Shown here one piece after another: positions 1 through 64,000 of a DNA stretch of 64,000 bases (positions are counted from its first letter, which is position 1; every line of letters starts with the position of its first letter). A program made the translations under genes and the position numbers. The stretch is from Bacteroidales bacterium (GTDB taxonomy: Bacteria; Bacteroidota; Bacteroidia; Bacteroidales; UBA932). The stretch is taken from assembly GCA_017634595.1 (NCBI GenBank), contig JAGBNC010000019.1:62001-126000 (forward strand), read 5' to 3'. The notes under the pieces are model-generated. The model was not told the origin of the DNA. It was given only the letters and a program-made list of their open reading frames with translations, and did not search any database.

Positions 1-1118
1 TCCGGCGTGCCATCAGACCAATCCTGGTCTTTCCAGCCCCATACATATCCGTAGCCGCGAGCGTTGAATTCATTCACGAGATCTGCGAGTCCTTCGGTAC
101 CAAAGATGTTGGGTGCGGCATTGGTGTCGGCTTCATTGTTTGCAACATCGTTGCCTGCGCTTGCTGCACTAGACCACGGCTCGAGCCACTCGAAGTCATC
201 CTTGAAATAGATAAGCTGGTCAAGTCCGTTATCTGTTGCTTTGGTCACGATCATAGTGACCTTAGATGCGTTTGTGGCTACGACGTAGCCTTCAAACATT
301 GCCTTGTGGCCGGTCAGAGCTCCAAGATCGACTTCTGAGCCGGAGGCTGCCACAGTCTTGGATGCACCTTCAACGCTGAGCGATGAACCGTCCCAGATGC
401 CAGATACGGTCGCATATTCAGGTGCGCTGGCCTCAAATGAATCAAGAGTTGCATTCAGGTCTTTAGCAGCAGGATAGCTGACATCGCTGTGTGATGTGAT
501 CTGGAAGTCTTCGATCTCATCTACGACAGGCTGCCCGCCATCAGAGCCCTTGACGCCGCGGAAACTCAAAATGTCTCCGGCCTTGACAGCCTGCTTGAGG
601 GCAAGCTTGATGGTTGTACTTCCGTCTGAGAGTATGACGGTCTTGCCGTCAGTCGCCATGACTTGGGCGCCGCTTATATTTACGAAATTACCGTCTTTGA
701 CGGAAGCGAGCGTCGAAATAGTTGCATCAACTGCTCCGCGATATTTGTCACCCTTTTGATATACTGTGACATAAGAGTAGCTGATGAGCTTGGCTCCATG
801 GAAAGTAATGGTATCGCGGCGGGGGAGAAGGATTCCCGACCCGTCTTTATTGTCGGCAGCGCTGATGCTGACGCCCTCTGTAGTGCCCGAACCGCTGTTA
901 GGTGTGACCGTGATCCATTCAGGACCATCAGCTTTCCAGTCACCGTCAGCATAGACTGTGATGACTGCCGGGGCTGCACCTGTGGCTTCGAATTCAATGT
1001 AATTGGATTCCGCTATTACAGCTTTGGCCTCTGGGCTCTCTTTGGGCGTGCAAGCGTAAAAAGCCGCCGCACATGAGAGCATCAGACCGCATATAAATAT
1101 GTTGCGTGTAAGTTTCAT
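1..1118 (-). CDS. BACON-domain surface lipoprotein (3' end missing)
   Basis: The frame is open from the ATG at 1118 to the window edge, so about 372 residues are visible and the C-terminus is missing. The N-terminus (MKLTRNIFICGLML...) is a signal peptide ending in a lipobox-like FYAC, then CTPKESPE, an acidic patch usual for surface-exposed Bacteroidota lipoproteins. Residues about 35-125 read like a BACON domain (GDWKADGPEWITVTPNSG). About 130-220 look like an OB-type strand-rich module (KDGNFVNISGAQV, TVILSDGSTTIKL). The visible end (YFKDDFEWLEPW) begins another beta domain. It is the last visible gene of the SusCD operon, 19 bp after susD, where SusE/F-like glycan-binding lipoproteins usually sit. 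The ligand is unknown. The reading frame is certain; the binding role is inferred. Confidence 0.85.
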   Translation of the reverse strand, partial: MKLTRNIFICGLMLSCAAAFYACTPKESPEAKAVIAESNYIEFEATGAAPAVITVYADGDWKADGPEWITVTPNSGSGTTEGVSISAADNKDGSGILLPRRDTITFHGAKLISYSYVTVYQKGDKYRGAVDATISTLASVKDGNFVNISGAQVMATDGKTVILSDGSTTIKLALKQAVKAGDILSFRGVKGSDGGQPVVDEIEDFQITSHSDVSYPAAKDLNATLDSFEASAPEYATVSGIWDGSSLSVEGASKTVAASGSEVDLGALTGHKAMFEGYVVATNASKVTMIVTKATDNGLDQLIYFKDDFEWLEPWSSAASAGNDVANNEADTNAAPNIFGTEGLADLVNEFNARGYGYVWGWKDQDWSDGTP

Positions 1119-1137
1119 ACGGATAAACTTTTAATAA

Positions 1138-3003
1138 CTAAAATGAAAGTCCGTCGTTCCACCCGGGATTCTGGCAGAGCTTCTTGTTGAGAGAACGTTC
1201 ATCGATAGGAACGGGATAGAGGTAATCGCGATCTTCGTCAAACTGAATCTTAATGTTCTGGTAAGGCTCGATATAACCCTTGTCTCCATCGGTCAGGAAT
1301 ATGTCTGTACCGAGCAGGCGGAGATAAGTGGCAGTATTGGCGGCCGGCTTAGGATCTTCTTTGCCGTAGATGCAAATGTCCATTTTACCGTCACCGTCGA
1401 TATCGTACGTGCCCTTGCCGGGGAAGTAGCATCCGATGATCTTCTGCTGATCCAGGCAATGACCGCACTTCCAGCGCATGAGGTCAGCCCAGCGGAATCC
1501 CTCCTGTGCGAGCTCGACAGCGCGCTCACGGCGGATTTCAAGGATGACACCCTTGTTCTCGCCGCTTACGTTGGCATAGCCCCATTCGGCAGAGCTCAGA
1601 TAAGGATCGGGATTGGCGTTTGCCTGGGCAAGATCCATGTGAGGCATGCCGACACGGTCACGCAGCTTGTTGACCGATTTGTCAAGATCAGACTGGGTAA
1701 TGGTTCCGAGTTCTGCCTTGGCTTCGGCAAGCACGAGCATAGCCTCGCCGAGACGGAAGACAGGAAGGTCGTTGTACGACTTGTCAAACTTGTCATTTGA
1801 GGAGTTATTCTTCTCCATGACGAATTTAGCCATCTGATAACCGGTGAGCGTAATGTCCATGTCAACGCCTTCCTTGGCGGAAGAGTACTTGTAACTTGTA
1901 CCGGACATCTCGAGACGAGAATAACCAGGGATCCTGATGGTCTGCCCAAGGCGAGGATCACGATCTTTGACCTCATCTGCATATTGCATGGTCTCCCAGC
2001 CGGCCTTGTCAGTGAAACGTGAACCATCCTTCATCAGATATGCATTAACGAACTTCTTGGTGAGGCTTATACGTCCCTGCGAATTCATAAGTGCGGATGC
2101 GGTTGCATTGTGCATAAGCTCAAGACCATAGTCGAAGTTGATGGCAAGGATGTACTCATCTTTATTGGCATCGTAGGCCGAGAACAGGACTGCATAATCC
2201 AGATCAGGCTTTCCGGTGGAATAGAGCTTGAAAGGTCCCTTGTCGATTAGTTCTTCGGCGGCAGCAGCCGACTGCTCCAGATACCATTTCCAGTCTTTCC
2301 AGCCGTCGGTATTCCACTCAGTTCCACTCATGGATGCAAAGTTGCTGTGATACTTGCGGAAAGTGCCTTCGAACAAGCAGAAACGGGCTTTCAATGCGAG
2401 TGCAGCCCACTTGGTCAAGCGGTAGTGGAGGCCATTGCTGTAAGAAGAAGGAAGGTTGTCGATAGCGAAATCGATGTCGGCAATCATGTTCTGCATGACT
2501 TCTTCCCTGGAATTCCTGGGACCGAACAGTACCGTGGAATCGTTTGAGGGGAGTTCATAGTCGGACCATGGAACATCTCCGAACCGCATTACTTTATCAA
2601 AATATATATAAGCACGGAAGAAACGGCACACGGCTCCATACTGCAGTTTTGCGTTAGGATCTTCGCAGTTGGTTTCCATGTATGCGAGCGCGGTGTTGAG
2701 TTTGCGAAGGTCGCCCCAGCTCCATCCGCCACCTGAATTAGGTACCTGGCGGTTGGTGCCGCCGCGAATGAGGTTGGAAGGATTGGCTTTGATGTACTGG
2801 TCACTCTGCTCATCATAAGGTGCCTTCGGCAACAGGTTGTTGTAGAGGGAGTTCGTGAAGAGCTGGAGCTCTGTAGCGGACTTGAAATAAGTCTCGGGAC
2901 TCATTTTTGACAGAGGATACTTGTCAAGCCAGTCTTCGCAGGATGTCAGGCCCAGCAGGGCGACAGCCAAAAGGACGATATATTTTTTCATACTGTCTTT
3001 CAT
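1138..3003 (-). CDS. SusD/RagB family nutrient-binding lipoprotein
   Basis: This 621-residue protein starts with a lipoprotein signal (MKKYIVLLAVALLGLTSC) followed by EDWLDKYP, the standard SusD opening. The two halves match SusD_N (about 25-230, four-TPR scaffold) and the C-terminal SusD domain (about 300-620, with RRERAVELAQEGFRWADLMRW). SusD proteins sit on the cell surface as a lid over the SusC barrel and bind the oligomer to be imported. It lies 20 bp downstream of susC in the same operon. A second ATG at 2991 gives a more typical signal peptide and may be the real start. No substrate can be read from the sequence. Confidence 0.96.
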   Translation of the reverse strand: MKDSMKKYIVLLAVALLGLTSCEDWLDKYPLSKMSPETYFKSATELQLFTNSLYNNLLPKAPYDEQSDQYIKANPSNLIRGGTNRQVPNSGGGWSWGDLRKLNTALAYMETNCEDPNAKLQYGAVCRFFRAYIYFDKVMRFGDVPWSDYELPSNDSTVLFGPRNSREEVMQNMIADIDFAIDNLPSSYSNGLHYRLTKWAALALKARFCLFEGTFRKYHSNFASMSGTEWNTDGWKDWKWYLEQSAAAAEELIDKGPFKLYSTGKPDLDYAVLFSAYDANKDEYILAINFDYGLELMHNATASALMNSQGRISLTKKFVNAYLMKDGSRFTDKAGWETMQYADEVKDRDPRLGQTIRIPGYSRLEMSGTSYKYSSAKEGVDMDITLTGYQMAKFVMEKNNSSNDKFDKSYNDLPVFRLGEAMLVLAEAKAELGTITQSDLDKSVNKLRDRVGMPHMDLAQANANPDPYLSSAEWGYANVSGENKGVILEIRRERAVELAQEGFRWADLMRWKCGHCLDQQKIIGCYFPGKGTYDIDGDGKMDICIYGKEDPKPAANTATYLRLLGTDIFLTDGDKGYIEPYQNIKIQFDEDRDYLYPVPIDERSLNKKLCQNPGWNDGLSF

Positions 3004-3023
3004 TTAAATAGTCTCCTCAAATA

Positions 3024-6000
3024 TTAGAAAGTAATATCGATACCGAACATAAATGACTTCTGCCAAGGGTAGAAGGAACGGTTGAAGTTGTTGCTGCTAC
3101 GGTTGAAAGCCGCTTCAGGATCGATGTAATTAGAGTGCTTCTTGAGCGGAGACCAGTAAGCAAGGTTCTCTCCGCTGAAATAGACGCGGAACTTCTCGAG
3201 ACCGATCTTCCTCGTAAGCTTCTGAGGTACGGTGTAACCGATGGAGAGGTTCTTCAGACGCAGATACCTGACATTCTGCAGGTAACGTGTGTTGGCATAG
3301 TGCAGCTGGCCCTTGCCGTTGTATGCATAATATGCAACGGCGCGGGGGAAGTATGCATCGGTATTGTCATAATCCCAGCACTGGTGGATAAAGCCCTTAG
3401 GCAGGTATGATGTCATAGGCTGCGAGAAAGGACCCCAGAAAGCGAAGGAATAAGGGGAAGGATACCAGTAGTGGTTACCTGTACCCTGGAAGAAAATGGA
3501 AGCATCGAACCCGAGGAAGTCAATGCCGAGGGTCAAACCGTAGTTTAGGCTCGGCAGGCTGTTACCGATAATCTTGCGGTCGCCAGGCTCGTCGGCAGAA
3601 TTGGCGCCGATGCCTATGATGCCGTCGGGCTCATCGGAAATGATGTTGCCATCCTCGTCACGTGTGACCTTACCGCCGATGTCTTTGTACTTAAGGTCGC
3701 CGGCTTTCCAGATGCCGTTGGGAACTTTTCCAACTACATAGGACAGGTCGATATTCTTTGCGTATTCGGCAGCCTCTTCATCTGTCTGGAAGAGGTCGTC
3801 GGCTACGAAGCCCCAGATTTCACCTATACGCATTCCTACATAGTAGTCTTTGGCGAAGGTGTTGTTCTTGTTGTCGTAGCGTGTGATGTGGGAATCGTAG
3901 TCACTCAGCGTACCGCGTATGCTGTAGCCGAACGGATGGCCTCCCAGGTCAAACTGGTCTCTCCAGCTGAGCGACAGTTCATAACCGCGTGTACGAAGGT
4001 CTGCCGTGTTCTGCTTGGGCGGATCGGCACCGTACAAGTTAGGCAGGGCCACACCATCGGTCAACATGTTCTTGGTGTCACGGATATACGCTTCTGCCGT
4101 GAATTCCAACCTGTTGTTGAACATTGCGGCATCAAGACCGACATTCCATTGTTCGGATGTCTCCCAAGTCAGGTCTCCTGCATTAGGAGCGGTAACGTTG
4201 GCATATTTAGCGACAGTCGAAGACTCGCCGAAGCTGAAATGTGCGAAGTCGTTGACATTGATGGACCTGATATACAGGTAGTTTGACACATTCTGGTTTC
4301 CCAGTGTACCAAATGAAGCACGAAGTTTGAGATTGTTGACTGTACTCTTGAGCGGTTTGAAGAAAGGCTCTTCGGAAATACGCCATCCGGCGGAAACAGA
4401 TGGGAAGAAGCCCCAGCGGTGACCTCTCGCAAAGCGTGAAGTACCATCATAGCGCCCGGACACTTCAAGAAGGTAACGTCCTTTATAGTCATAATTGGCG
4501 CGCCCGAAGAATCCGAGCAATGCATATTCACTCTGTCCGCCGCTGACTGACATAACAGTCGAACCGTCCGGAGCAGCACCCACGAGGTCGAAGTCGCTGA
4601 GGTCTTCGCTGAGCAGGTAAAGGCCCTCGCCGGCAACGGTCTTGCTGTGCTGGGTCTCATAATTACCACCAGCCATCACCGTAACATGGTGACTGTCACC
4701 AAAGGTGTTTTCATAGGTCCCGTAGAGGTTGGCGGAATAGTAATTATAGGTATTGATAGATTCAGTCAGGTGATCCTGACCTGCACCAGAATCATAATAC
4801 TGCATATCAGTATCAGGATACTGGCGGTAAGGCATCTTGACACGGCGGTTCGTGTCCCTGTTCTGATGCAGACGATAAGTGAAGTTACCGATGATCTGGA
4901 AATGCTTGACGGGCTTGATGGTCAGCTCGGTGGTGTTTGCAAAATCGCTTCTGCGCTCTAAGTTAGTATCCTTTGCCTCTCCAAAAACGATGTGACGTCC
5001 GTTGCCGACGGCATAGCTTCCGTGGAGAACGCCCGATGGCGGCAGGTAAAGCCAGCTTCCGTCAGGGTTTTTCATCGGGAAAATAGGGAGGGCGTGCGCA
5101 GCACTGTAAGCGATAGCGTTCTGGATAGAATCGACACCGACATAGTCGTACACAGAGCTGTAGAACGATGTGTTGTTGCTCAAGCGCAAGTACTTATTGA
5201 TGTCGAAATCAATCTTGGAACGGAAATTAATCTTCTGGAAAACATCAGGACGCTGCTTGATGATACCGGTCTGCTTGTCGAAACCGCCGGAGATAAAGTA
5301 GCGTGTGCTTTTGTTGCCTCCGGATATGGAGACATTGTGTTGCTGGACAGGGTGCTGGTCATTGAACAGACCATGCCACCAGTCATTATTACCATAGTAA
5401 ACCCACTGGTCTCTGCCGCCTCTGGTTTCGCGTACCACCCAAGGCCTTTCAGGATTCTCGGTCTTGTCGTTGACACGGGCGAGGAGCTGCATCATGTCTG
5501 CGTCGTTGTAGAGTACATAGTTGGAGCCCTCGGAAGCCATACGGAACTTGTTGATGGTGTACACGGACCAATATCCAGTGGTCTCATAGTCGGTAGATGT
5601 CGTAGGCTGTTCCCAACCGAAGCGGCCACTGTAACGGACTGTGGATTTACCGTCGGTCTGTGCTCCCTTCTTTGTCGTCACCAGGATTACACCGAATGCA
5701 GCACGTGCTCCATAGACAGCGGCTGCCGCGGCATCCTTGATAACAGAAATGGACTCAACATCATTGGGGTTGACCCTGTTGATATTGCCTACAGCACCGT
5801 CTATGAGGACCAGGGGTTCGGCACCGTTGATGGAGGTAAAGCCTCGAATGTTCAGGGAGCCGGTTGCACCAGGGTTACCTGCCGATGTGGTGATGTTAAG
5901 GCCGGGGACCGAACCTTGCAGCATTGCGGATAGGGAATGGGCGGAACGATTCTCCAGTTCCTTAGCCTCAACAGCTGTTACGGCTCCGGTCAGATTGACC

Positions 6001-6350
6001 TTCTTTTGGGTACCATAACCTATAACGACAGTCTCCTGCAGGAGCATGTCGTCTTCAGCCATGGTCACGTTCAAGACATCTTGCCCAGCCGGAAGCGTCA
6101 AGTTTTGTGTCGCATATCCGAGGCTGGAGAATACGAGGACGACGTCGCGGGCTGGAATACTGAGCGAAAAACTACCGTCATCGCTGGTGATTGTCCCGTT
6201 CGTTGTCCCTTCCTGAACGACGCCGACACCAGGCAGCGGCTGCTGCGTGGAATCGAGCACCTTTCCGGAAACCGTGCGGTTCTGCGCCATCAAGCATATA
6301 CTTGACAGCAGCATGAGTGCCGCGACGGTACACGATTTTAGAATTCTCAT
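3024..6350 (-). CDS. SusC/RagA family TonB-linked outer membrane transporter
   Basis: This 1108-residue protein has a signal peptide ending at MAQN and a carboxypeptidase-regulatory-like domain (about 24-100, SGKVLDSTQQPLPGVGV). The TonB box/plug region follows (ETVVIGYGTQKKVNLTGAV, about 106-125; RGFTSINGAEPLVLIDG, the SusC signature), then a long beta-barrel with a terminal Phe (FGIDITF). It imports an oligomeric ligand across the outer membrane with TonB energy, paired with the SusD encoded 20 bp downstream. The gene follows the phosphoesterase gene by 36 bp. The operon shows no glycoside hydrolase inside the window, so the substrate class stays open. Confidence 0.97.
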   Translation of the reverse strand: MRILKSCTVAALMLLSSICLMAQNRTVSGKVLDSTQQPLPGVGVVQEGTTNGTITSDDGSFSLSIPARDVVLVFSSLGYATQNLTLPAGQDVLNVTMAEDDMLLQETVVIGYGTQKKVNLTGAVTAVEAKELENRSAHSLSAMLQGSVPGLNITTSAGNPGATGSLNIRGFTSINGAEPLVLIDGAVGNINRVNPNDVESISVIKDAAAAAVYGARAAFGVILVTTKKGAQTDGKSTVRYSGRFGWEQPTTSTDYETTGYWSVYTINKFRMASEGSNYVLYNDADMMQLLARVNDKTENPERPWVVRETRGGRDQWVYYGNNDWWHGLFNDQHPVQQHNVSISGGNKSTRYFISGGFDKQTGIIKQRPDVFQKINFRSKIDFDINKYLRLSNNTSFYSSVYDYVGVDSIQNAIAYSAAHALPIFPMKNPDGSWLYLPPSGVLHGSYAVGNGRHIVFGEAKDTNLERRSDFANTTELTIKPVKHFQIIGNFTYRLHQNRDTNRRVKMPYRQYPDTDMQYYDSGAGQDHLTESINTYNYYSANLYGTYENTFGDSHHVTVMAGGNYETQHSKTVAGEGLYLLSEDLSDFDLVGAAPDGSTVMSVSGGQSEYALLGFFGRANYDYKGRYLLEVSGRYDGTSRFARGHRWGFFPSVSAGWRISEEPFFKPLKSTVNNLKLRASFGTLGNQNVSNYLYIRSINVNDFAHFSFGESSTVAKYANVTAPNAGDLTWETSEQWNVGLDAAMFNNRLEFTAEAYIRDTKNMLTDGVALPNLYGADPPKQNTADLRTRGYELSLSWRDQFDLGGHPFGYSIRGTLSDYDSHITRYDNKNNTFAKDYYVGMRIGEIWGFVADDLFQTDEEAAEYAKNIDLSYVVGKVPNGIWKAGDLKYKDIGGKVTRDEDGNIISDEPDGIIGIGANSADEPGDRKIIGNSLPSLNYGLTLGIDFLGFDASIFFQGTGNHYWYPSPYSFAFWGPFSQPMTSYLPKGFIHQCWDYDNTDAYFPRAVAYYAYNGKGQLHYANTRYLQNVRYLRLKNLSIGYTVPQKLTRKIGLEKFRVYFSGENLAYWSPLKKHSNYIDPEAAFNRSSNNFNRSFYPWQKSFMFGIDITF

Positions 6351-6386
6351 GATTGTTTTGGTTAGTTGGTTAGTTTGAAATAAATG

Positions 6387-8354
6387 TTATTTGTTTTTAT
6401 AATCGCTGATTGCAAGAGCTTTGGGACGTTTCATAGTCTCCGTGTAGGTCTTGCCGTTCCTGTCGGTAACTTTGATTGTTACTGTTGAATTAGCAGCAGA
6501 GGCTCTGGCCTGGAAGAAATGGCACCATGAGGATGTGAGAAAACTTGGTGTCGAATTGGCCGAAGCAGATTTGCATCTGGGTGCACTGAGGGCCACTACA
6601 TGGAGAGGGTCGTAGGTAGCAACGGGAGTAAGCTCAAGTTCATGGCCGTTTTCGCTGATGCTGACCTTCCAGTCTTGGTCATAGTCCCATACATTTACCA
6701 AAATTGTGTTTGTCGGGAAGGACTGAACTGCATTGACAAATCTTGCGAAGTCTTTGTGCCCACCGCCTAGTGAGCTGGTTATGTATTCTTTGACTTTGTT
6801 CATGTCGTAGGCGCGGAACTGATAGTCGGAGTCATGGCCTGCAGCGCGGTAAGTCTGGGTGAATGACGTTCCGTTAAAGCTCCAAATCCCGAATCCGCCC
6901 GGTGCTCCGTCCTGTGAAAGGTGTATTCCGGGAGTAATATGGCCAGACCACCACCAAGATGCGCAAACGGCACCAGAGTTATGTTCGGAGAACAGATCAG
7001 AATGCTTCCTGTTGAAAATATTATGAGTATGTCCGCTGAGGAAGTGTACATTGTGGCTTGACACGGCAGCGAGAAAATCCTTCATGTTGGCCTCGCCGGC
7101 ATCGTTGGCGCCATTAAGATAATTGTCGTTCCAGCCTGTCGCGCCGGAAGGGTTGGACACTGGTGCGTGGGATGTTATGAATACAGGGGTGGATTTATCG
7201 ACATAGGATAGATCCTTGACCAGCCATGCCATCTGCTCGGCAGTATAATTGCGTTTGTAGTGGCTCCTCAAGTCCGCACCTGTACCTACATCGTTGTAGT
7301 CGATGTTGTCCATGACTACGAAATGTATCTTGCCGATATTGAAGGAATAGAACGTCGGTGCGATGTCTCTGGTATAGTGGAAAGCTTTGTTGTAATCTCC
7401 GACGGAATTCATGTCGTTGTCATGATTTCCCATTGTGTGGAAAAAGGAGATGTTCTTGAAGTTGCTGTCCATGGTAGAAAGATACTGGGGGAATTCGTAA
7501 CTGTTGCTGTACCAGTACAGATCCCAGGTCATATCTCCTAGTGTCATGACGTAGCTCGGTCCGGAAACTCCGTTTATGCATGAATTCAAAGTGCGGGCGA
7601 ATTCGTTGAATTGCTTGATGTCTTCTGTGCGATTTGCAAGATGCATGTCGCCGAGCACGAAGAGGGTAAAATTATCATTGTCGGTCTTAATGAGCTCGAA
7701 GTCTCTTCTTTCCGCTACCGACGTGCCCTCGTCAAGCGTGGCGTGGATATGGGGCAGGACGCCTTGCGCGGGGGCTTCATATCCAGAGGGCAATACCATA
7801 AAGACGTACTTCCATTTCTTCTTGGACTGCATCTGATATATGCCATTTGCATTTGTCCGCACAAAGATGTCACCATCTGACAGCAGTACTCCCGGAACTC
7901 CCTTGCCGTTGCATTCTACTATGCCGTACACGTTGGTGCCCGCTTCTGGTTCAATTGTGAGGGCCTTCAGGATGCTGATCTGCGTCTGGCCCACATAATA
8001 ATTGAGTCCGTCACGTCTGATGTACACCTTGAAGTTGCCACCAAGCAAGTCCTCGGGCAGAGAGAACTCAAGCGAACTGCCTTCCTCGATTGACAGGATG
8101 GGGCAATTGAAGTCCATATTAGCTGAAGAGCGCAAAAGCACCACGTCAGTTGTCTTGACATTTGTCTTGCCTCTCAAGATGAGCTGTACGGTTTTTCCTT
8201 CTTCAACCTCTATCTGTGAAGGAACTGAAATATTGGACGCAATTATCTTGTCCTCAGGTTTTTCTGGTCCTGTAGTGTTATTGTTGTCGCAGGAAACACT
8301 TAATGCGTTAGCGGTCAGAATAGCCACAATGGCTAATACATGGGTTAGTTTCAT
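6387..8354 (-). CDS. Lipoprotein calcineurin-like phosphoesterase
   Basis: The 655-residue product has a lipoprotein signal (ANALSVSC at about residue 22). An N-terminal strand-rich part follows, including a prealbumin/carboxypeptidase-regulatory-like stretch (YGIVECNGKGVPGVLLSDGD, about 145-200). The metallophosphatase core spans about 225-480 with all expected metal motifs: GDMHL, GDMTWD, GNHDND, SHAP and GHTHN. A C-terminal beta domain (about 490-650) matches the MetallophosC type of these Bacteroidota enzymes. It should be a two-metal phosphoester hydrolase facing the periplasm or cell surface. As first gene of the SusCD operon, it hints at a phosphorylated ligand, though that is inference. 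Confidence 0.92.
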   Translation of the reverse strand: MKLTHVLAIVAILTANALSVSCDNNNTTGPEKPEDKIIASNISVPSQIEVEEGKTVQLILRGKTNVKTTDVVLLRSSANMDFNCPILSIEEGSSLEFSLPEDLLGGNFKVYIRRDGLNYYVGQTQISILKALTIEPEAGTNVYGIVECNGKGVPGVLLSDGDIFVRTNANGIYQMQSKKKWKYVFMVLPSGYEAPAQGVLPHIHATLDEGTSVAERRDFELIKTDNDNFTLFVLGDMHLANRTEDIKQFNEFARTLNSCINGVSGPSYVMTLGDMTWDLYWYSNSYEFPQYLSTMDSNFKNISFFHTMGNHDNDMNSVGDYNKAFHYTRDIAPTFYSFNIGKIHFVVMDNIDYNDVGTGADLRSHYKRNYTAEQMAWLVKDLSYVDKSTPVFITSHAPVSNPSGATGWNDNYLNGANDAGEANMKDFLAAVSSHNVHFLSGHTHNIFNRKHSDLFSEHNSGAVCASWWWSGHITPGIHLSQDGAPGGFGIWSFNGTSFTQTYRAAGHDSDYQFRAYDMNKVKEYITSSLGGGHKDFARFVNAVQSFPTNTILVNVWDYDQDWKVSISENGHELELTPVATYDPLHVVALSAPRCKSASANSTPSFLTSSWCHFFQARASAANSTVTIKVTDRNGKTYTETMKRPKALAISDYKNK

Positions 8355-8382
8355 ATAAAAGTCTCGATTAATATATAGTTTG

Positions 8383-8413
8383 TAAAGTTATTTATTTTTA
8401 AGGTTATCTCCAA
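8383..8413 (-). promoter_or_regulatory. Promoter of the phosphoesterase-susCD operon
   Basis: On the minus strand a TTG at 8413-8411 is followed after 20 nt by TAACTTTA (8390-8383). This differs from the Bacteroidota -7 consensus TAnnTTTG only in the last base. It lies 28 bp upstream of the ATG at 8354. Confidence 0.6.
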
Positions 8414-8477
8414 ATCTTTTGTTGAAAGCGAGCTGCTTATTATGGTGGATTTTCATAAATGTAAATCTGCTGAATTA

Positions 8478-8508
8478 TTGTAAATATCCGAGAAATGCCT
8501 TATTTTTG
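8478..8508 (+). promoter_or_regulatory. Promoter of rny
   Basis: TTG at 8478-8480, a 20-nt spacer and TATTTTTG at 8501-8508 form a full match to the Bacteroidota vegetative promoter (TTG-N19-21-TAnnTTTG). The rny ATG at 8530 is 21 bp downstream of the box, leaving a short AT-rich leader. Confidence 0.8.
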
Positions 8509-8529
8509 TAAGATTAAACTATTATATAT

Positions 8530-10068
8530 ATGTTTTTGTACTATATCCTAGCAGCCATTGCCGGCGCCATTCTAGCTCTGGCAATTTATATAGCGGTAAG
8601 CCGCGCTACGGCAAAAGGCCGTGCAGCCGCCATCATCGAAAAGGCGGAATTAGAGGGGGAGAATATCAAACAGCAGAAAATCCTCCAAGCCAAAGAAAAA
8701 TTTCTTCAGCTCAAAAGCGAGCATGACCAGAAGGTCAATCAGCGCAACAATGAACTTCGCGAGCGTGAAAACAACATCAAGTCACGTGAAAATCAGCTCA
8801 AAGACCAGGCGGCCGAGCTCAACAAACGCCAACACGACCTTGATTCGCAGCGCGGTCAGGTGAATGCGCAGAAGTCTATGCTGGAATCCAAGATGGAAGA
8901 GGCCGAACAGCTTCGTGCCCAGGCCAACCGCCAGCTTGAAACCATTGCCGGCATGAGTGCCCAGGAGGCGAAAAACATGCTCGTCGAGAACATGAAGGCC
9001 GAGGCTCGCACAGAGACCCAGGCTTATATCAATGAGACCATGGACGAGGCTAGGCTGAATGCGGCCAAGGAAGCTAAGCGTATAGTTATTAATACGATAC
9101 AACGTACAGCCACCGAGACGGCCATCGAGAATGCGGTTACTACATTCCCTATTGACAATGATGAGGTGAAGGGGCGCATTATAGGCCGTGAAGGACGCAA
9201 TATCCGTGCTCTGGAGGCCGCTACGGGAGTCGAAATTGTGGTAGACGATACGCCCGACGCCATCCTTATCAGCGCTTTCGATCCGGTACGTCGCGAGGTA
9301 GCCAGACTTTCTCTCCATCAGCTTGTTATAGACGGCCGTATTCATCCGGCCCGCATTGAGGAAGTCGTGGCTAAGGTGAGCAAGCAGCTTGAGGAAGAGA
9401 TTCTCGAGACCGGCAAGCGTACTTGCATCGACCTCGGTATCCACGGACTCAATCTTGAGCTTGTGCGCATGATTGGACGCATGAAGTACCGCAGTTCTTA
9501 CGGGCAGAACCTTCTACAGCACTCGAGGGAAGTCGCCAACATTTGCGCTATAATGGCTTCTGAACTCGGGCTTAATCCCAAGATTGCCAAGCGCGCAGGT
9601 TTGCTCCACGATATAGGCAAGGTCTCGGAAGATGAGCCCGAACTGCCTCACGCCATTCTTGGCGCCCGCCTTGCCGAGCAGTACAAAGAGCGTCCGGAGA
9701 TTGTGAACTGTATCGGTGCACACCACGAAGAAATGGAGATGACCACTATCTACGCTCCTCTCGTGCTCGTGGGTGATGCCATTTCCGGTGCCCGTCCTGG
9801 TGCCCGCCGTGAAGTTATCGAATCTTATATCAAGCGTCTTAAGGGTATGGAAGACCTTGCGGCTTCTTATCCCGGCGTGACCAAGTCATACGCTATCCAG
9901 GCCGGCCGTGAACTCAGGGTTATTGTTGGTGCCGACGAGGTCAGCGATGATCAGGCCGCCCGTCTGTCAACCGATATCGCCCAGCGTATTCAGGATGAGA
10001 TGACTTATCCCGGACAGGTCAAGATAACCGTCATTCGCGAGACACGCAGCGTCGCTATTGCAAAATAG
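8530..10068 (+). CDS. rny: Ribonuclease Y
   Basis: At 512 residues the protein has the size and order of RNase Y. An N-terminal membrane anchor (about 1-25) is followed by a long charged coiled coil (about 35-150), a KH RNA-binding domain with [17 protein letters not shown] (about 215-235), and an HD domain with LLHDIGKV (about 360) plus the IGAHHEE segment. It is a membrane-tethered 5'-end-sensitive endoribonuclease that starts mRNA decay. It is monocistronic, with its own promoter and a terminator at 10095-10133 lying inside the convergent ldt gene. Confidence 0.97.
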
Positions 10069-10082
10069 CGGACAGTAATATA

Positions 10083-10622
10083 TTATTGGATAGAGATTCT
10101 CAGACCGCTGTCGGCGGTCATGAGAATCTTTTTCATTAGATGCTTGTCCAGGGCTATGCATCCGCCTGTGTAGGACTTAGCTCCTTTGCAATGCACAAAA
10201 ATTGCGGAGCCACGCGGGTAGATACACTCCGAGTTATAATCGGTTTCAAGACCATAATCATATTCGGGAGAGAGCTCCCACATCTTTTCGCCACCGATGT
10301 TGTCTCCTTCGCGAACCTGAACGATATGGTTGTAATGCGGCCCTTCTGCATCGCAAGCTACTGTGCCGCGGATAATCCTCCTGTAGGGGAGTGCACAACC
10401 GGGATCGGGCAATATCCCGAATGCGCCCAAGGCCCGGAACTCGCCCAACGGCGTTTTGGCATCCCCTTCGCTGGTCTTACCGGTGCCGTTTTTCCCAATA
10501 AAGGCAAAGCCTTTTCCGCGTAGCCGCCAGCCGGCATTTCCTCGGATATAATACTTTACCTCAGCTTCTGAGCCATGTATTTGTCTTACAAACAGCAGCT
10601 GTCTTGCGTCAATATCTTTCAT
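10083..10622 (-). CDS. L,D-transpeptidase (YkuD) family protein
   Basis: The start at 10622 overlaps the permease stop as ATGA. A longer open frame to 10877 only shadows the permease gene. The product of 179 residues has no evident signal peptide (MKDIDARQLLFVRQIHG). The YkuD core shows GKTSEGDAKTPLGEF (about 60-75), EGPHYNH, and the catalytic block FVHCKGAKSYTGGCIAL (about 147-165), where the second Cys of the SxxxxGC pattern is the nucleophile. Such enzymes form or edit 3-3 peptidoglycan cross-links or attach lipoproteins. Export is unexplained: either the N-terminus is cryptic or a longer start is used. It is the last gene of a four-gene operon. Confidence 0.85.
   Translation of the reverse strand: MKDIDARQLLFVRQIHGSEAEVKYYIRGNAGWRLRGKGFAFIGKNGTGKTSEGDAKTPLGEFRALGAFGILPDPGCALPYRRIIRGTVACDAEGPHYNHIVQVREGDNIGGEKMWELSPEYDYGLETDYNSECIYPRGSAIFVHCKGAKSYTGGCIALDKHLMKKILMTADSGLRISIQ
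10095..10133 (+). terminator. Intrinsic terminator of rny, inside the convergent ldt gene
   Basis: GATTCTCA (10095-10102) pairs perfectly with TGAGAATC (10121-10128). The inner GACCGC (10103-10108) pairs with GCGGTC (10114-10119), and five T residues follow. It sits 27 bp after the rny stop but overlaps codons near the C-terminus of the convergent L,D-transpeptidase gene. Confidence 0.85.
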
Positions 10623-11407
10623 TTCTTTATAAACAGAATAGCCATCAGCGGGAGAGCCAGCAGGGCCATCGTTGCGCTGACGGGGAGATAAATACCAAAA
10701 TTGACATACTGCACCACCAGATAAGTTATAAGCAGAAGCGATATGCCCATTGCCGACGATATAAGGTAATGGATGCGTATGTCCTCTTTCTTGCAGATAA
10801 TCCGGCTTAAATTGGGAACACCAAGGGAAATGAATCCAATAGGCCCGCAGATGCTTACTGCGCTTGTAACCAGGCACATGATCGCTAGCAGGCTGAAAGC
10901 CTTATGGGGCTTGCTGAGCTCAATGGCTCCCTTGAAATGCTCTGTCAGGCGCCTGTTGTCGGCCAATGCGGCTGCAAAGCCCGCAGCAAAAAGGCACAGG
11001 GAGAAAATGATGTCGCCGGTAGTGACACCTTCAAGCCTGAAATTGGCGGCACCCCACAGATAATACTGCTTAAGCAAGTCTCCGTTCGGCGCGTTGGTTA
11101 CTACGATGGTGCCGAGCGACCCGATGAACGTTCCGAACAGAATACCGAAAGTTATCAGGCTCTGGGTATTGACTCTAAGGGTTACAAAGAAGCACACCAG
11201 AGTGCAGATAAGTGTACAGATAAAGCTTCCCACGGTCAGGGAGCACCACCCGGACATGGTCGCAGCCGCCGCTCCGAGGCACGCGGCGCTGCCAAGCCCG
11301 AGTGAATACACATCTCCAAGCTGGTTGCGCCACAGATATTGCATCTGAATGCCGCCTACCGGGAGTGCTATACCGGAGATCAGTACATACAAAAGACTGA
11401 GCAACAT
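10619..11407 (-). CDS. Short FecCD-like ABC transporter permease
   Basis: The 262-residue protein is almost wholly hydrophobic. It carries family signatures of iron-siderophore/cobalamin permeases: QMQYLWRNQLGDVYSLGLGSAA (compare the usual GxxxQxxxRNPLADPxxLGxSxGA) and GPIGFISLGVPNLSRIIC near the C-terminus, the coupling region. Family members are usually around 320-350 residues. This one starts straight at the VLISGIALPVGG helix, so the N-terminal helices are missing or much reduced. No ATPase or binding protein is nearby; its partner must be encoded elsewhere, or it is a remnant. It starts 3 bp after the oxidoreductase stop and overlaps ldt by 4 bp. Confidence 0.8.
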   Translation of the reverse strand: MLLSLLYVLISGIALPVGGIQMQYLWRNQLGDVYSLGLGSAACLGAAAATMSGWCSLTVGSFICTLICTLVCFFVTLRVNTQSLITFGILFGTFIGSLGTIVVTNAPNGDLLKQYYLWGAANFRLEGVTTGDIIFSLCLFAAGFAAALADNRRLTEHFKGAIELSKPHKAFSLLAIMCLVTSAVSICGPIGFISLGVPNLSRIICKKEDIRIHYLISSAMGISLLLITYLVVQYVNFGIYLPVSATMALLALPLMAILFIKK

Positions 11408-11410
11408 AGC

Positions 11411-12889
11411 CTATCCCAGATAGACTTTTTGTTCCAGAAGACTCTTCCTCAGGTCGGCATAATCAAGAGCGTCCGGTGTCGTCCCTCCAGTCAGACAGAG
11501 AGCCGCTGCAATGCCGGCCGCCTGGCCGAGGGCCATTGCAGGAGGCATCACGCGTATGGCTCCTGCAGCAGCAGAATCGGCGCTTATGCAACGCCCGGCC
11601 AGCAGAAGGCCATCCACGTCCTTGGGCAGCAGGCAGCGGTAAGGGATGCCGTACATGTCTTTCTGTATTGGCATGTACAGACCGCCTGCGGGTCCTCCCA
11701 TAGCTCCGTGCACATCGATTGAATTAGCAGACAGAAGGATATTGTCGTCAGGAATGACTCCGTCTATCAGGTCTTGGACCGGGAGCACGAAATCACCGTG
11801 CACATGACGCGACTCTCGTATCCCCATAGTGGAACCGGTGCCCATAAGAGTAGCCTTTTCGCATCCGGGTACATATTTATGGAAGAAATGCATCAGCTCT
11901 TCCACTTGACGTCGGCCCTCAATTTCAGCGGCGGTCAGGTTCTCGGCGTCGGTCGCATCTACCCCGTGGATTCTGGTACAATTGATTACCCACTGGTCCT
12001 TCTCTACTGAGCGCCAGATGTTTACAGACTTGCGTGCCAAGTCCCATTCGCCCGCAGCTTCAGCCTCGGCCACACGCCAGTGCAGGCATCGGTAGCTCAC
12101 GCCATTGACCCTGCGGAACTCCGGCAGGTGGGGCACAACGTCAGCAATAAGGCGGTCGGTATCAACATTGTTGATACGGAAGAACAACGACGCAGGCTGG
12201 ACTCGTCCGCTCTCGGGATCCCCGAACACGCACGGAGCTCCGGCACGATAAGCCACTGTGCCGTCCCCAGTCGCGTCGATGACCATTTTGGCGCGCACCG
12301 ACTCAAGTCCGGAAGGAGTGAGCAACACGGCGCCGCAGATACGCCGTCCCTTCATTATGGGATTGACGAAGCTGGCATGGAAAAGTACCTTGACGCCAGC
12401 CTCGGCGCATATGCGGTCATACACTTTCTTGAGTATTTCGGGATCGAATGGAGTCACATGGTCATGCCCCTCAGTTATCCACGCCGTAAATTCGGTAGTA
12501 TGGCGTATCTTCGAAGGATGGATGGCTCCGCCTTCTGCAATCAGTCTGTCCACTATTTCCTCGAAAAGGCCTCTGATGATCATATTCTCACCCTTGGCAT
12601 CATAGCAGGTCATGAACGGGCCCACAAGGCCTTTGGTGCCCATTCCGCCCAGACAGTTGCCATTGTCAATAAGCATAACCTTGATGCCTTTACGGGCGGC
12701 GGCAACAGCGGCACAGACTCCGGCAGGACCACCTCCGACCACCAGAAGGTCGGCGGAATAAGAGTCCTTGACGTTACTTAGCGATGCTTCGCCTACTATG
12801 CCACCGGGGGAGCAGGAACTCATTGCCGGAAGCACTGCAGCTCCGGCTGCAGCCATGCCCATTTTTTCGAGAAAACCTCTTCTGTCCAT
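11411..12889 (-). CDS. FAD-dependent oxidoreductase with Tat signal and lipobox
   Basis: The N-terminus MDRRGFLEKMG is a twin-arginine (RRxFL) motif, followed by AAAGAAVLP and a lipobox-like AMSSC at about residue 26. The protein is probably exported folded with its cofactor and then lipidated. Residues about 47-75 form the dinucleotide fold (LLVVGGGPAGVCAAVAAARKG; LIDNGN). The rest (KGLVGPFMTCYDAKG; DATGDGTVAYRAGAP; LLAGRCISADSAAAGAIRVM) matches the FAD_oxidored family, often near glycan-use genes in Bacteroidota. At 492 residues it is full length. Its ATG overlaps the upstream stop as TAATG. TatA and TatC are encoded at 45718-46692. The substrate is unknown. Confidence 0.9.
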   Translation of the reverse strand: MDRRGFLEKMGMAAAGAAVLPAMSSCSPGGIVGEASLSNVKDSYSADLLVVGGGPAGVCAAVAAARKGIKVMLIDNGNCLGGMGTKGLVGPFMTCYDAKGENMIIRGLFEEIVDRLIAEGGAIHPSKIRHTTEFTAWITEGHDHVTPFDPEILKKVYDRICAEAGVKVLFHASFVNPIMKGRRICGAVLLTPSGLESVRAKMVIDATGDGTVAYRAGAPCVFGDPESGRVQPASLFFRINNVDTDRLIADVVPHLPEFRRVNGVSYRCLHWRVAEAEAAGEWDLARKSVNIWRSVEKDQWVINCTRIHGVDATDAENLTAAEIEGRRQVEELMHFFHKYVPGCEKATLMGTGSTMGIRESRHVHGDFVLPVQDLIDGVIPDDNILLSANSIDVHGAMGGPAGGLYMPIQKDMYGIPYRCLLPKDVDGLLLAGRCISADSAAAGAIRVMPPAMALGQAAGIAAALCLTGGTTPDALDYADLRKSLLEQKVYLG

Positions 12890-15669
12890 TATTGTAAGAA
12901 TTTAATATTGTCTGAGTTGAATGTGGGGCAGCTGGCGTCAGATGATACCGTGACCGACAGCGGAAGATAATTGTCGGCGTTTGCTGTCTTGGCATCGCTG
13001 AAATCGGCTTTCGTCGCCACCGAACCGCGCACTGCGCAGTCTTTGATCTGAGTCGGATCCGTTGCAGAGGTGATGCGCCCAATCAGCAGGGCCGAATAGG
13101 CAGGCCCGCACACGTCTCCGGTATTGCGACAGCCTTCCATGGTGTAGCAGCGAGTCAGCCCGGCTACGCCTCCCACGAAGCTGTCCTTTTCTGTGGAAAC
13201 AATGGTTCCATTGTTAGTGCAATTCTTGAGGTATGAGCTGTTTGTGGTAGTGAAACTGCAGTATCCCATGATGCCTCCAAGACGTACGCCGCTCACGCTT
13301 GTTCCCGATGCGACTGAACTTGAGTACTCGGCTCTTATGTTGCCGTTATTGACACATCCTTCGATCTGAGAGTAGAATGCGTTGCCGACTATGCCTCCGA
13401 CGTGATGCCCCTTGACATCCAGGTCGGCATTGTTGACACAATCCTTGAAAATGACTTCAGCGCCCTTGTTGGTTACGGTGCCAGCTATTCCTCCGAATAT
13501 GGCAGTATTAGTGTTGGAGTACTTGCTGCCTATGTCATTGGTGACTGAGCCTTCGAATGTGCAATCTTTGAATACTGTCGCGCCAGCCTTGGTGCTGCTT
13601 ACAAGCCCGGCTATTCCTCCTATGGAGACATTGCGGGAAGCTGTTGAAGTGGCTTTGCCAGTGAAACTTGCACTGACCCACACATTCTCGAATCTGCTGT
13701 CCACTGCGCAGCCTGCAACCGTGCCTATCGCTATGTTTCCCGAACTGATACCGGTGCTGTTGAAGCTCATTTTGGCCTCTTCGAAACGTACGTTGCGTAT
13801 GGTGGCATCCTTAAGCGCCCCGAATAGGCCGCAGGTATTGACATCATTCGAATTGACCACAAGAGTGAGACCGATGATGCTGTGCCCTTGTCCGTCGAAA
13901 ACACCGCTGAATGGATTGACCGTAAGCGGAATAGCGTTATACGTGACACTGGCTGATGATCCGGCAGGTTTCCATGCAGTTCCAGGCATCTCGATATCTT
14001 CCAGCAGCACAACGTCGCCGGCGGCATTGCAATATGACGATATATCGCCACCGACACTCACCAGCGCCGCAAAAGATTGAAGCTGAGCAGGAGTGCGTAT
14101 GCCGTTTTCACCTTTTACAATCTCACCCGTATCGGTATTCCCGCCGCCGCCAATCCCGTCGCCCGGTACAATCCCGGAAGCATCGGGTTTGCGATACTCG
14201 TCTATGTGGCCGAGTACTACTTCTTCTGCGATCTGCCTGAGCTTGGCCGCTGTCGCTGAGTTCAAGGTGCAGTCGGGGGTATTCGGATCAAACTTCTCGC
14301 CGTAGATCATGAGATAATTCACGCATGCTTTGAGGTAAGCTCCGTTGAGCCCCGGGTGCTTGCTGTCGGTGTGATAGAGGGATATGCCTGCCTTGCGTGC
14401 TTTCTCAAAGGCAATCCCGATCGGGGACATCCATGTGTCGCAGGCGTCACAAATGAGCAGGGCTCCGCCGAGCAGAGCCTTGTCGAACAGCTCATGATTA
14501 CCCAAGCCATTATAATTGGTGCTGCCCGAGTATGACCAGGTCTCCTCGATGATGGGCTGGACGGAGGGGGAGTATTGCTTGATAAGGTCAAGAATCTTCT
14601 TCGTATCCGTCATTACCGAAGCATTTGCATTTACATCAATATAGTAGTTAGCATGTTGTGCCGATTGGTCCTGCAGCAGGGCAATATCGAAGCCGCCTTG
14701 CGTAATGACTGCAAGCGAACGTTCAAGGGAGCAGTGCTGACCGAAGCTCTGTCCTCCCTTGAGGTGAGTTCTCATCTTGAGCTCATGTCCCTGGGTGCGG
14801 GCTATCTCTTTGAGCATGAAGTCAGTTCCATGATAATAGCTGAAAGAGTTGCCCAGAATGAGGAGCTTCTTGCTGTCTTTCAGCGGCGCCCCTTGATAAA
14901 TGTCAATGTGGCAAGCCTGCCAGGCGGAATTGACAAAACATATGGAAGCACCCGTGGATGGCGACAGGGTGGATCCTGAATTTGCGTATCGGCCCACTGC
15001 GCGTATGCGCATCTTAAGGTCTTCATTTTTTAGAGCCTTGGATAGCGTAAAGCTCTGAGTAAACGTGGTGTACTGATATGCACTGAAGTATTTGACGTAG
15101 AAAGAATACTTCAGCGATGCATCCTCTGAAGCGCTGAGCAGGTCCTGTTCCACAGTCTTCCATGCACCGTCGTCCCAATATTCGAAAATCCAGTATTTGG
15201 GCGAAGCTCCGTTGACTGCCATCAGACTTGTCATGAAGTCGATACTAGTCCCTGCCGCCAGGCTTAGTGAGGGCCACGTGAATTCAATGCCGTCGCCTTC
15301 GGCAATGTTGGAAACTGACAACTTGTTGGAGTTGGAGCCGCGAACCGGCTCTGTGTTGCCGCCCTCACGGGTAAATGTGCTGATGTATGCCTTGGATGCA
15401 CCTTCTCCCTGTTGTGCGGTAAACTTGTTCCCGCTCACCCAGGATGAAAGTCCGGAGCTCACGTTCGAATTGGTGTTGTGCCACTTTGCCAGCAGGTGCT
15501 TGTATTCTGCTGTTGGCTCAGGCTCGGGCTCGGGTTTGGGATCCGGCTTAGGCTCGGGCTCTGGTGTTACAGGAGTCGGTTCCGGCTCCGGTTCCGGCTT
15601 GATCTGAGGCTCGCAGGCCCATAAAGTGAAGGCTGCGGCTACTAGCAAGCTTGCAATATTCAGCTTCAT
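12889..15669 (-). CDS. Large surface lipoprotein: SGNH-like (DUF4886) domain plus GLUG-type repeats
   Basis: This 926-residue lipoprotein (signal ending in LWAC, then EPQIKPEPEPEP) has a repetitive Pro-Glu/Pro-Lys linker (about 20-55). A beta-sandwich-like region (about 60-255) follows. Next is a DUF4886/SGNH-like domain beginning KKLLILGNSFSYYHGTDF (about 270-475), with GNS as the block I serine motif and a later HPGLNGAYL. The C-terminal third (about 510-920) repeats a pattern like GGIAGxVxxxxxxVxFKDCxNxG, the GLUG/beta-helix type. It is the first gene of the four-gene operon and is coupled to the FAD oxidoreductase. A surface esterase or adhesin role is plausible; the substrate is unknown. 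Confidence 0.85.
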   Translation of the reverse strand: MKLNIASLLVAAAFTLWACEPQIKPEPEPEPTPVTPEPEPKPDPKPEPEPEPTAEYKHLLAKWHNTNSNVSSGLSSWVSGNKFTAQQGEGASKAYISTFTREGGNTEPVRGSNSNKLSVSNIAEGDGIEFTWPSLSLAAGTSIDFMTSLMAVNGASPKYWIFEYWDDGAWKTVEQDLLSASEDASLKYSFYVKYFSAYQYTTFTQSFTLSKALKNEDLKMRIRAVGRYANSGSTLSPSTGASICFVNSAWQACHIDIYQGAPLKDSKKLLILGNSFSYYHGTDFMLKEIARTQGHELKMRTHLKGGQSFGQHCSLERSLAVITQGGFDIALLQDQSAQHANYYIDVNANASVMTDTKKILDLIKQYSPSVQPIIEETWSYSGSTNYNGLGNHELFDKALLGGALLICDACDTWMSPIGIAFEKARKAGISLYHTDSKHPGLNGAYLKACVNYLMIYGEKFDPNTPDCTLNSATAAKLRQIAEEVVLGHIDEYRKPDASGIVPGDGIGGGGNTDTGEIVKGENGIRTPAQLQSFAALVSVGGDISSYCNAAGDVVLLEDIEMPGTAWKPAGSSASVTYNAIPLTVNPFSGVFDGQGHSIIGLTLVVNSNDVNTCGLFGALKDATIRNVRFEEAKMSFNSTGISSGNIAIGTVAGCAVDSRFENVWVSASFTGKATSTASRNVSIGGIAGLVSSTKAGATVFKDCTFEGSVTNDIGSKYSNTNTAIFGGIAGTVTNKGAEVIFKDCVNNADLDVKGHHVGGIVGNAFYSQIEGCVNNGNIRAEYSSSVASGTSVSGVRLGGIMGYCSFTTTNSSYLKNCTNNGTIVSTEKDSFVGGVAGLTRCYTMEGCRNTGDVCGPAYSALLIGRITSATDPTQIKDCAVRGSVATKADFSDAKTANADNYLPLSVTVSSDASCPTFNSDNIKFLQ

Positions 15670-15725
15670 GGTGTAAAATGGTTAGTCTTGCTAAGTTAAA
15701 TAAAAATTTCTAAATTGCGTTACAA

Positions 15726-16967
15726 ATGTTTGAAGAGTATATCGTTCCTTTCTTGTTTCTCCTTGAGGAGATGGCTCCGTACCTGCTGCTCGGACTTCTC
15801 GTAGCAGGCATACTCCACTCCTTCGTGCCGCGCAGCGTTTATAATAAGTGGCTCTCCGGTAATGACTTGAAGAGTATCTTGCTGAGCGTCGCCTTTGGTA
15901 TCCCGCTCCCGCTGTGTTCCTGCGGAGTGGTGCCGACGGCCGTGGCTATGCACAAAGAAGGAGCTTCGCGTGGTGCTACCACTGCTTTTTTGATATCAAC
16001 GCCTCAGACCGGGGTCGATTCGATAATGGCCACGTATTCAGTATTCGGCTTGCCATTCGCAATCCTGCGTCCTGTGGCTTCTTTGGTGACTGGAGTGTTA
16101 GGCGGACTGGCGGCCGGCAAGTTCGGAGGCGCTGACTCCCATGAGGGCAGTGTAAGCAGCAAATCCACTGCCGCAGCGGCAAAGAAGAGTTTCTTGCATC
16201 GTTGCAGGGAAGCGCTTAGCTACGGTTTTACAGATATGCTGCAAGATATAGGGAAATGGCTCGTGCTGGGTCTCGTTGCAGCCGGCCTCATCACTATATT
16301 TGTGCCGGACGATTTCTTCCTTACGTTTGCAGGTGGCGCCAAGTGGCTTAATTATTTGCTGGTCTTGCTTATTGCGGCGCCCATGTATGTGTGTGCAACG
16401 GGGTCGATACCTATTGCTGCCGCCTTGATGATGAAGGGTTTGAGCCCTGGTGCGGCTTTTATCTTCTTGATGGCCGGCCCCGCGACCAATCTGGCATCGG
16501 TGTTGGTCCTGGGGAAGACTTTGGGACGCAAGACGCTTTTGACTTACCTGTTGTCTATCTTTGCAGGAGCCCTGGCCTTCGGCGCGGCTGCAGATTATCT
16601 CTTGCCGCAAGAATGGTTTACAGCGAGAATCATGGATACGATGTGCCCGCATTGCCATGGCTCGGCACAAGGAACAGAATGGTGGAAAGTGGCATCAGCC
16701 GCAGTGCTGTTGTTCCTGATAGCAAGGGCATTCATTTTGAAGCACAAAACGAACAAAACAGATAAGAAAATGATGACATTTAAAGTTACAGGGATGATGT
16801 GCAATCATTGCAAGGCCAATGTCGAGCGTGCCATTTCGGCTCTCGACGGAGTCGCTTCCGTTGAAGTTGACCTTGGAGCAGGGGAGGCCAGAGTAGAAGG
16901 TACTGTTGACCCCGCTGCGGTTGTTAAGGCTGTTGTCGCAATAGGCTACGGCTGCGATATAGCTTAA
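15726..16967 (+). CDS. Metal permease (ArsP/SO_0444-type) fused to an HMA domain
   Basis: Residues about 1-340 form a polytopic permease of the DUF318/ArsP_1 family. It carries the characteristic repeat motifs FGIPLPLCSCGVVPTAVAM and STPQTGVDSI (about 57-100) in the first half and CATGSIPIAAALM and AGPATNLASV in the second. A CPHCHGS motif (about 303-309) lies in a loop. Residues about 347-413 are a heavy-metal-associated domain with GMMCNHCKANVERAI, the usual CxxC metal site. The 413-residue fusion is typical of predicted Cu/Zn (or arsenical) exporters. It acts in the inner membrane and sits alone, with no visible regulator gene. Confidence 0.9.
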   Translation: MFEEYIVPFLFLLEEMAPYLLLGLLVAGILHSFVPRSVYNKWLSGNDLKSILLSVAFGIPLPLCSCGVVPTAVAMHKEGASRGATTAFLISTPQTGVDSIMATYSVFGLPFAILRPVASLVTGVLGGLAAGKFGGADSHEGSVSSKSTAAAAKKSFLHRCREALSYGFTDMLQDIGKWLVLGLVAAGLITIFVPDDFFLTFAGGAKWLNYLLVLLIAAPMYVCATGSIPIAAALMMKGLSPGAAFIFLMAGPATNLASVLVLGKTLGRKTLLTYLLSIFAGALAFGAAADYLLPQEWFTARIMDTMCPHCHGSAQGTEWWKVASAAVLLFLIARAFILKHKTNKTDKKMMTFKVTGMMCNHCKANVERAISALDGVASVEVDLGAGEARVEGTVDPAAVVKAVVAIGYGCDIA

Positions 16968-17056
16968 AGAGCCCCGTCGAATTCGAGATCCAGGTCGCTG
17001 ATGAGGTTTTCGATTTCCGAGTAGTTCTCAATCCAGAGTTTAATTTCCTTTGACAT
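16964..17056 (-). CDS. Unrecognised 30-residue acidic peptide ORF
   Basis: ATG at 17056 to TAA at 16966-16964 encodes 30 residues (MSKEIKLWIENYSEIENLIS, then DLDLEFDGAL). The peptide is acidic and amphipathic and matches nothing I recognise. Three things argue for a real gene. A consensus TACCTTTG box lies 25 bp upstream. The leader just before the ATG is AT-rich. The stop codon overlaps the convergent permease stop codon, a normal gene-end arrangement here. The length is short enough for chance, so it remains a candidate. Confidence 0.5.
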   Translation of the reverse strand: MSKEIKLWIENYSEIENLISDLDLEFDGAL

Positions 17057-17081
17057 AGCAGTATCGTTTTAAATTCTGATG

Positions 17082-17089
17082 CAAAGGTA
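17082..17089 (-). promoter_or_regulatory. -7 box upstream of the 30-residue ORF
   Basis: TACCTTTG on the minus strand (17089-17082) fully matches TAnnTTTG. TTG triplets exist upstream, but at 14 and 24 nt rather than 19-21, so the -33 element is not ideal. It lies between the HD gene stop (17124) and the small ORF start (17056). Confidence 0.55.
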
Positions 17090-17123
17090 AGCCCCGGTTT
17101 TGACAACTCTTGACAATTATAAA

Positions 17124-17747
17124 TTATTTTTCTTCTTCCCAGATTATTTCGAAGATTTTTCGCAGTTCCGGGACGTTGCCAATGATCTGGCGCAGTTCTT
17201 CGAGCCGTGCGGCATTTGGCGACTCTGGAATCCATAGTTTCAAGTAGCCGCCGTAGCCATATTTCTCCTGCAGATGCTCAAGCGTACGGTCCCAAGACCC
17301 TTCCTTGTCAAGTCCGGGATAGTGCTCAAGCCCGTATTGGACAGTACGGCGGATCACAGTTATCGGATCAATCTGCCGGTCTGCTTCTGCAACTATGCGG
17401 CCGTAGATGCTGCGTGGCTCAGTGCTTGCCGAAGCCCTGTGGTCTTCAGCGGCCTGCGCTGCCAGTTCAAGCCCTTCCGCTCCCAAAAACTCGCGGAGCG
17501 TTGAATCGGCCCGGATGATGCGTCCCGACGCAAGGTGGTGAGTCTTTCTGTCGACGGCCAGGCCGAGGTCATGGCAAGCGGCTGCTGCATAGACCACATC
17601 GGCATTCACATCATAGAACTTTGAAAGCTCAAGCGCACGCTGTATAACGGCGCGGGCGTGATCCTGCCTGTGAGCCTTGTCGAAAAAGGCGTATCGGGGA
17701 ATAATGTTCTGCTCTATGTAAGCAGTCAGATCGGGATTGATGTTCAT
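17124..17747 (-). CDS. HD-domain phosphohydrolase-like protein
   Basis: The 207-residue soluble protein has HD-superfamily metal residues in order: FDKAHRQDHARAVIQRAL (His, about 20-37), AAACHDLGLAVDRKTHHLASG (HD pair, about 56-75) and EDHRAS (about 105). HD proteins of this size hydrolyse nucleotides or act in nucleotide signalling; the substrate cannot be told. It starts by ATGA overlap with the umuC stop, so it is translated with the UmuDC operon. This suggests nucleotide-pool or stress housekeeping, which is inference. Confidence 0.85.
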   Translation of the reverse strand: MNINPDLTAYIEQNIIPRYAFFDKAHRQDHARAVIQRALELSKFYDVNADVVYAAAACHDLGLAVDRKTHHLASGRIIRADSTLREFLGAEGLELAAQAAEDHRASASTEPRSIYGRIVAEADRQIDPITVIRRTVQYGLEHYPGLDKEGSWDRTLEHLQEKYGYGGYLKLWIPESPNAARLEELRQIIGNVPELRKIFEIIWEEEK

Positions 17748-19009
17748 TTTACGCTGGCTTTAGGGATATCGCTCCAGAGAGTGGTATAGTGCGGAGATTG
17801 ATGCTCACGCGACAATCTGATTCTGCCGTCCCCCTGTACTCCGAACAAAATGGCACCGCGGCCGAAGGACCGGTTGATTGTATCTATGCTGTCGGAGAGC
17901 CTCGATTCACGCTGCTCGCTTGCAGTATCCGCGAAGAGCGAACGCATGTGCTCTTCTTTCTGAATGAGTTTAGTGATCACGACTCCGGCCTTTTTGTATC
18001 CGTAGCCGGGGCTGTACAACTCCCGTGCAGCCTTGACGGCGGCTGAAACGATTGCGCGGTGCTCATCGGTGGCATCGGGAAAAACTACCATACGTGAACC
18101 GTAAGTCTGCGGCGAATTCTCCTTGAAACGGTTGGTGAATGCAAACACAGCCATCTCGACCGCCATAGATTTCTGGGCCCGCAGCTTGTCGGCAGCGCCT
18201 TCAGCGAAATTAGCCACCTGCTCACAGAGCACGGACGGGTCTGTAATCTCTTTGGCAAAACTGCGGGATACGCAAATGCTCTGCCGTGGTTCTATCATAT
18301 CTTCGAATTCAATGCATGGCTGCCCCTGTAACTCGAGCCAGGTGCGGTATCCGGGCAGGGCGAACTGCTTCCTTACGGCGATCTCCGGCAGCTTGACGTA
18401 GTCCCACGCCGTATAGACATTCATAGAGGCCAGCTTCTTTACAGACCTGCGCCCTATGCCCCACACATCTTGCGCGGGAAACTTCTTCAGTACCTTTTCA
18501 ATATCCTGCGGCCTGTGCATATAGCAGCCCCCTCGGAGCTTGGGATATTGCTTGCATAACTTTGAAGCAATCTTGGCCAGAGTCTTGGTAGGGGCAATCC
18601 CCACAGAAACTGGAATGGCCGTCTTGCGGCGGCACTCGCGGGATATTTCCTTGGCCAGGGCATCGGGGTCCTCTATCCTCATCCCGCGCAGGTCGAGGAA
18701 CGCCTCGTCTATTGAATACTGCTCTACGGACGGGGCGAACTCCCGCAACACTTCCTGCACACGCCGGGACATGTCGCCGTACAAGGCGAAGTTTGAACTG
18801 AACACAGCCACATGGTGCCTTTCAACGATATCCTGAATCTGGAATAATGGCGCTCCCATCTTGATACCCAGCGCTTTAGCTTCGTTGGAACGGGCCACGG
18901 CACAGCCGTCGTTGTTGCTGAGCACAATGACAGGACGGCCGTTAAGCTCCGGCCTGAACACCCGCTCGCATGATGCGAAGAAGTTATTGCAGTCGGCCAG
19001 CGCGAACAT
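17744..19009 (-). CDS. umuC: UmuC-type Y-family DNA polymerase (Pol V catalytic subunit)
   Basis: At 421 residues it is the size of UmuC. It opens with MFALADCNNFFASCERVFRP, giving the first catalytic Asp. It carries YSIDEAFLDLRG (second metal-binding pair, about 97-108), a little-finger domain (about 240-350), and the UmuC C-terminal extension (HMRSLFAD; REHQSPHYTTLW). It performs error-prone translesion synthesis and needs processed UmuD. umuD ends 2 bp upstream, so the two form one operon with the HD gene downstream. A second Y-family enzyme (dinB) lies at 57809. Confidence 0.95.
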   Translation of the reverse strand: MFALADCNNFFASCERVFRPELNGRPVIVLSNNDGCAVARSNEAKALGIKMGAPLFQIQDIVERHHVAVFSSNFALYGDMSRRVQEVLREFAPSVEQYSIDEAFLDLRGMRIEDPDALAKEISRECRRKTAIPVSVGIAPTKTLAKIASKLCKQYPKLRGGCYMHRPQDIEKVLKKFPAQDVWGIGRRSVKKLASMNVYTAWDYVKLPEIAVRKQFALPGYRTWLELQGQPCIEFEDMIEPRQSICVSRSFAKEITDPSVLCEQVANFAEGAADKLRAQKSMAVEMAVFAFTNRFKENSPQTYGSRMVVFPDATDEHRAIVSAAVKAARELYSPGYGYKKAGVVITKLIQKEEHMRSLFADTASEQRESRLSDSIDTINRSFGRGAILFGVQGDGRIRLSREHQSPHYTTLWSDIPKASVK

Positions 19010-19011
19010 GC

Positions 19012-19431
19012 TCAGGCCTTTTTAATGACATAGGTAACTACACCCCACACCATGAAGTCATCGTCGGGACTTACCGGTATCGGCCTGTATTTGGTATTAT
19101 GATCGTTACATGGCCGGAGTATTATTCCGGTCGTGCCAATTTCGACTTTCTTGACAGTATATTCACCGTCAATGAAGCAAACGGCCTTGCAACCGTCATA
19201 AGGCTCAAGCGCCCGGTCCACTATAATTATGTCCCCCTCGTCCATGTCGGCATCTACCATAGATACGCCGTCTATGCGGAAAAAGAATGTAGATGCACTG
19301 TGCCGCACGAGCAGCTTGGCCAGGTCAAGTTTTTCTCTCACATCTTCTGCCGGCGAAGGAAAACCTGCCTTTACTGAGCCCATGATATCTGACTCGATAG
19401 GGGAGCTGTCTTCTATTTTGTATGGTCGCAT
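19012..19431 (-). CDS. umuD: UmuD-like S24 self-cleaving protein
   Basis: I take ATG 19431 (MRPYKIEDSSPI) as start; a TTG at 19440 is possible. The 139-residue product has an Ala-Gly cleavage site in VKAGFPSPAED (about 22-30). The Ser nucleophile is in FRIDGVSMVDADM (about 51-63) and the catalytic Lys in EYTVKKVEI (about 90-98), all as in UmuD/LexA peptidases. There is no N-terminal DNA-binding domain, so it is UmuD rather than LexA. After RecA-stimulated self-cleavage it should activate the adjacent UmuC. A TATTTTTG box lies 25 bp upstream. Confidence 0.93.
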   Translation of the reverse strand: MRPYKIEDSSPIESDIMGSVKAGFPSPAEDVREKLDLAKLLVRHSASTFFFRIDGVSMVDADMDEGDIIIVDRALEPYDGCKAVCFIDGEYTVKKVEIGTTGIILRPCNDHNTKYRPIPVSPDDDFMVWGVVTYVIKKA

Positions 19432-19456
19432 TGTCAGCAATTGTGTTGAAGGGGTA

Positions 19457-19483
19457 CAAAAATACTAAAAATGTTTATATTTG
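19457..19483. promoter_or_regulatory. Divergent -7 boxes of umuDC and nhaC
   Basis: The minus strand carries TATTTTTG (19464-19457) reading into umuD. The plus strand carries TATATTTG (19476-19483) reading into the antiporter. Both match TAnnTTTG, and their inner edges are 11 bp apart. No clear TTG sits at the usual distance for either. No SOS-type palindrome that I recognise is present. Confidence 0.6.
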
Positions 19484-19491
19484 CAGCCGTT

Positions 19492-20796
19492 ATGTTAGTG
19501 GATAAGAAAGGCTGGCTTGCTGTTAGCCCATTGTTCGTTTTTCTGGTTGTCTATCTTGTTTCTTCGCTCATGGCGGGAGACTTCTACAAAGTCCCCGTTA
19601 CTGCCGCATTTGTGGTGGCTTCAGCTTATGCTATATTGATTACCAGAAGGATGCCGGACGGAGGCTCAAGGCTTGACATGGACGGAAGGCTGGCTGTCTT
19701 TTCTCGCGGCGCAGGAGACAGCAATGTGCTGCTGATGATATGGATTTTCGTTCTCGCCGGGGCATTTGCCGCAGTGGCTAAGGAGATCGGTGCCATCGAT
19801 GCGACAGTTGCTATCACTCTCCGTATCCTGCCCGCCCGTTTCCTATACGCAGGCTTGTTTCTTGCCGCCTGCTTTATCTCAATGGCAATTGGTACCAGCG
19901 TCGGTACTATCGTAGCACTTGTTCCGGTTGCCACCGGGCTAGCTTCGCAGCTTGGTACAGGCATACCGATGATGACGGCGATTGTGGTCGGAGGCGCTTT
20001 TTTCGGAGACAATCTGTCGTTTATTTCCGATACTACCGTTGCTGCAACCCGCAGTCAGGGAGTGCAGATGCGCGACAAGTTTAAAGCCAACATAATGATT
20101 GCCGCTCCTGCGGCAATCATTGTCAGTATTCTGTACATCTTCCTGGGCATGGGAGTCATCGCTCCAGAGTCAGCCCTGGACGTAGATTGGGTTAAAATGC
20201 TGCCGTATCTGCTGGTTATCGGACTTGCCCTGGCCGGTATGAATGTGGTCGCGGTCCTCGCTCTCGGGATTGTCGCATGCGGCATAATAGGCATGGCTTG
20301 CGGCGACTTGGGCTGGGTGGACTGGCTCGCTTCGGCAGGAAGCGGAATAGCCGGCATGGGTGAGCTCATAATAGTGACCTTACTGGCCGGCGGAATGCTT
20401 GGACTGATACGTCATAACGGGGGTATGAACTTTATCATCAATGGATTGACCAAGCGCATCTCAAGCCCTCGTGGCGCATCGCTCAGCATTGCAGCCCTTG
20501 TGTGCCTGATAAACCTTTGTACTGCCAACAACACCATAGCCATCATCACCGCAGGGCCGCTGGCCAAAGAAATCAGCGACAAGTACAAACTGGACCCGAG
20601 CCGTACAGCCAGCATACTCGACACGTTCTCCTGCTTTGTGCAGGGTATCATACCCTACGGCGCGCAGATGCTCATGGCTTCAGGCCTTGCCGGCGTGTCG
20701 GCGGCAGCCATCATCGGGCACTTGTATTATCCTTTTGTGCTGGGTGTTTTTGCTTTAATCGCTGCTCTCAGAACGAAAGCCCCAAGCCTGTCGTAA
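19492..20796 (+). CDS. NhaC-family Na+/H+ antiporter
   Basis: I start it at ATG 19492 (MLVDKKGWLAV) because an upstream in-frame ATG at 19471 overlaps the promoter box. The 434-residue polytopic protein has NhaC-type features: ACFISMAIGTSVGTIVALVPVA (about 135-155), GGAFFGDNLSFISDTTVAATRSQGV (about 170-195) and CLINLCTANNTIAIITAGPLA in the second half. Family members exchange Na+ for H+ or organic ions across the inner membrane. Its 3' end overlaps the convergent gene by 29 bp. It appears monocistronic. Confidence 0.92.
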   Translation: MLVDKKGWLAVSPLFVFLVVYLVSSLMAGDFYKVPVTAAFVVASAYAILITRRMPDGGSRLDMDGRLAVFSRGAGDSNVLLMIWIFVLAGAFAAVAKEIGAIDATVAITLRILPARFLYAGLFLAACFISMAIGTSVGTIVALVPVATGLASQLGTGIPMMTAIVVGGAFFGDNLSFISDTTVAATRSQGVQMRDKFKANIMIAAPAAIIVSILYIFLGMGVIAPESALDVDWVKMLPYLLVIGLALAGMNVVAVLALGIVACGIIGMACGDLGWVDWLASAGSGIAGMGELIIVTLLAGGMLGLIRHNGGMNFIINGLTKRISSPRGASLSIAALVCLINLCTANNTIAIITAGPLAKEISDKYKLDPSRTASILDTFSCFVQGIIPYGAQMLMASGLAGVSAAAIIGHLYYPFVLGVFALIAALRTKAPSLS

Positions 20797-21742
20797 ACGA
20801 AAGCCTTCCGCACCAGCAGGCACCGGCCATCAGGCACAGACTCCGGTAATGCAGCATGACACCGGCTTCGGCAGCCGGACCTTCATAACTATAATCACTT
20901 ACTGTTGCCCAATTTCCTGCATCATCCTGCCAAGTGAGGTGGTGAGCACCGTAGCCGGCACCGCCGAAGATTGACCATAAGCCATTCTTGCCAACATTGA
21001 CATCTAAGCCGGCAGTCACGTTCCATCTGCTATACCGCTCGACACTGTTTCCCCAAAATACGCCGCCTCCGTTGATGGCTCCTGAAGATGATACGGAGTA
21101 CGAAGCATCGGAACCTATGAAATTGCTCCTGAAGCTCGTATATACGCCGGTCTTGCCGGACCATCTGTACAAGCCCAGGAATCCGAATGCCGGCCTGACA
21201 CCCCAATCAGCTATGGCCAGTATAGCAAAGCGATTATAATCAACCACTGCTTCCGGAACTTTCGTTTGACCTCTTCTGGCAGGGGTAAACAGCACATCTT
21301 CAGACAGTGATGCAGTACAACTGATTCCGGCAAGTGCAGGAACTTCCGGGACTGTCCTTGGTGCAGGTGCGGGCTCGGACGTAACAAGCGGGGCTGACGG
21401 TGCCTGATACACTTTGGCCCTGATGCGGGTCCTGGCCGTAACCGCTTGCCCGGCAGGCTCGTAGCTGTCTTTAATCTTCTGGAAACGCCGGCGCTGTGCG
21501 GCAGTCATTGAGCCGGAAGCAATCTGAAGCTGCGAGCGCAGGCTGTTAAGCTCAGCAATGAGCCGCGTCACGGAACTGGCTTTCACGGACTCTCCAGATG
21601 TAACTAACTTTCGCATTTGGATGCATTGCCCGCAGATATCCTCATAGCGGTCCAGGACCTTGTCCCAACTCTCTTGTGCCCCGGAAAGCCAGGGCCTCGA
21701 AAAGAGTAAAATGACAATTAGTATGCTGCGCAAATGCTTCAC
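20768..21742 (-). CDS. Exported coiled-coil protein with C-terminal barrel-like domain
   Basis: No ATG fits. A GTG at 21742 gives a signal peptide (VKHLRSILIVILLFS, cleavage near SGAQES) just after a TACATTTG box. The 324-residue product has a helical part with a CGQC motif (about 35) and charged helices (about 30-110), then a Pro/Ala-rich linker (about 115-165). A C-terminal half rich in alternating aromatic strands ends in GLGLSF, as outer-membrane barrels do. I do not recognise a named family. It is divergent from the Ser/Thr kinase, so a joint envelope role is possible. A longer frame from 21853 would run through both promoters and is unlikely. Confidence 0.72.
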   Translation of the reverse strand: MKHLRSILIVILLFSRPWLSGAQESWDKVLDRYEDICGQCIQMRKLVTSGESVKASSVTRLIAELNSLRSQLQIASGSMTAAQRRRFQKIKDSYEPAGQAVTARTRIRAKVYQAPSAPLVTSEPAPAPRTVPEVPALAGISCTASLSEDVLFTPARRGQTKVPEAVVDYNRFAILAIADWGVRPAFGFLGLYRWSGKTGVYTSFRSNFIGSDASYSVSSSGAINGGGVFWGNSVERYSRWNVTAGLDVNVGKNGLWSIFGGAGYGAHHLTWQDDAGNWATVSDYSYEGPAAEAGVMLHYRSLCLMAGACWCGRLSFTTGLGLSF

Positions 21743-21747
21743 GGGCA

Positions 21748-21776
21748 CAAATGTATGCAAAAAATACTTACATTTG
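21748..21776. promoter_or_regulatory. Mirror-image divergent promoters with near-leaderless starts
   Basis: TACATTTG occurs on the minus strand (21755-21748) and again on the plus strand (21769-21776), separated by 13 bp. Each box is followed after exactly 5 nt by a start codon: GTG at 21742 on the minus strand, ATG at 21782 on the plus strand. With transcription starting about 5-8 nt after the box, both mRNAs would be leaderless or nearly so. Confidence 0.7.
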
Positions 21777-21781
21777 TTCCG

Positions 21782-22690
21782 ATGAATGAAGATTCGGGCT
21801 TTTTTACTCCACTGCAGCCGGACAAGCAGAACGTTCCAATGGAGCTGATACACAGCTCCGGGAGCGGATGGAGTGAATTGTATCGGATTGACAAGGATGG
21901 TCGTTTCAGGGTGCTGAAGGCCTTGAAGCCGGAGTACAGGGGACAGTCCCTTTATGAGTCACTGCTTCGGAAAGAGTATGAAATAGGTTATTCGCTCTCT
22001 CACCCTTATATCTGCGAGGTGTATGGCTTCGTGGATTTGCCGGATGTGGGGCATGCTATCGAGATGGAGTGGGTCGATGGTGCTCCGTTGTCGGATCTGC
22101 TCCAAAGGCGGCGCCTTCCACACAGGGATGCGAAACGAATTGCGGCACAGTTGTGCGATGCCTTATCTTACCTTCACTCCAAACAAGTCGTCCATAGGGA
22201 CATCAAGCCATCTAACGTTCTTGTTACTCACAACGGAAAGAATCTGAAACTCATTGACTTCGGTCTTTCTGACACTGACAGCTTCGCCATGCTCAAGGGG
22301 GCTGCCGGCACTGAATCATTTGCAGCACCGGAGCTTCATGACGGCACCGGAGGAGACTGGCGGTCAGATATTTGGTCTCTGGGAAAGGTAATAGGACTGA
22401 TGCTTCCTTCGTCCCGCAACGTCGTCAGGAGGTGCACCTCGGAGCTTCCGGAGAAACGTTACAGCGACGCTTCAGATGTGAAGGCGGCACTCATGCGGAA
22501 GCCCTTGTGGCCATGGTGCCTTGTGCTGATGGGTGCCGCGGCATTATTCATGGCGTTAGTGACTAGAAACGATATTGCTGTAAATGAACCGGAGCCGCTT
22601 GTCCACGCTGAAGATTCATCCGTCGTGACAGATCCTGCAGTGATAGATGAACTGTTCATGCAGGCCACGGATATGATAGAGTCACGCTAG
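21782..22690 (+). CDS. Hanks-type Ser/Thr protein kinase with C-terminal membrane anchor
   Basis: The 302-residue protein has a kinase domain (about 20-235) with all key motifs: a Gly-rich loop SGSGWSELY, the ATP Lys in RVLKALKPEY, catalytic VVHRDIKPSNVLV, metal-binding IDFGLSD, and AAPEL for the APE motif. A single membrane helix (WPWCLVLMGAAALFMALV, about 242-260) follows, then a short acidic tail of about 40 residues on the far side. It should phosphorylate Ser/Thr of cytoplasmic targets. The tail is too short for a PASTA-like sensor. It shares a divergent promoter region with the coiled-coil/barrel gene and converges on the gene at 22687. Confidence 0.93.
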   Translation: MNEDSGFFTPLQPDKQNVPMELIHSSGSGWSELYRIDKDGRFRVLKALKPEYRGQSLYESLLRKEYEIGYSLSHPYICEVYGFVDLPDVGHAIEMEWVDGAPLSDLLQRRRLPHRDAKRIAAQLCDALSYLHSKQVVHRDIKPSNVLVTHNGKNLKLIDFGLSDTDSFAMLKGAAGTESFAAPELHDGTGGDWRSDIWSLGKVIGLMLPSSRNVVRRCTSELPEKRYSDASDVKAALMRKPLWPWCLVLMGAAALFMALVTRNDIAVNEPEPLVHAEDSSVVTDPAVIDELFMQATDMIESR

Positions 22691-23244
22691 TCCAGCTCCA
22701 GAGCTTGCAAGCCGGCGCTTCTGCCGGCAACATAGGAAGGCAAAACCTCACCATTGCGTTCGATATGATCCAGATAGAGAGGATGCCCTTTCAAGAACGA
22801 AAAAGCCTCGAAAACATCTCCTTCCCGTAGCTTGGAACTGCCCCCATCGAGTACTGTGTACCGGTTATTACCGTTGTACTGCACTGTCACGCAGCGGTCG
22901 GGCAGCCAGCGGAGAATCAGTCTTGAGCCCGGAGCCAGCAAGGCGCTATCGATCTTCTCTGTGGACAAGAATCCTGAAGTCTGCTTAATCTCTTCACACA
23001 GAGAAAGAAAATCACGCCTCCCCACAAATCTGGACAGTATGTCGAGGGTCGCAGTCCTGGGCCTCGGATGCATGCTCACGTAGCCCCAGATACGTTTGAG
23101 GGTTGACGAAGAAATGCGCTCGTGCGTTGATGTCTCTATCCTTTCAGCTAGAGCATCGAAGTCTGTGGTGGTCTCAAGCCGGCCGCTGAAGATCCTGGCA
23201 GTCTCGTCGATAAGGAATTGCAGTTCAGAGGATTTATCAGTCAT
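22687..23244 (-). CDS. Bacteroidota-specific protein with HTH-like N-terminus
   Basis: The 185-residue protein shows a helical N-terminal half (about 1-85) with ISSSTLKRIWGYV, which resembles a helix-turn-helix recognition segment and recurs in Bacteroidota proteins of unknown function. The C-terminal half (about 100-180) is strand-rich (RLILRWLPDRCVTVQYNG; LREGDVFEAFSFLKGHPLYLDH). No catalytic residues are evident. It starts 8 bp inside the end of the upstream lipoprotein gene (same strand) and ends overlapping the kinase stop. A regulatory role is inferred from fold hints only. Confidence 0.75.
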   Translation of the reverse strand: MTDKSSELQFLIDETARIFSGRLETTTDFDALAERIETSTHERISSSTLKRIWGYVSMHPRPRTATLDILSRFVGRRDFLSLCEEIKQTSGFLSTEKIDSALLAPGSRLILRWLPDRCVTVQYNGNNRYTVLDGGSSKLREGDVFEAFSFLKGHPLYLDHIERNGEVLPSYVAGRSAGLQALELD

Positions 23245-24325
23245 AGTGGATAATTGTTACTCCAGGTTCTGTTCTGAGTGTGCCAATGACCTGTCCCTTG
23301 GCAAGATAGATAGTCTTAAGATACGTGCAACCGCTACAATCTGCAATGTCAAGTTTCGGACAGCGGGACAGATCGATGACAGACAAATCGGTGTTGTTGA
23401 TGTCAATGTAGCGGAGCATTTTGTTCTCGAGCGTTATCTCTTTCAGCGGATTGTGGTCCAGGTGAAGCTCATCCAGCTTGTCAAGCCCGCTTAAGTCTAT
23501 ACTGCCCAGACGGTTGTAAGCTACATCGACGAAGTCAAGACTCTTATAGTCACGCAGGTCGATGGCTGTCAGTTCATTGATGCAGAAAGCTACATTGCAC
23601 AGCTGGGTTTTAACTGAGGGGAGGGTGACGCTGCTGATGTGATTGTGCGGCACGTATATGATTTGCAATTCACTGCATGCCGATGCATCAAGCTCGGTCA
23701 GCCGTCCTTCTCCGATGTCACCGAAGCGCGTGCCCTCTGCATGAATTTTATGAAGATGGGGGAAGAAGGACAGGCTCGCTAAAGTGCTGATTCTGTCGGT
23801 GTTGATCTCTATTGTGCCAATCATGGCCGCTTCCTCCGGACTAAGTGTTCCGTCGGAATCGGCATCATAAAACTTAAGTAGCCATGCCAAAAAAAATGCG
23901 TCCTTGATTGACGGGTTTTCCGGGATGTCGGGCGTGTCCGGGATCGAGAAGGTTTTGAAACTGATGGGAGAGGAACTGCGCTTTTGCCCTGCTCCGTTGG
24001 AGATAAACGCTGACACGGAGTACTCACTGCCTGCATTAAGCCCTTGGGGTTCAGCACGCATTGCGTCGCCCTCGATCGAGGCCATAATATCCCGTGTTTC
24101 GCTGCCGTCTGCCGCCACGATGGTAAAGCCTCCTGACTCTACCTGGGAGCCGTCGCTTACTCTTGCCGTGAGAGTCGCGGAACTGCTTGTGATGCCCGTC
24201 ACAGATACCTCTAGGATCTCAGGGGCTATAACACTCCCGACATCGGGCAGGAAAGTCCCACAAGAGGACAGCAGAAGCGCCATGGCTGAGTAAAGAATGC
24301 AAAGTAGGTTTATTCTCTCGAACAT
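23237..24325 (-). CDS. Surface lipoprotein with Fn3-like and LRR-like regions
   Basis: The ATG is at 24325; a GTG at 24328 is also possible. The signal peptide ends in LLLSSC. Residues about 38-130 look like an Fn3-type domain (ILEVSVTGITSSSATLTARV; NAGSEYSVSAFISNGAG). DADSDGTLSPEEA (about 155-167) is an EF-hand/dockerin-like calcium loop. Residues about 180-350 are irregular leucine-rich repeats (LTAIDLRDYKSLDFVDVAYN and similar). The product, about 362 residues, is probably exposed on the surface and protein-binding; the ligand is unknown. It is the first gene of a two-gene operon with the 185-residue protein. Confidence 0.85.
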   Translation of the reverse strand: MFERINLLCILYSAMALLLSSCGTFLPDVGSVIAPEILEVSVTGITSSSATLTARVSDGSQVESGGFTIVAADGSETRDIMASIEGDAMRAEPQGLNAGSEYSVSAFISNGAGQKRSSSPISFKTFSIPDTPDIPENPSIKDAFFLAWLLKFYDADSDGTLSPEEAAMIGTIEINTDRISTLASLSFFPHLHKIHAEGTRFGDIGEGRLTELDASACSELQIIYVPHNHISSVTLPSVKTQLCNVAFCINELTAIDLRDYKSLDFVDVAYNRLGSIDLSGLDKLDELHLDHNPLKEITLENKMLRYIDINNTDLSVIDLSRCPKLDIADCSGCTYLKTIYLAKGQVIGTLRTEPGVTIIHYD

Positions 24326-24332
24326 CACAATT

Positions 24333-24340
24333 CAAAGATA
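24333..24340 (-). promoter_or_regulatory. -7 box of the LRR-like lipoprotein gene
   Basis: TATCTTTG on the minus strand (24340-24333) matches TAnnTTTG and ends 7 nt before the ATG at 24325, which again implies a very short leader. No TTG is seen at the expected distance. Confidence 0.55.
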
Positions 24341-24393
24341 ACAATTAATTCCGAAACCGCCTCTGCCGCCACTTAAATGAACCGGAGGTGAAC

Positions 24394-24424
24394 TTGATAT
24401 ATACTCAGTAAGTTTTGATATTTG
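24394..24424 (+). promoter_or_regulatory. Promoter of the AT-rich nuclease/radical SAM cassette
   Basis: TTG at 24394-24396, a 20-nt spacer and GATATTTG at 24417-24424 match the promoter pattern with one substitution (G for the first T of TAnnTTTG). The first ATG of the cassette is 19 bp downstream at 24444. Confidence 0.55.
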
Positions 24425-24443
24425 TTCTCATTATTACATCATT

Positions 24444-24608
24444 ATGAACACAAAAAACATGAAAGAGCTCACGGAGATAGGTCGAAAACAATTGACTAAT
24501 ATTGATATCTCTAAACAGAAACAATACATACACAAAAAAGGAGAGAATTTTGGTGATGCTCTATCCAAAGCTATAGATACACTTGTAGATTTATTTATTA
24601 AGAAATAA
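24444..24608 (+). CDS. Unrecognised 54-residue charged protein
   Basis: ATG 24444 to TAA 24608 encodes 54 residues rich in Lys and Asp/Glu (opens MNTKNMKELTEIGRKQL; ends DALSKAIDTLVDLFIKK). The C-terminal 20 residues can form an amphipathic helix. No family is recognised. It is first in a tightly packed plus-strand series: 2 bp separate it from the next 54-residue protein, which in turn overlaps the nuclease gene. The equal lengths of the two small proteins may be coincidence. It could be an immunity or accessory protein, or a leader; none of these is shown. Confidence 0.65.
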   Translation: MNTKNMKELTEIGRKQLTNIDISKQKQYIHKKGENFGDALSKAIDTLVDLFIKK

Positions 24609-24610
24609 CC

Positions 24611-24775
24611 ATGGCCCAATCAGATTTAGCGAAGGCATTGTTAAAAGTAGGCGCCGGTCTGGCACTGCTCGCAGGTTCAATATTTACTGGAGCCGCAGGT
24701 AAGAAGACTATTGACCATGCCCGTAATGATTATTCAAATTTCACCAACGGTAAGACAGCTCTGCCCAAAAAATAA
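24611..24775 (+). CDS. Unrecognised 54-residue protein with a hydrophobic helix
   Basis: ATG 24611 to TAA 24775 encodes 54 residues with one clear hydrophobic segment (LLKVGAGLALLAGSIFTGAA, about 10-29), then a charged tail (GKKTIDHARNDYSNF). It could be a single-pass membrane protein or a signal-like leader. Its stop overlaps the next ATG as TAATG, so translation of the HNH nuclease gene is coupled to it. That favours a shared role, for example membrane immunity or delivery for the nuclease, but this is inference. Confidence 0.7.
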   Translation: MAQSDLAKALLKVGAGLALLAGSIFTGAAGKKTIDHARNDYSNFTNGKTALPKK

Positions 24776-25485
24776 TGCTCATTTCGTTGTGGAACAAGTT
24801 ATACGCTAATGCATTCAATAAAGGGAATCCGGCCCATGTTGACCGTATGTCAATCAGTGAAAGGGCAATAAAGATTTCCGAACTTCAGATGCGTTTAGAT
24901 CGTATTGAAAACGATAGGGAGAAGCAGACAATGTTTGATTCCTACCCAATGGGTGTACAGAAAATGCTGGATGACTTGTGGGCACAATTATACAGCGACA
25001 ACGGGCGGAAGAACATTCCAAACACGGGCGGTACTTGGAAAGGGAAGGCCGGAGAGTCTATGTGGATACCCGATGATAATGTAATTCCCCCAAATAAGGG
25101 CTATAGCAACATGAAGCATAAGACTTGGGGCCGAATAAAACATGAAAACAATATTAAAGGAATTGTTTTCAATGATGGCCGAGCAGATTTTAAGCCTATT
25201 GCTTTATATTCAGTTGCTCTTGACTGGGAAAAAGCACTCGGATTGGATGGCCTTCGTTATTTGGTTAATACAGGAGACCGCCAATATTTACATGAAGCGG
25301 CATTTTCAAAGCTTGCAAATCAATTAGGCTGTTCCGTGCAGAACATTAAAGAAATAAAGGAACATAAGAATCTTGTATGGCATGAAGAAACCGATTGCAA
25401 GACAATGCAGTTGGTTGTTCGTGAAGTTCATGATAATGTAAAGCATTTCGGGGGAATCGCAATGTTGGCAATAGTGTTGAAGTGA
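24775..25485 (+). CDS. HNH/Endo VII-superfamily nuclease, toxin-like
   Basis: The 236-residue protein has a helical N-terminus (about 1-75, charged). A middle segment (PNTGGTWKGKAGESMWIPDD, then TWGRIKHENNIKGIVFNDG and ADFKPIA) resembles the start of HNH toxin modules. The C-terminus LVWHEETDCKTMQLVVREVH then NVKHFGG fits the WHH/LHH-type pattern WHE-x8-MQLV-x4-H-x4-H-x-GG, the metal and catalytic site. Such domains occur as tips of polymorphic toxins, but here it is a stand-alone small protein with no long delivery domain. It is TAATG-coupled to the upstream gene and TGATG-coupled to the radical SAM gene. DNA cleavage is likely; the target and immunity protein are not identified. Confidence 0.75.
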   Translation: MLISLWNKLYANAFNKGNPAHVDRMSISERAIKISELQMRLDRIENDREKQTMFDSYPMGVQKMLDDLWAQLYSDNGRKNIPNTGGTWKGKAGESMWIPDDNVIPPNKGYSNMKHKTWGRIKHENNIKGIVFNDGRADFKPIALYSVALDWEKALGLDGLRYLVNTGDRQYLHEAAFSKLANQLGCSVQNIKEIKEHKNLVWHEETDCKTMQLVVREVHDNVKHFGGIAMLAIVLK

Positions 25486-26883
25486 TGGAGACGACTTATT
25501 ATCGCCCAATGTGGACCTGCGGCAGGTTCCATCTGGAAACGAAATCAGCAATTCTATATAACCTCATAAGCGGAAAATGCTTTTATTTTGAGGGTGAATC
25601 CGCAATTGTCATTGGCGAATACCTGTCTATTAAGAGGAAAGGTTGTTTAAACGTATCCAGTATCGCTGCTAAAACGGGAATATCTGTTCTTGCAATTACT
25701 CGTTTTGTCAATATTCTTTGTTCGAAAGGTCTAGTCCTGAATCAAAAGCCGTCGCCGGAGAACGAGTCAAAATACCGTACTTTAATGGCATCCCGGCGGA
25801 CATCGCTTCGTCTTGCACAGAATGATAGTGACAACACAGATCCTGCAAGTCTGCGCACGGCGGAAAAAGCGTATGCGATCAGGACTAATGTGTCAGTGAC
25901 GAACGTTTTGATAGAGCTTACTTATAATTAATTGCAGTGAAAGATGCGTACATTGTTACAATCCCGGAGCCACAAGGAATGATTCTGAAAAGCAATCCAG
26001 ATATCTTTGGAAGGGGCTTCCTCTGGATAGATACAAGCAATTGATTGACGACCTCTACGAACTTGGTACTGCAAGAATATGTCTTTCGGGAGGAGACCCT
26101 TTTTCTTATCCTTTTGCATGGGAACTGATTGATTATATATCCCGTAAAGAAATAGCGTTGGAAATTTATACAAAAGGGCAATCTCTCGTTGGGAAAGCAC
26201 AAAGGCTGGCCTCATATTATCCATGCGTTGTTGGTATATCTCTATACAGTAGCAATCCTGTTCAACACGATAGTATTACGCGGATTCCCGGGTCTTTTGA
26301 TCGCTCTTTATCTGTCATTGAAGATCTTTCTGCTTTATCAGTACCATTGCAGATCAAGTGTTGCGTGATGAGGCCAAATTTGAGCTCTTATTTCGGCGTT
26401 GCGGAAATAGCACTAAAATATGGAGCGCGTGATAGGAATATGAATGAAGTTGCTTGCTATGCGAGAAAATATGGGATTTGCATAACTCCAAACGGCACAG
26501 TTATACCATGCGTTTCATTCCATACTCGACTTGGGAATATCCTCGATGATGCAATATCAAATATATTGTCAGACAATCCTGCCTTGAAAAAACTATCTAA
26601 AGCTTTTTTGCATAAATACGAAGATTGTGGCCGACATCCGTATTGTTCCTTTTGCATGATTTGTCCTGGCCTCAATTTCAGCGAGACTGGAAGTATGTTT
26701 GAGGTAAATGAAAACAATTGTTATACAGCTAAGGTAAGGTACAATCTTTCTTTAAAAATGAAGGGCGGCTATGATCCTCTTGGTGGAAAAACTCTTGAAG
26801 ACAAATTATCATCGATGGGTGACAGTTCGATGCCTTGTGTAAAGAAAATCATGAGTAAGAGCCATTTAGACGAAATAATTTAG
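25485..26883 (+). pseudogene. Radical SAM/SPASM enzyme with PqqD-like N-terminus, split by a 4-bp duplication
   Basis: Two adjacent frames together form one radical SAM protein. The first (ATG 25485 to TAA 25931, 148 residues) is a PqqD/RRE-like winged domain (FHLETKSAILYNLISGKCF; SIAAKTGISVLAITRFV). It ends VTNVLIELTYN, the usual lead-in to a radical SAM site. The next frame continues NCSERCVHCYNPGATRND (Cx3Cx2C cluster), CLSGGDPFSYP, and a C-terminal SPASM-like Cys region (ITPNGTVIPC; CGRHPYCSFCMICPG). A tandem TAAT at 25925-25932 causes the shift; removing one copy joins both into about 464 residues. The barrel also seems short before SPASM (YGA directly followed by RDRNMNE). Family role: peptide modification in RiPP-type pathways. 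It may be a pseudogene, a phase-variable gene or an assembly error. Confidence 0.8.
25925..25932 (+). repeat. TAATTAAT tandem 4-bp duplication at the radical SAM frameshift
   Basis: TAAT occurs twice in tandem exactly where frame 0 stops (AAT TAA). With one copy removed, the sequence reads ACT TAT AAT TGC AGT, giving TYNCS and an unbroken enzyme. It is the smallest change that restores the conserved CxxxCxxC context. Confidence 0.8.
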
Positions 26884-26907
26884 TGTTTAACCATAGTATT
26901 CACCGTT

Positions 26908-27018
26908 ATGAATGAAGATCTGAAAATCTCAATTGAGTCCGATGTGACAGTCGGGGTGTGTAAGGCAAATGCAAACAATCTTCTCATAGGTTGCAATGGG
27001 CGTAATTATTGCCTTTAA
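26908..27018 (+). CDS. 36-residue Cys-containing peptide, candidate RiPP precursor
   Basis: ATG 26908 to TAA 27018 encodes 36 residues: a charged leader-like half (MNEDLKISIESDVTVG) and a C-terminal half with Cys at 18, 29 and 35, several Asn and Gly, ending NGRNYCL. It starts 24 bp after the stop of the radical SAM/SPASM gene, the usual place for a modified-peptide precursor. The PqqD-like domain upstream would bind the leader and the enzyme would form thioether or carbon-carbon cross-links in the core. No family match is recognised and the ORF is short, so this is a candidate. Confidence 0.55.
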   Translation: MNEDLKISIESDVTVGVCKANANNLLIGCNGRNYCL

Positions 27019-27034
27019 TTACATTATTCTCGCT

Positions 27035-27085
27035 GGCGGACAGGATTGAGCCGTATTCCTGTCCGTTAGCCGGGCTTTGTCCGCC
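27035..27085 (+). other. Hairpin with an alternative pairing partner downstream of the cassette
   Basis: CGGACAGGA (27037-27045) and TCCTGTCCG (27057-27065) form a perfect 9-bp stem. The outer GGCGGACA (27035-27042) can instead pair with TGTCCGCC (27078-27085). No T-run follows, so it is not a standard intrinsic terminator. It lies between the AT-rich cassette and the WYL regulator gene and may mark the cassette's edge. Confidence 0.45.
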
Positions 27086-27153
27086 ACGTGCCTGCTGGGC
27101 CAGGGTTGTTTTCAAAGGTTGGGGGAAATGGCGAAAGCGATAAGGAAAAATGC

Positions 27154-27161
27154 TATCTTTG
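27154..27161 (+). promoter_or_regulatory. -7 box of the WYL regulator gene
   Basis: TATCTTTG matches TAnnTTTG and lies 17 bp upstream of the ATG at 27179. This decides the start: a longer frame back to 27077 would run through the promoter. No TTG is seen at 19-21 nt. Confidence 0.6.
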
Positions 27162-27178
27162 TCATCAACGTAAATATC

Positions 27179-28078
27179 ATGGACCAGCCGAAACTTGAGC
27201 GCATGCTGCGCTTGATGAAATACCTGTCGGGGAATGTTAACTACAGCATTGAGGAGTTGAGCCGCAAGCTGGAGATGTCACCGCGTACAGTGTACCGCTA
27301 CATCGACACCTTCAAGAGCGCAGGCTTTGCCGTAACCAAGCTTTATGGCGATATCTACAAACTTGCGGAGATGCCTAAGGAAACACTTGAACTGGAGAAG
27401 CTTATCTATTTCTCCGAAGAGGAGGCGTATCTGGTCAATTCCCTTATAGATCAGCTGGTTCCGACCAATAGCCTGAAGGCCAACTTGAAGGAAAAGCTCT
27501 CCGCCATCTACCGCTCCACCAGCATCGCCGACTTTGTGGGTGCCAAGAGCAATGCGGCTCATGTTGATGCCCTTGGAAAAGCTGCCCAGGACAAGCTCAA
27601 AGCCCGGCTCAAGGACTATGAATCGGGTAATTCACACACTATCCGCGACCGCTTGGTAGAGCCCTTCGGATTCACATCAGACTACGCCGACGTATGGGCC
27701 TTTGACCTTGAAGACGGACGCAATAAGACATTCAAGATATCACGTATCGGCGGGGAAGTCGAGATTCTCGATGAGCCGTGGACAGAAGAGCCCCGTCACC
27801 GTCGCTCGCAGATGGACGTGTTCCGCATGACCGGTGACAAGACAATGCGTATTATATTGAGCATGAGCCTTATGGCCAAGAACCTGCTGGAAGAAGAGTA
27901 CCCTATGGCGGCTTCACACATACGACAGGATTCCGGGCGCTGGATACTTGATACGGAAATATGCCAGCTTCAAGGTGCGGCGCGCTTCGTGTCCGGTCTC
28001 ATGGGCGAGATAGAAATACTCCAAGGCAAAGAATTGAAAGCGTATCTAGCTGAATACGGGCAAAAATACTTCAAATGA
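27179..28078 (+). CDS. HTH-WYL transcriptional regulator
   Basis: With the start at 27179 the protein is 299 residues. The N-terminal winged HTH (MLRLMKYLSGNVNYSIEELS; RTVYRYIDTF, about 5-50) is the HTH_11/DeoR-like type found in WYL proteins. The middle and C-terminal part (about 130-295) fits a WYL-type ligand domain (RLVEPFGFTSDYADVWAFDL; RIILSMSLMAKNLLEEEYP). These regulators sense nucleotides or small ligands and control stress or defence genes. Its stop overlaps the start of the downstream serine hydrolase (ATGATG), so the two are cotranscribed. The target is unknown. Confidence 0.85.
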   Translation: MDQPKLERMLRLMKYLSGNVNYSIEELSRKLEMSPRTVYRYIDTFKSAGFAVTKLYGDIYKLAEMPKETLELEKLIYFSEEEAYLVNSLIDQLVPTNSLKANLKEKLSAIYRSTSIADFVGAKSNAAHVDALGKAAQDKLKARLKDYESGNSHTIRDRLVEPFGFTSDYADVWAFDLEDGRNKTFKISRIGGEVEILDEPWTEEPRHRRSQMDVFRMTGDKTMRIILSMSLMAKNLLEEEYPMAASHIRQDSGRWILDTEICQLQGAARFVSGLMGEIEILQGKELKAYLAEYGQKYFK

Positions 28079-29298
28079 TGAAAAGACTGGCAATCGTCGT
28101 TGCGGCACTCTCACTGGCGGCCTGCACAATCCCAAAACTCCCCGTTGGGCTCGAACATGTATCTCCTGCCGAAGCGGGAATGGATCCGCTGGCACTATCC
28201 AAAGTTGACAATGTGATACTTCAAAGCATCGAAGACGGCAATATGCCCGGAGCTGTGCTGGCAGTTGTCCGAGGAGATAAGATAGCTTATCTGCGTGCCT
28301 ATGGCAACAGACAGGTGGTTCCGGATACGGTGGCCATGACTACAAATACTGTTTTCGACCTGGCCTCGGTGTCAAAATGCGTCGGTACCACACTGTGCAT
28401 AATGAAACTCATAGAGAACGGCGAGCTGGGCCTTGAAGACAAGGTGAGCGACTATTTCCCCGATTTCAAGCCCTGGACGGCCCCGGATTCAAGCGAACAG
28501 GTCGAAATCACCGTGCAGGACCTGCTTACCCATGCGTCCGGCCTGTCTCCCTATTTAAATGTGCAGGCTCTTGCAGAACGCTACGGAGAACCTTGCCCCG
28601 ATTCGACCATGAGCTATATCGCCCGCGAAGTGCCGAGGAACTTCCGCCCCGGCACTGATTTCATGTACAGCTGCCTAAATTTCATAACCTTACAAAACAT
28701 ACTACAGAAGATAACAGGGGAGAGGCTATGTGATTATGCGCAGCATACTATATTTGCCCCGCTCACGCTTCTTCATACATGCTATCTGCCGATGGAAAGT
28801 AAGCCCGAGCTTCTGCCCATAATTGCCCCTACCACAGTACAGGCTGACGGCCTTCCGTTCCTGGGCGTAGTGCACGATCCGCTGGCCCGCAGGCTCAACG
28901 GAGGCAATTCGGGCAACGCCGGTGTGTTCTCTGATGCCGAAGACTTGGCCGTGATAGTGGCTGCAATAATAGGGAAAGGCACAGTAAACGGCTTCGAATT
29001 GCTAAAGCCAGAGACGGTCGAGCTGATGTGCAAGGTGCCCCAATCGAATAATCCAACCATCGGAAGGGCTTTGGGCTGGGATGTGTGGAGCAGTCACTCA
29101 AGCCTCAAGGGGGTGCGCACAAACTACGGACGCACTCTGTGCCACACCGGTTACACAGGGCCCTCTATTGTCATCGACCTCGACGCCGAGCTTGGAATCA
29201 TTCTCCTTGCCAACCGTTGTCATCCAAAAGACGACGGCTCGCTTAAAGAACTGCGGGCCGCCGTCTCTGATATCGTAGCGGGTTCTGTTATTCGCTGA
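28075..29298 (+). CDS. Beta-lactamase-family serine hydrolase lipoprotein
   Basis: The 407-residue lipoprotein (signal ending SLAAC) has the class C beta-lactamase/DD-peptidase motifs. SVSK (about residue 99) carries the Ser nucleophile and Lys. YSCLN (about 202) is the YxN motif. HTGYTG (about 358) replaces the KTG box, as in many serine hydrolases of this family. It probably acts as a periplasmic esterase or D-aminopeptidase-like enzyme rather than a true resistance enzyme, which cannot be settled by sequence. It is coupled to the WYL regulator upstream and overlaps the convergent MscS gene by 11 bp. Confidence 0.9.
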   Translation: MMKRLAIVVAALSLAACTIPKLPVGLEHVSPAEAGMDPLALSKVDNVILQSIEDGNMPGAVLAVVRGDKIAYLRAYGNRQVVPDTVAMTTNTVFDLASVSKCVGTTLCIMKLIENGELGLEDKVSDYFPDFKPWTAPDSSEQVEITVQDLLTHASGLSPYLNVQALAERYGEPCPDSTMSYIAREVPRNFRPGTDFMYSCLNFITLQNILQKITGERLCDYAQHTIFAPLTLLHTCYLPMESKPELLPIIAPTTVQADGLPFLGVVHDPLARRLNGGNSGNAGVFSDAEDLAVIVAAIIGKGTVNGFELLKPETVELMCKVPQSNNPTIGRALGWDVWSSHSSLKGVRTNYGRTLCHTGYTGPSIVIDLDAELGIILLANRCHPKDDGSLKELRAAVSDIVAGSVIR

Positions 29299-31894
29299 TA
29301 ACGTGAACGTCACGCTGCGGGAACGGAATGTTGATTCCGGCCTTGCCTAAAGCGCCGTAGATAACCTCTTTGGCCTTATCTACATAGGAAGTGCGTTCGG
29401 AAACGAGTACATACTGCTTCACAGCCACGTTGACGGCACTGTCTTCGAAGCCATCGAACACTACGTAAATGCCCTTCTTGGGATCAACAATCTCACGTCC
29501 GTACAGATCCTTTTCGCGCAATACCTGCAATGCATCAACAAGGACTTCGCGTACTTTGTTCATATCGGTACCGTATTCCACGCCCACCACAATCTTCACA
29601 AATTCGTAAGAATTATTGTGAGTAAGGTTGCTGAAGTTCTTGTTGAACAGGGTAGCATTCAGGAAGGACATCACGCCTCCCTCGAGAGTCTCGATCTGTG
29701 TGCTTTGGTAGCTGATCTTGGTCACTTTTCCGCGTATGCCGTCACACTCGATCCAGTCTCCTACACGCAGGCGGCCAGACATGAGCTGGATGCCGTAGAT
29801 GAAGTTGTTCAGCACATCCTTCAGGGCAATACCGATACCGGCGGACAGACCTCCGGCAATTATGGTTAGCGACGCTGTAGGGATGCGGAGCATAATAACA
29901 AGCGTGATTATGTAAACAAGCCACACAGAGGTGTTTATGATGCTCTTGCCCAGCGAGAAGTTGACCTCGTTTTTGCGTATGGTCCTGCGCCCGGTCTTCT
30001 TGATGAGCGAGGAGTAACGCAGGTTCTGGTACACTGCGTAGAGAGCATAATTGATGAAGCGGAAAATGAAGAACAGAATCCCGGCGGTAACTAATATCTT
30101 GAAGGATATTCTGAGCGTCTCAGTGCCTTCCGGAGACTTGAGGTTGACGAAAGGATGCAAGTAAATCGTCTCGAACAGATCGGTGAAATCGAAGACGTTA
30201 AGCGCAAGTTTGATGCTGAACGGAATGGAAAGGATGGTAAGAACAGGGATAACTACCATCTTCACCAGGTCGTAAGGCCAGGTGACACCGAATAGCAGAT
30301 TGTCCCGTTCGGCGGCGCTTACGAAAGTGAGCCGCTTCTTGTATTCTTCCACCATACCGACTAGGTATTTGTCTCGGAACTGTTCAAGTAGATGGGATAC
30401 AGTCACCAGCGTCAATGCTGCCGACAGCATGAAGAACCACCAGATCATGATGAGCAGCGCTACGAAAATGTATCCGGCCAGAGACACAATCAAGGCAACG
30501 CCAGTCACTATCAATGACACCCATCCTGCAAACCTGTCGCTGGAATGGATAGAATTCCTGTGCACGATACATGCCACAAGCTGCCAAATGAAGAACAACA
30601 GCAGTATAGGAGGGAAGAGGATGTTCATCATCGAATTGGGCATGAATACAATACGCAATCCGATTACAACCACTGCCATTATCATCATCGGAAGATACAG
30701 CAGGAGGCCACTGTTTATCTGGTTGGATTTGAGGCGGATGAGCAGAGCTGCGATAATAGCGGCCAGAAGCCAGAGGTAGGTGCGCATCAGCGTTGACGCC
30801 GACTGCAGGAAGCCTCCCGGCATTCCTTTTTCTCCTATGGTGAGAAGAAGATTCAGAATTATGCCGGACAAAAGAATCAGGCAGAAGAACTGCTGCTTGG
30901 ACAACGATTCCCTGAGCCCCTTGATAAAGCGCCTGAGCAGCAGCCACACGACTGCGGCGACCAGGGTGCTTACGATGAGCAGGCCGAACTGGAATAGAAG
31001 GAAATACCCCATGAAAGGCCCCTTCCACATACTTTTCTCTTGGACATAGTCACGTGAATACTTTTCCCGCACGTCCATCATGGCGCGGTTCCAGAAGCGT
31101 CCGAAACCTCTCAGGATAAATGTATAAGGAGTCTGTCCCTGTACGAATATGCGGTTCTGGAGCACCTTATAGCGCTGCTCGGCATAATCGTACGATTCTT
31201 TGAGCCTTAGGAAGGTGTGCTGATAATGCGTGCTGTCCCGTATGATACGGTCCTTACTGGCCGCACACATCTTCAGCATCTCGGAAGCATAGAAAATACA
31301 AGAGTCCCTGTATTCACATTCCTCTTCATTCAGAATGAAAGGACGCTCAGTCCTGAGCGAATCTGGAATCACCCTCATCTGCATTCTGGGCCTGCTTCCG
31401 TTGCGCCTGGGGCGGAAAGCATATCTGTCAAGACTGTCGTTGTGATAGGCAAGGCTGTCCGGCACGCTTTCTATCTTTTCAATCTCCGGCGGCAAACGGC
31501 GCAGTGACTCTACCAGACGGGCATAACGGTCGATGTCCCAGTCGAGGCGCGATACTATTTGGTCGTAAGGGAGACGCTTGGAAGTAAACTCATTGTATTC
31601 ATTAGTGACTGATTCAAGTGCGTATGTGAGGTCGAACGTGAAATCCTGCTTCTGTGAGTACAGAATAAGCGACAACTCATTGCACTTTTTCATGGTGGCA
31701 ATCATCTGCCGCCTCTGGTTGCGGTATTGCTCTGAGAGAAGTTTCTCCGAAGCCACACGCTTGCGGTAGTCGCGGCTCAGCTCGTCGCGAAGTGTCTTGA
31801 TGGTCTGGCCCAAGTCGCGTTCGTTGAACACGGCAAGCGCCGGCCCGGCGACAAGCAATGCTGCCGCCAGCACGATTATGTATTTGCGTTTCAT
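29288..31894 (-). CDS. Large MscS-family mechanosensitive channel
   Basis: This 868-residue inner-membrane protein begins with a signal peptide (about 1-22), then a long charged helical periplasmic region (about 25-285). Several membrane helices follow (about 320-650). The MscS core is near the C-terminus: pore helix IIAGGLSAGIGIALKDVLNNFIYG (about 660-690), beta domain SGRLRVGDWIECDGIRGKV and the C-terminal cage. The architecture resembles MscK/YbiO-like large channels and protects against osmotic downshock. Its ATG overlaps the stop of the upstream phosphoesterase as ATGA. Confidence 0.93.
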   Translation of the reverse strand: MKRKYIIVLAAALLVAGPALAVFNERDLGQTIKTLRDELSRDYRKRVASEKLLSEQYRNQRRQMIATMKKCNELSLILYSQKQDFTFDLTYALESVTNEYNEFTSKRLPYDQIVSRLDWDIDRYARLVESLRRLPPEIEKIESVPDSLAYHNDSLDRYAFRPRRNGSRPRMQMRVIPDSLRTERPFILNEEECEYRDSCIFYASEMLKMCAASKDRIIRDSTHYQHTFLRLKESYDYAEQRYKVLQNRIFVQGQTPYTFILRGFGRFWNRAMMDVREKYSRDYVQEKSMWKGPFMGYFLLFQFGLLIVSTLVAAVVWLLLRRFIKGLRESLSKQQFFCLILLSGIILNLLLTIGEKGMPGGFLQSASTLMRTYLWLLAAIIAALLIRLKSNQINSGLLLYLPMMIMAVVVIGLRIVFMPNSMMNILFPPILLLFFIWQLVACIVHRNSIHSSDRFAGWVSLIVTGVALIVSLAGYIFVALLIMIWWFFMLSAALTLVTVSHLLEQFRDKYLVGMVEEYKKRLTFVSAAERDNLLFGVTWPYDLVKMVVIPVLTILSIPFSIKLALNVFDFTDLFETIYLHPFVNLKSPEGTETLRISFKILVTAGILFFIFRFINYALYAVYQNLRYSSLIKKTGRRTIRKNEVNFSLGKSIINTSVWLVYIITLVIMLRIPTASLTIIAGGLSAGIGIALKDVLNNFIYGIQLMSGRLRVGDWIECDGIRGKVTKISYQSTQIETLEGGVMSFLNATLFNKNFSNLTHNNSYEFVKIVVGVEYGTDMNKVREVLVDALQVLREKDLYGREIVDPKKGIYVVFDGFEDSAVNVAVKQYVLVSERTSYVDKAKEVIYGALGKAGINIPFPQRDVHVISE

Positions 31895-33066
31895 TTCCTT
31901 ATGGCTGAAGAGTGGGTCATTATTCCGTCAGGGTTGAAGGCCTTAAGCTCAATGCTTCCTCCGGGTCCAATAGTGACGTCAAGCCTTTCTACGTTTGCGT
32001 TGACCCACACAGGGAAGCTAGCGGGGGATATATCGGATTGGGGAGTGTCAAAGCGGTATTTGTGGGTGTGCCCGCAGATCATGAGGTCAATGCCGGCTTC
32101 ATTGAGTATAGGAACGAACAGTTCGCATACATTCCTGTTGCCCTGCCATCCTTTGGATTCCGGGGGGATGTGGGAAAACACAATACGGACCTTGGCATCG
32201 CGGAATTCTTTCGTTTTTACGATTTCCTTGAGCCACTCCGCCTCTTGTTGAAGGTAGGGGAGAGTACGGTATAGTCCGCTGTATTCCAGGTCGTCGTCCG
32301 GCTTGTCCTCTCCGCTGTCGAGTCCTATGAAGAAATACTTGCCATAACTGAATGCGGTGTATGCGCGGCCGGTCTCATTGCAGAAATGCTCATTCCAGCA
32401 GTTTGCACAGCGTCCCCTGTAGTCATGGTTACCTCTTAATACATATAGGGGAGTGCTCCCGCCAAGGGCTGCAGAGGCAGTACGCAAATAGTATTCGCTG
32501 ATCTTGGAAGAATCCATAATATCATTGGTCATGTCTCCGTTGAATACTACGAAGTCATTGTCGGGAGCGGCCTTCAAAAGTACCCCTACGAGGGAGTCCT
32601 TCTGGTGCATATCGTTGAGAACGCTGAATTTCAGGCTATCGTAGCTGGTACTTAAAGTGCTGACCATAAATGGCTTCTTGCGGAACACATCAGTACCGTT
32701 GTCGTGCAGGAAAGTTACTTTCCCGGAGCCTTTGTACTCTTTCAGTCCCCGCATCATAAGCCTGTAGCGGTAGCGCTTGCCGGGCTCCAGTCCGGTAACT
32801 TCTACCTTGTGAATCTTTCCGAGGGGGAGCAGCCCTGTGCCGTTGTCCTCCCAGAAACGGGCTCTGCCCCGGTTGTACCAGTGGTCGCCAGAGTCAGGAG
32901 CCACCTCCACCCACACCATGGCATCAATATCGGTCTCCCACATCACAGTGAAGGACGTCGTAGTAACATTCTGGAGGTAAGGGCCACATGACACTTTTGC
33001 CCTGTCTTGAGCCCGGACGGCTATGCACAGCATGATTCCGAGCAGGGGAATTAAGAATCTTTTCAT
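31891..33066 (-). CDS. Secreted purple-acid-phosphatase-like metallophosphoesterase
   Basis: Start at 33066 (MKRFLIPLLGIMLCIAVRAQD), a secretory signal; the frame extends further upstream but would cross the promoter. The 391-residue product has an N-terminal Fn3-like domain (about 22-125, SCGPYLQNVTTTSFTVMWET) typical of purple acid phosphatases. The metallophosphatase core (about 140-340) shows LNDMH, FNGDMTND, RGNHDYRG, FSHIPPES and CGHTHKYRF. It is likely a periplasmic phosphomonoesterase or diesterase. It is translationally coupled to the MscS gene. The window has another phosphoesterase at 6387 of a different subfamily. Confidence 0.9.
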   Translation of the reverse strand: MKRFLIPLLGIMLCIAVRAQDRAKVSCGPYLQNVTTTSFTVMWETDIDAMVWVEVAPDSGDHWYNRGRARFWEDNGTGLLPLGKIHKVEVTGLEPGKRYRYRLMMRGLKEYKGSGKVTFLHDNGTDVFRKKPFMVSTLSTSYDSLKFSVLNDMHQKDSLVGVLLKAAPDNDFVVFNGDMTNDIMDSSKISEYYLRTASAALGGSTPLYVLRGNHDYRGRCANCWNEHFCNETGRAYTAFSYGKYFFIGLDSGEDKPDDDLEYSGLYRTLPYLQQEAEWLKEIVKTKEFRDAKVRIVFSHIPPESKGWQGNRNVCELFVPILNEAGIDLMICGHTHKYRFDTPQSDISPASFPVWVNANVERLDVTIGPGGSIELKAFNPDGIMTHSSAIRK

Positions 33067-33073
33067 AAGAATA

Positions 33074-33081
33074 CAAAAATA
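33074..33081 (-). promoter_or_regulatory. -7 box of the phosphoesterase-mscS operon
   Basis: TATTTTTG on the minus strand (33081-33074) ends 7 nt before the ATG at 33066, so the leader would be only a few bases. No TTG lies at the expected spacing. Confidence 0.55.
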
Positions 33082-33126
33082 TGAAAATTGTTGATAACTT
33101 GTTAATAACCTTCCAATATATTTATA

Positions 33127-33134
33127 TAACTTTG
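33127..33134 (+). promoter_or_regulatory. -7 box of the nucleobase salvage operon
   Basis: TAACTTTG matches TAnnTTTG and lies 44 bp upstream of the NCS2 permease ATG at 33179. The nearest TTG (33099-33101) is 25 nt away, longer than usual. The leader is too short for a purine riboswitch and I see none. Confidence 0.55.
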
Positions 33135-33178
33135 TCTGCTGTTGTGGAGTAGAGTTTACCTTCAAAAATCTATAATTT

Positions 33179-34540
33179 ATGACGAAAACTCAACTGGAAG
33201 GCATTTATGATGCCCGCAAGCTCGGGACAGGGAAAATGCTAACGCTGGGACTCCAGCACATGTTCGCAATGTTCGGCGCAACGGTCTTGGTACCTGTAAT
33301 CACCGGATTGTCAATGTCAGCAACATTGTTGTTTGCAGGTCTTGGCACACTTATCTTCCACCTCTGCACTAAATTGAAGGTTCCGGCATTTCTGGGATCT
33401 TCTTTTGCTTTTCTAGGGGGCTATGCTACCGTCGTTCAGATGGGCATGGCCGGCGGCCTGACTCAAGCAGAGGCTCTTCCTTACGCCTGCATCGGCGTTT
33501 TCTGCGCTGGCTTGATATATTTCATTCTCGCCGGTCTCTTCGCAGCATTTGGTCCCAAGAAGGTCATGAGGTTCTTCCCGCCTATCGTCACCGGACCTAT
33601 TATTATAGCAATCGGCCTTATACTTTCCGGCTCTGCTATCAACAACTGCAACCACAACTGGTGGATTGCCATTCTTGCAATCGCCATAATCGTAGTGTGC
33701 AACATCTGGGGCAAAGGCATGATCAAGATCATACCTATACTTTTAGGCGTGATCGGCTCCTATGTCGTGGCTGCTTGCTTCGGGCTCTGTGATTTCACTC
33801 CCGTCAAAGAAGCTGCTTGGATAGGCCTTCCCGTCAAGTGGGAGAATACAGCCATCTCAGTATTCAGCAATCCCAACTGGAGCCTCATTCTGGCTGCAAT
33901 CATCGCAATTATCCCTATCTCCCTTGCTACCATGATGGAGCATATCGGAGATATGTGCGCAATATCTTCAACTACCGGCATCAATTATCTTGAGGATCCC
34001 GGTCTGCACCGCACCCTGCTGGGCGACGGTCTCGCCACCTCTCTGGCTTCTCTGTTCGGAGCGCCGGCCAACACTACTTACGGCGAGAATACCGGTGTGC
34101 TCAACCTCACCAAGGTGTACGATCCTAGAGTTATCCGCATCGCTGCTGTGTTTGCCATTATCCTCTCGTTCTGCCCTAAGTTCTCGGCAATCATCAGCTG
34201 CATGCCCGCTGCTACCATAGGCGGCGTATCGCTGGTGCTCTATGGTATGATTTCGGCAGTCGGTGTGCGCAATGTCGTTGAAAATCAAGTAGATTTCAAA
34301 TCTTCCCGCAATGTCCTCGTGATGGCCCTGATACTGGTGCTTGCAATCGGTATCTCCTACAGCGAGAAGGGCTCTTTGGATATAGGATTCACAACTCTTT
34401 CCGGTCTTGCTGTCGGTGCTCTCGTTGGCATCATCCTCAATGCAATACTGCCCGGGAAAGATTATGAATTCGGAACAAATGCCCAGGGAGACAAATCCGT
34501 TGATTTCGAAGTGAACAGACTTGAAAATAAGAATGACTGA
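33179..34540 (+). CDS. NCS2 uracil/xanthine permease
   Basis: The 453-residue polytopic protein belongs to the uracil-xanthine branch of NCS2: GLQHMFAMFGATVLVPVITG (about 25-44), AFLGSSFAF, and SLATMMEHIGDMCAISSTTG carrying the conserved Glu of this family. The later GAPANTTYGENTGVL matches the family QTxxxEN-like site. It imports a nucleobase with protons across the inner membrane. Within the operon with apt and an AzgA-type permease, uracil or xanthine is most likely; the exact base cannot be assigned. The 3' end overlaps apt by 8 bp. Confidence 0.92.
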   Translation: MTKTQLEGIYDARKLGTGKMLTLGLQHMFAMFGATVLVPVITGLSMSATLLFAGLGTLIFHLCTKLKVPAFLGSSFAFLGGYATVVQMGMAGGLTQAEALPYACIGVFCAGLIYFILAGLFAAFGPKKVMRFFPPIVTGPIIIAIGLILSGSAINNCNHNWWIAILAIAIIVVCNIWGKGMIKIIPILLGVIGSYVVAACFGLCDFTPVKEAAWIGLPVKWENTAISVFSNPNWSLILAAIIAIIPISLATMMEHIGDMCAISSTTGINYLEDPGLHRTLLGDGLATSLASLFGAPANTTYGENTGVLNLTKVYDPRVIRIAAVFAIILSFCPKFSAIISCMPAATIGGVSLVLYGMISAVGVRNVVENQVDFKSSRNVLVMALILVLAIGISYSEKGSLDIGFTTLSGLAVGALVGIILNAILPGKDYEFGTNAQGDKSVDFEVNRLENKND

Positions 34541-35066
34541 TCAGAAACTAATTGAAAGCATCCGCATCGTGCCTGATTTCCCTCTGCCAGGGATTCAGTT
34601 CTTCGATGTAACAACAATGTTCAAGGACCCTGAAGCATTTAAAGAAGTACTTGACCGGATATACAATCTCTATAAAGACAAAGGCATAACCAAAGTCGCC
34701 GGAATCGAATCCCGTGGGTTCATAGCCGGTGCAGCTCTGGCCGCTAGGCTTGGTGCCGGATTCGTTCCGGTACGCAAGCCCGGCAAGCTGCCGGCCAAGA
34801 CCGTGAGGGAGAGCTATCTCAAAGAGTATGGTACCGATACCATTGAGATTCATGCCGATGCTATCGGCCCCGACGATGTAGTGCTCATCCACGATGACAT
34901 ACTCGCCACCGGCGGCACTGCTTCAGCAGCCGTGCGTCTGGTAAAGTGCTTCAAGCCTAAAGCCGTCTATGCAAACTTCATTATTGACATTACTGATGTT
35001 CCCCGCAGCGCACCCATTCCATCGGATGTGCCCGTCACGGCGATACTCAGTCTGTCGGAGCGATAA
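34533..35066 (+). CDS. apt: Adenine phosphoribosyltransferase
   Basis: Start ATG 34533 (MTDQKLIESIRIVPDFPLPG) gives 177 residues, the normal APRT length. GIQFFDVTTMFKD (about 20-32), GIESRGFIAGAALA (about 60) and the PRPP loop VLIHDDILATGGTASAA (about 117-133) are diagnostic. It converts adenine and PRPP to AMP. It sits second in a four-gene operon with two nucleobase permeases and an outer-membrane protein, so uptake and salvage are produced together. Confidence 0.96.
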   Translation: MTDQKLIESIRIVPDFPLPGIQFFDVTTMFKDPEAFKEVLDRIYNLYKDKGITKVAGIESRGFIAGAALAARLGAGFVPVRKPGKLPAKTVRESYLKEYGTDTIEIHADAIGPDDVVLIHDDILATGGTASAAVRLVKCFKPKAVYANFIIDITDVPRSAPIPSDVPVTAILSLSER

Positions 35067-35099
35067 CCCAATTATATATTAGTTCATAAATTACATTTT

Positions 35100-35840
35100 A
35101 TGTCCAAAAAACTATTCCTTGCCGCTGCTGTTGCAGTGCTTGCCTTTACTCAAGGAGTGAAGGCACAAACCAACCTCCAGACTTTCTATGATTTCGGAAA
35201 GGACAGGGGACACTTCACAACTACTCTTGAGGGCTTCTATGGAGACAAGTGGGGGAATACCTTCTTCTTCATCGATTACGACTACAACAAGAAGGATTCC
35301 AAGAAAGTGAATCAGGCCCCAAGCGGTAGCTACATGGAGATTGCACGCTGCCTGAATTTCTGGCAGAACACAGTTCTTTCTCCTCTCAGCCTCCAGGTGG
35401 AGTACAACGGTCTTGTGGGTGTAAACCAGAATTTCCTCTTCGGTCTGGATTACTTCCTCCACAGTAGCGACTTCAGCAACACCTTCAACTTCAAACTTCT
35501 CTACAAGACATTCAGCGCCGGCGCATCCAGCGACATCCCCGTCCAGTTCACCCTTGTGTGGGGCATGCAGGACCTCTTCGGGGTCAAGGGGCTTCGCTTC
35601 TGCGGCTTCGCTGATATCTGGGGAGAGAATGTTGTCAACTTTGCTGAAGAGGTTAATCCTCTGAACTTCATCTCCGATAAGTTTGTGTTCATCTCCGAGC
35701 CTCAGCTCTGGTACAACGTGGGCCAGCATTTCGGAGTTGACAATCTGCATATCGGAACTGAAATCGAGCTGTCCTGCAACTTCGCCGGTTGCCACGGTTT
35801 CAAAGTACGTCCCTGCCTGGGTACTAAGTGGGTCTTCTAA
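35100..35840 (+). CDS. Tsx-like outer membrane protein (DUF5020 type)
   Basis: The 246-residue protein has a signal peptide (MSKKLFLAAAVAVLAFTQGVKAQ) and a mature part of alternating polar and aromatic strands (GHFTTTLEGFYGDKWGNTFFFIDYDY) ending GTKWVF, as outer-membrane barrels do. Length and opening resemble the nucleoside-specific channel Tsx and the DUF5020 family. Position between apt and an adenine/guanine-type permease suggests a passive outer-membrane pore for nucleobases or nucleosides; that role is inferred. Confidence 0.82.
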   Translation: MSKKLFLAAAVAVLAFTQGVKAQTNLQTFYDFGKDRGHFTTTLEGFYGDKWGNTFFFIDYDYNKKDSKKVNQAPSGSYMEIARCLNFWQNTVLSPLSLQVEYNGLVGVNQNFLFGLDYFLHSSDFSNTFNFKLLYKTFSAGASSDIPVQFTLVWGMQDLFGVKGLRFCGFADIWGENVVNFAEEVNPLNFISDKFVFISEPQLWYNVGQHFGVDNLHIGTEIELSCNFAGCHGFKVRPCLGTKWVF

Positions 35841-35857
35841 CCAAGGAGATATAGATC

Positions 35858-37177
35858 ATGGCAAACTTTATGGCTAAGGCCTTGGGATTCAAGGCCGGGG
35901 AGCATAATTTCCGCACCGAGATCATCGCCGGAATTACTACCTTCCTTACGATGGCCTATATTCTGGCTGTCAATCCCAGCATCTTCGGTGCTCTTGACAT
36001 GCCCAAGGGAGCTGTATTTACAGCTACTGCGCTGGCATCTCTCATCGGTACCCTGGTAATGGCTCTCTATGCACGCAAGCCTTTTGCGCTTGCTCCCGGC
36101 ATGGGCCTGAACGCCTTCTTCGTGTTTACTGTGTGCCTTACCATGGGACACAGCTGGCAGTTCGCTCTGACCGCCGTTTTCCTCGAAGGTATCATTTTTA
36201 TCATCCTCACACTGACTAAGGTACGTTCCTGGATACTTAACGCCATTCCGCTGTCGCTCAAGCATGCAATCGGTGCCGGTATCGGCCTGTTCATCGCTTT
36301 CATAGGTCTGCAGAACGCTGGCATCATCGCCAATAACGACGCTACGCTGGTTTCGCTTGGTGACATCACTCATGGCACTGCGCTCCTTGCTGTCATCGGC
36401 ATCATTATCACCGGCGCCCTGGTGATTCTCAAGGTCAAGGGAGGCATCCTGCTCGGTATCCTGATCACCACCCTCATCGGCTTGCTTATCAAGGATCCTG
36501 CTACTGGTGCTGCTATCACCAATTTCACAGGAGTGGTTTCACTTCCCGACAGCGTCGCTCCCATATTCTGCAAATTCGAATGGAGCCAGATTCTGAGCTG
36601 GGATATGCTGGCTGTAGTGTTCACATTCCTCTTCATCGATATGTTCGACACCATGGGAACCGTCATCGGCGTGTCCCAGAAGGCCGGAATGGTTGATGAG
36701 AAGGGCAACGTGGACGGCATCGACAAGATGTTCCTCGCAGACTCAATCGCGACCGTGTGCGGTGCATGCCTCGGAACTTCAACCACTACGACTTATGTCG
36801 AGAGTGCATCCGGTGTGGGTGCAGGCGGCCGTACTGGCCTCACCGCACTTACCACAGCCCTGTGCTTTGCACTGGCCTTGCTGTTCTCTCCTCTGTTCCT
36901 TGCAATCCCCGGAGCAGCAACAGCCCCTGCGCTCGTTATTGTGGGCGTGATGATGATGACCCCTGTAGTGAAGATCGATTGGGAAGACTATTCAGAGTCC
37001 ATCCCCGCATTCATCACCATCCTGCTGATGCCTGTGGCATATTCTATTTCCGACGGTATCCTCATCGGTGTTATCTCCTATGTTCTTCTGAACGCCGTTT
37101 CAGGCAAATTCAAGAAGATTTCGATTACCATGTGGATCCTCGCCGTGCTGTTCATCCTGAAGTATATCTTCATATAA
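35858..37177 (+). CDS. AzgA-family adenine/guanine/hypoxanthine permease
   Basis: The 439-residue polytopic protein shows AzgA/PbuG motifs: EIIAGITTFLTMAYILAVNPSI (about 23-44), APGMGLNAFFVFTVC (about 79-93), FLFIDMFDTMGTVIGVS (about 255-271) and GTSTTTTYVESASGVGAGGRTGL (about 305-327). It imports purine bases with protons. Unusually for this group, a Shine-Dalgarno-like AAGGAGAT lies 9 bp before the ATG. It ends the salvage operon, followed by a strong terminator. Confidence 0.94.
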   Translation: MANFMAKALGFKAGEHNFRTEIIAGITTFLTMAYILAVNPSIFGALDMPKGAVFTATALASLIGTLVMALYARKPFALAPGMGLNAFFVFTVCLTMGHSWQFALTAVFLEGIIFIILTLTKVRSWILNAIPLSLKHAIGAGIGLFIAFIGLQNAGIIANNDATLVSLGDITHGTALLAVIGIIITGALVILKVKGGILLGILITTLIGLLIKDPATGAAITNFTGVVSLPDSVAPIFCKFEWSQILSWDMLAVVFTFLFIDMFDTMGTVIGVSQKAGMVDEKGNVDGIDKMFLADSIATVCGACLGTSTTTTYVESASGVGAGGRTGLTALTTALCFALALLFSPLFLAIPGAATAPALVIVGVMMMTPVVKIDWEDYSESIPAFITILLMPVAYSISDGILIGVISYVLLNAVSGKFKKISITMWILAVLFILKYIFI

Positions 37178-37201
37178 GTTTAGCAGCTCATATACAGACA
37201 G

Positions 37202-37246
37202 GAGGATGACTAACAAGTCTCAGGACTTGAGGTCATCCTCTTTTTT
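37202..37246 (+). terminator. Intrinsic terminator of the nucleobase salvage operon
   Basis: GAGGATGAC (37202-37210) pairs perfectly with GTCATCCTC (37232-37240). Inside it, CAAGTC pairs with GACTTG, and six T residues follow. It lies 24 bp after the permease stop. Confidence 0.93.
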
Positions 37247-37295
37247 GTGATAAAAAAAACCTTACGGGTCCCTGCTACCACCGTCCTCAAAGGTG

Positions 37296-37371
37296 CATTC
37301 AGCAGCACCGGTACGTACGAAACGGCAGCGAAATGCTCGCACCGGTGCTGTTGAATGGGCCGGTGCGAGCA
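37296..37371 (+). repeat. Structured intergenic element with two exclusive pairings
   Basis: CATTCAGCAGCACCGGT (37296-37312) pairs with ACCGGTGCTGTTGAATG (37341-37357), 17 bp with one G-U. Alternatively TGCTCGCACCGG (37334-37345) pairs perfectly with CCGGTGCGAGCA (37360-37371). The stems share bases 37341-37345 and exclude each other. The element lies after a terminator and before the TonB receptor promoter, so neither neighbour's mRNA needs it. The rest of the 37247-37570 gap shows no ORF or other feature I can support. Confidence 0.6.
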
Positions 37372-37570
37372 CCCTCAGGCGGTTCGAACTCTGCCTTAAC
37401 TCACCGGCATTGGGCGGCACACGTTTTATAAGCCCAACAAACTCGAATTTTCCTAGTAGTAGCACCGGGCAGAGAAGGATATCAAGAAAAATACATCCAA
37501 TAAGTCTTCCCCCTATCTGTATATACGTATATAATTGTCAATGAACGCTTTAAATCATTACTAATGGGTA

Positions 37571-37601
37571 TTGGTATATCTATCTTCTGTGCTTAGCTTT
37601 G
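37571..37601 (+). promoter_or_regulatory. Promoter of the TonB-dependent receptor gene
   Basis: TTG at 37571-37573, a 20-nt spacer and TAGCTTTG at 37594-37601 fully match the Bacteroidota promoter. The ATG is 31 bp downstream. No cobalamin or other riboswitch is visible in the short leader. Confidence 0.8.
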
Positions 37602-37632
37602 CAGAGTTATTAACTTCAAATATCTAAACATT

Positions 37633-39930
37633 ATGAACAAGCACATGTTGACAATGGCGGCATTACTTTTTGCCCTACTATTTATTGCTCCGGCACCTGC
37701 TTTAGCTCAGAAACGACAGAAAACTGATGCAAATATCCATGGACACGTAATCGATGGAAATACCGGAGAGCATCTCTCTTTTGCATTAATCTTTATAAAA
37801 GATCTAAATATAAGCGCAGAGACCGATTCCACTGGACATTATTATCTAAGCAATCTCGCTGAAGGACGTCATACCATAGAAGTGTCTCTATTCGGACATA
37901 AAAAATATGAAGGGTTGATTGATGCGGAAATTGGGGAGACTAAGGAATATAATTTTACTCTGTTTAAAGATGTGATGACCATAGACCAAGTAGTAGTTAC
38001 CGCGAATCGTTACGCGACCAAACGCAGGGAGAGCGGACAGATTGTCTGCGTGGTCTCTCCAAAACTATTTGAGAATGTGACAGCTGTAAATCCAGCAGGC
38101 GTGCTGAACTTCCAGCCCGGGCTGCGAGTAGAATACAACTGTGGTAACTGCGGGTTCTCACAATTACGCATAAACGGACTGTCAGGTCAATACTCGCAGG
38201 TACTGTTGGATAGTAAGCCTATATTCAGTTCGCTATCGATGGTCTATGGCTTGGAACAACTCCCTGAGTCCATGATAGAGCGCATCGAAGTTGTGCGCGG
38301 AGGCGGCTCGGCGCTATTCGGTTCCAATGCTATTGGTGGAACAGTTAATATTATCACAAAAGAGCCTATTGGGAATATGCTACAACTCAGCAACCAAAGC
38401 GGCATCATTGGCGCGCGAGCTACTGATATAAACACAAGTTTGAATGCATCGGTCATTACAGAAGACCGTAGAGCCGGTGCTTATTTATTCACAATGATAC
38501 GCGACCGGGATGCATATGACAGAAATAATGACGGCTTTTCAGACATGCCGAGGTTGCGTAGCCAGACTATTGGAATGCGCATGTACCATAATATAGGGGA
38601 ACACGGAAAACTGACAGCAGAATATCATCACATCCATGAATTCCGCAGGGGCGGGGACACGATAGATGAGGTCCCGCATTTGTGCCATATTGCCGAGCAG
38701 GCTGAACATCGAATAGATGGTTGCAGCCTTTCGTGGGACGGCAAATGGGGGAATAACAACGTGGGTGCATTCGTGTCGGCACAAGGGATAGACAGGAACT
38801 CTTACTACGGCGCCGGAAAAGATCCGGATGCATATGGCCGTACGAAGGACCTCACTGCTAACGCGGGAGCTCAATATATTCATAACTTTGGCCGCCTATG
38901 GCTGATGCCGGCGACATTGACGACTGGTTTAGACTTCACATACAACAACCTGTCCGATGTCTTTCTAGGATATGGACGTTCGTTGCGCCAAACAACCAGA
39001 CAAGGAGGATTGTATGTACAAAACGAGTGGCGAAACGAAAAAATCGGGATATTACTCGGAGTGCGTGCGGATAAGCACAATATGATTGCGAAACCTATCG
39101 TGTCGCCTCGCTTAACGCTTAGATATACCCCCAGTGCCAATTGGGCATTCAGGGCCGGATATGCTTCCGGCTTCCGTGCACCTCAAACTTACGATGAGGA
39201 CCTTCATGTTGGAGCCGTTGGGGGCGAGGTCTCTCTAATCAGCATTTCTCCAAACTTGCGTCCCGAGCGCTCCCATGCATTCAGCCTATCTGCAGATTGG
39301 TGGGCCAAACTTGGACAGTGGCAGTTAAATGCACTTGTTGAGGCATTTTATACCGGCCTAAAAGATGTATTTGTACTCACAGAAAAAGGGGCAGATGCTC
39401 ATGGAAACCGTTTGCTTGAGCGTACCAACGCTCCTGGGGCTATGGTAGCAGGCGCTAACATTGAGTTAAGGGCCGTCTTGCCTGAGGTTATTGAACTACA
39501 AGCGGGCATAACTCCTCAGCGCAGTTTGTTTAACGAGGCTTTTCAATGGAGCGAAACGGTATCACCCCAAAAAAGGATGTTCCGAGCACCCGATTTGTAT
39601 GGATATTTTACGGCTGACGGCAAAATAACTCACCATTTGAAAGCTTCGCTGAACTGTGTTTACACCGGACCTATGCTGGTCCAACATTACGCAGGCTACA
39701 TTCCCGCAGATGCCGAAGTGCTGACACCTGACTTTTTCGACCTTTCGGCAAGGCTTGCATGGCATTTCCACCTGTCTGGGCTTACCCGAATTGAACTGTC
39801 ATGTGCCGTAAAGAATATACTTGACAGTTACCAAAAAGACTTAGACGTAGGAAAATCAAAAGACTCTGCATATATCTGCGGTCCTTCAATGCCCCGCTCT
39901 TTCTACTTTGGTGCAAAACTGGTATTTTAG
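37633..39930 (+). CDS. TonB-dependent receptor (non-SusC type)
   Basis: The 765-residue protein has a signal peptide (cleavage near LAQK) and a carboxypeptidase-regulatory-like domain (about 33-115, GHVIDGNTGEHLSFALIFI). A TonB-box-like stretch follows (DQVVVTANRYATKRR). The plug domain (about 130-250) has an unusual EYNCGNCGFSQLRINGLSG Cys pair and VVRGGGSALFGSNAIGGTV. The 22-strand-type barrel ends in FYFGAKLVF. It has no SusD partner, so it likely takes a small chelate (heme, cobalamin or siderophore type); no ligand can be assigned. It is a single-gene unit. Confidence 0.92.
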   Translation: MNKHMLTMAALLFALLFIAPAPALAQKRQKTDANIHGHVIDGNTGEHLSFALIFIKDLNISAETDSTGHYYLSNLAEGRHTIEVSLFGHKKYEGLIDAEIGETKEYNFTLFKDVMTIDQVVVTANRYATKRRESGQIVCVVSPKLFENVTAVNPAGVLNFQPGLRVEYNCGNCGFSQLRINGLSGQYSQVLLDSKPIFSSLSMVYGLEQLPESMIERIEVVRGGGSALFGSNAIGGTVNIITKEPIGNMLQLSNQSGIIGARATDINTSLNASVITEDRRAGAYLFTMIRDRDAYDRNNDGFSDMPRLRSQTIGMRMYHNIGEHGKLTAEYHHIHEFRRGGDTIDEVPHLCHIAEQAEHRIDGCSLSWDGKWGNNNVGAFVSAQGIDRNSYYGAGKDPDAYGRTKDLTANAGAQYIHNFGRLWLMPATLTTGLDFTYNNLSDVFLGYGRSLRQTTRQGGLYVQNEWRNEKIGILLGVRADKHNMIAKPIVSPRLTLRYTPSANWAFRAGYASGFRAPQTYDEDLHVGAVGGEVSLISISPNLRPERSHAFSLSADWWAKLGQWQLNALVEAFYTGLKDVFVLTEKGADAHGNRLLERTNAPGAMVAGANIELRAVLPEVIELQAGITPQRSLFNEAFQWSETVSPQKRMFRAPDLYGYFTADGKITHHLKASLNCVYTGPMLVQHYAGYIPADAEVLTPDFFDLSARLAWHFHLSGLTRIELSCAVKNILDSYQKDLDVGKSKDSAYICGPSMPRSFYFGAKLVF

Positions 39931-39974
39931 TTTCCGGAAAGAAAACAGCCCCTGCAGATATCTGCGGGGGCGTT

Positions 39975-40048
39975 TGGAGGTGCGTAGCGGAATCGAACCA
40001 CTGTGACAGGTTTTGCAGACCTGCGCCTAGCCACTCGGCCAACGCACC
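39975..40048 (-). tRNA. tRNA-Cys (GCA)
   Basis: The minus strand folds into a full cloverleaf: acceptor GGTGCGT/ACGCACC, D-stem GCC/GGC, anticodon stem CAGGT/ACCTG around loop CTGCAAA (anticodon GCA), and T-arm with TTCGATT. The discriminator is U and the CCA end is encoded (39977-39975). Confidence 0.97.
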
Positions 40049-40222
40049 GTTGAGGATTGCAAAGATACTATTTTTATTTGAATTTGCAAACCATTGCCTC
40101 AAAATATACCCGATTCAGTCTGATACAGAGAGCAGTGGGGGATTCGTGAAAATTTTGTTAAATCGTAACTGCTTGATAATCAGCAATGATAAATAAATAT
40201 TAAAAAAATTTCAAAAAAAGTA

Positions 40223-40252
40223 TTGCAAATTAAAATTAAAGTTGTACCTTTG
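40223..40252 (+). promoter_or_regulatory. Strong promoter with no protein gene downstream
   Basis: TTG at 40223-40225, a 19-nt AT-rich spacer and TACCTTTG at 40245-40252 are an ideal Bacteroidota promoter. The next plus-strand protein gene is almost 3 kb away, and the minus-strand pseudouridine synthase gene ends at 40363. This points to a non-coding transcript. Confidence 0.8.
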
Positions 40253-40257
40253 TATCG

Positions 40258-40364
40258 GGTTGTTCAAGAGGGTTCTCCTCACAACCTATTGGTTATTAGT
40301 TTTAGTGTTATTAATTATGTGGTTAGTATGAGTTGTTGTCGTGAGACACCAACTCATTTCTTTT
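40258..40364 (+). ncRNA. Candidate small RNA of about 105 nt
   Basis: The transcript from the promoter at 40223-40252 would begin near 40258. It starts with a stem-loop (GGTTGT 40258-40263 with ACAACC 40281-40286; inner GAGG with CCTC). An A/U-rich single-stranded middle follows (40287-40327). It ends in the terminator hairpin at 40328-40364. No ORF longer than a few codons is contained in it. I do not recognise it as tmRNA, 6S, SRP RNA or RNase P RNA. The promoter, structure and terminator within 140 bp are the evidence; the function is unknown. Confidence 0.7.
40328..40364 (+). terminator. Terminator of the small RNA
   Basis: ATGAGTTG (40328-40335) pairs perfectly with CAACTCAT (40350-40357). 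The inner TGTC (40337-40340) pairs with GACA (40345-40348) across a GTGA loop. TTCTTTT follows. It ends just where the convergent pseudouridine synthase gene stops (40363). Confidence 0.85.
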
Positions 40365-41634
40365 ATATCCTCTCCCCAAAGCTCATGCACCGTCCGTCCG
40401 CAGGATGCTTAAACGCCAGTCCGCATGCCCGCAGCATCAATTGTCTGCCCTCGGCGGCGCTCCCGTAAAGTCTGTCTCCTACTATAGGGTGCCCCAGCCC
40501 GCGATAGTGGGCGGCATGCACACGGATCTGGTGCGAGCGTCCGGTCAGCGGTTTGAAGATTACATCTACAGTCCCGTCCGGAAGTATCTGGATGACTTCG
40601 TACTCCGTCACAGCCCGCTTGCCGGCATCATAATCCACCATCTGACGCGGCCTGTCGTAGTAGTCGAGCATAAGAGGCAGAGCTATGGTGCCTTTCATGG
40701 CATGATTCCATGGGCCACCTTCAAGCCTGGCCCGGTAGAGTTTGCTGACTTCTCGTGTGGCAAATTGGCGCTCAAGCTCGGCTTTAGCCTTGAGCGAGCG
40801 GGCAAATACCATGATCCCCGAAGTGTCCATATCCAGCCTGTGGCAGCTCTCTACAGTGCGTCCGAACCTCTTGCGAAGCCACTCAAGCATCGATTCCGAC
40901 TCTATCTTTCCTGGCACAGAAAGCATCCCGGAGGGCTTGTCAACAACGATAATGTCATCATCGACATATAGGACATCCGGAACAGCAGGGGAGGCTACGG
41001 CGGAATCCAGAGGGTTGGGCTCTATGTTAAGCCCTTGCATCATCCAGCTAAGCAGCGGGCCGCATTTCCCCGTACAGGAAGGATAAAAACGTCCCTGCTC
41101 CCTCACCTCGCGGACAGGGCTCTTTCCGTACCAAAACTCTCCCATGGCAAGCGGCTTCAGGCCATTTCGGAAGGCGTAGTTGAGTAGCTTTGGCGCAGCG
41201 CAGTCGCCCGTGCCCCCGGGAGGCACCAGCCCCCTGCGGGCAAAGATATCAAGCACGCTGAGTTCGTCGCCAAGGGCGTTCATCACTCTGTACTGTCTGA
41301 AAATCCACTCCTGGAGCATGGCGGAAGCTTCGGAACGCGCAGGCCCGGCAGACATACTGGAGATCTCCGCCTCACGTTCTTTATAATAACCTTGAGTGAG
41401 ATCATATACCGGAGGCACGAAACCGTCGATCACAGCCTTGCCCCCGGCAAGTCCGCTAAATGCATACAACGGGCCGGAATCTGTGAGCAGAACTCCCATC
41501 ATCTTGCCCTCCGAAAACAATGAGCCCAGAGAAGGGTCAGAATCAAGACGCTGGATTAACGAACGCGCCGCATCAACCACCAGGGGATGCGGCACGTAGC
41601 AGAATGGATAGGTGAAACGGGAAGGGGAAGTCAT
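40363..41634 (-). CDS. RluA-family pseudouridine synthase with N-terminal extension
   Basis: Start ATG 41634 overlaps the Maf stop as ATGA; the frame upstream is only open sequence. The product is 423 residues. The N-terminal half (about 1-210) is an accessory region with a coiled stretch and CTGKCGP. The synthase domain (about 215-410) has VLYVDDDIIVVDKPSGMLSV, the catalytic motif CHRLDMDTSGIMVFARS with the Asp nucleophile, and LTGRSHQIRVHAAH. It isomerises uridines in rRNA or tRNA. The extended form is common in Bacteroidota; the exact site is unknown. It is the last gene of the DUF3467-KdsC-Maf operon. Confidence 0.92.
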   Translation of the reverse strand: MTSPSRFTYPFCYVPHPLVVDAARSLIQRLDSDPSLGSLFSEGKMMGVLLTDSGPLYAFSGLAGGKAVIDGFVPPVYDLTQGYYKEREAEISSMSAGPARSEASAMLQEWIFRQYRVMNALGDELSVLDIFARRGLVPPGGTGDCAAPKLLNYAFRNGLKPLAMGEFWYGKSPVREVREQGRFYPSCTGKCGPLLSWMMQGLNIEPNPLDSAVASPAVPDVLYVDDDIIVVDKPSGMLSVPGKIESESMLEWLRKRFGRTVESCHRLDMDTSGIMVFARSLKAKAELERQFATREVSKLYRARLEGGPWNHAMKGTIALPLMLDYYDRPRQMVDYDAGKRAVTEYEVIQILPDGTVDVIFKPLTGRSHQIRVHAAHYRGLGHPIVGDRLYGSAAEGRQLMLRACGLAFKHPADGRCMSFGERI

Positions 41635-42212
41635 GACGCAAACTCTTGCAGAAGTTCCCATACCCGATGAACCGGGAATCCCATTACATTGTAGAACGAG
41701 CCTTCGATACGGCCTATCGCAGCATAGCCCAGCCATTCCTGTATGCCGTAGCCGCCGGCCTTGTCATAAGGACGGTAAGTATCTACGTAGTAAGCAATCT
41801 CTTCCTCGCTTAGAGGGGAGACAAATACCATCGTGGAGTCCTTGATACTGCGCTCTCTATCAGTAGTGCGGAACGTGACGGCAGATACCACTTCATGTTC
41901 ACGGCCCGACAGTTCCCTTAACATCTCGAAAGCCTGTTCACGGCTATGAGGCTTGCCAAGTACGCGACCGTCAACAATCACAACAGTGTCTGCGGTAATC
42001 AGAAGTTCATCGCTCTCAAGGGGTCTGTGGAAGCCGTGTGACTTGCCCTCAGACATAATCAGCGGCACGTCTTCAGGTCTGACGCCATCAGGCACGGACT
42101 CTTGGAAAGTGTTGCCTGTATCTACTGTAAACTCCACGTCCAACCCTGCCAGAAGTTCGCGGCGGCGGGGAGAGCCGCTGCCGAGAATTATGCGCTTAGA
42201 ACATTTGTTCAT
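41631..42212 (-). CDS. maf: Maf-family nucleoside triphosphate pyrophosphatase
   Basis: The product is about 193 residues from ATG 42212 (MNKCSKRIILGSGSPRRREL); ATGs at 42224 and 42227 are also possible. LGSGSPRRRELL is the Maf signature, with ADTVVIVDGRVLGKP and DKAGGYGIQ supplying the catalytic Asp and base-reading residues. It hydrolyses non-canonical or dTTP/UTP-type NTPs to monophosphates. It overlaps kdsC-like by 17 bp and the pseudouridine synthase by 4 bp. Confidence 0.94.
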   Translation of the reverse strand: MNKCSKRIILGSGSPRRRELLAGLDVEFTVDTGNTFQESVPDGVRPEDVPLIMSEGKSHGFHRPLESDELLITADTVVIVDGRVLGKPHSREQAFEMLRELSGREHEVVSAVTFRTTDRERSIKDSTMVFVSPLSEEEIAYYVDTYRPYDKAGGYGIQEWLGYAAIGRIEGSFYNVMGFPVHRVWELLQEFAS

Positions 42213-42723
42213 ACTTCTTGACATCAAAGATCCATTTCCCCTGGGCTTTCATGACCAGCTCAAGGGTCCAGCGGACAAAACCTTTGCCTCCGCCTATAGG
42301 CGACACAATATCGGCTGCCTCACGCGCCTCGGCGGCAGCGTCGGCAGGGGCCACTGACACGCCGGCAAATTCCAGGGCGGGCACGTCGGGAATGTCATCA
42401 CCCATATAAAGAACTTCTTCAGGTGATAATCCGAAACGCTCGCAGAATTCCTGTATTACGCGACGTTTGTCCCTTGCTTTAAGATATACGTTTTCGTAGG
42501 GGACACCGTATGCGGTCATGCGCTTGCGCACGGCTTCTGTATGCCCTCCCGTAATGACGGCGAGTATATAACCGTTCAGGGCTGCCATACGCAGTCCGTG
42601 GCCATCTTTTTCATTGAAAATCCTCAGCGGTTCGGCATTGGGGTCGCAAAGCACACTGCCGTCAGTCATAACCCCGTCCACGTCAAAGACGATGGCCTTG
42701 ACCGCCTTAAGATTTGGCTCCAT
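42196..42723 (-). CDS. KdsC-like HAD phosphatase (Kdo-8-phosphate type)
   Basis: Start ATG 42723 gives 175 residues, the usual KdsC size; a longer frame from 42798 lies over the previous gene. KAIVFDVDGVMTDGSV (about 9-24) has the two catalytic Asps, VITGG the Thr motif, and MGDDIPDVPALEFAG the C-terminal Asp pair. There is no cap domain, as in the tetrameric KdsC family. It probably removes phosphate from Kdo-8-phosphate for lipopolysaccharide core synthesis, though related sugar acids are possible. It overlaps the DUF3467 gene by 17 bp. Confidence 0.88.
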   Translation of the reverse strand: MEPNLKAVKAIVFDVDGVMTDGSVLCDPNAEPLRIFNEKDGHGLRMAALNGYILAVITGGHTEAVRKRMTAYGVPYENVYLKARDKRRVIQEFCERFGLSPEEVLYMGDDIPDVPALEFAGVSVAPADAAAEAREAADIVSPIGGGKGFVRWTLELVMKAQGKWIFDVKKYEQMF

Positions 42724-43018
42724 TGGGATTGAAATCGGCAAGGTTGAACGTAGCCTTGGGAGAGCCGGGGAGCTCAATGGGGCCGAATTGGGATTCATAT
42801 TTGCCGATATTGTCTGCCAGAGCGTTAAGGAGACGCTTGGCGTGCTCGGGAGTCATCAGTATCCTGTTGCCGATCTCCGGTTTGGCGAGTCCGGGCAACA
42901 TTGTGGCAAAGTCTATCACGAATTCGCTGTGGGAATGACTGATGATTGCCAGGTTAGAATAATTGCCTTTGGCAACCTCGGGCTTGAGCTCGAGCTGTAT
43001 TTGCTTGTTTTCTTCCAT
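42707..43018 (-). CDS. DUF3467 family protein
   Basis: This 103-residue cytoplasmic protein shows the DUF3467 pattern: LELKPEVAKGNYSNLAIISHSHSEFVIDF and MTPEHAKRLLNALADNI. The function is unknown; it is widespread in Bacteroidota and often near transcription or housekeeping genes. It heads the operon DUF3467, KdsC-like, Maf, RluA-type synthase, with a perfect promoter at 43039-43069. Confidence 0.92.
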   Translation of the reverse strand: MEENKQIQLELKPEVAKGNYSNLAIISHSHSEFVIDFATMLPGLAKPEIGNRILMTPEHAKRLLNALADNIGKYESQFGPIELPGSPKATFNLADFNPNGAKS

Positions 43019-43038
43019 AATTTCAAGTATTACTCCGA

Positions 43039-43069
43039 CAAAATTAGTGTAAAAATGTTATCTTTGCAA
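43039..43069 (-). promoter_or_regulatory. Promoter of the DUF3467 operon
   Basis: On the minus strand TTG (43069-43067), a 20-nt spacer and TAATTTTG (43046-43039) match the consensus fully. The ATG at 43018 is 20 bp downstream. The TTG overlaps the region just after the valS box on the other strand. Confidence 0.8.
43059..43066 (+). promoter_or_regulatory. -7 box of valS
   Basis: TATCTTTG matches TAnnTTTG and lies 6 nt before the valS ATG at 43073, so the mRNA leader would be nearly absent. This box also rules out the longer open frame upstream as the true N-terminus. Confidence 0.6.
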
Positions 43070-43072
43070 ACT

Positions 43073-45706
43073 ATGGAACTCAATACGAAATATAATCCCG
43101 CGGAAGTAGAGGATAAGTGGTACGCCTATTGGCTTAAGAACAGATGTTTTCATTCGGAACCCGATTCCCGGGAGCCATATACGATTGTTATACCTCCGCC
43201 CAATGTGACAGGCATCCTGCACATGGGCCACGTGCTGAACAACACCCTTAACGATGTGCTCATACGCAAGGCGCGCATGGACGGCAAGAACGCCTGCTGG
43301 GTTCCCGGCACCGACCATGCAAGCATAGCCACCGAAAACAAGGTCGTGGCCAAGCTTGCCGCTCAGGGCATCAAGAAGGAGGATCTGACACGCGAAGAAT
43401 TCCTCAAATATGCATGGGAATGGAAAGAAGAGCACGGCGGTATCATCCTGCAGCAGCTTCGCAAACTTGGCGCATCATGCGACTGGGACCGCACCAAGTT
43501 CACTATGGAGCCGGCCCTTAGCGCTGCCGTGACTGCCACTTTCGTGTATTTCTATAAGAAGGGTCTCATCTATCACGGATACCGCATGGTCAACTGGGAT
43601 CCGGTGGCCCATACTGCAATATCCGACGACGAAGTAATACACAAAGACACCAAGAGCCATTTCTATCATCTGCGTTACTATATCTCTGACGGTAAGGGCA
43701 ATCCGACAGACGACTATCTCGTGATTGCAACCACCCGCCCCGAGACCATCATGGCAGATGCCGCTATATGTGTCAATCCTGCCGACGAACGCTATCATAA
43801 GCTCCGTGGCAAGAAAGTGCTTATTCCGCTAATCAATCGCGAGATTCCAGTGATTGAAGACGATTACGTAGAGATGGATTTCGGTACCGGATGCCTCAAG
43901 GTCACCCCGGCTCACGACGCCCATGACTACGAGATCGGACAGCGCCACGATCTCCCCATATTGGAGATCCTCGACGACGACGGACGCCTGAACGAGAAGG
44001 CGCAGATCCTTGTCGGACAAGACCGTTTCGAGGCGCGTAAGAACATAGTTAAGCTTCTTGAAGAGGCAGGAAACCTCGTCAAGATTGAAGAGTATATCTC
44101 TCCCGTTGGCTACAGTGAGCGTACCGACGCCGTCATTGAACCGAAGCTCAGCAAGCAGTGGTTCCTCAAGCTCGAAGACCTTGCCAAATCGGCCCTCGAA
44201 TCGGTTGAGTCGGGCAAAATCAAGCTCATACCCGACAAATACCGCAACGTGTACCGTCACTGGATGGAAAATGCTCATGACTGGTGTATCTCCCGCCAGC
44301 TCTGGTGGGGGCAGCGCATCCCTGCATGGTATCTTCCCGACGGCAGCGTAGTGGTGGAAGAGACTGAAGAAATGGCTCTCAAGGCCGCCCAGGCCCTGAA
44401 TCCCGGCATAAAGGCTGCCGATCTGAAGCAGGACGAGGACGTGCTCGACACATGGTTCAGCAGCTGGCTCTGGCCGATAAGTGTCTTCGATGCGGCCCGT
44501 CCCGGTCACCCCGAGCACAAGCCCAACCGCGATCTCAAATACTACTATCCGACCAGCGACCTTGTGACCGGTCCGGACATCATTTTCTTCTGGGTGGCAA
44601 GGATGGTCATGGCCGGCGGCGAATTCATGAACGACGTTCCTTTCCGCAACGTTTATTTCACCGGAATCGTACGCGACAAGCGCGGTCGCAAGATGAGCAA
44701 GACGCTTGGCAACAGCCCCGATCCTCTCGTGCTTATCGAAAAGTATGGCGCAGACTCGGTACGTTTGGGCATGCTTCTGTGTTCATCGGCCGGGAATGAT
44801 ATTCTGTACGATGAGTCCCAGATCGAGCAGGGACGCAATTTCTGCGGTAAAATATGGAACTCGTGGCGCCTCGTCAATGGCTGGAGGGTAGATGCCAACG
44901 GACGCCAGAGCGAGCCGTCCCGCGTCGCAGTCAAATGGTTTGACAATCTGCTGTCCCGCACCATAGAGACAGTGGAGGATCACTACCGCAAGTTCCGCAT
45001 CAATGATGCCCTCATGGCAATCTACAGGCTCTTCTGGGACGATTACTGCAGCTGGTACCTCGAGCTGGTCAAGCCTGCTTACGGCGAAGCGATAGACGGC
45101 TATACCTTCGACGCAACCGTAGGCTTCTTCGACAAGCTCCTCAAGCTCATACACCCGGTGATGCCTTTCATCACAGAGGAAATATGGCATGCCATGGCTG
45201 AGCGCCGTCCAGGCGAAACCATCATGTTCGAGCGAACCCCGGTGGCAGGTCCCTACAACGACGATTTCCTCGCCGGATTCGACCAGGCACGCCAGATAAT
45301 AACAGGTGTGCGCGGCATCCGGGCACAGAAGCAGATAGCGCCCAAAGATGCACTTAAACTCTGCATCGAAGGTGCGATTTCCAAAGAATTCCTCCCTATC
45401 ATCGGCAAAGCGGCCAATATTTCCGAGTTCGTTGATGCCATCGACGGTGCTTCCCTGAGCTTCATCGTGGGCACTGTCAAATGCAGCGTGCCTCTGGAAG
45501 GCCTTGTGGATACCCAGCAGGAAAAGGCCCGCATCCTCGCCGATCTTGAGCACCAGCGTAAGTTCCTTGCCGGCGTAAGGGCCAAGCTGGGCAATGCCGG
45601 GTTCGTATCTCACGCACCCCAGTCAGTGATTGACACTGAACGTAAAAAAGAATCAGACGCCCTTGCGCGCATTGAAGCGCTGGAAGCGTCGCTAAATTCA
45701 CTTTAA
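43073..45706 (+). CDS. valS: Valyl-tRNA synthetase
   Basis: Start ATG 43073 (MELNTKYNPAEVEDKWYAYW) gives 877 residues, normal for ValRS. It has the HIGH-type motif PPPNVTGILHMGHVLN (about 41-56), the editing domain (about 190-330, with ATTRPETIMADAAI), and the KMSKS motif GRKMSKTLGNSPDP (about 540). An anticodon-binding domain follows, then a C-terminal coiled coil (about 815-877). It charges tRNA-Val. tatA starts 11 bp after its stop, so the Tat and ABC-F genes are probably cotranscribed. Confidence 0.97.
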   Translation: MELNTKYNPAEVEDKWYAYWLKNRCFHSEPDSREPYTIVIPPPNVTGILHMGHVLNNTLNDVLIRKARMDGKNACWVPGTDHASIATENKVVAKLAAQGIKKEDLTREEFLKYAWEWKEEHGGIILQQLRKLGASCDWDRTKFTMEPALSAAVTATFVYFYKKGLIYHGYRMVNWDPVAHTAISDDEVIHKDTKSHFYHLRYYISDGKGNPTDDYLVIATTRPETIMADAAICVNPADERYHKLRGKKVLIPLINREIPVIEDDYVEMDFGTGCLKVTPAHDAHDYEIGQRHDLPILEILDDDGRLNEKAQILVGQDRFEARKNIVKLLEEAGNLVKIEEYISPVGYSERTDAVIEPKLSKQWFLKLEDLAKSALESVESGKIKLIPDKYRNVYRHWMENAHDWCISRQLWWGQRIPAWYLPDGSVVVEETEEMALKAAQALNPGIKAADLKQDEDVLDTWFSSWLWPISVFDAARPGHPEHKPNRDLKYYYPTSDLVTGPDIIFFWVARMVMAGGEFMNDVPFRNVYFTGIVRDKRGRKMSKTLGNSPDPLVLIEKYGADSVRLGMLLCSSAGNDILYDESQIEQGRNFCGKIWNSWRLVNGWRVDANGRQSEPSRVAVKWFDNLLSRTIETVEDHYRKFRINDALMAIYRLFWDDYCSWYLELVKPAYGEAIDGYTFDATVGFFDKLLKLIHPVMPFITEEIWHAMAERRPGETIMFERTPVAGPYNDDFLAGFDQARQIITGVRGIRAQKQIAPKDALKLCIEGAISKEFLPIIGKAANISEFVDAIDGASLSFIVGTVKCSVPLEGLVDTQQEKARILADLEHQRKFLAGVRAKLGNAGFVSHAPQSVIDTERKKESDALARIEALEASLNSL

Positions 45707-45717
45707 TCCATTAGTGT

Positions 45718-45915
45718 ATGTTGTTTTATCCTTTAGTCTTCGGCTGGTGGGAATTAATCATCATCGCTTTCGTAATCCTTCTGTTTTTCGGAGGGAAGAA
45801 GCTTCCTGAATTGATGAAAGGTCTTGGCAAGGGAGTCAAGAGCTTCAAGGACGGGATGAAGGAGATCGACGACCAAGTCAATCTGTCCGACGATACCCCC
45901 AAAAAGACCGAATAG
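45718..45915 (+). CDS. tatA: Sec-independent translocase subunit TatA
   Basis: The 65-residue protein has a membrane helix (WWELIIIAFVILLFFGGKKLPEL), the FGxKKLPEL hinge and an amphipathic helix (KGLGKGVKSFKDGMKEI) with an acidic tail, all typical of TatA/E. It forms the pore for folded proteins with TatC, encoded 3 bp downstream. No separate TatB is present, as is normal in this phylum. A likely substrate is the RR-signal FAD oxidoreductase at 11411-12889. Confidence 0.96.
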   Translation: MLFYPLVFGWWELIIIAFVILLFFGGKKLPELMKGLGKGVKSFKDGMKEIDDQVNLSDDTPKKTE

Positions 45916-45918
45916 GTT

Positions 45919-46692
45919 GTGGCTTCTGAGAAGCGCAGCAGCGGCGGCGAGATGTCCTTCTGGGATCATCTTGAGGAACTGAGATGGACTATATTCCGCT
46001 CGGTCATAGCCGTTTGTATATTCTGCGCCCTTGGACTGGCCTTCAGAGGGCCGCTGTTCGACATTGTCCTTTGGCCGTCCAAGCCCGATTTCATAGTTTA
46101 TAAATGGCTCGGCTGGAGCATCGACATGAGCCTTATCAATGTGGATATTTCAGCCCAATTCTTCACGCACCTGAAAGCGGCGCTTGCCGCCGGCGTGGTG
46201 CTGGCTTTCCCGTACATAGTGTTCGAAGTGTGGAAGTTTGTGGCACCCGCTCTCTACGAGAATGAGAAGAAAGCAGTCAGGGCTGCATTCATCATGTCGT
46301 CCGGATTCTTCTATTTGGGCGTACTGGTGGGCTATTTCTTCGTGCTTCCGGTATGTTTACAGTTCTTCATGAATTACACCGTGAGCCCCGACATTGCCAA
46401 CACCATCACCCTGAGCTCGTACATGTCCATGTTTACGTCCATGTCGTTGCTCATAGGCATAGTGTTCGAGTTCCCGACGGTTATTTCTGTCTTGTCCCGC
46501 CTCGGGGTCGTCAGCAGGCAAATGCTGCGCAAAGGCCGCAGGTACGCCTTCGTCGGTGTGTTGATACTGTCCGCCCTGATCACGCCGTCTGATCCTTTCT
46601 CCATGCTGGTGCTGGCTGCTCCGCTGTACCTACTATACGAATTGTCAATTCTGTTGTGCCGAAAAGAACAAGTTGAAGATGATATCGATTGA
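45919..46692 (+). CDS. tatC: Sec-independent translocase subunit TatC
   Basis: The gene starts at GTG 45919 and encodes 257 residues with six membrane helices. MSFWDHLEELRWTIFRSV is the TatC N-terminal signature that binds the twin-arginine signal. VLAFPYIVFEVWKFVAPALYENEKK and the conserved late segment FVGVLILSALITPSDPFSM are also diagnostic. Its end overlaps the ABC-F gene by 14 bp. Confidence 0.96.
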   Translation: MASEKRSSGGEMSFWDHLEELRWTIFRSVIAVCIFCALGLAFRGPLFDIVLWPSKPDFIVYKWLGWSIDMSLINVDISAQFFTHLKAALAAGVVLAFPYIVFEVWKFVAPALYENEKKAVRAAFIMSSGFFYLGVLVGYFFVLPVCLQFFMNYTVSPDIANTITLSSYMSMFTSMSLLIGIVFEFPTVISVLSRLGVVSRQMLRKGRRYAFVGVLILSALITPSDPFSMLVLAAPLYLLYELSILLCRKEQVEDDID

Positions 46693-48580
46693 CAATGTTA
46701 CCGTCGCCTGGGGCGGTTTTACCTTGCTTGACAGCATCAATTTCCACATCAGCAATAAAGATAAGATAGGCCTGGTAGGGCGCAACGGAGCGGGGAAGTC
46801 CACTCTGATGAAACTTATCATCGGACTCCAGAATCCAAGTTCGGGCCACATCGACAAGCCATCCGGTGTATCCATCGGCTACCTGCCCCAAATAATGGAG
46901 CATCACAAGGGGCTGAGCGTGCTGGATGAGACCATGACCGTGTTCAGCGAAACTACCGGCCTGCAAGATGAAATAGATGCCATCAGCGAAGAGCTCACTA
47001 CCCGTACTGACTATGAATCAGATGCTTATTCGGAGCTCATCGAGAGGCTGTCAGAACTGAACGACAGGCTTGCCGTATCGCACAGCGAGCCCCCGGAAGT
47101 CCAGGCTCGAAAGACTCTCGCGGGACTGGGATTCAAAGACGACGAACTGGGACGGCTGACTGACACTTTCAGCCAAGGTTGGAACATGCGCATAGAATTG
47201 GCCAAGATTCTGCTGCGAAGGCCCGACCTGCTGATGCTCGATGAACCTACCAATCATCTGGATATAGAGTCTATCGAGTGGTTGGAGGACTATCTGAGGT
47301 CGCGCAACGGAGCGTTGCTGCTTGTTTCGCACGACCGCAAGTTCCTCGACAATGTGACCAACCGCACAGTGGAGATCATGCTTGGGCACATCCACGACTA
47401 CAAAGTGCCGTACACCAAGTATCTCGAGCTGAGGGCGGAGCGTCTTGCCCAACAGACCGCTGCTTACGAGAACCAGCAGCGCATGATTCAGAAGACGGAA
47501 GAATTCATCAATACCTTCCGTTACAAGCCCACCAAGTCCAATCAGGTCCAGTCAAGAATCAAGGCGCTCGAAAAGCTCGAAAGGGTAGAGATCGATGAGA
47601 CTGACAATGTGCGACTTACGGTAAAATTTCCTCCCGCACCAAGGTCCGGAGACCTTGTGTACAAAGCCACCGGGCTTGTGGCGGGCTATCCGCAGAAAAC
47701 AGTATTCAGCAACGCAGACATTGAGATTCTGCGAGGCCAGAAGGTTGCATTTGTGGGGCGCAACGGTGAAGGCAAGACTACGCTCATGCGCATAATTGCC
47801 GGCGAACTTCAGCCCCTGGATGGTGAATCTCGGTTAGGGCATAACGTAGATCTGGGCTATTTCGCTCAGAATCAAGAAGATATACTCGATAAGAACGAAA
47901 CCGTATTCAGTACCCTTGACCGGATAGCCGTAGGTGACATACGCACGAAACTCCGTGACATCCTGGCCCAGTTCCTCTTCAGGGGCGAGGATATCGACAA
48001 GCGCGTCGGTGTGCTTTCGGGAGGTGAGAGGGCCCGTCTGGGCATGGCTAAACTGATGCTCCAGAACCATAACCTGCTAGCACTCGACGAGCCCACGAAC
48101 CACATGGATATCAAGTCGAAAGATATCTTGAAGCAGGCCCTTAAATCCTACGATGGCACGCTCATTGTTGTCAGCCATGACAGGGACTTTCTCGACGGGC
48201 TGGTGGACAAGCTTTATGAATTCCGCGACGGCAAGGTCATAGAGCATCTTGGGGGAGTGGCTGAATTCCTGTCCCGCCGCAAGCTGGAAACGCTCCAGGA
48301 GCTGGAAAGGAAGGCGGCTCAGACCAAGGTCGAAGCGCCTCGCAATAATGCTCATAGAGAGGAACTTAAAGAAAAAAACAGGCTCGACCGTAAGAAAAAG
48401 AACAGAATTTCTTATCTTGAGAGCGAAATTGAAAAATTGGAGTCCCGAATGGCGGAAATTGAAAAAATACTGTCAGCCCCGGGACCACAGGATGACATTA
48501 TAGAGCTCACCCGTGATTATTTGGAGTGCAAGCGAGAGCTGGATGCCAAGACCGACGAGTGGGGCTCATTGATAGAATAG
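46679..48580 (+). CDS. ABC-F family ATPase (first copy)
   Basis: Start ATG 46679 gives 633 residues. There are two ABC domains without membrane segments: Walker A GRNGAGKSTL and GRNGEGKTTL, signatures FSQGWNMRIELAK and LSGGERARLGMAK, Walker B LLMLDEPTNHLDIES and LLALDEPTNHMDIKS. An ABC-F linker lies between them (about 245-320), and a C-terminal coiled coil (about 545-633) is present. ABC-F proteins act on the ribosome to relieve stalling or give antibiotic protection. Subfamily (Uup/YheS-like) is not certain. A second ABC-F lies at 52764. Confidence 0.94.
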   Translation: MISIDNVTVAWGGFTLLDSINFHISNKDKIGLVGRNGAGKSTLMKLIIGLQNPSSGHIDKPSGVSIGYLPQIMEHHKGLSVLDETMTVFSETTGLQDEIDAISEELTTRTDYESDAYSELIERLSELNDRLAVSHSEPPEVQARKTLAGLGFKDDELGRLTDTFSQGWNMRIELAKILLRRPDLLMLDEPTNHLDIESIEWLEDYLRSRNGALLLVSHDRKFLDNVTNRTVEIMLGHIHDYKVPYTKYLELRAERLAQQTAAYENQQRMIQKTEEFINTFRYKPTKSNQVQSRIKALEKLERVEIDETDNVRLTVKFPPAPRSGDLVYKATGLVAGYPQKTVFSNADIEILRGQKVAFVGRNGEGKTTLMRIIAGELQPLDGESRLGHNVDLGYFAQNQEDILDKNETVFSTLDRIAVGDIRTKLRDILAQFLFRGEDIDKRVGVLSGGERARLGMAKLMLQNHNLLALDEPTNHMDIKSKDILKQALKSYDGTLIVVSHDRDFLDGLVDKLYEFRDGKVIEHLGGVAEFLSRRKLETLQELERKAAQTKVEAPRNNAHREELKEKNRLDRKKKNRISYLESEIEKLESRMAEIEKILSAPGPQDDIIELTRDYLECKRELDAKTDEWGSLIE

Positions 48581-48584
48581 TATT

Positions 48585-49517
48585 ATGAAAAAGTTGATTC
48601 TCAGCCTTCTGTGTTGCACCGTGCTCATGAGCACAGTTGCTGGAGCTGCTACACGTCAGTATAGCCGCTCCCTAACTCCTTTCTCAGGAGTGGAGGTCTC
48701 GGGACCTTTCAGTGTGAGTCTTGTCAGAGGCTCGGATTACCGGTCTCTTTTGTCTGTAGAAGAAGCATATATCGACTATGTGATTTGCGAGGTGAGAGGC
48801 TCCACGCTCTATATCGGGCTCGAGGAGCGCAAGGTCCCCTCCGAAATCAAACGTTTGTTCCGCGGCAAAGGGACTCCTGATCCCGTTTTTTCCGCTGTTG
48901 TCTATGTACCAGACCTTCTGCAGAGCGTGACCATGTCCGACAAGTCTGTACTGGTTGACACTGAAGATCTGTTCGACAAATCCAGGGTGACTTTCACGCT
49001 GAGTGGCTCGTCAACCATCAAATCGTTGAAAGTCAGCTCCTTGTCTTTCAACCTCAGCGCCCAGAACAAGAGCGTTGCCGACTTTGACGTGACTTGCCGT
49101 GAATGCAAAGTGCAGATGGCCAATTCCGCGCAGCTGCACATAGTCGAGCAGGAGTCGGAAGAATCGGAATACAAGCTTGCGGGCACATCCAAGACCGTGT
49201 CGCTTTGCACCAGCGGTTTGCTGTCGGTTTATACCAAAGGCAACTGCACCATGACAGTCACGGGCAGCGGCACCAAGGCCCAGTTCGACATCAACGGCAC
49301 ATCCGAGGTCGATGCATCGGGCTTTGAAGTGCCTGATGCAGTAGTAAAAATGTCCAGCGTCTGCAAGCTCACAGAAGCGGCATACAAGACGCTTAGAGTG
49401 AACTTGAACGGAGGTTCAACCCTTCATTTCATCAACGATCCAGCAGTTACAATCGAAAACATACGTTCTGCCACTATGAGCCCCGCTTTCTCGGGACGCA
49501 AGACGCAAAGCTTATGA
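48585..49517 (+). CDS. Exported head-GIN (DUF2807) domain protein
   Basis: The 310-residue protein has a signal peptide (cleavage near VAGAAT) and a GIN/DUF2807 beta-helical domain: RSLTPFSGVEVSGPFSVSLVRG (about 28-49) and repeated short strands such as VTMSDKSVLV and TFTLSGSSTIKSL. These proteins are predicted auto-transported or surface beta-solenoids of unknown ligand. The last 30 residues lie beyond the domain. The stop overlaps the start of the symporter gene (ATGA). Confidence 0.85.
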   Translation: MKKLILSLLCCTVLMSTVAGAATRQYSRSLTPFSGVEVSGPFSVSLVRGSDYRSLLSVEEAYIDYVICEVRGSTLYIGLEERKVPSEIKRLFRGKGTPDPVFSAVVYVPDLLQSVTMSDKSVLVDTEDLFDKSRVTFTLSGSSTIKSLKVSSLSFNLSAQNKSVADFDVTCRECKVQMANSAQLHIVEQESEESEYKLAGTSKTVSLCTSGLLSVYTKGNCTMTVTGSGTKAQFDINGTSEVDASGFEVPDAVVKMSSVCKLTEAAYKTLRVNLNGGSTLHFINDPAVTIENIRSATMSPAFSGRKTQSL

Positions 49518-50461
49518 AAGACACCTTCGATTTCCTCGACAGCATTCAGGTAACGCTGAATGCCGGGGGCATGAATACTATCAATATCGTCCTTGCCTTC
49601 GTTATGTTCGGGGTGGCCCTCGGAATAAAGCCCAAGATGTTCATTGAGGTCTTCCGTAAGCCAAAGTCGGTCATTCTCGGCGTATGCTGTCAGCTTGTGC
49701 TGCTGCCGCTGCTGACATTCTTGCTCACGCTCATACTTGGCAAGCATATCAGTTGGTCCATGGCGCTTGGAATGATTCTGGTGGCCTCATGCCCCGGCGG
49801 GAATATCTCCAATTTCATGTCGTCTTTGTCCAAGGCCAACGTGGAGCTGTCAGTAACACTTACGGCCATAAGCACCGCCCTATGTGTCCTGCTGACTCCC
49901 TTCAATTTCTGGTTATACGGCAACCTGTACCTCAAGTTCGCCAGCATAGCAGCTGATGTGCCTACTTTGGTGATTCCGCTGTGGGATGTATTCAAGACCA
50001 TTTTCGTGCTGCTCGGCATTCCTCTTACTCTTGGTATCCTTACTTCTCACTATTTGCCAAAGTTTGCGGAAAAGCTCAAAAAGCCTTTCCAGTGGGTCAG
50101 CATCGTGTTTTTCATTGCCATGGTGGTACTGTCTTTCTGGGGTAACAGACAGTCCTTTCTGCTATGTATCAAGTACATATTCCTCATAGTTCTGGTGCAC
50201 AACCTGCTGGCTCTGGCCATAGGTTATACAATGGGCACTGCATTCAGAGTCTCTGTGCCGGACAGGCGCACTCTGACCATCGAGACAGGCATCCAGAACA
50301 GCGGACTTGGACTTGTCCTGCTGCTCGGGACGAGCATTTTTGCCGGCCTGCCGCCACATGGGGGCATGCTTGTCATTACCGCATGGTGGGGAGTGTGGCA
50401 CATCATCAGCGGGCTTACCGTAAGCTCATTATTCTTGCTTTCAGACAGAAATAAGAAATGA
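49514..50461 (+). CDS. Bile acid:sodium symporter family (BASS/SBF) transporter
   Basis: The 315-residue protein has about nine membrane helices and BASS motifs: VMFGVALGIKPKMF (about 30-45), the conserved ASCPGGNISNFMSSLSKANVELSVTLTAIS (about 95-125, Na+-site region) and TIETGIQNSGLGLVLL (about 255-270, the second discontinuous helix). It imports organic anions with sodium; bile acids, pantoate or keto acids are possible, and the substrate cannot be told. It overlaps both neighbours by 4 bp. Confidence 0.93.
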   Translation: MKDTFDFLDSIQVTLNAGGMNTINIVLAFVMFGVALGIKPKMFIEVFRKPKSVILGVCCQLVLLPLLTFLLTLILGKHISWSMALGMILVASCPGGNISNFMSSLSKANVELSVTLTAISTALCVLLTPFNFWLYGNLYLKFASIAADVPTLVIPLWDVFKTIFVLLGIPLTLGILTSHYLPKFAEKLKKPFQWVSIVFFIAMVVLSFWGNRQSFLLCIKYIFLIVLVHNLLALAIGYTMGTAFRVSVPDRRTLTIETGIQNSGLGLVLLLGTSIFAGLPPHGGMLVITAWWGVWHIISGLTVSSLFLLSDRNKK

Positions 50462-52641
50462 AGTTAAAGTTCTTGTTTATCGTTTTGCTCAGCACCGGAG
50501 TCCTTTTCTCATGCTCACCTACAAACACCGAAGAGCCAGATAACCCCGGCACAAACAAGCCCGAACCGGCACCTGAACCAGAACCAGAGCCAGAGCCTGT
50601 AAAACATGTTGATCCTGTCAGCCTCAGCTTTGTTTCTAAGAATGTACATGACATTGACATGTCGTACGATGAATCTGCCGGGGAGTGGCTGCTCACAACC
50701 ACGGGGGCCGACCCGTACATTTTCACAGCGGGTCTTGAAAAAGACCTCGAACTGGAGCACCGCGTACTTAATTTCGACTACCGCTGCAATGCCGGAGTGA
50801 ATGACCTGCAAGTATTCTACGGCAAAAGCATTGCTGAATCCCGCTCCAGGCACTTCGGCGCCATCCCTGCTACCTCCGGAAATGCTTGGAAGAATTACAG
50901 TTGCAGCATCGCTGCCGACCGTAACGCTTTTTCCTGGGGCAAGGCGGGCGAGAATCTGAGGCTCGACTTCGGCACCAAAAAGAATGTTGTTCTCCATATC
51001 AAGAATTTCCAGATAAGGGAGATGAACGAAGAAGAGCTGAAAGCTTACGAGGCCGAACTCCAAAAGGCCAAGGGCAAGGATGCAGAGGCTGAACGCATCG
51101 CCGCTTACGTTGCCAAATCTTATCCTTGCCGCGTAAGCAGCGTGGAAGTGGGCGATAATGAAGTGACAATCAAGGGACACACCGACGGAGGCAGCGGCTA
51201 CTATATCGCCGAAATAGGCCCGTGGGAAAGCCTTACCGAAGTATCTTCTTTCAGCCAGAAAGTAGCAATTTCAGGCAATAGCTTCAGCGTCAGCATGCCC
51301 AGGACCGTCAGCCGTGACAACCTTCCGGAGTACGATCGCGTGCTTTCCCGTTTTGCAGTAGTCAAAGTGGACGGCGCGTCTCAGACTCTCTGTTCACACG
51401 CCCGCTACGCCGACGATATTAAGGCTGTGCGCTCGCCAGCGGCTCTTGTGCCTAAGTCGAAGAAGGGACTTGGCGCTTTCGTAGTCAATAATAATTTGTC
51501 CGATCTTGACGATCTGGGCATAAGCAGCGTGACGGTCAATATTGTGCTCAATTCGATGGTAAATACCGAACGCAGCGGCAACTACGTCACGCCCTGGAAG
51601 TTCGGAGGGATCACTTATTACATGAACACGGGCTACGCGTCCCAGCTGGACCGTATCTTGACCGAATGTCGCAAGAGGGGAATAGTAGTATCGGCAATTC
51701 TCCTTAATCGTCAGTCTGATACCAATTCCAAGGCTACTGCGCTTTTGAAGCATCCAGAATGCGACGGGGGTAATTACAGCATGCCAAATCTTACAACTGC
51801 GGCAGCGGCCAATCTGTATGCTGCAGTGCTCGACTATCTCGCCGGCCGTTATTCCACTGACACTTACGGACGTATTCACCACTGGATTCTGCACAACGAG
51901 GTCGATTTCCAGAAGGAATGGACCAACATGGGCGACCAGCCGGAGTGGCGCTACATGGACAGCTATGTGCGCTCGATGCGCATTTGCCACAATATTGCGC
52001 ACAAGTACGATCCTAACTCCACGGTGATGATATCCCTGACCCATGCCTGGGCCAAGGCTGAAGGCCAGTATGCGTCAAAGAGCCTGCTTGAGGACCTTTG
52101 CAAATACAGCAGCGCCGAGGGCGATTTTCTGTGGGGTATTGCATATCACCCTTATCCCCAGGACCTTACTCGTCCGGAATTCTGGAAGGATGATACTTCA
52201 TCAACATATTCTTTGAATTCATCTTTCTGTACGTTCAAGAATTTGGAGGTGGTCAATGCCTGGGTGCTGGACAAGCAGCATTACTTCAAGGGCAAGAGCA
52301 AGCGTCTGCTTTTCCTGTCAGAGAACGGGACCAATTCGCCCAGTTATAGCGAGTCAGATCTGGCAAAGCAGGCGGCAGGAGCTGCATGGGCATGGAAGAA
52401 GACCAATACTTTGGAAGGTATTGACGGGATACAGTGGCATAACTGGCAGGACAACCGTGCTGAGGGTGGCTTGCGTATTGGACTGAGGCGTTTCCCCGAT
52501 GATTCTGAGCAGCCCAACGGTAAGAAACCGGCGTGGTATGTGTGGCAGGCTGCCGGAACATCTTCTGAAGATTCGGTATTTGCTCCTTATCTTACTACCA
52601 TCGGTGTTTCGTCTTGGTCAGAGATTATCGGAACTCTATAG
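50458..52641 (+). CDS. DUF5722-like lipoprotein, possible TIM-barrel glycosidase
   Basis: This 727-residue lipoprotein (signal ending VLFSC) has a Pro-Glu repeat linker (about 25-48), an N-terminal beta-sandwich (about 50-195) and a short helical linker. A barrel-like domain (about 330-727) resembles DUF5722. Two segments look like clan-A glycosidase active sites: ILHNEVDFQKEW (Asn-Glu, the acid/base position) and LFLSENGTNSPSY (Glu, the nucleophile position). It should be exposed on the surface and may cleave a glycan; this is inferred from motif positions only. It ends the long valS-led gene run. Confidence 0.82.
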   Translation: MKLKFLFIVLLSTGVLFSCSPTNTEEPDNPGTNKPEPAPEPEPEPEPVKHVDPVSLSFVSKNVHDIDMSYDESAGEWLLTTTGADPYIFTAGLEKDLELEHRVLNFDYRCNAGVNDLQVFYGKSIAESRSRHFGAIPATSGNAWKNYSCSIAADRNAFSWGKAGENLRLDFGTKKNVVLHIKNFQIREMNEEELKAYEAELQKAKGKDAEAERIAAYVAKSYPCRVSSVEVGDNEVTIKGHTDGGSGYYIAEIGPWESLTEVSSFSQKVAISGNSFSVSMPRTVSRDNLPEYDRVLSRFAVVKVDGASQTLCSHARYADDIKAVRSPAALVPKSKKGLGAFVVNNNLSDLDDLGISSVTVNIVLNSMVNTERSGNYVTPWKFGGITYYMNTGYASQLDRILTECRKRGIVVSAILLNRQSDTNSKATALLKHPECDGGNYSMPNLTTAAAANLYAAVLDYLAGRYSTDTYGRIHHWILHNEVDFQKEWTNMGDQPEWRYMDSYVRSMRICHNIAHKYDPNSTVMISLTHAWAKAEGQYASKSLLEDLCKYSSAEGDFLWGIAYHPYPQDLTRPEFWKDDTSSTYSLNSSFCTFKNLEVVNAWVLDKQHYFKGKSKRLLFLSENGTNSPSYSESDLAKQAAGAAWAWKKTNTLEGIDGIQWHNWQDNRAEGGLRIGLRRFPDDSEQPNGKKPAWYVWQAAGTSSEDSVFAPYLTTIGVSSWSEIIGTL

Positions 52642-52643
52642 AA

Positions 52644-52762
52644 TATCGGCAGTTGCTTCTGCATACAGAACGTCGCTTCGCGACCCCTCCCACTCCGTGG
52701 GCCCCTCCCTCTTACGGAGCCGAGGGTGGCTACGGTTCTGTATGCAGAAGCAACTGCCGATA
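52644..52762. repeat. 119-bp palindromic element with perfect 28-bp arms
   Basis: The left arm 52644-52671 (TATCGGCAGTTGC...AGAAC) and right arm 52735-52762 are perfect inverted copies over 28 bp. The 63-bp centre folds further: GTCGC with GCGAC, and CTCCGT with ACGGAG. It fills the whole gap between two convergent genes (stops at 52641 and 52764). It may terminate both transcripts, but size and perfection suggest a mobile or dispersed palindromic repeat. Confidence 0.85.
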
Positions 52763-52763
52763 A

Positions 52764-54476
52764 TCAGATTTCGCTTAGTTCGAGCCAACGGGTTTCCTTG
52801 GCATCGATTTCGGCCATTATGGCTTCATAACGGGCCGAGGCCTCAGTAATACGCTGATAGTCGTCCGTGCCGCCGCCGAGCAGGGCTTCAAGCTCCTTCT
52901 GCTCAGTGCCCAGCAGCTCTAAGTCGGCCTCAAGCTGCTCCAGTTCTTTCTTCTCCTTCCACGACAACTTACGTGGTCCGGCAGGCTTCGGTTTGACGGG
53001 TGCAGCAACGCTAGAGGCAGCAGTATGGGCCTTCTGCTCCTTGCGCAGGTCGGTTATGAATGTACGGTACGCACTGTATCCTCCTACGAAGTCCTTTATC
53101 ACCCCATCCCCGCAGAAGACGAAGAGATGGTCCACAAGTCGGTCGAGAAAGTGCCTGTCGTGAGTGACAATGATCAAACTCCCTTTGAAATCAAGCAGAT
53201 ACTCTTCGAGAATGTTCAAGGTCACTATATCAAGGTCGTTAGTCGGCTCGTCAAGTATCAGCAGATTGGGATCCTGCAGCAGCACCGTGAGCAGGTACAG
53301 GCGCCTTTTTTCGCCGCCGGATAGCCTGTTTATGCGATTGTTCCACATATCGTGGGGGAACAAGAACTTCTCAAGGAGCCGCGTGTCGGGCACCGTTTCC
53401 ATGACCGTATCATCGGGACGGAACTCAATGCCTTGCTGCCTATAGTAGCCTATGCGCACAGACTCTCCGCGCTTTATCGACGGAAGGTCGCTCAGTGCCA
53501 ACAAGTTAAGGAAAGTACTTTTGCCTATCCCGTTGCCGCCTACAATCCCGACTCGCTCATAACGCTGGAAGTTGTAAGTGAAGTGGCTTACAATCGGCTT
53601 CCCATCGTAGGAGAAGCACAAGTCCTTACAGTCGATAACCTGCTTGCCGAGATATCCGCCTCCGGCAAGTCCCTCCATGCTGATATTGCTGGTAGTATAT
53701 ACATCCGCGGCCCTGTCTTTAAGTTCCAGGAAAGCCTGCTTGCGATATTTAGCCTTGCCGCTGCGGGCACACGGTGTAGCGTGTATCCATTCGAGCTCTC
53801 GCCTCAGAACGTTACGCACGCGGTCGGTTTCGGCATTGTAATTGGCTATACGTTCCGAGCGCTTGGTCAGAAAGTTTTCGTAATCGCCTTTATAGATATA
53901 GATCGAGCCGCGGTCCATCTCCATGACGGTGTTGCAAACCCTGTCGAGGAAATAGCGGTCGTGGGATACCATAAAGAGAGTGCATCTGGAGCGCTTCAAG
54001 GCATTCTCAAGATACTCAATGGCATCGAGGTCAAGGTGGTTAGTAGGCTCGTCCATTATAAGGAATTCAGACTCGGAGGCAAGCAGCCCGGCTATCGCCA
54101 CACGTTTGACTTCGCCGCCGGAGAGTTCGCTCATGCGCTTGGAAGGATCGAGCCCCAGCTCATCGAGGATACGAACTGTATTCAGCCTTATATCAGGGTC
54201 CTCCGAATACAGCTGCTGTTCGATGGTGTTCGCCGGGTCGAACTCATACTCCTGCTCGAGAAATGCTATCCTGATGTCCTTCAGGAACGTAATCTTGCCG
54301 CCTGAGTCGGACTTGTCCTTACCGGCCAGGATGCGGAGCAGGGAAGTTTTACCAGTGCCGTTAGGCGCCACGAGGGCGATCTTGTCACCCTCGTTGATAT
54401 TGAAACCTATATGGTCAAAGAGAATCTTTGTGCCGTAAGATTTGGAAATATTGTCAATTTGCAGGAACGATGGCAT
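52764..54476 (-). CDS. ABC-F family ATPase (second copy)
   Basis: The 570-residue protein has two ABC domains: Walker A APNGTGKTSLL and GGNGIGKSTFL, signatures LSGGEVKRVAIAG and LSGGEKRRLYLLT, Walker B FLIMDEPTNHLDLD and LLILDEPTNDLDIVT. The C-terminus is a Lys/Glu coiled coil (about 500-570, WKEKKELEQLEADLELL). It lacks transmembrane helices and acts on ribosomes. Sequence differences from the copy at 46679 show a separate subfamily rather than a recent duplication. It is the third gene of a minus-strand set behind the serpin and esterase. Confidence 0.94.
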   Translation of the reverse strand: MPSFLQIDNISKSYGTKILFDHIGFNINEGDKIALVAPNGTGKTSLLRILAGKDKSDSGGKITFLKDIRIAFLEQEYEFDPANTIEQQLYSEDPDIRLNTVRILDELGLDPSKRMSELSGGEVKRVAIAGLLASESEFLIMDEPTNHLDLDAIEYLENALKRSRCTLFMVSHDRYFLDRVCNTVMEMDRGSIYIYKGDYENFLTKRSERIANYNAETDRVRNVLRRELEWIHATPCARSGKAKYRKQAFLELKDRAADVYTTSNISMEGLAGGGYLGKQVIDCKDLCFSYDGKPIVSHFTYNFQRYERVGIVGGNGIGKSTFLNLLALSDLPSIKRGESVRIGYYRQQGIEFRPDDTVMETVPDTRLLEKFLFPHDMWNNRINRLSGGEKRRLYLLTVLLQDPNLLILDEPTNDLDIVTLNILEEYLLDFKGSLIIVTHDRHFLDRLVDHLFVFCGDGVIKDFVGGYSAYRTFITDLRKEQKAHTAASSVAAPVKPKPAGPRKLSWKEKKELEQLEADLELLGTEQKELEALLGGGTDDYQRITEASARYEAIMAEIDAKETRWLELSEI

Positions 54477-54498
54477 ATCTCATTTTGAGTTTACCACA

Positions 54499-55443
54499 TC
54501 ATTTGTAGATCTGGCCAAGGTCAACGCTTTCCCATTTAGGGACAGTAGGATCATCGAGGGTAGCGTCAATCGTGCGACGCATACCCTTTATGACATTGAG
54601 TTCCAGGAACTTCCGTTGAACCGGCCAGGTGGCTACAAAGTGAGCCGCTATATCGTGATTGTGTCCGATATAACGGTATATTTCATAAACATATCCTTTC
54701 TTGGAGAATACTTTCTCCACCAGCGAACTGCTGCCATACAGGCCCAGACGGCCGAATGCAATCTTGTCATAGGCCACAGCCCCGTCGGCGGTGCCATGAA
54801 GCAGCAGCTGCGGCGCAGGCTCCGACTGGTATTCCGGCACCCCCGTACTGGACATCACCCCACCCGCAAAAGACATAAGGCCCTTGAAGCGGAAGCCTTC
54901 CGGCAGAATGGCGGTGCGTTCAGTGGGGGAGCAGGTCTCCAGCATGCTGCTCAGCGATATCATAGCTCCGGCGGAACTGCCGGCAATGACGATATTGCCG
55001 GGATCAATCCCAAGTTTGGCAGAGTTGTCAGAAATGAATCTGATGGCCTCAAACACATCTTCCACGCCCGAATCAACTGCCCGCTTGGTGTGCTTGGCGC
55101 TGCGGACAAGATGGAAGAGATCGAACCTCATGGGTATTCCCTTCAAGCCAAGGCGATAATCTATTGATACGACTCCATACCCATCATCGGTCAACAGCTT
55201 GAACCATGGATTGTAAAATGGGTCGTTGCGGCTACCGGTTATGAACCCGCCGCCGAATACAAATAGAATGGTTGGCTTGGTCACGCCGTCCAACTGAGTC
55301 TGCGAACCCGGAGCCGGATGATAGACGTCCAGATAGAGATCGCATGTGTCACGTTGAGCAAACAAATAGGAGCCCGAAAGTTCTTGGGCAGAGATAGTCG
55401 ATGACAGAATGATTGCCACAAACAGAAAGGATAGTTTACGCAT
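54499..55443 (-). CDS. Secreted alpha/beta-hydrolase (carboxylesterase-like)
   Basis: The 314-residue protein has a signal peptide (cleavage near SAQEL) and an esterase/lipase fold. FVFGGGFITGSR (about 60-71) is the oxyanion loop, VIAGSSAGAMISLSS (about 152-166) the nucleophile elbow GxSxG, LLLHGTADGAV (about 233) the acid region, and IGHNHDI (about 268) the catalytic His. It likely deacylates esters in the periplasm; the substrate is unknown. It starts 2 bp after the serpin stop. Confidence 0.9.
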   Translation of the reverse strand: MRKLSFLFVAIILSSTISAQELSGSYLFAQRDTCDLYLDVYHPAPGSQTQLDGVTKPTILFVFGGGFITGSRNDPFYNPWFKLLTDDGYGVVSIDYRLGLKGIPMRFDLFHLVRSAKHTKRAVDSGVEDVFEAIRFISDNSAKLGIDPGNIVIAGSSAGAMISLSSMLETCSPTERTAILPEGFRFKGLMSFAGGVMSSTGVPEYQSEPAPQLLLHGTADGAVAYDKIAFGRLGLYGSSSLVEKVFSKKGYVYEIYRYIGHNHDIAAHFVATWPVQRKFLELNVIKGMRRTIDATLDDPTVPKWESVDLGQIYK

Positions 55444-55445
55444 TT

Positions 55446-56684
55446 TTATAGAGCACTGTAGCGGCCGGCAAATAGTATCGCGCCGCTGCTTGATTCTGAA
55501 ATAACATATACGAAAGGATGGTCGGCGCGGAACAGCACAGGATCCTCCGGGATCGCTGTCGTCTTCTCCATTCCGGCGCTTGATATCGCCGCCGCCTCGG
55601 CGCCTTCTTCATCCACCTTGATCATAGCATCCTGCTGTACGAAACTGAGTTTCAGCGCGTCTGGTGACATCTTGCTGAAATCTGCGCCATTCAAGAAAGA
55701 TGTCGGCATACCCATCTTGCTGAGTATTTCGTTGAGCTGCTTGTGATACCTTGTCTCGAACTTGGGAATAAACAGGTCCACTTTGCAGTCGTACATACGG
55801 CGCATCAAATCCCGCCAGTCGTTGGCCTTCAGGAACTTTGTTATTTCGCCCGTGCTATGCTTGCCTTTAGGAAGCAAAATAGTCATCGAGAAGGCGCCGT
55901 TGCCGTAGGGGAGCTTGACTGCCTGGAAAAGCTCCGATTCGGCATAATCGAAATTGTGGTACTGGCTCATCAGGGGGACTTCTTTAACCTTCATGCCGTC
56001 GCGGTAGAATGGCTGGTCAGAAGTTATTTTGGCGTTGAATTTATTAGTCCATTCGCCCTTGAAATACAGTGCATTGAGCAGGTAGCAGAGCATAGTGGGA
56101 GATACTTCGTCCAGGATTTGCGGGATCAGGCCATTGGTATGATCGGAGCACCACTGGTTGATTATGTCCGCTGAACCCTTTGTGTCATTGAAGTCCAGAT
56201 TAGAGATGTTGGCACCGTAGTATTCTTTGACCACTTTGTTATAGCTGGGGAGCAGTTCGAAGCCTTTGTCCACTACTATGGCATCGGCGATCTTCAGTGT
56301 GGTCTTGCGGTCAAGTTCAGGTAGCTGGAGAAGCATCGCTTTGCAGAACTCGTTCACTTCCTGAACGGCACCCTGGCCATAGCCGAGCACGGTGCTGATC
56401 TCATCGGCCGTGCCGCCCTGGGCACCGTTGAGTATCATACCAAGCAGTATTTGCATGCTCAAAGGGGACACTACGTAGTCTTCGGTTGCGGATTCCGCCT
56501 CGATACGGTCTATAAACTCAAACGAGAACGTCTGACCGAGGTTAACTATTTCTTTCTGCCTTGTGCTGAGAGAGAGGGGTTTCCATTCGTTGCCATCGGC
56601 GGGAACATCTGGAGAGGAGGCGCATGCTGCGGCCGACACCAGAAGGGCTGCGGCCGGGATAATGAGTTTGTAGAGCGTTTCCAT
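55446..56684 (-). CDS. Serpin-family lipoprotein
   Basis: The 412-residue protein has a lipoprotein-type signal (SAAAC, about 17-21) and a complete serpin domain: SPLSMQILLGMILNGAQGGTADEIS (about 74-98), LLNALYFKGEWTNKF, and FNAKITSDQPFYRDG. The hinge VDEEGAEAAAISSAG is followed by the reactive loop and the C-terminal FRADHPFVYVI. The intact Gly/Ala-rich hinge fits an inhibitory serpin that traps serine or cysteine proteases by loop insertion. Bound to the outer membrane it could block host or rival proteases. Its own promoter lies at 56709-56738. Confidence 0.93.
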   Translation of the reverse strand: METLYKLIIPAAALLVSAAACASSPDVPADGNEWKPLSLSTRQKEIVNLGQTFSFEFIDRIEAESATEDYVVSPLSMQILLGMILNGAQGGTADEISTVLGYGQGAVQEVNEFCKAMLLQLPELDRKTTLKIADAIVVDKGFELLPSYNKVVKEYYGANISNLDFNDTKGSADIINQWCSDHTNGLIPQILDEVSPTMLCYLLNALYFKGEWTNKFNAKITSDQPFYRDGMKVKEVPLMSQYHNFDYAESELFQAVKLPYGNGAFSMTILLPKGKHSTGEITKFLKANDWRDLMRRMYDCKVDLFIPKFETRYHKQLNEILSKMGMPTSFLNGADFSKMSPDALKLSFVQQDAMIKVDEEGAEAAAISSAGMEKTTAIPEDPVLFRADHPFVYVISESSSGAILFAGRYSAL

Positions 56685-56708
56685 ATGTCTTTGATGTTTT
56701 AAGATTTG

Positions 56709-56738
56709 TAAAAATAATCAATTTCCGCTGAATAACAA
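56709..56738 (-). promoter_or_regulatory. Promoter of the serpin-esterase set
   Basis: On the minus strand TTG (56738-56736), a 19-nt spacer and TATTTTTA (56716-56709) match the consensus except for the final base. The serpin ATG at 56684 is 24 bp downstream. Confidence 0.6.
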
Positions 56739-56846
56739 ACTCGCAAGAATCCATTCCCCTTGCAGGAATGTTTAGAAAACACTATTTTTACGCCGATTAT
56801 TAGCTCTAAATGTTCAAGGTAAGGGACCTTCTTTGCAAGTATTTGA

Positions 56847-57167
56847 ATGAGACTGCGGGACCGCATATCACTGATCTGGAATTACGCAAAAGGGATTTTT
56901 GTGATAGGTGGCGTATTCAATATCGTGTGCGCTTATTATCTGGCCCTTAGTTTCTCATATACCGGCTTTGTAGAAGCCTTCATACTCAAGGTTTTCGTGA
57001 TGTCTCTTTCTTTCTACCTAGTAACACATTTGGAAAAGCGGGACAGCGTGTTCTTCTTTATCAACCTTGGCCTTTCACGCAGGAAAATGTATATAGCGGC
57101 CTTGCTGGCCGATTTTCTGATACTTGCCATCCTGTTGACCATTGTCCTGATTGCCTATGGAACATAA
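56847..57167 (+). CDS. Small membrane subunit of a putative ABC transporter
   Basis: The 106-residue protein has three hydrophobic segments (about 17-38, 43-60 and 82-103). The short LGLSRRKMYIAALL resembles the coupling-helix region of ABC-2-type permeases. It is only a fragment of the usual size, so it would have to work as an oligomer or with another subunit. It overlaps the ATPase gene by 11 bp. No family name can be assigned; the transporter role rests on its neighbour. Confidence 0.7.
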   Translation: MRLRDRISLIWNYAKGIFVIGGVFNIVCAYYLALSFSYTGFVEAFILKVFVMSLSFYLVTHLEKRDSVFFFINLGLSRRKMYIAALLADFLILAILLTIVLIAYGT

Positions 57168-57807
57168 GCTTATCGTTGACAGCGTGGTGGTCCGCTTCGG
57201 CCAGAAGACAGTGCTCAGCGGGGGATACATAACTTCCTCGACTGGCAAGGTCACAGGCCTGCTTGGACGCAACGGAGCAGGGAAGTCCTGCATGTTCAGG
57301 GCGCTTATGGGCGGGCTTAAAGTAGAAAACGTGATGGTAAGCATCGACGGTAATCCCATTGACAGGCAGAAGATCGGGAATCATATAAAGTATCTTCCCC
57401 AGGGACGGCTTATTCCTGACGGCATGCCACTCCGCAGAGCCTTTGAATTGTACGGCGTGAACTATTGGGCCTTTACAAACCAGTTTCCCAAATATGCCAG
57501 ACACTACGATTCGTGCACCTGGGACCTTTCAGGAGGGGAGGCGAGGCTGGCGGAGTTATGTCTGGTACTGATGAGCGAGAGCCTTTTTTATATACTCGAT
57601 GAACCATTCTCGCAGGTCGATCCTGTAAGTATTGAGGCAGTACAGGCACTCATACGCGAGCGCTCCAAAAAGCACGGAATCATTGTGACCGACCATAATT
57701 ACCAAGCCATATCTTCAGTGGCCGACGATCTGTTCGTCATAGCCGACGGCTACACTTCCCCGGTCCGCAACCGGGACGACCTGGTGCGCCACGGATATCT
57801 GCGTTAA
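57157..57807 (+). CDS. ABC transporter ATP-binding protein
   Basis: Start ATG 57157 (MEHKLIVDSVVVRFG) gives 216 residues, a minimal ABC ATPase. It has Walker A GRNGAGKSC, Q-loop LPQG, signature WDLSGGEARLAEL, Walker B FYILDEPFSQVD and H-loop VTDHNY. It pairs with the tiny membrane protein 11 bp inside its start. dinB begins 1 bp after its stop, so all three may be cotranscribed. Substrate and direction are unknown. Confidence 0.88.
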   Translation: MEHKLIVDSVVVRFGQKTVLSGGYITSSTGKVTGLLGRNGAGKSCMFRALMGGLKVENVMVSIDGNPIDRQKIGNHIKYLPQGRLIPDGMPLRRAFELYGVNYWAFTNQFPKYARHYDSCTWDLSGGEARLAELCLVLMSESLFYILDEPFSQVDPVSIEAVQALIRERSKKHGIIVTDHNYQAISSVADDLFVIADGYTSPVRNRDDLVRHGYLR

Positions 57808-57808
57808 T

Positions 57809-58966
57809 ATGCACCGCATCATCTTCCATATCGATGTTAACTCCGCTTTCCTCAGCTGGACGGCGGTGAAGATGATGCGTGAGGGCAAGCCGGACATACG
57901 GCTGGTGCCTTCGGTGGTGTCCGGGGATCCGTCTGACCGCAGGAGCATCATAACGGCCGCGTCCATTCCTGCCAAGAAGCTGGGTATCAAGACGGCCCAG
58001 CCAGTGTCGATGGCGCTTCGAACATACCCTCAGCTGCTCATTGTCGGTGGCGACTGGGCATGGTACAAAGCCTGCTCGGAGGGTTTTATCTCCATCTGCC
58101 GGAGTTATTCACCTGTACTGCAGCAGTTTTCCATTGACGAGTGCTTCATAGACATGTCCTTCCGTTGCAAAGTAGAAAACGCGGTGGAGGTAGCTACACG
58201 GCTCAAGGACGAAGTCAAGACCAAGCTGGGTTTTACTGTGAACGTCGGCATCGGTTCCAATAAACTGCTGGCCAAAATGGCGTCGGACTTTGAGAAGCCG
58301 GACAAGGTACATACCCTGTGGGAGAGTGAAGTGCAGGAGAAAATGTGGCCGCTGGGTGTGCGCGACCTTCTTTGGGTAGGGAAGAAGACGGAAGAGCGCC
58401 TTACGGCTTATGGAATCCTTACCATAGGTCAGCTAGCCGAGCAGAATGTCGGAGCCCTCTCGCGCCTGGTTGGACATAAGTTTGCCCAGCAGCTACACGA
58501 GAACGCCAATGGCAGGGACGACTCTCCGGTGGAGACGGAGATGGCCGAAGCTAAGAGCTACAGTGCCGAGCGCACCTTCTCAAAAGATCTTGTGACTCCA
58601 AAGGATATCGACCGAGCTCTGTTCAATGTGGCCTGCATCGTAGCCCACCGGATCAGGCGAGATAATTTCCGGGCATCGACAGTGTCTATGTTCGTCAAAT
58701 ACAACGACTTCTCCGTATCTCAGAAGCAATGCGGGCTATCTCAGCCCACCGACGTAACTGCCGTCATCCTCAATGAGGCCCGGAAGCTGCTGTCCGAGGC
58801 TTGGGACGGCGTGACCCCAGTACGGCAGGTGGGGCTGGGTGTATCCAAGCTCACCCATGAGTCGGCCATACAGATGTCACTGTTTGAAGATCCCAAGATG
58901 GAGTATTACAGGGAGTGGGACAAGCAATATGACGAACAGGCGATAAGTAAGAATCGGCTCAAATAA
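57809..58966 (+). CDS. dinB: DNA polymerase IV (DinB)
   Basis: The 385-residue Y-family polymerase opens IIFHIDVNSAFLSWTAVKMM (first catalytic Asp) and carries FSIDECFIDMSF (second Asp/Glu pair, about 108-119). GFTVNVGIGSNKLLAKMASDFEKPDKVHT (about 140-168) is the palm-thumb region, and the little finger lies at about 250-350. It lacks the UmuC extension, so it is DinB rather than UmuC. It performs translesion synthesis, mostly -1 frameshift-prone. No beta-clamp motif is obvious, though the tail (QMSLFEDP) could serve as one. Confidence 0.94.
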   Translation: MHRIIFHIDVNSAFLSWTAVKMMREGKPDIRLVPSVVSGDPSDRRSIITAASIPAKKLGIKTAQPVSMALRTYPQLLIVGGDWAWYKACSEGFISICRSYSPVLQQFSIDECFIDMSFRCKVENAVEVATRLKDEVKTKLGFTVNVGIGSNKLLAKMASDFEKPDKVHTLWESEVQEKMWPLGVRDLLWVGKKTEERLTAYGILTIGQLAEQNVGALSRLVGHKFAQQLHENANGRDDSPVETEMAEAKSYSAERTFSKDLVTPKDIDRALFNVACIVAHRIRRDNFRASTVSMFVKYNDFSVSQKQCGLSQPTDVTAVILNEARKLLSEAWDGVTPVRQVGLGVSKLTHESAIQMSLFEDPKMEYYREWDKQYDEQAISKNRLK

Positions 58967-58976
58967 GGGAGTGCAA

Positions 58977-60050
58977 TCACTGCGCTTCCGGTATTTCTAT
59001 CAGAACCTCCCACCAGCCGTCACGTTTGCCGTTGCGGCGGGCCAGGTAGCCTTTTCCTTTCAGGGTGTTCATGATACGCTTGACCGTTCTGTCGGATTTC
59101 CCAATCTTGGCAGCTATATCAGCTTGTTTTGCCTTGGGACTGGTAATAATGAAGTTTAATATGGCACGTTCTTCTAAAGTGACATTCAATGTGCCATTTT
59201 GTCCCTTTGAAATGCTCGATGTGTCACTTTGAGCCGAATAGTCGACGTGCAGATAACGGTTTCTGAGCTCATTGTGCTCGCCCAGGATCAGATTTCTTAG
59301 GAAAGCCTCCAGATACTTGCCAGTAGGGACAATCCCTTTCTCCCGATTGAAGTAGTTTGCCCGGACCAGCGCATTGCGGAAGTACCAGGAGTGGCTGGCA
59401 AAGAGCTCGTTGGAAATGGAATAACCAAAACTGCGGAGGTACTTGATCAGGAAGACGGCTGTTGTACGTGTGTTCCCTTCGCCAAAAGGGTGAATCTGCC
59501 AGATGCCAGCGATAAAAGAGCCAATATGCTTGATAGCTTCGTCGGTAGATGCGGCTGCGTAGTCAAACTTCCGTTCCTCGGAGAAATCGTAATCCAGCGT
59601 CTCCTTCAGGTTATCGTAAGGGTTATATAGGACGGACGCATTGTTCAGCACCCATTCCGCTTTGGAAATGTTGAAATCCCGATATTTCCCGGCAAACTTG
59701 AAGATGCCTTCGAATAGCTTCCGATGAATCCGCTGGTACTCCGCCGGAGTAAAAGAAAACGTCTCTTCCTGCAGTAGCTCTGTAATTCTGGCAGAGACTT
59801 TATCGGCCTCCTCCGTGCGCTCTTCTTCGACAGAGAGTCGTCCTTGCCTGGATTTATAGTAGGTATCGATGAGCCCTTTAACTTCTTCTATGGTGACGTC
59901 ACCCTCGATGTGCCGCTTGGCAGTATCGATGAGGTAGGTGGATGGCTTGAGCCCATCCACATCCTGCAGGCCGATAGCAGTTTGCCAGGCAGCAGCCTTT
60001 ACGCTGCGTCCCGGCTCTCCCTGACGGATATATTCATCGAAGTTACTCAT
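58977..60050 (-). CDS. Fic-domain protein with C-terminal winged HTH
   Basis: The 357-residue protein has an N-terminal helical part with RHIEGDVTIEEVKG (about 47-60), which resembles the inhibitory helix of VbhA-type antitoxin segments; the Ser position four before Glu is Lys here. The Fic core (about 105-245) holds the catalytic motif IHPFGEGNTRTTAVFLI (about 200), and a C-terminal winged HTH (about 290-350, AKQADIAAKIGKSDRTVKRIM) follows. Fic enzymes transfer AMP or similar groups to proteins. It is divergent from the type I restriction operon, a frequent setting for Fic genes. Confidence 0.92.
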   Translation of the reverse strand: MSNFDEYIRQGEPGRSVKAAAWQTAIGLQDVDGLKPSTYLIDTAKRHIEGDVTIEEVKGLIDTYYKSRQGRLSVEEERTEEADKVSARITELLQEETFSFTPAEYQRIHRKLFEGIFKFAGKYRDFNISKAEWVLNNASVLYNPYDNLKETLDYDFSEERKFDYAAASTDEAIKHIGSFIAGIWQIHPFGEGNTRTTAVFLIKYLRSFGYSISNELFASHSWYFRNALVRANYFNREKGIVPTGKYLEAFLRNLILGEHNELRNRYLHVDYSAQSDTSSISKGQNGTLNVTLEERAILNFIITSPKAKQADIAAKIGKSDRTVKRIMNTLKGKGYLARRNGKRDGWWEVLIEIPEAQ

Positions 60051-60074
60051 TCAATTCCATTTAACTGGCAAATA

Positions 60075-60082
60075 CAAATATA
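60075..60082 (-). promoter_or_regulatory. -7 box of the Fic gene
   Basis: TATATTTG on the minus strand (60082-60075) matches TAnnTTTG and lies 24 bp upstream of the ATG at 60050. No TTG is seen at the usual distance. The remaining gap to 60283 shows no ORF or structure I can support. Confidence 0.5.
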
Positions 60083-60283
60083 CTAAAAAAAGAGTTTGAT
60101 TCATACCTTTTTATAATTGGTTAAAGTTGTGTGTCGCCTATTCCTTTCTGAGAGCAAAAATAAAAGCGGGTTGTACCACATTATGAGACTGTTACGATTT
60201 TTTTTGTATTTTTCACCAAATAATCAAGAGGGTGGAAGTTGCTGATTATGGCGATTGTATTAGGTTAGGATGGGGATTTTTTA

Positions 60284-60291
60284 TAAATTTG
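60284..60291 (+). promoter_or_regulatory. -7 box of the hsdMSR operon
   Basis: TAAATTTG matches TAnnTTTG and lies 26 bp upstream of the hsdM ATG at 60318. The nearest TTG (60255-60257) is 26 nt away, longer than ideal. Confidence 0.5.
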
Positions 60292-60317
60292 TAGGATAGC
60301 AAGATAGAAGAATTAAT

Positions 60318-61814
60318 ATGATAACAGGCGAAATCAAAAATCGCGTTGACCAAATCTGGGATACCTTCTGGACAGGAGGCATAACCAATTCTCTCACAAT
60401 CCTGGAACAGATGACCTATCTGTTCTTTATGAAAATGCTGGATGACGCCCAGACAGACCGTGAAGCGGCTGCCGGTATCTTCGGTGGCCATATTGATAAC
60501 CCAGTCTTCAAGATGGGAGAAAAATGGCATAACCCTGACACCGATAAAGATGTCCCTTACGAATCCCTCCGCTGGCATGTGTTCAAGAACTATGAGGCGG
60601 AGAAGATGTTCAACACTGTCCGCAACGACGTATTCGTCTTTATCAAGGACCTGGGTGGCGCCAAAGAGAGCGCATACAGCCGGTTTATGCAAAACGCCGT
60701 GTTCCTGATTCAGAATCCCCGAACCTTGACGCGCGTTGTTGACGGCATCAATGAGCTGGACATGAACAACCGGGACACGATGGGCGATGTGTACGAGTAC
60801 ATCCTTGGCAAGATGGCTGCTTCCGGCACAAATGGCCAGTTCCGCACTCCTCGCCATATCATCCGCATGATGGTGAACCTGATGGCTCCCACCTTGAAGG
60901 ACGAAATCTGCGACCCTGCGATGGGCTCCGCCGGCTTCATCGTGGAATCCGCAAAATATGTCCAGGAACATTATCGCAAAGAACTGCTGAAGAAAGAGAA
61001 TTCGGATTGGTACCGTACCGGTATGTTCCACGGCTTCGATACCGATACCACTATGCTTCGCATCGGTGCAATGAACCTGATGCTGCACGGCGTGGATGCC
61101 CCGGACGTAAAATGGCAGGATAGTGTGTCAGACCAGAATACCGATTCCAACAAATATACGCTGTGCCTGGCCAATCCGCCGTTTGCTGGCAGTATAGACG
61201 GACAGGTGATTGCCAAAACGCTCACTGCAATAGCGCCCACCAAGAAAACGGAGTTGCTCTTTCTGGCACTCTTTGTAAGGATGCTTAGAGTTGGTGGCCG
61301 CTGCGCCAGTATCGTTCCGGATGGTGTGCTGTTCGGTAACTCAAGCGCACACCAGGCTATACGGAAGGAGTTGGTTGACCATCAGCGCTTACAAGCTGTT
61401 ATCTCAATGCCAGCGGGCGTTTTCCAGCCATATTCCGGAGTATCAACAGCCATTGTCATCTTTACTAAAACGAATGCAGGGGGAACTGACAAGGTCTGGT
61501 TTTACGATATGAAGGCTGATGGCTATTCCCTTGACCAACGGCGAGCAGAAGTACAAGATAATGACATTCCCGATATTATTAGAAGGTTTTCAAATATAGC
61601 CGAGGAAGAGACACGTTCTCGCAAAGAACAAAGTTTCCTTGTCCCTATTGAAGAAATACGAGCTAATGACTACGTGTTGTCTATCAATAAATACAAGGAA
61701 ATAGAACATGCAGAGATAGAATATGAAGCATCAGACGTTGTTATCGAAAGAATAGAAAAAACGGAGGCTGATATTCTGGCTGCCATCAAAGAGTTAAAGG
61801 AGAAGTACTTGTAA
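60318..61814 (+). CDS. hsdM: Type I restriction-modification methyltransferase subunit
   Basis: The 498-residue protein has the HsdM_N helical domain (about 1-130) and an N6-adenine methyltransferase domain. DPAMGSAGFIVES (about 200) is the AdoMet motif and LANPPFAGSI (about 284) the NPPF catalytic motif; ASIVPDGVLFGNSSAHQAIR follows. It methylates adenine at the site chosen by HsdS and is also needed for cleavage with HsdR. hsdS starts 6 bp after its stop. Confidence 0.96.
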   Translation: MITGEIKNRVDQIWDTFWTGGITNSLTILEQMTYLFFMKMLDDAQTDREAAAGIFGGHIDNPVFKMGEKWHNPDTDKDVPYESLRWHVFKNYEAEKMFNTVRNDVFVFIKDLGGAKESAYSRFMQNAVFLIQNPRTLTRVVDGINELDMNNRDTMGDVYEYILGKMAASGTNGQFRTPRHIIRMMVNLMAPTLKDEICDPAMGSAGFIVESAKYVQEHYRKELLKKENSDWYRTGMFHGFDTDTTMLRIGAMNLMLHGVDAPDVKWQDSVSDQNTDSNKYTLCLANPPFAGSIDGQVIAKTLTAIAPTKKTELLFLALFVRMLRVGGRCASIVPDGVLFGNSSAHQAIRKELVDHQRLQAVISMPAGVFQPYSGVSTAIVIFTKTNAGGTDKVWFYDMKADGYSLDQRRAEVQDNDIPDIIRRFSNIAEEETRSRKEQSFLVPIEEIRANDYVLSINKYKEIEHAEIEYEASDVVIERIEKTEADILAAIKELKEKYL

Positions 61815-61820
61815 TTGGTC

Positions 61821-62948
61821 ATGGAAAAAACCTCTGGAAAGATTAGATTGGGTGATGCCGCATCTTTCATTAATGGTTTTGCTTTTAAGCCTGACCATTG
61901 GGGAGATGTAGGACGCCCTATTATTCGCATTCAGAATTTAAACAATACTGAGGCGGAGTTCAATTATTATGACGGCCCTATTCCGGAAAAATACATTGTA
62001 AGAGATGGCGATATTTTAATATCCTGGTCAGCGAGTCTTGGTGCATATGAATGGAATCGTGGCGAAGCACTCCTCAATCAGCATATTTTTAAAGTTGTTT
62101 TCGATAAAGCTCCAATTAATAAGCATTACTTGAGGTATGCGGTTCTTTCGAAATTGTCTGATATGGAGAAAGATGCTCATGGCGCTACAATGCGTCATAT
62201 AGTCAAAAAAGATTTCGACAATACTCTCATACCTTACCCTTCTATTGATGAACAAGTTGATATTGTAAGCGAACTTGATCTTCTTACCGGCATAATTGAG
62301 AAAAAACAACAGCAACTGAAAGACCTTGATTCTCTTTCAAGATCTCTATTCTACGAAATGTTTGGAGACCCTATTAAAAATGATAAAGGGTGGCCAGTTG
62401 TTTTGTTAGAAAGTATCGCTTCTTGTAGAATCGGGCTTACATACAAACCTGAGAATGTTTGCGAAGACGGTACAATTGTTCTTCGTTCAAGCAATATTCA
62501 AGGTAATGAAATCTCTTTGGATGATATTGTTCGTGTTAATTGCGGGATTAGGGAACAACAATTTGTCCAAAGGGGTGATATCCTTATGTGCTCCAGAAAT
62601 GGTAGTTTTAAATTGGTAGGAAAGGTCGCTACTATTGGAGACCTTCCAGAAAAGATGTCTTACGGAGCTTTTATGACGGTTATCCGTTCCCAGTACAATC
62701 CATATCTATTTGAGTTCTTTAAACTTCCGGCTTTCCGAACGCAATTAGGTTTGGCTAAGACGGCAACAATAAACCAAATTACGGTTAAAATGCTTGCTAA
62801 TACTAAAATTGCTTTGCCACCTAAGGAATTGCAAGATTCCTATGCCACAAAGATTTGCAAGATATACGAGCAGAAGGCGGCTATTCATCGTTCGATCGAC
62901 GATTGCCAAAAGTTGCTTGATAGCCGTATGGCATATTATTTCAATTAG
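61821..62948 (+). CDS. hsdS: Type I restriction-modification specificity subunit
   Basis: Start ATG 61821 (a TTG at 61815 is also in frame) gives 375 residues. It has two target-recognition domains (about 5-150 and 190-340), each followed by a helical spacer: LDLLTGIIEKKQQQLKDLDSLSRSLFYEMF after the first and KICKIYEQKAAIHRSI near the end. The recognition sequence is bipartite and unknown. The gene is clearly more AT-rich than hsdM and hsdR around it, as is common for exchanged specificity genes. No partial hsdS or recombinase for phase switching is visible. Confidence 0.94.
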   Translation: MEKTSGKIRLGDAASFINGFAFKPDHWGDVGRPIIRIQNLNNTEAEFNYYDGPIPEKYIVRDGDILISWSASLGAYEWNRGEALLNQHIFKVVFDKAPINKHYLRYAVLSKLSDMEKDAHGATMRHIVKKDFDNTLIPYPSIDEQVDIVSELDLLTGIIEKKQQQLKDLDSLSRSLFYEMFGDPIKNDKGWPVVLLESIASCRIGLTYKPENVCEDGTIVLRSSNIQGNEISLDDIVRVNCGIREQQFVQRGDILMCSRNGSFKLVGKVATIGDLPEKMSYGAFMTVIRSQYNPYLFEFFKLPAFRTQLGLAKTATINQITVKMLANTKIALPPKELQDSYATKICKIYEQKAAIHRSIDDCQKLLDSRMAYYFN

Positions 62949-62951
62949 CTT

Positions 62952-64000
62952 ATGCAGAACTTTGACTACCTCAAGGACATAGAACAACTCCAAGACCTGT
63001 ACATTTTCTGCCAGGCTGCGGAGGCTTCTGTGAACACCGACAGGGATGCCACGGCAATCAATAGTCGTAAGGCCCTGGAGTGGTTGGTCAAAACCATCTA
63101 CACACTCAAGAACATCCAGATACCTGAACGAGCGAACCTCTACGAATTGATGTCCGGAGAACCGTTCACCTCCTTCGTGAACGATGAGCGACTGATGATG
63201 GCCGCCCACTACATCCGTAAGGTCGGCAATATGGCTGCACACGATGGTGGCGTCACAGGTGGTCAAGCCTATTTCTGCGTACTCAATCTGTACAACTTTG
63301 TTGGCGGCGTCCTTCTCAAACTCCGCGTCCTTTCTTCTCTGGCACCGTTTGACCGGGAACTGCTGAACAATAAGCCTGCAATCCACGTGGTGCCTCAAAC
63401 CGAGGTTCCTGCCGCTCCTGTGGCATTCGTGACCTCCGTTCCTGTTGAGGTGGTTGATAATCCCGCACCTGCGCCAGTTGTTGCCGATGACTATACGGAA
63501 ACCGAAACCCGCCGTCTCTTCATTGACCTACTCATTCAGGAAGCCGGCTGGGAGATAGTAGACCAGAAGGGTGCTGAGATTCCCGGCAAAGCCTGCATCG
63601 AAGTGGAACTGAAAGGGATGCCAAATGAGCAGGGTGTTGGTTATGCCGATTACGTGCTCTTTGCTCCAGATGGGAAGCCCCTGGCTGTCGTTGAGGCCAA
63701 ACGCACAACAGTTGACCCAGAGGCCGGAAAGCAGCAGGCAAAACTCTATGCAGACTGTCTGGAAGCCAAATATGGTGTCCGTCCGGTCATCTACATAACC
63801 AACGGATTCTCTACTCAGATTATCGATGGCCTGGGTTATCCAGCCCGCCGCGTCTTTGGTATTCTCACCCAGGATGACCTTCAACTGGTCCTCCAGCGCC
63901 GTGGAAGGGGCTCGATGCAAGACCTCCGCATCAATGACAACATAACCAACCGCTATTACCAGAAGGAAGCCATCCACGCAGTCTGCAATCATTTCAACGA
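62952..64000 (+). CDS. hsdR: Type I restriction endonuclease subunit (3' end missing)
   Basis: ATG 62952 opens a frame with no stop before the window edge; about 349 residues are visible. The first 130 residues are a helical DUF4145-like domain (MQNFDYLKDIEQLQDLYIF; AAHYIRKVGNMAAHDGG). A Pro/Val-rich linker (about 150-175) follows. The HSDR_N nuclease domain begins near 180, with GYADYVLF and LAVVEAKRT supplying the D...ExK catalytic residues. The end (ITNRYYQKEAIHAVCNHF) is the start of the helicase part. It should be the motor-nuclease of the system. Confidence 0.93.
   Translation, partial: MQNFDYLKDIEQLQDLYIFCQAAEASVNTDRDATAINSRKALEWLVKTIYTLKNIQIPERANLYELMSGEPFTSFVNDERLMMAAHYIRKVGNMAAHDGGVTGGQAYFCVLNLYNFVGGVLLKLRVLSSLAPFDRELLNNKPAIHVVPQTEVPAAPVAFVTSVPVEVVDNPAPAPVVADDYTETETRRLFIDLLIQEAGWEIVDQKGAEIPGKACIEVELKGMPNEQGVGYADYVLFAPDGKPLAVVEAKRTTVDPEAGKQQAKLYADCLEAKYGVRPVIYITNGFSTQIIDGLGYPARRVFGILTQDDLQLVLQRRGRGSMQDLRINDNITNRYYQKEAIHAVCNHFN

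Follow-up and report, generated by a model that had tools for sequence, protein, structure and literature searches.

Two genes, one for an HNH nuclease and one for a radical SAM-SPASM enzyme, adjoin one another at this Bacteroidales locus, and the question it raises is whether they belong to one system or have come to lie side by side by accident. The locus was analysed within a 64-kb stretch of DNA, referred to here as the window. The explanation considered probable is that an acquired, AT-rich insert contains two unrelated accessory modules in head-to-tail order, next to a third module that comprises a Ser/Thr kinase, a 185-aa protein and a lipoprotein-like protein. The first of the two, P1-P2-HNH, would provide an intact-looking nuclease of the WHH/colicin-DNase type, and the second would derive from a radical SAM RiPP-type cassette of Bacteroidales that has since decayed.

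Organization and base composition of the cassette

The cassette is encoded on the plus strand and opens with two frames of 54 aa each, namely P1 (24444..24608), which is basic and has a G+C content of 29.7%, and P2 (24611..24775), which contains one hydrophobic Gly/Ala-rich stretch. The HNH gene follows (24775..25485; 236 aa, frame intact), and then the enzyme, encoded as an N-terminal piece (25485..25931) and a radical SAM/SPASM piece (25933..26883). The Cys peptide of 36 aa (26908..27018) is last. The spacings described in an earlier, sequence-only reading of the locus are indeed present: P1 and P2 are 2 bp apart, P2 overlaps HNH in a TAATG, HNH overlaps the enzyme in a TGATG (enzyme ATG at 25485), and the peptide starts 24 bp beyond the enzyme stop at 26883. 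Such tight TAATG/TGATG overlaps resemble one translated unit, a feature that counts against a two-module view. A hairpin of 14 pairs, two of them G-U, is situated directly 3' of the peptide gene on the same strand (27032..27070) and lacks a T run; the 92-nt stretch around it folds only moderately better than its shuffles (z -2.0). A promoter scan, the models of which do not cover Bacteroidales promoters, returned 7 promoter-like sites compared with 8.5 in shuffled sequence, a result that speaks neither for nor against the single promoter proposed earlier.

The AT-richness noted earlier was confirmed. The cassette has a G+C content of 40.4%, whereas sliding segments across the window average 50.6% (sd 2.7). 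No other segment of equal size in the 64 kb is as low as those over the cassette, the minimum outside it being 43.3%, and each of the genes, P1 and the peptide included, has a low content (29.7-44.8%). The insert is read as acquired because of this difference, and the horizontal origin suggested earlier is likewise supported by base composition and, weakly, by the enzyme tree. No empty site was found by a search with the flanks, which matched in 10 of 199 genomes; what matched in other genomes was the regulator gene that lies on the 3' side of the cassette (27179-28078), along with a short stretch of the enzyme in G135. No flanking repeat longer than 8 bp is present in the approximately 180 bp tested on each side; this and the lack of an empty site weigh against the explanation considered probable. 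Neither a tRNA nor an Rfam family was found at the cassette. An origin from a phage or plasmid was rejected: relatives of the enzyme were found neither in viral contigs nor, at E 1e-30, in plasmids, and HNH was found neither in phage records nor in viral contigs.

The HNH nuclease and its small upstream frames

The assignment of HNH to the WHH/colicin-DNase type holds, as both Pfam models score above their curated cut-offs: WHH at residues 195-231 (41.9 against 25.1) and Colicin-DNase at residues 178-226 (41.2 against 25). The motif, WHEETDCKTMQLVVREVHDNVKHFGG, is encoded at about 25378-25455, and most of its residues are common to the two near homologues found outside the genome itself. In the account of polymorphic toxins, the Tox-WHH nucleases share the pattern W-H-H, L, H, HxG (PMC3482391). 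HNH resembles these enzymes in both Pfam models and in the W-H, L, H and HxG positions, but differs in reading WHE where they have WHH; the form WHE..L..H..HxG is found in the window protein and in both homologues. No delivery or trafficking domain and no recognised immunity gene of a polymorphic toxin system was detected in the cassette with Pfam and NCBIfam, and neither database matched HNH outside its nuclease domain. Matches of 28-29% identity occur in six plasmid records, and a search of PHROGs gave a single weak match of unknown function (E 0.066). Judging from its family, the most likely role of HNH is that of a DNA-cutting effector in conflict or defence. The label of a known defence system was rejected for the nuclease module, with neither HNH nor P2 matching any PADLOC model.

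The nearest homologue (G042, locus L023) is 61% identical over residues 27-234 and is the last gene of an operon, the earlier genes of which encode a coiled-coil protein and three Dynamin_N proteins. In PADLOC, each of these GTPases scores best with LeoA or LeoBC (4e-10 to 3e-18). P1-P2-HNH might on these grounds be what is left, or a shortened version, of a defence operon of the dynamin type, with the nuclease effector remaining behind. This is unlikely, however: dynamin genes are absent from the window cassette, its two 54-aa frames have no similarity to the G042 operon by tblastn, HNH itself has no match in PADLOC, and the comparison draws on one homologue, since the second (G095) has different neighbours. 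With only two near homologues, little can be said about the usual neighbours of HNH.

Neither P1 nor P2 matches Pfam or NCBIfam. By tblastn of the compared loci, P1 has no match outside its own genome, and the P2 matches at E 0.007 (L037, also L021) and 0.20 (L059) fall inside other genes. Four weak P2 matches occur in other genomes of the genus, the best of which (E 0.04) is ATP synthase subunit c. Judged by these searches, P2 has no convincing relative.

A recurrent radical SAM enzyme and its peptide

Relatives of the enzyme were collected from 38 Bacteroidales loci, which represent 37 genomes because L061 and L069 share one; a 39th locus, L075, is archaeal with 29% identity and is left out of every count. 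Many of the enzyme-peptide loci are from ruminants. The enzyme occupies a single frame in 36 of the 38, and its intact form comprises approximately 500-540 aa, arranged as a conserved N-terminal region, a radical SAM core and a SPASM domain. A peptide of about 34 residues, with the consensus MKVxLxISxASxVV..CPKxxExxCGIxYR, is encoded downstream of the enzyme in 36/38 loci. When leave-out models were applied to whole loci, no frame scored better than the one immediately following the enzyme in 35 of them (E <=3.7e-4); in the 36th, L067, the best peptide frame lies some 340 bp further on (E 6e-18). The two loci without a peptide, L071 and L073, both have truncated enzymes, and L073 is near a contig end. 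The pairing of enzyme and peptide is genuine and recurrent in Bacteroidales, which bears out the sequence-only reading where it placed a short Cys peptide beside a radical SAM enzyme. Neither a specific NCBIfam or Pfam model nor a paper was found for the pair.

The window peptide is probably a divergent member of this precursor family. With models built without it, the peptide ranks first of the 1747 frames in the window, at weak E values of 0.056 and 0.26; its first half is recognisable and the CGIxYR end is absent. The weakness of this match is a second observation that runs against a two-module view.

AlbA, StsB and CteB are RRE-fused radical SAM-SPASM maturases of RiPPs. The family resembles them in having an N-terminal region, a CxxxCxxC radical SAM core, a SPASM domain with seven cysteines and an adjacent short Cys peptide. 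Three full-length relatives match models for AlbA and StsB in NCBIfam, where the equivalog matches, taken as the best 25 of 43-56 per protein, are all far below cut-off (AlbA, 82 of 850 bits in L021). In contrast to those maturases, no PqqD/RRE model matches the N-terminal region here, the precursor is only about 34 aa long and the window copy is broken.

The N-terminal piece in the window is 31-40% identical to relatives (L037-L074), and its Pfam matches are all below cut-off and mostly to winged-helix models. The same is true of this region in four of five relatives, the fifth having no match, and a PDB profile search likewise returned mostly winged-helix regulators, the best at E 0.014, with PqqD absent from its matches. 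The PqqD identity proposed for this region was thus rejected, as no model matches, and a PqqD/RRE domain is only suggested. By analogy with known maturases, and in line with the weak winged-helix likeness, which would suit a peptide-recognition element, the conserved first half of the peptide (MKVxLxISxASxVV) is probably bound by this region, while the radical SAM domain would form a bond, perhaps a thioether, at the Cys-rich half (CPKxxExxCGIxYR). That the region belongs to no recognised peptide-binding family is a further point against a two-module view.

Among Bacteroidales, radical SAM RiPP clusters were surveyed in 2023, and in the portions of that survey drawn on here, BGC8 pairs a SPASM enzyme and a precursor with two Cys, for which thioethers were proposed (PMC10352776). 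These clusters are alike in their radical SAM RiPP genes from Bacteroidales and in the BGC8 gene pair, and differ in their GG-motif leaders, PCAT exporters, and pseudo-rSAM or two-component genes; the same portions describe neither a CGIxYR peptide nor Ser/Thr kinase partners.

Probable decay of the enzyme gene

Radical SAM and SPASM domains were correctly recognised, both scoring above their Pfam cut-offs in the window enzyme. The sequence-only reading had treated the enzyme as one ORF, which it is not: the first frame runs through '..IELTYN' and then meets a stop at 25931, and the radical SAM/SPASM part (CSERCVHCY..., from 25933) continues in another, so that the break (25920..25940) falls just before the CxxxCxxC motif. 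Additionally, 51 alignment columns are absent between the core and the SPASM domain, at nt ~26427/26428. These columns are filled by 49-51 residues, some at near-invariant positions, in all 26 aligned relatives, which were chosen by hand from the 38 loci for both alignment and tree. In that tree, the end branch of the window enzyme measures 1.33 compared with a median of 0.18. Because the frame is broken, 51 conserved residues are missing and the branch is very long, the gene is probably a pseudogene, and with the frame and the block gone the step that modifies the peptide has probably been lost at this locus.

The enzyme could still work if the break, which is seen in one assembly (36 contigs) of one strain, were an assembly error or an on/off switch of the slippage type, and if the missing block were a natural shortening. 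Consistent with this, the break coincides with a short tandem repeat, the peptide frame remains open, and CxxxCxxC, GGDP and seven SPASM-region cysteines that align to those of relatives are all kept. Yet the universal retention of the block among the aligned relatives, the long end branch and the loss of the CGIxYR end from the window peptide make a working enzyme quite improbable, and the gene is treated here as decayed.

Are nuclease and enzyme one system?

A single working conflict system would require that the enzyme mature the peptide and that HNH act with it, either as a toxin alongside a modified peptide or with a modified immunity factor. The 1-nt overlaps that link P2 to HNH and HNH to the enzyme, and the low G+C content shared by all genes from P1 to the peptide, would suit such a system. 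By the refuting condition set in the sequence-only reading itself, however, nuclease and enzyme do not adjoin in any other locus compared: neither HNH nor P1 was found in the 38 enzyme loci (tblastn, E up to 1), where P2 gave only its two chance-like matches, and the sequence surrounding the two nearest HNH homologues, covered over 16.5 kb and 2.9 kb, contains no radical SAM gene. With the enzyme gene broken, a working joint system at the window locus is also unlikely in itself. The combined nuclease-RiPP system proposed earlier was therefore rejected, there being no second example, a rare HNH and a broken enzyme; the residual likelihood is very small. The adjacency of HNH and the enzyme instead looks accidental, as expected of two modules joined in one insert, the order of events being one that we infer.

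The kinase module and the ~280-aa protein

Upstream of the cassette lies the gene of a Ser/Thr protein kinase (21734..22690, plus strand; Pkinase 1e-34), homologous to kinases near the enzyme relatives. It is paired with that of a 185-aa protein on the minus strand (22687..23244), which matches no Pfam model and for whose family no relative of solved structure was found. Overlapping the latter, and counted as part of the module, is an fn3/LRR protein on the same strand (23237..24328), by eye probably a lipoprotein, with a homologue in L104 (E 3e-14). In 21 of the 38 relatives, enzyme and kinase are separated by no more than 4 kb, whereas about 0.24 would be expected by chance. Downstream of the enzyme, a dedicated protein of about 280 aa is common but not universal (25/38 loci); it is absent from the window locus and from the whole of its genome. 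A by-eye guess that this protein is SelO-like found no support when hhalign compared it with one E. coli SelO (probability 0.2), and no SelO gene is present in 21 genomes; it shows a weak kinase-like match to a catalytic loop.

It is about an even call whether the kinase/185-aa pair marks a hot spot of accessory genes, such that its nearness to radical SAM cassettes tells nothing of a shared pathway. In relatives, the kinase gene may precede or follow the cassette and may be on either strand, and of the four kinase/185-aa pairs in the genome, the other three are near HipA-, AbiEi-, HEPN/MNT- or Hig-like genes or large surface proteins (by eye). The window kinase also matches defence kinases in PADLOC (mad6, 2e-38, and many PD-T4-6 models), as many Ser/Thr kinases may. 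A plain hot spot, however, need not give the observed excess of nearby kinases over chance. More tentatively, and with the balance tilted against it, the window may hold the dying copy of an undescribed system composed of the SPASM enzyme, the ~34-residue precursor, the ~280-aa protein (perhaps kinase-like) and the Ser/Thr kinase/185-aa pair. Such a system would tie a RiPP to phospho-signalling or to control of a toxin-antitoxin-like kind, and would here have been overrun by the WHH nuclease module.

Implications

What had been a tempting case of a nuclease-RiPP hybrid is shown by the analysis to be a false one, and the analysis also brings out a compact, recurrent Bacteroidales family of 38 loci, with one enzyme throughout and one ~34-aa peptide in 36. 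As the precursor is very short and the set of partners small, two or three genes could suffice for a test of the chemistry. That this family is strongly linked to the Ser/Thr kinase/185-aa pair and to the dedicated ~280-aa protein raises the question of phosphorylation in RiPP biology.

The enzyme-peptide family

Three intact relatives of the window's radical SAM enzyme, used to search 84,980 species genomes, matched 39 loci; leaving out a distant archaeal match (L075) gave 38 of Bacteroidales type, many of them from ruminants. Every frame of a locus was then scored with a peptide model made for that locus, from which close sequences had been left out. The top-ranked frame was the one directly 3' of the enzyme in 35 of the 38 loci (E 3.7e-4 or better). 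At L067 the highest-scoring frame is found ~340 bp further 3' (E 6e-18), while L071 and L073 have no peptide at the expected place; the enzymes of these two loci are truncated, and L073 is close to a contig end. The short Cys peptide that the sequence-only reading had placed beside the enzyme is a recurrent partner, directly downstream in those 35 loci, and the pairing is real. Its usual form is MKVxLxISxASxVVxMSxCPKxxExxCGIxYRxx, with deviating core ends at L053, L064, L066 and L069. The peptide gene of another locus, L050 (L050:7593-7655), stops after 20 codons; the L049 copy, the same over those 20 residues, is intact, and the early stop is a further sign of decay in the CGIxYR peptide family.

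No NCBIfam equivalog came close to its cut-off among the best 25 matches for each of three intact relatives, and nothing matched the peptide of one intact relative or that of the window. The CGIxYR peptide is not described in the part of PMC10352776 covered here, a survey of Bacteroidales RiPP clusters and the closest paper found; the 2022 radical SAM RiPP atlas lies outside this coverage.

A probably decayed cassette in the window

The cassette comprises P1 (24444-24608) and P2 (24611-24775), an HNH nuclease gene (24775-25485), an N-terminal piece (25485-25931) and a radical SAM/SPASM piece (25933-26883) of the enzyme, and the gene for the 36-residue Cys peptide (26908-27018). All frames are on the forward strand, with the same spacings on re-reading as first listed. 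Its AT-richness, also claimed earlier, is borne out: G+C content over 24444-27018 is 40.4%, compared with an average of 50.6% (sd 2.7) in a sliding scan of the window, in which the lowest values among same-size stretches are those over the cassette and the lowest elsewhere is 43.3%. The left flank holds genes for a Ser/Thr kinase (21734-22690, forward), a 185-residue protein (22687-23244, reverse) and an fn3/LRR protein (23237-24328, reverse), and the right flank genes for a beta-lactamase-family protein and, from 27179, an HTH regulator that weakly matches WCX. Directly 3' of the peptide gene is a 14-pair hairpin (27032-27070; two G-U pairs, no T run), whose region folds with a z of -2.0 against shuffles. 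The cassette has no tRNA or Rfam family in its vicinity, its tested edges have no exact repeat longer than 8 bp in common, and promoter-like sites at the cassette are no more numerous than in shuffles.

Intact relatives encode all three parts of the enzyme, N-terminal region, radical SAM core and SPASM, as a single frame. The window enzyme, previously read as one ORF, occupies two: the first stops after '..VLIELTYN', and a different one carries the Cys motif 'CSERCVHCY' that follows the split. In an alignment of 26 relatives and the two window pieces, each piece in its own row (28 rows), the window alone has a gap of 51 columns between core and SPASM; each of the 26 relatives occupies 49-51 of them, and several positions are near-invariant. 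The end branch of the window enzyme measures 1.33 (median 0.18), and owing to this length its exact position in the tree is unsure; it does not cluster with L037, which comes from the same genus. The enzyme retains CxxxCxxC, GGDP and seven SPASM-region cysteines. Given the frame split, the missing block and the long branch, we read the gene as decaying, with an assembly error possible at the frame break, behind which stands one assembly. The window peptide ranks first among 1747 window frames with weak E-values (0.056 and 0.26 with two peptide models); its first half fits the family form, and the CGIxYR end is gone.

The N-terminal region had been labelled PqqD, a label that does not hold: PqqD models match neither the window's N-terminal piece, nor one full-length relative, nor the N-terminal regions of five relatives. 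The window piece has a MarR match in Pfam (3e-4, below cut-off), and a PDB profile search with the region returned winged-helix regulators at E 0.014 and weaker. Peptide-recognition elements of such radical SAM enzymes are winged-helix folds, so with this weak similarity a role in peptide recognition is still likely.

The HNH nuclease

The nuclease matches the Pfam families WHH (8e-11) and Colicin-DNase (3e-10), both above cut-offs. Near homologues are rare: counting its own genome, they occur in 3 of 101 relatives and, at E 1e-10 or better, in 2 of 344 genomes of the order, and a three-row model found 1 of 296 genomes of the phylum, the genome itself; these search sets may overlap. Matches of 28-29% identity lie on six plasmid records, five from Lactococcus and one from Photobacterium. 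The homologue in genome G042 (61% over residues 27-234) and that in G095 (35%; set among other genes along the 2.9 kb examined) have no radical SAM gene around them in the stretches read. Across the 38 enzyme loci, tblastn gave zero matches to the nuclease or P1 at E 1 or better and just two to P2, both inside other genes. Nuclease and enzyme genes were thus never adjacent elsewhere, in the 38 loci or in the G042 and G095 stretches, which is the outcome that the sequence-only reading had named as refuting it; the proposed joint system is not supported. The nuclease is separate from the enzyme.

In G042 the WHH-type nuclease gene is the last of an operon (L023:1855-8709), after three Dynamin_N GTPases, which weakly match the PADLOC LeoA/LeoBC models, and a coiled-coil protein; this is a candidate defence operon.

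Recurrent neighbours of the enzyme

ORFs up to 4 kb from the enzyme were clustered for the 38 loci and the window. At 25 of the 38 loci (e.g., L063:7924-8769) a protein of 277-299 residues starts 181-956 bp 3' of the enzyme; this count excludes a 120-residue fragment at L042. In a search under 12 genome handles, two of which (G275 and L037) probably denote the same genome, the protein occurred once in each of the three genomes having it beside the enzyme and was absent from the remaining nine handles, the window's genome included. One member scanned had no Pfam match. Its stretch 'LHNAIHEQNYTWALELLDFEL', around LHNAIxxQNxTWALELLDFE, weakly resembles the catalytic loop of the window kinase (hhalign E 2e-4, probability 44%); because this similarity is weak, 'kinase-like' is a lead rather than a result.

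Of the 38 loci, 21 have a Ser/Thr kinase no more than 4 kb from the enzyme and 15 have the 185-residue protein, always together with the kinase; the pair is also present in the window (21734-23244). With 66 such kinases (E 4.4e-25 or better) in 37 genomes of ~116 Mb (a hand count, own genome excluded) and an 11-kb neighbourhood at each of the 38 loci, ~0.24 would be expected by chance. The kinase is strongly linked to radical SAM cassettes in relatives, and the 21 loci are not 21 independent events, since related genomes have gene order in common. It occurs in three arrangements (5' of the enzyme in either orientation, or 3' of it on the opposite strand), and its presence changes state 11 times on the tree (26 rows labelled). 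The window's own genus and family are represented by three loci (L037, L038 and L052); none of them has the kinase, an argument against an old link in that group. Shared function has a fair rival in a shared hot spot for the pair and the cassettes, because the three other pairs in the window's genome (L103, L104, L105) lie near genes resembling, by eye, toxin-antitoxin or surface-protein genes, and PADLOC kinase models, mad6 best (2e-38), match the window kinase. Between and beside the two genes of the pair at L103 (L103:5973-9987), AbiEi/MNT-HEPN-like, two-piece HipA-like and HigBA-like genes were recognized by eye.

Proposed mechanism and history

AlbA, StsB and CteB are comparison enzymes for maturases of this kind. 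By analogy with known enzymes, the N-terminal region of intact relatives would grip the peptide by its conserved first half, and a bond would be made at the Cys half by the radical SAM/SPASM enzyme. In the window this modifying step has probably been lost, and the HNH nuclease, its frame intact, may act by itself. The cassette would have been gained first, the nuclease module then placed in front of it, and the enzyme would have decayed last. What the sequence-only reading observed stands in part, and its joint nuclease-peptide system is not supported: our verdict is a nuclease module beside a decayed radical SAM cassette to which it is unrelated. We read this cassette as a decayed member of a radical SAM RiPP-type family that is recurrent and apparently has no name.
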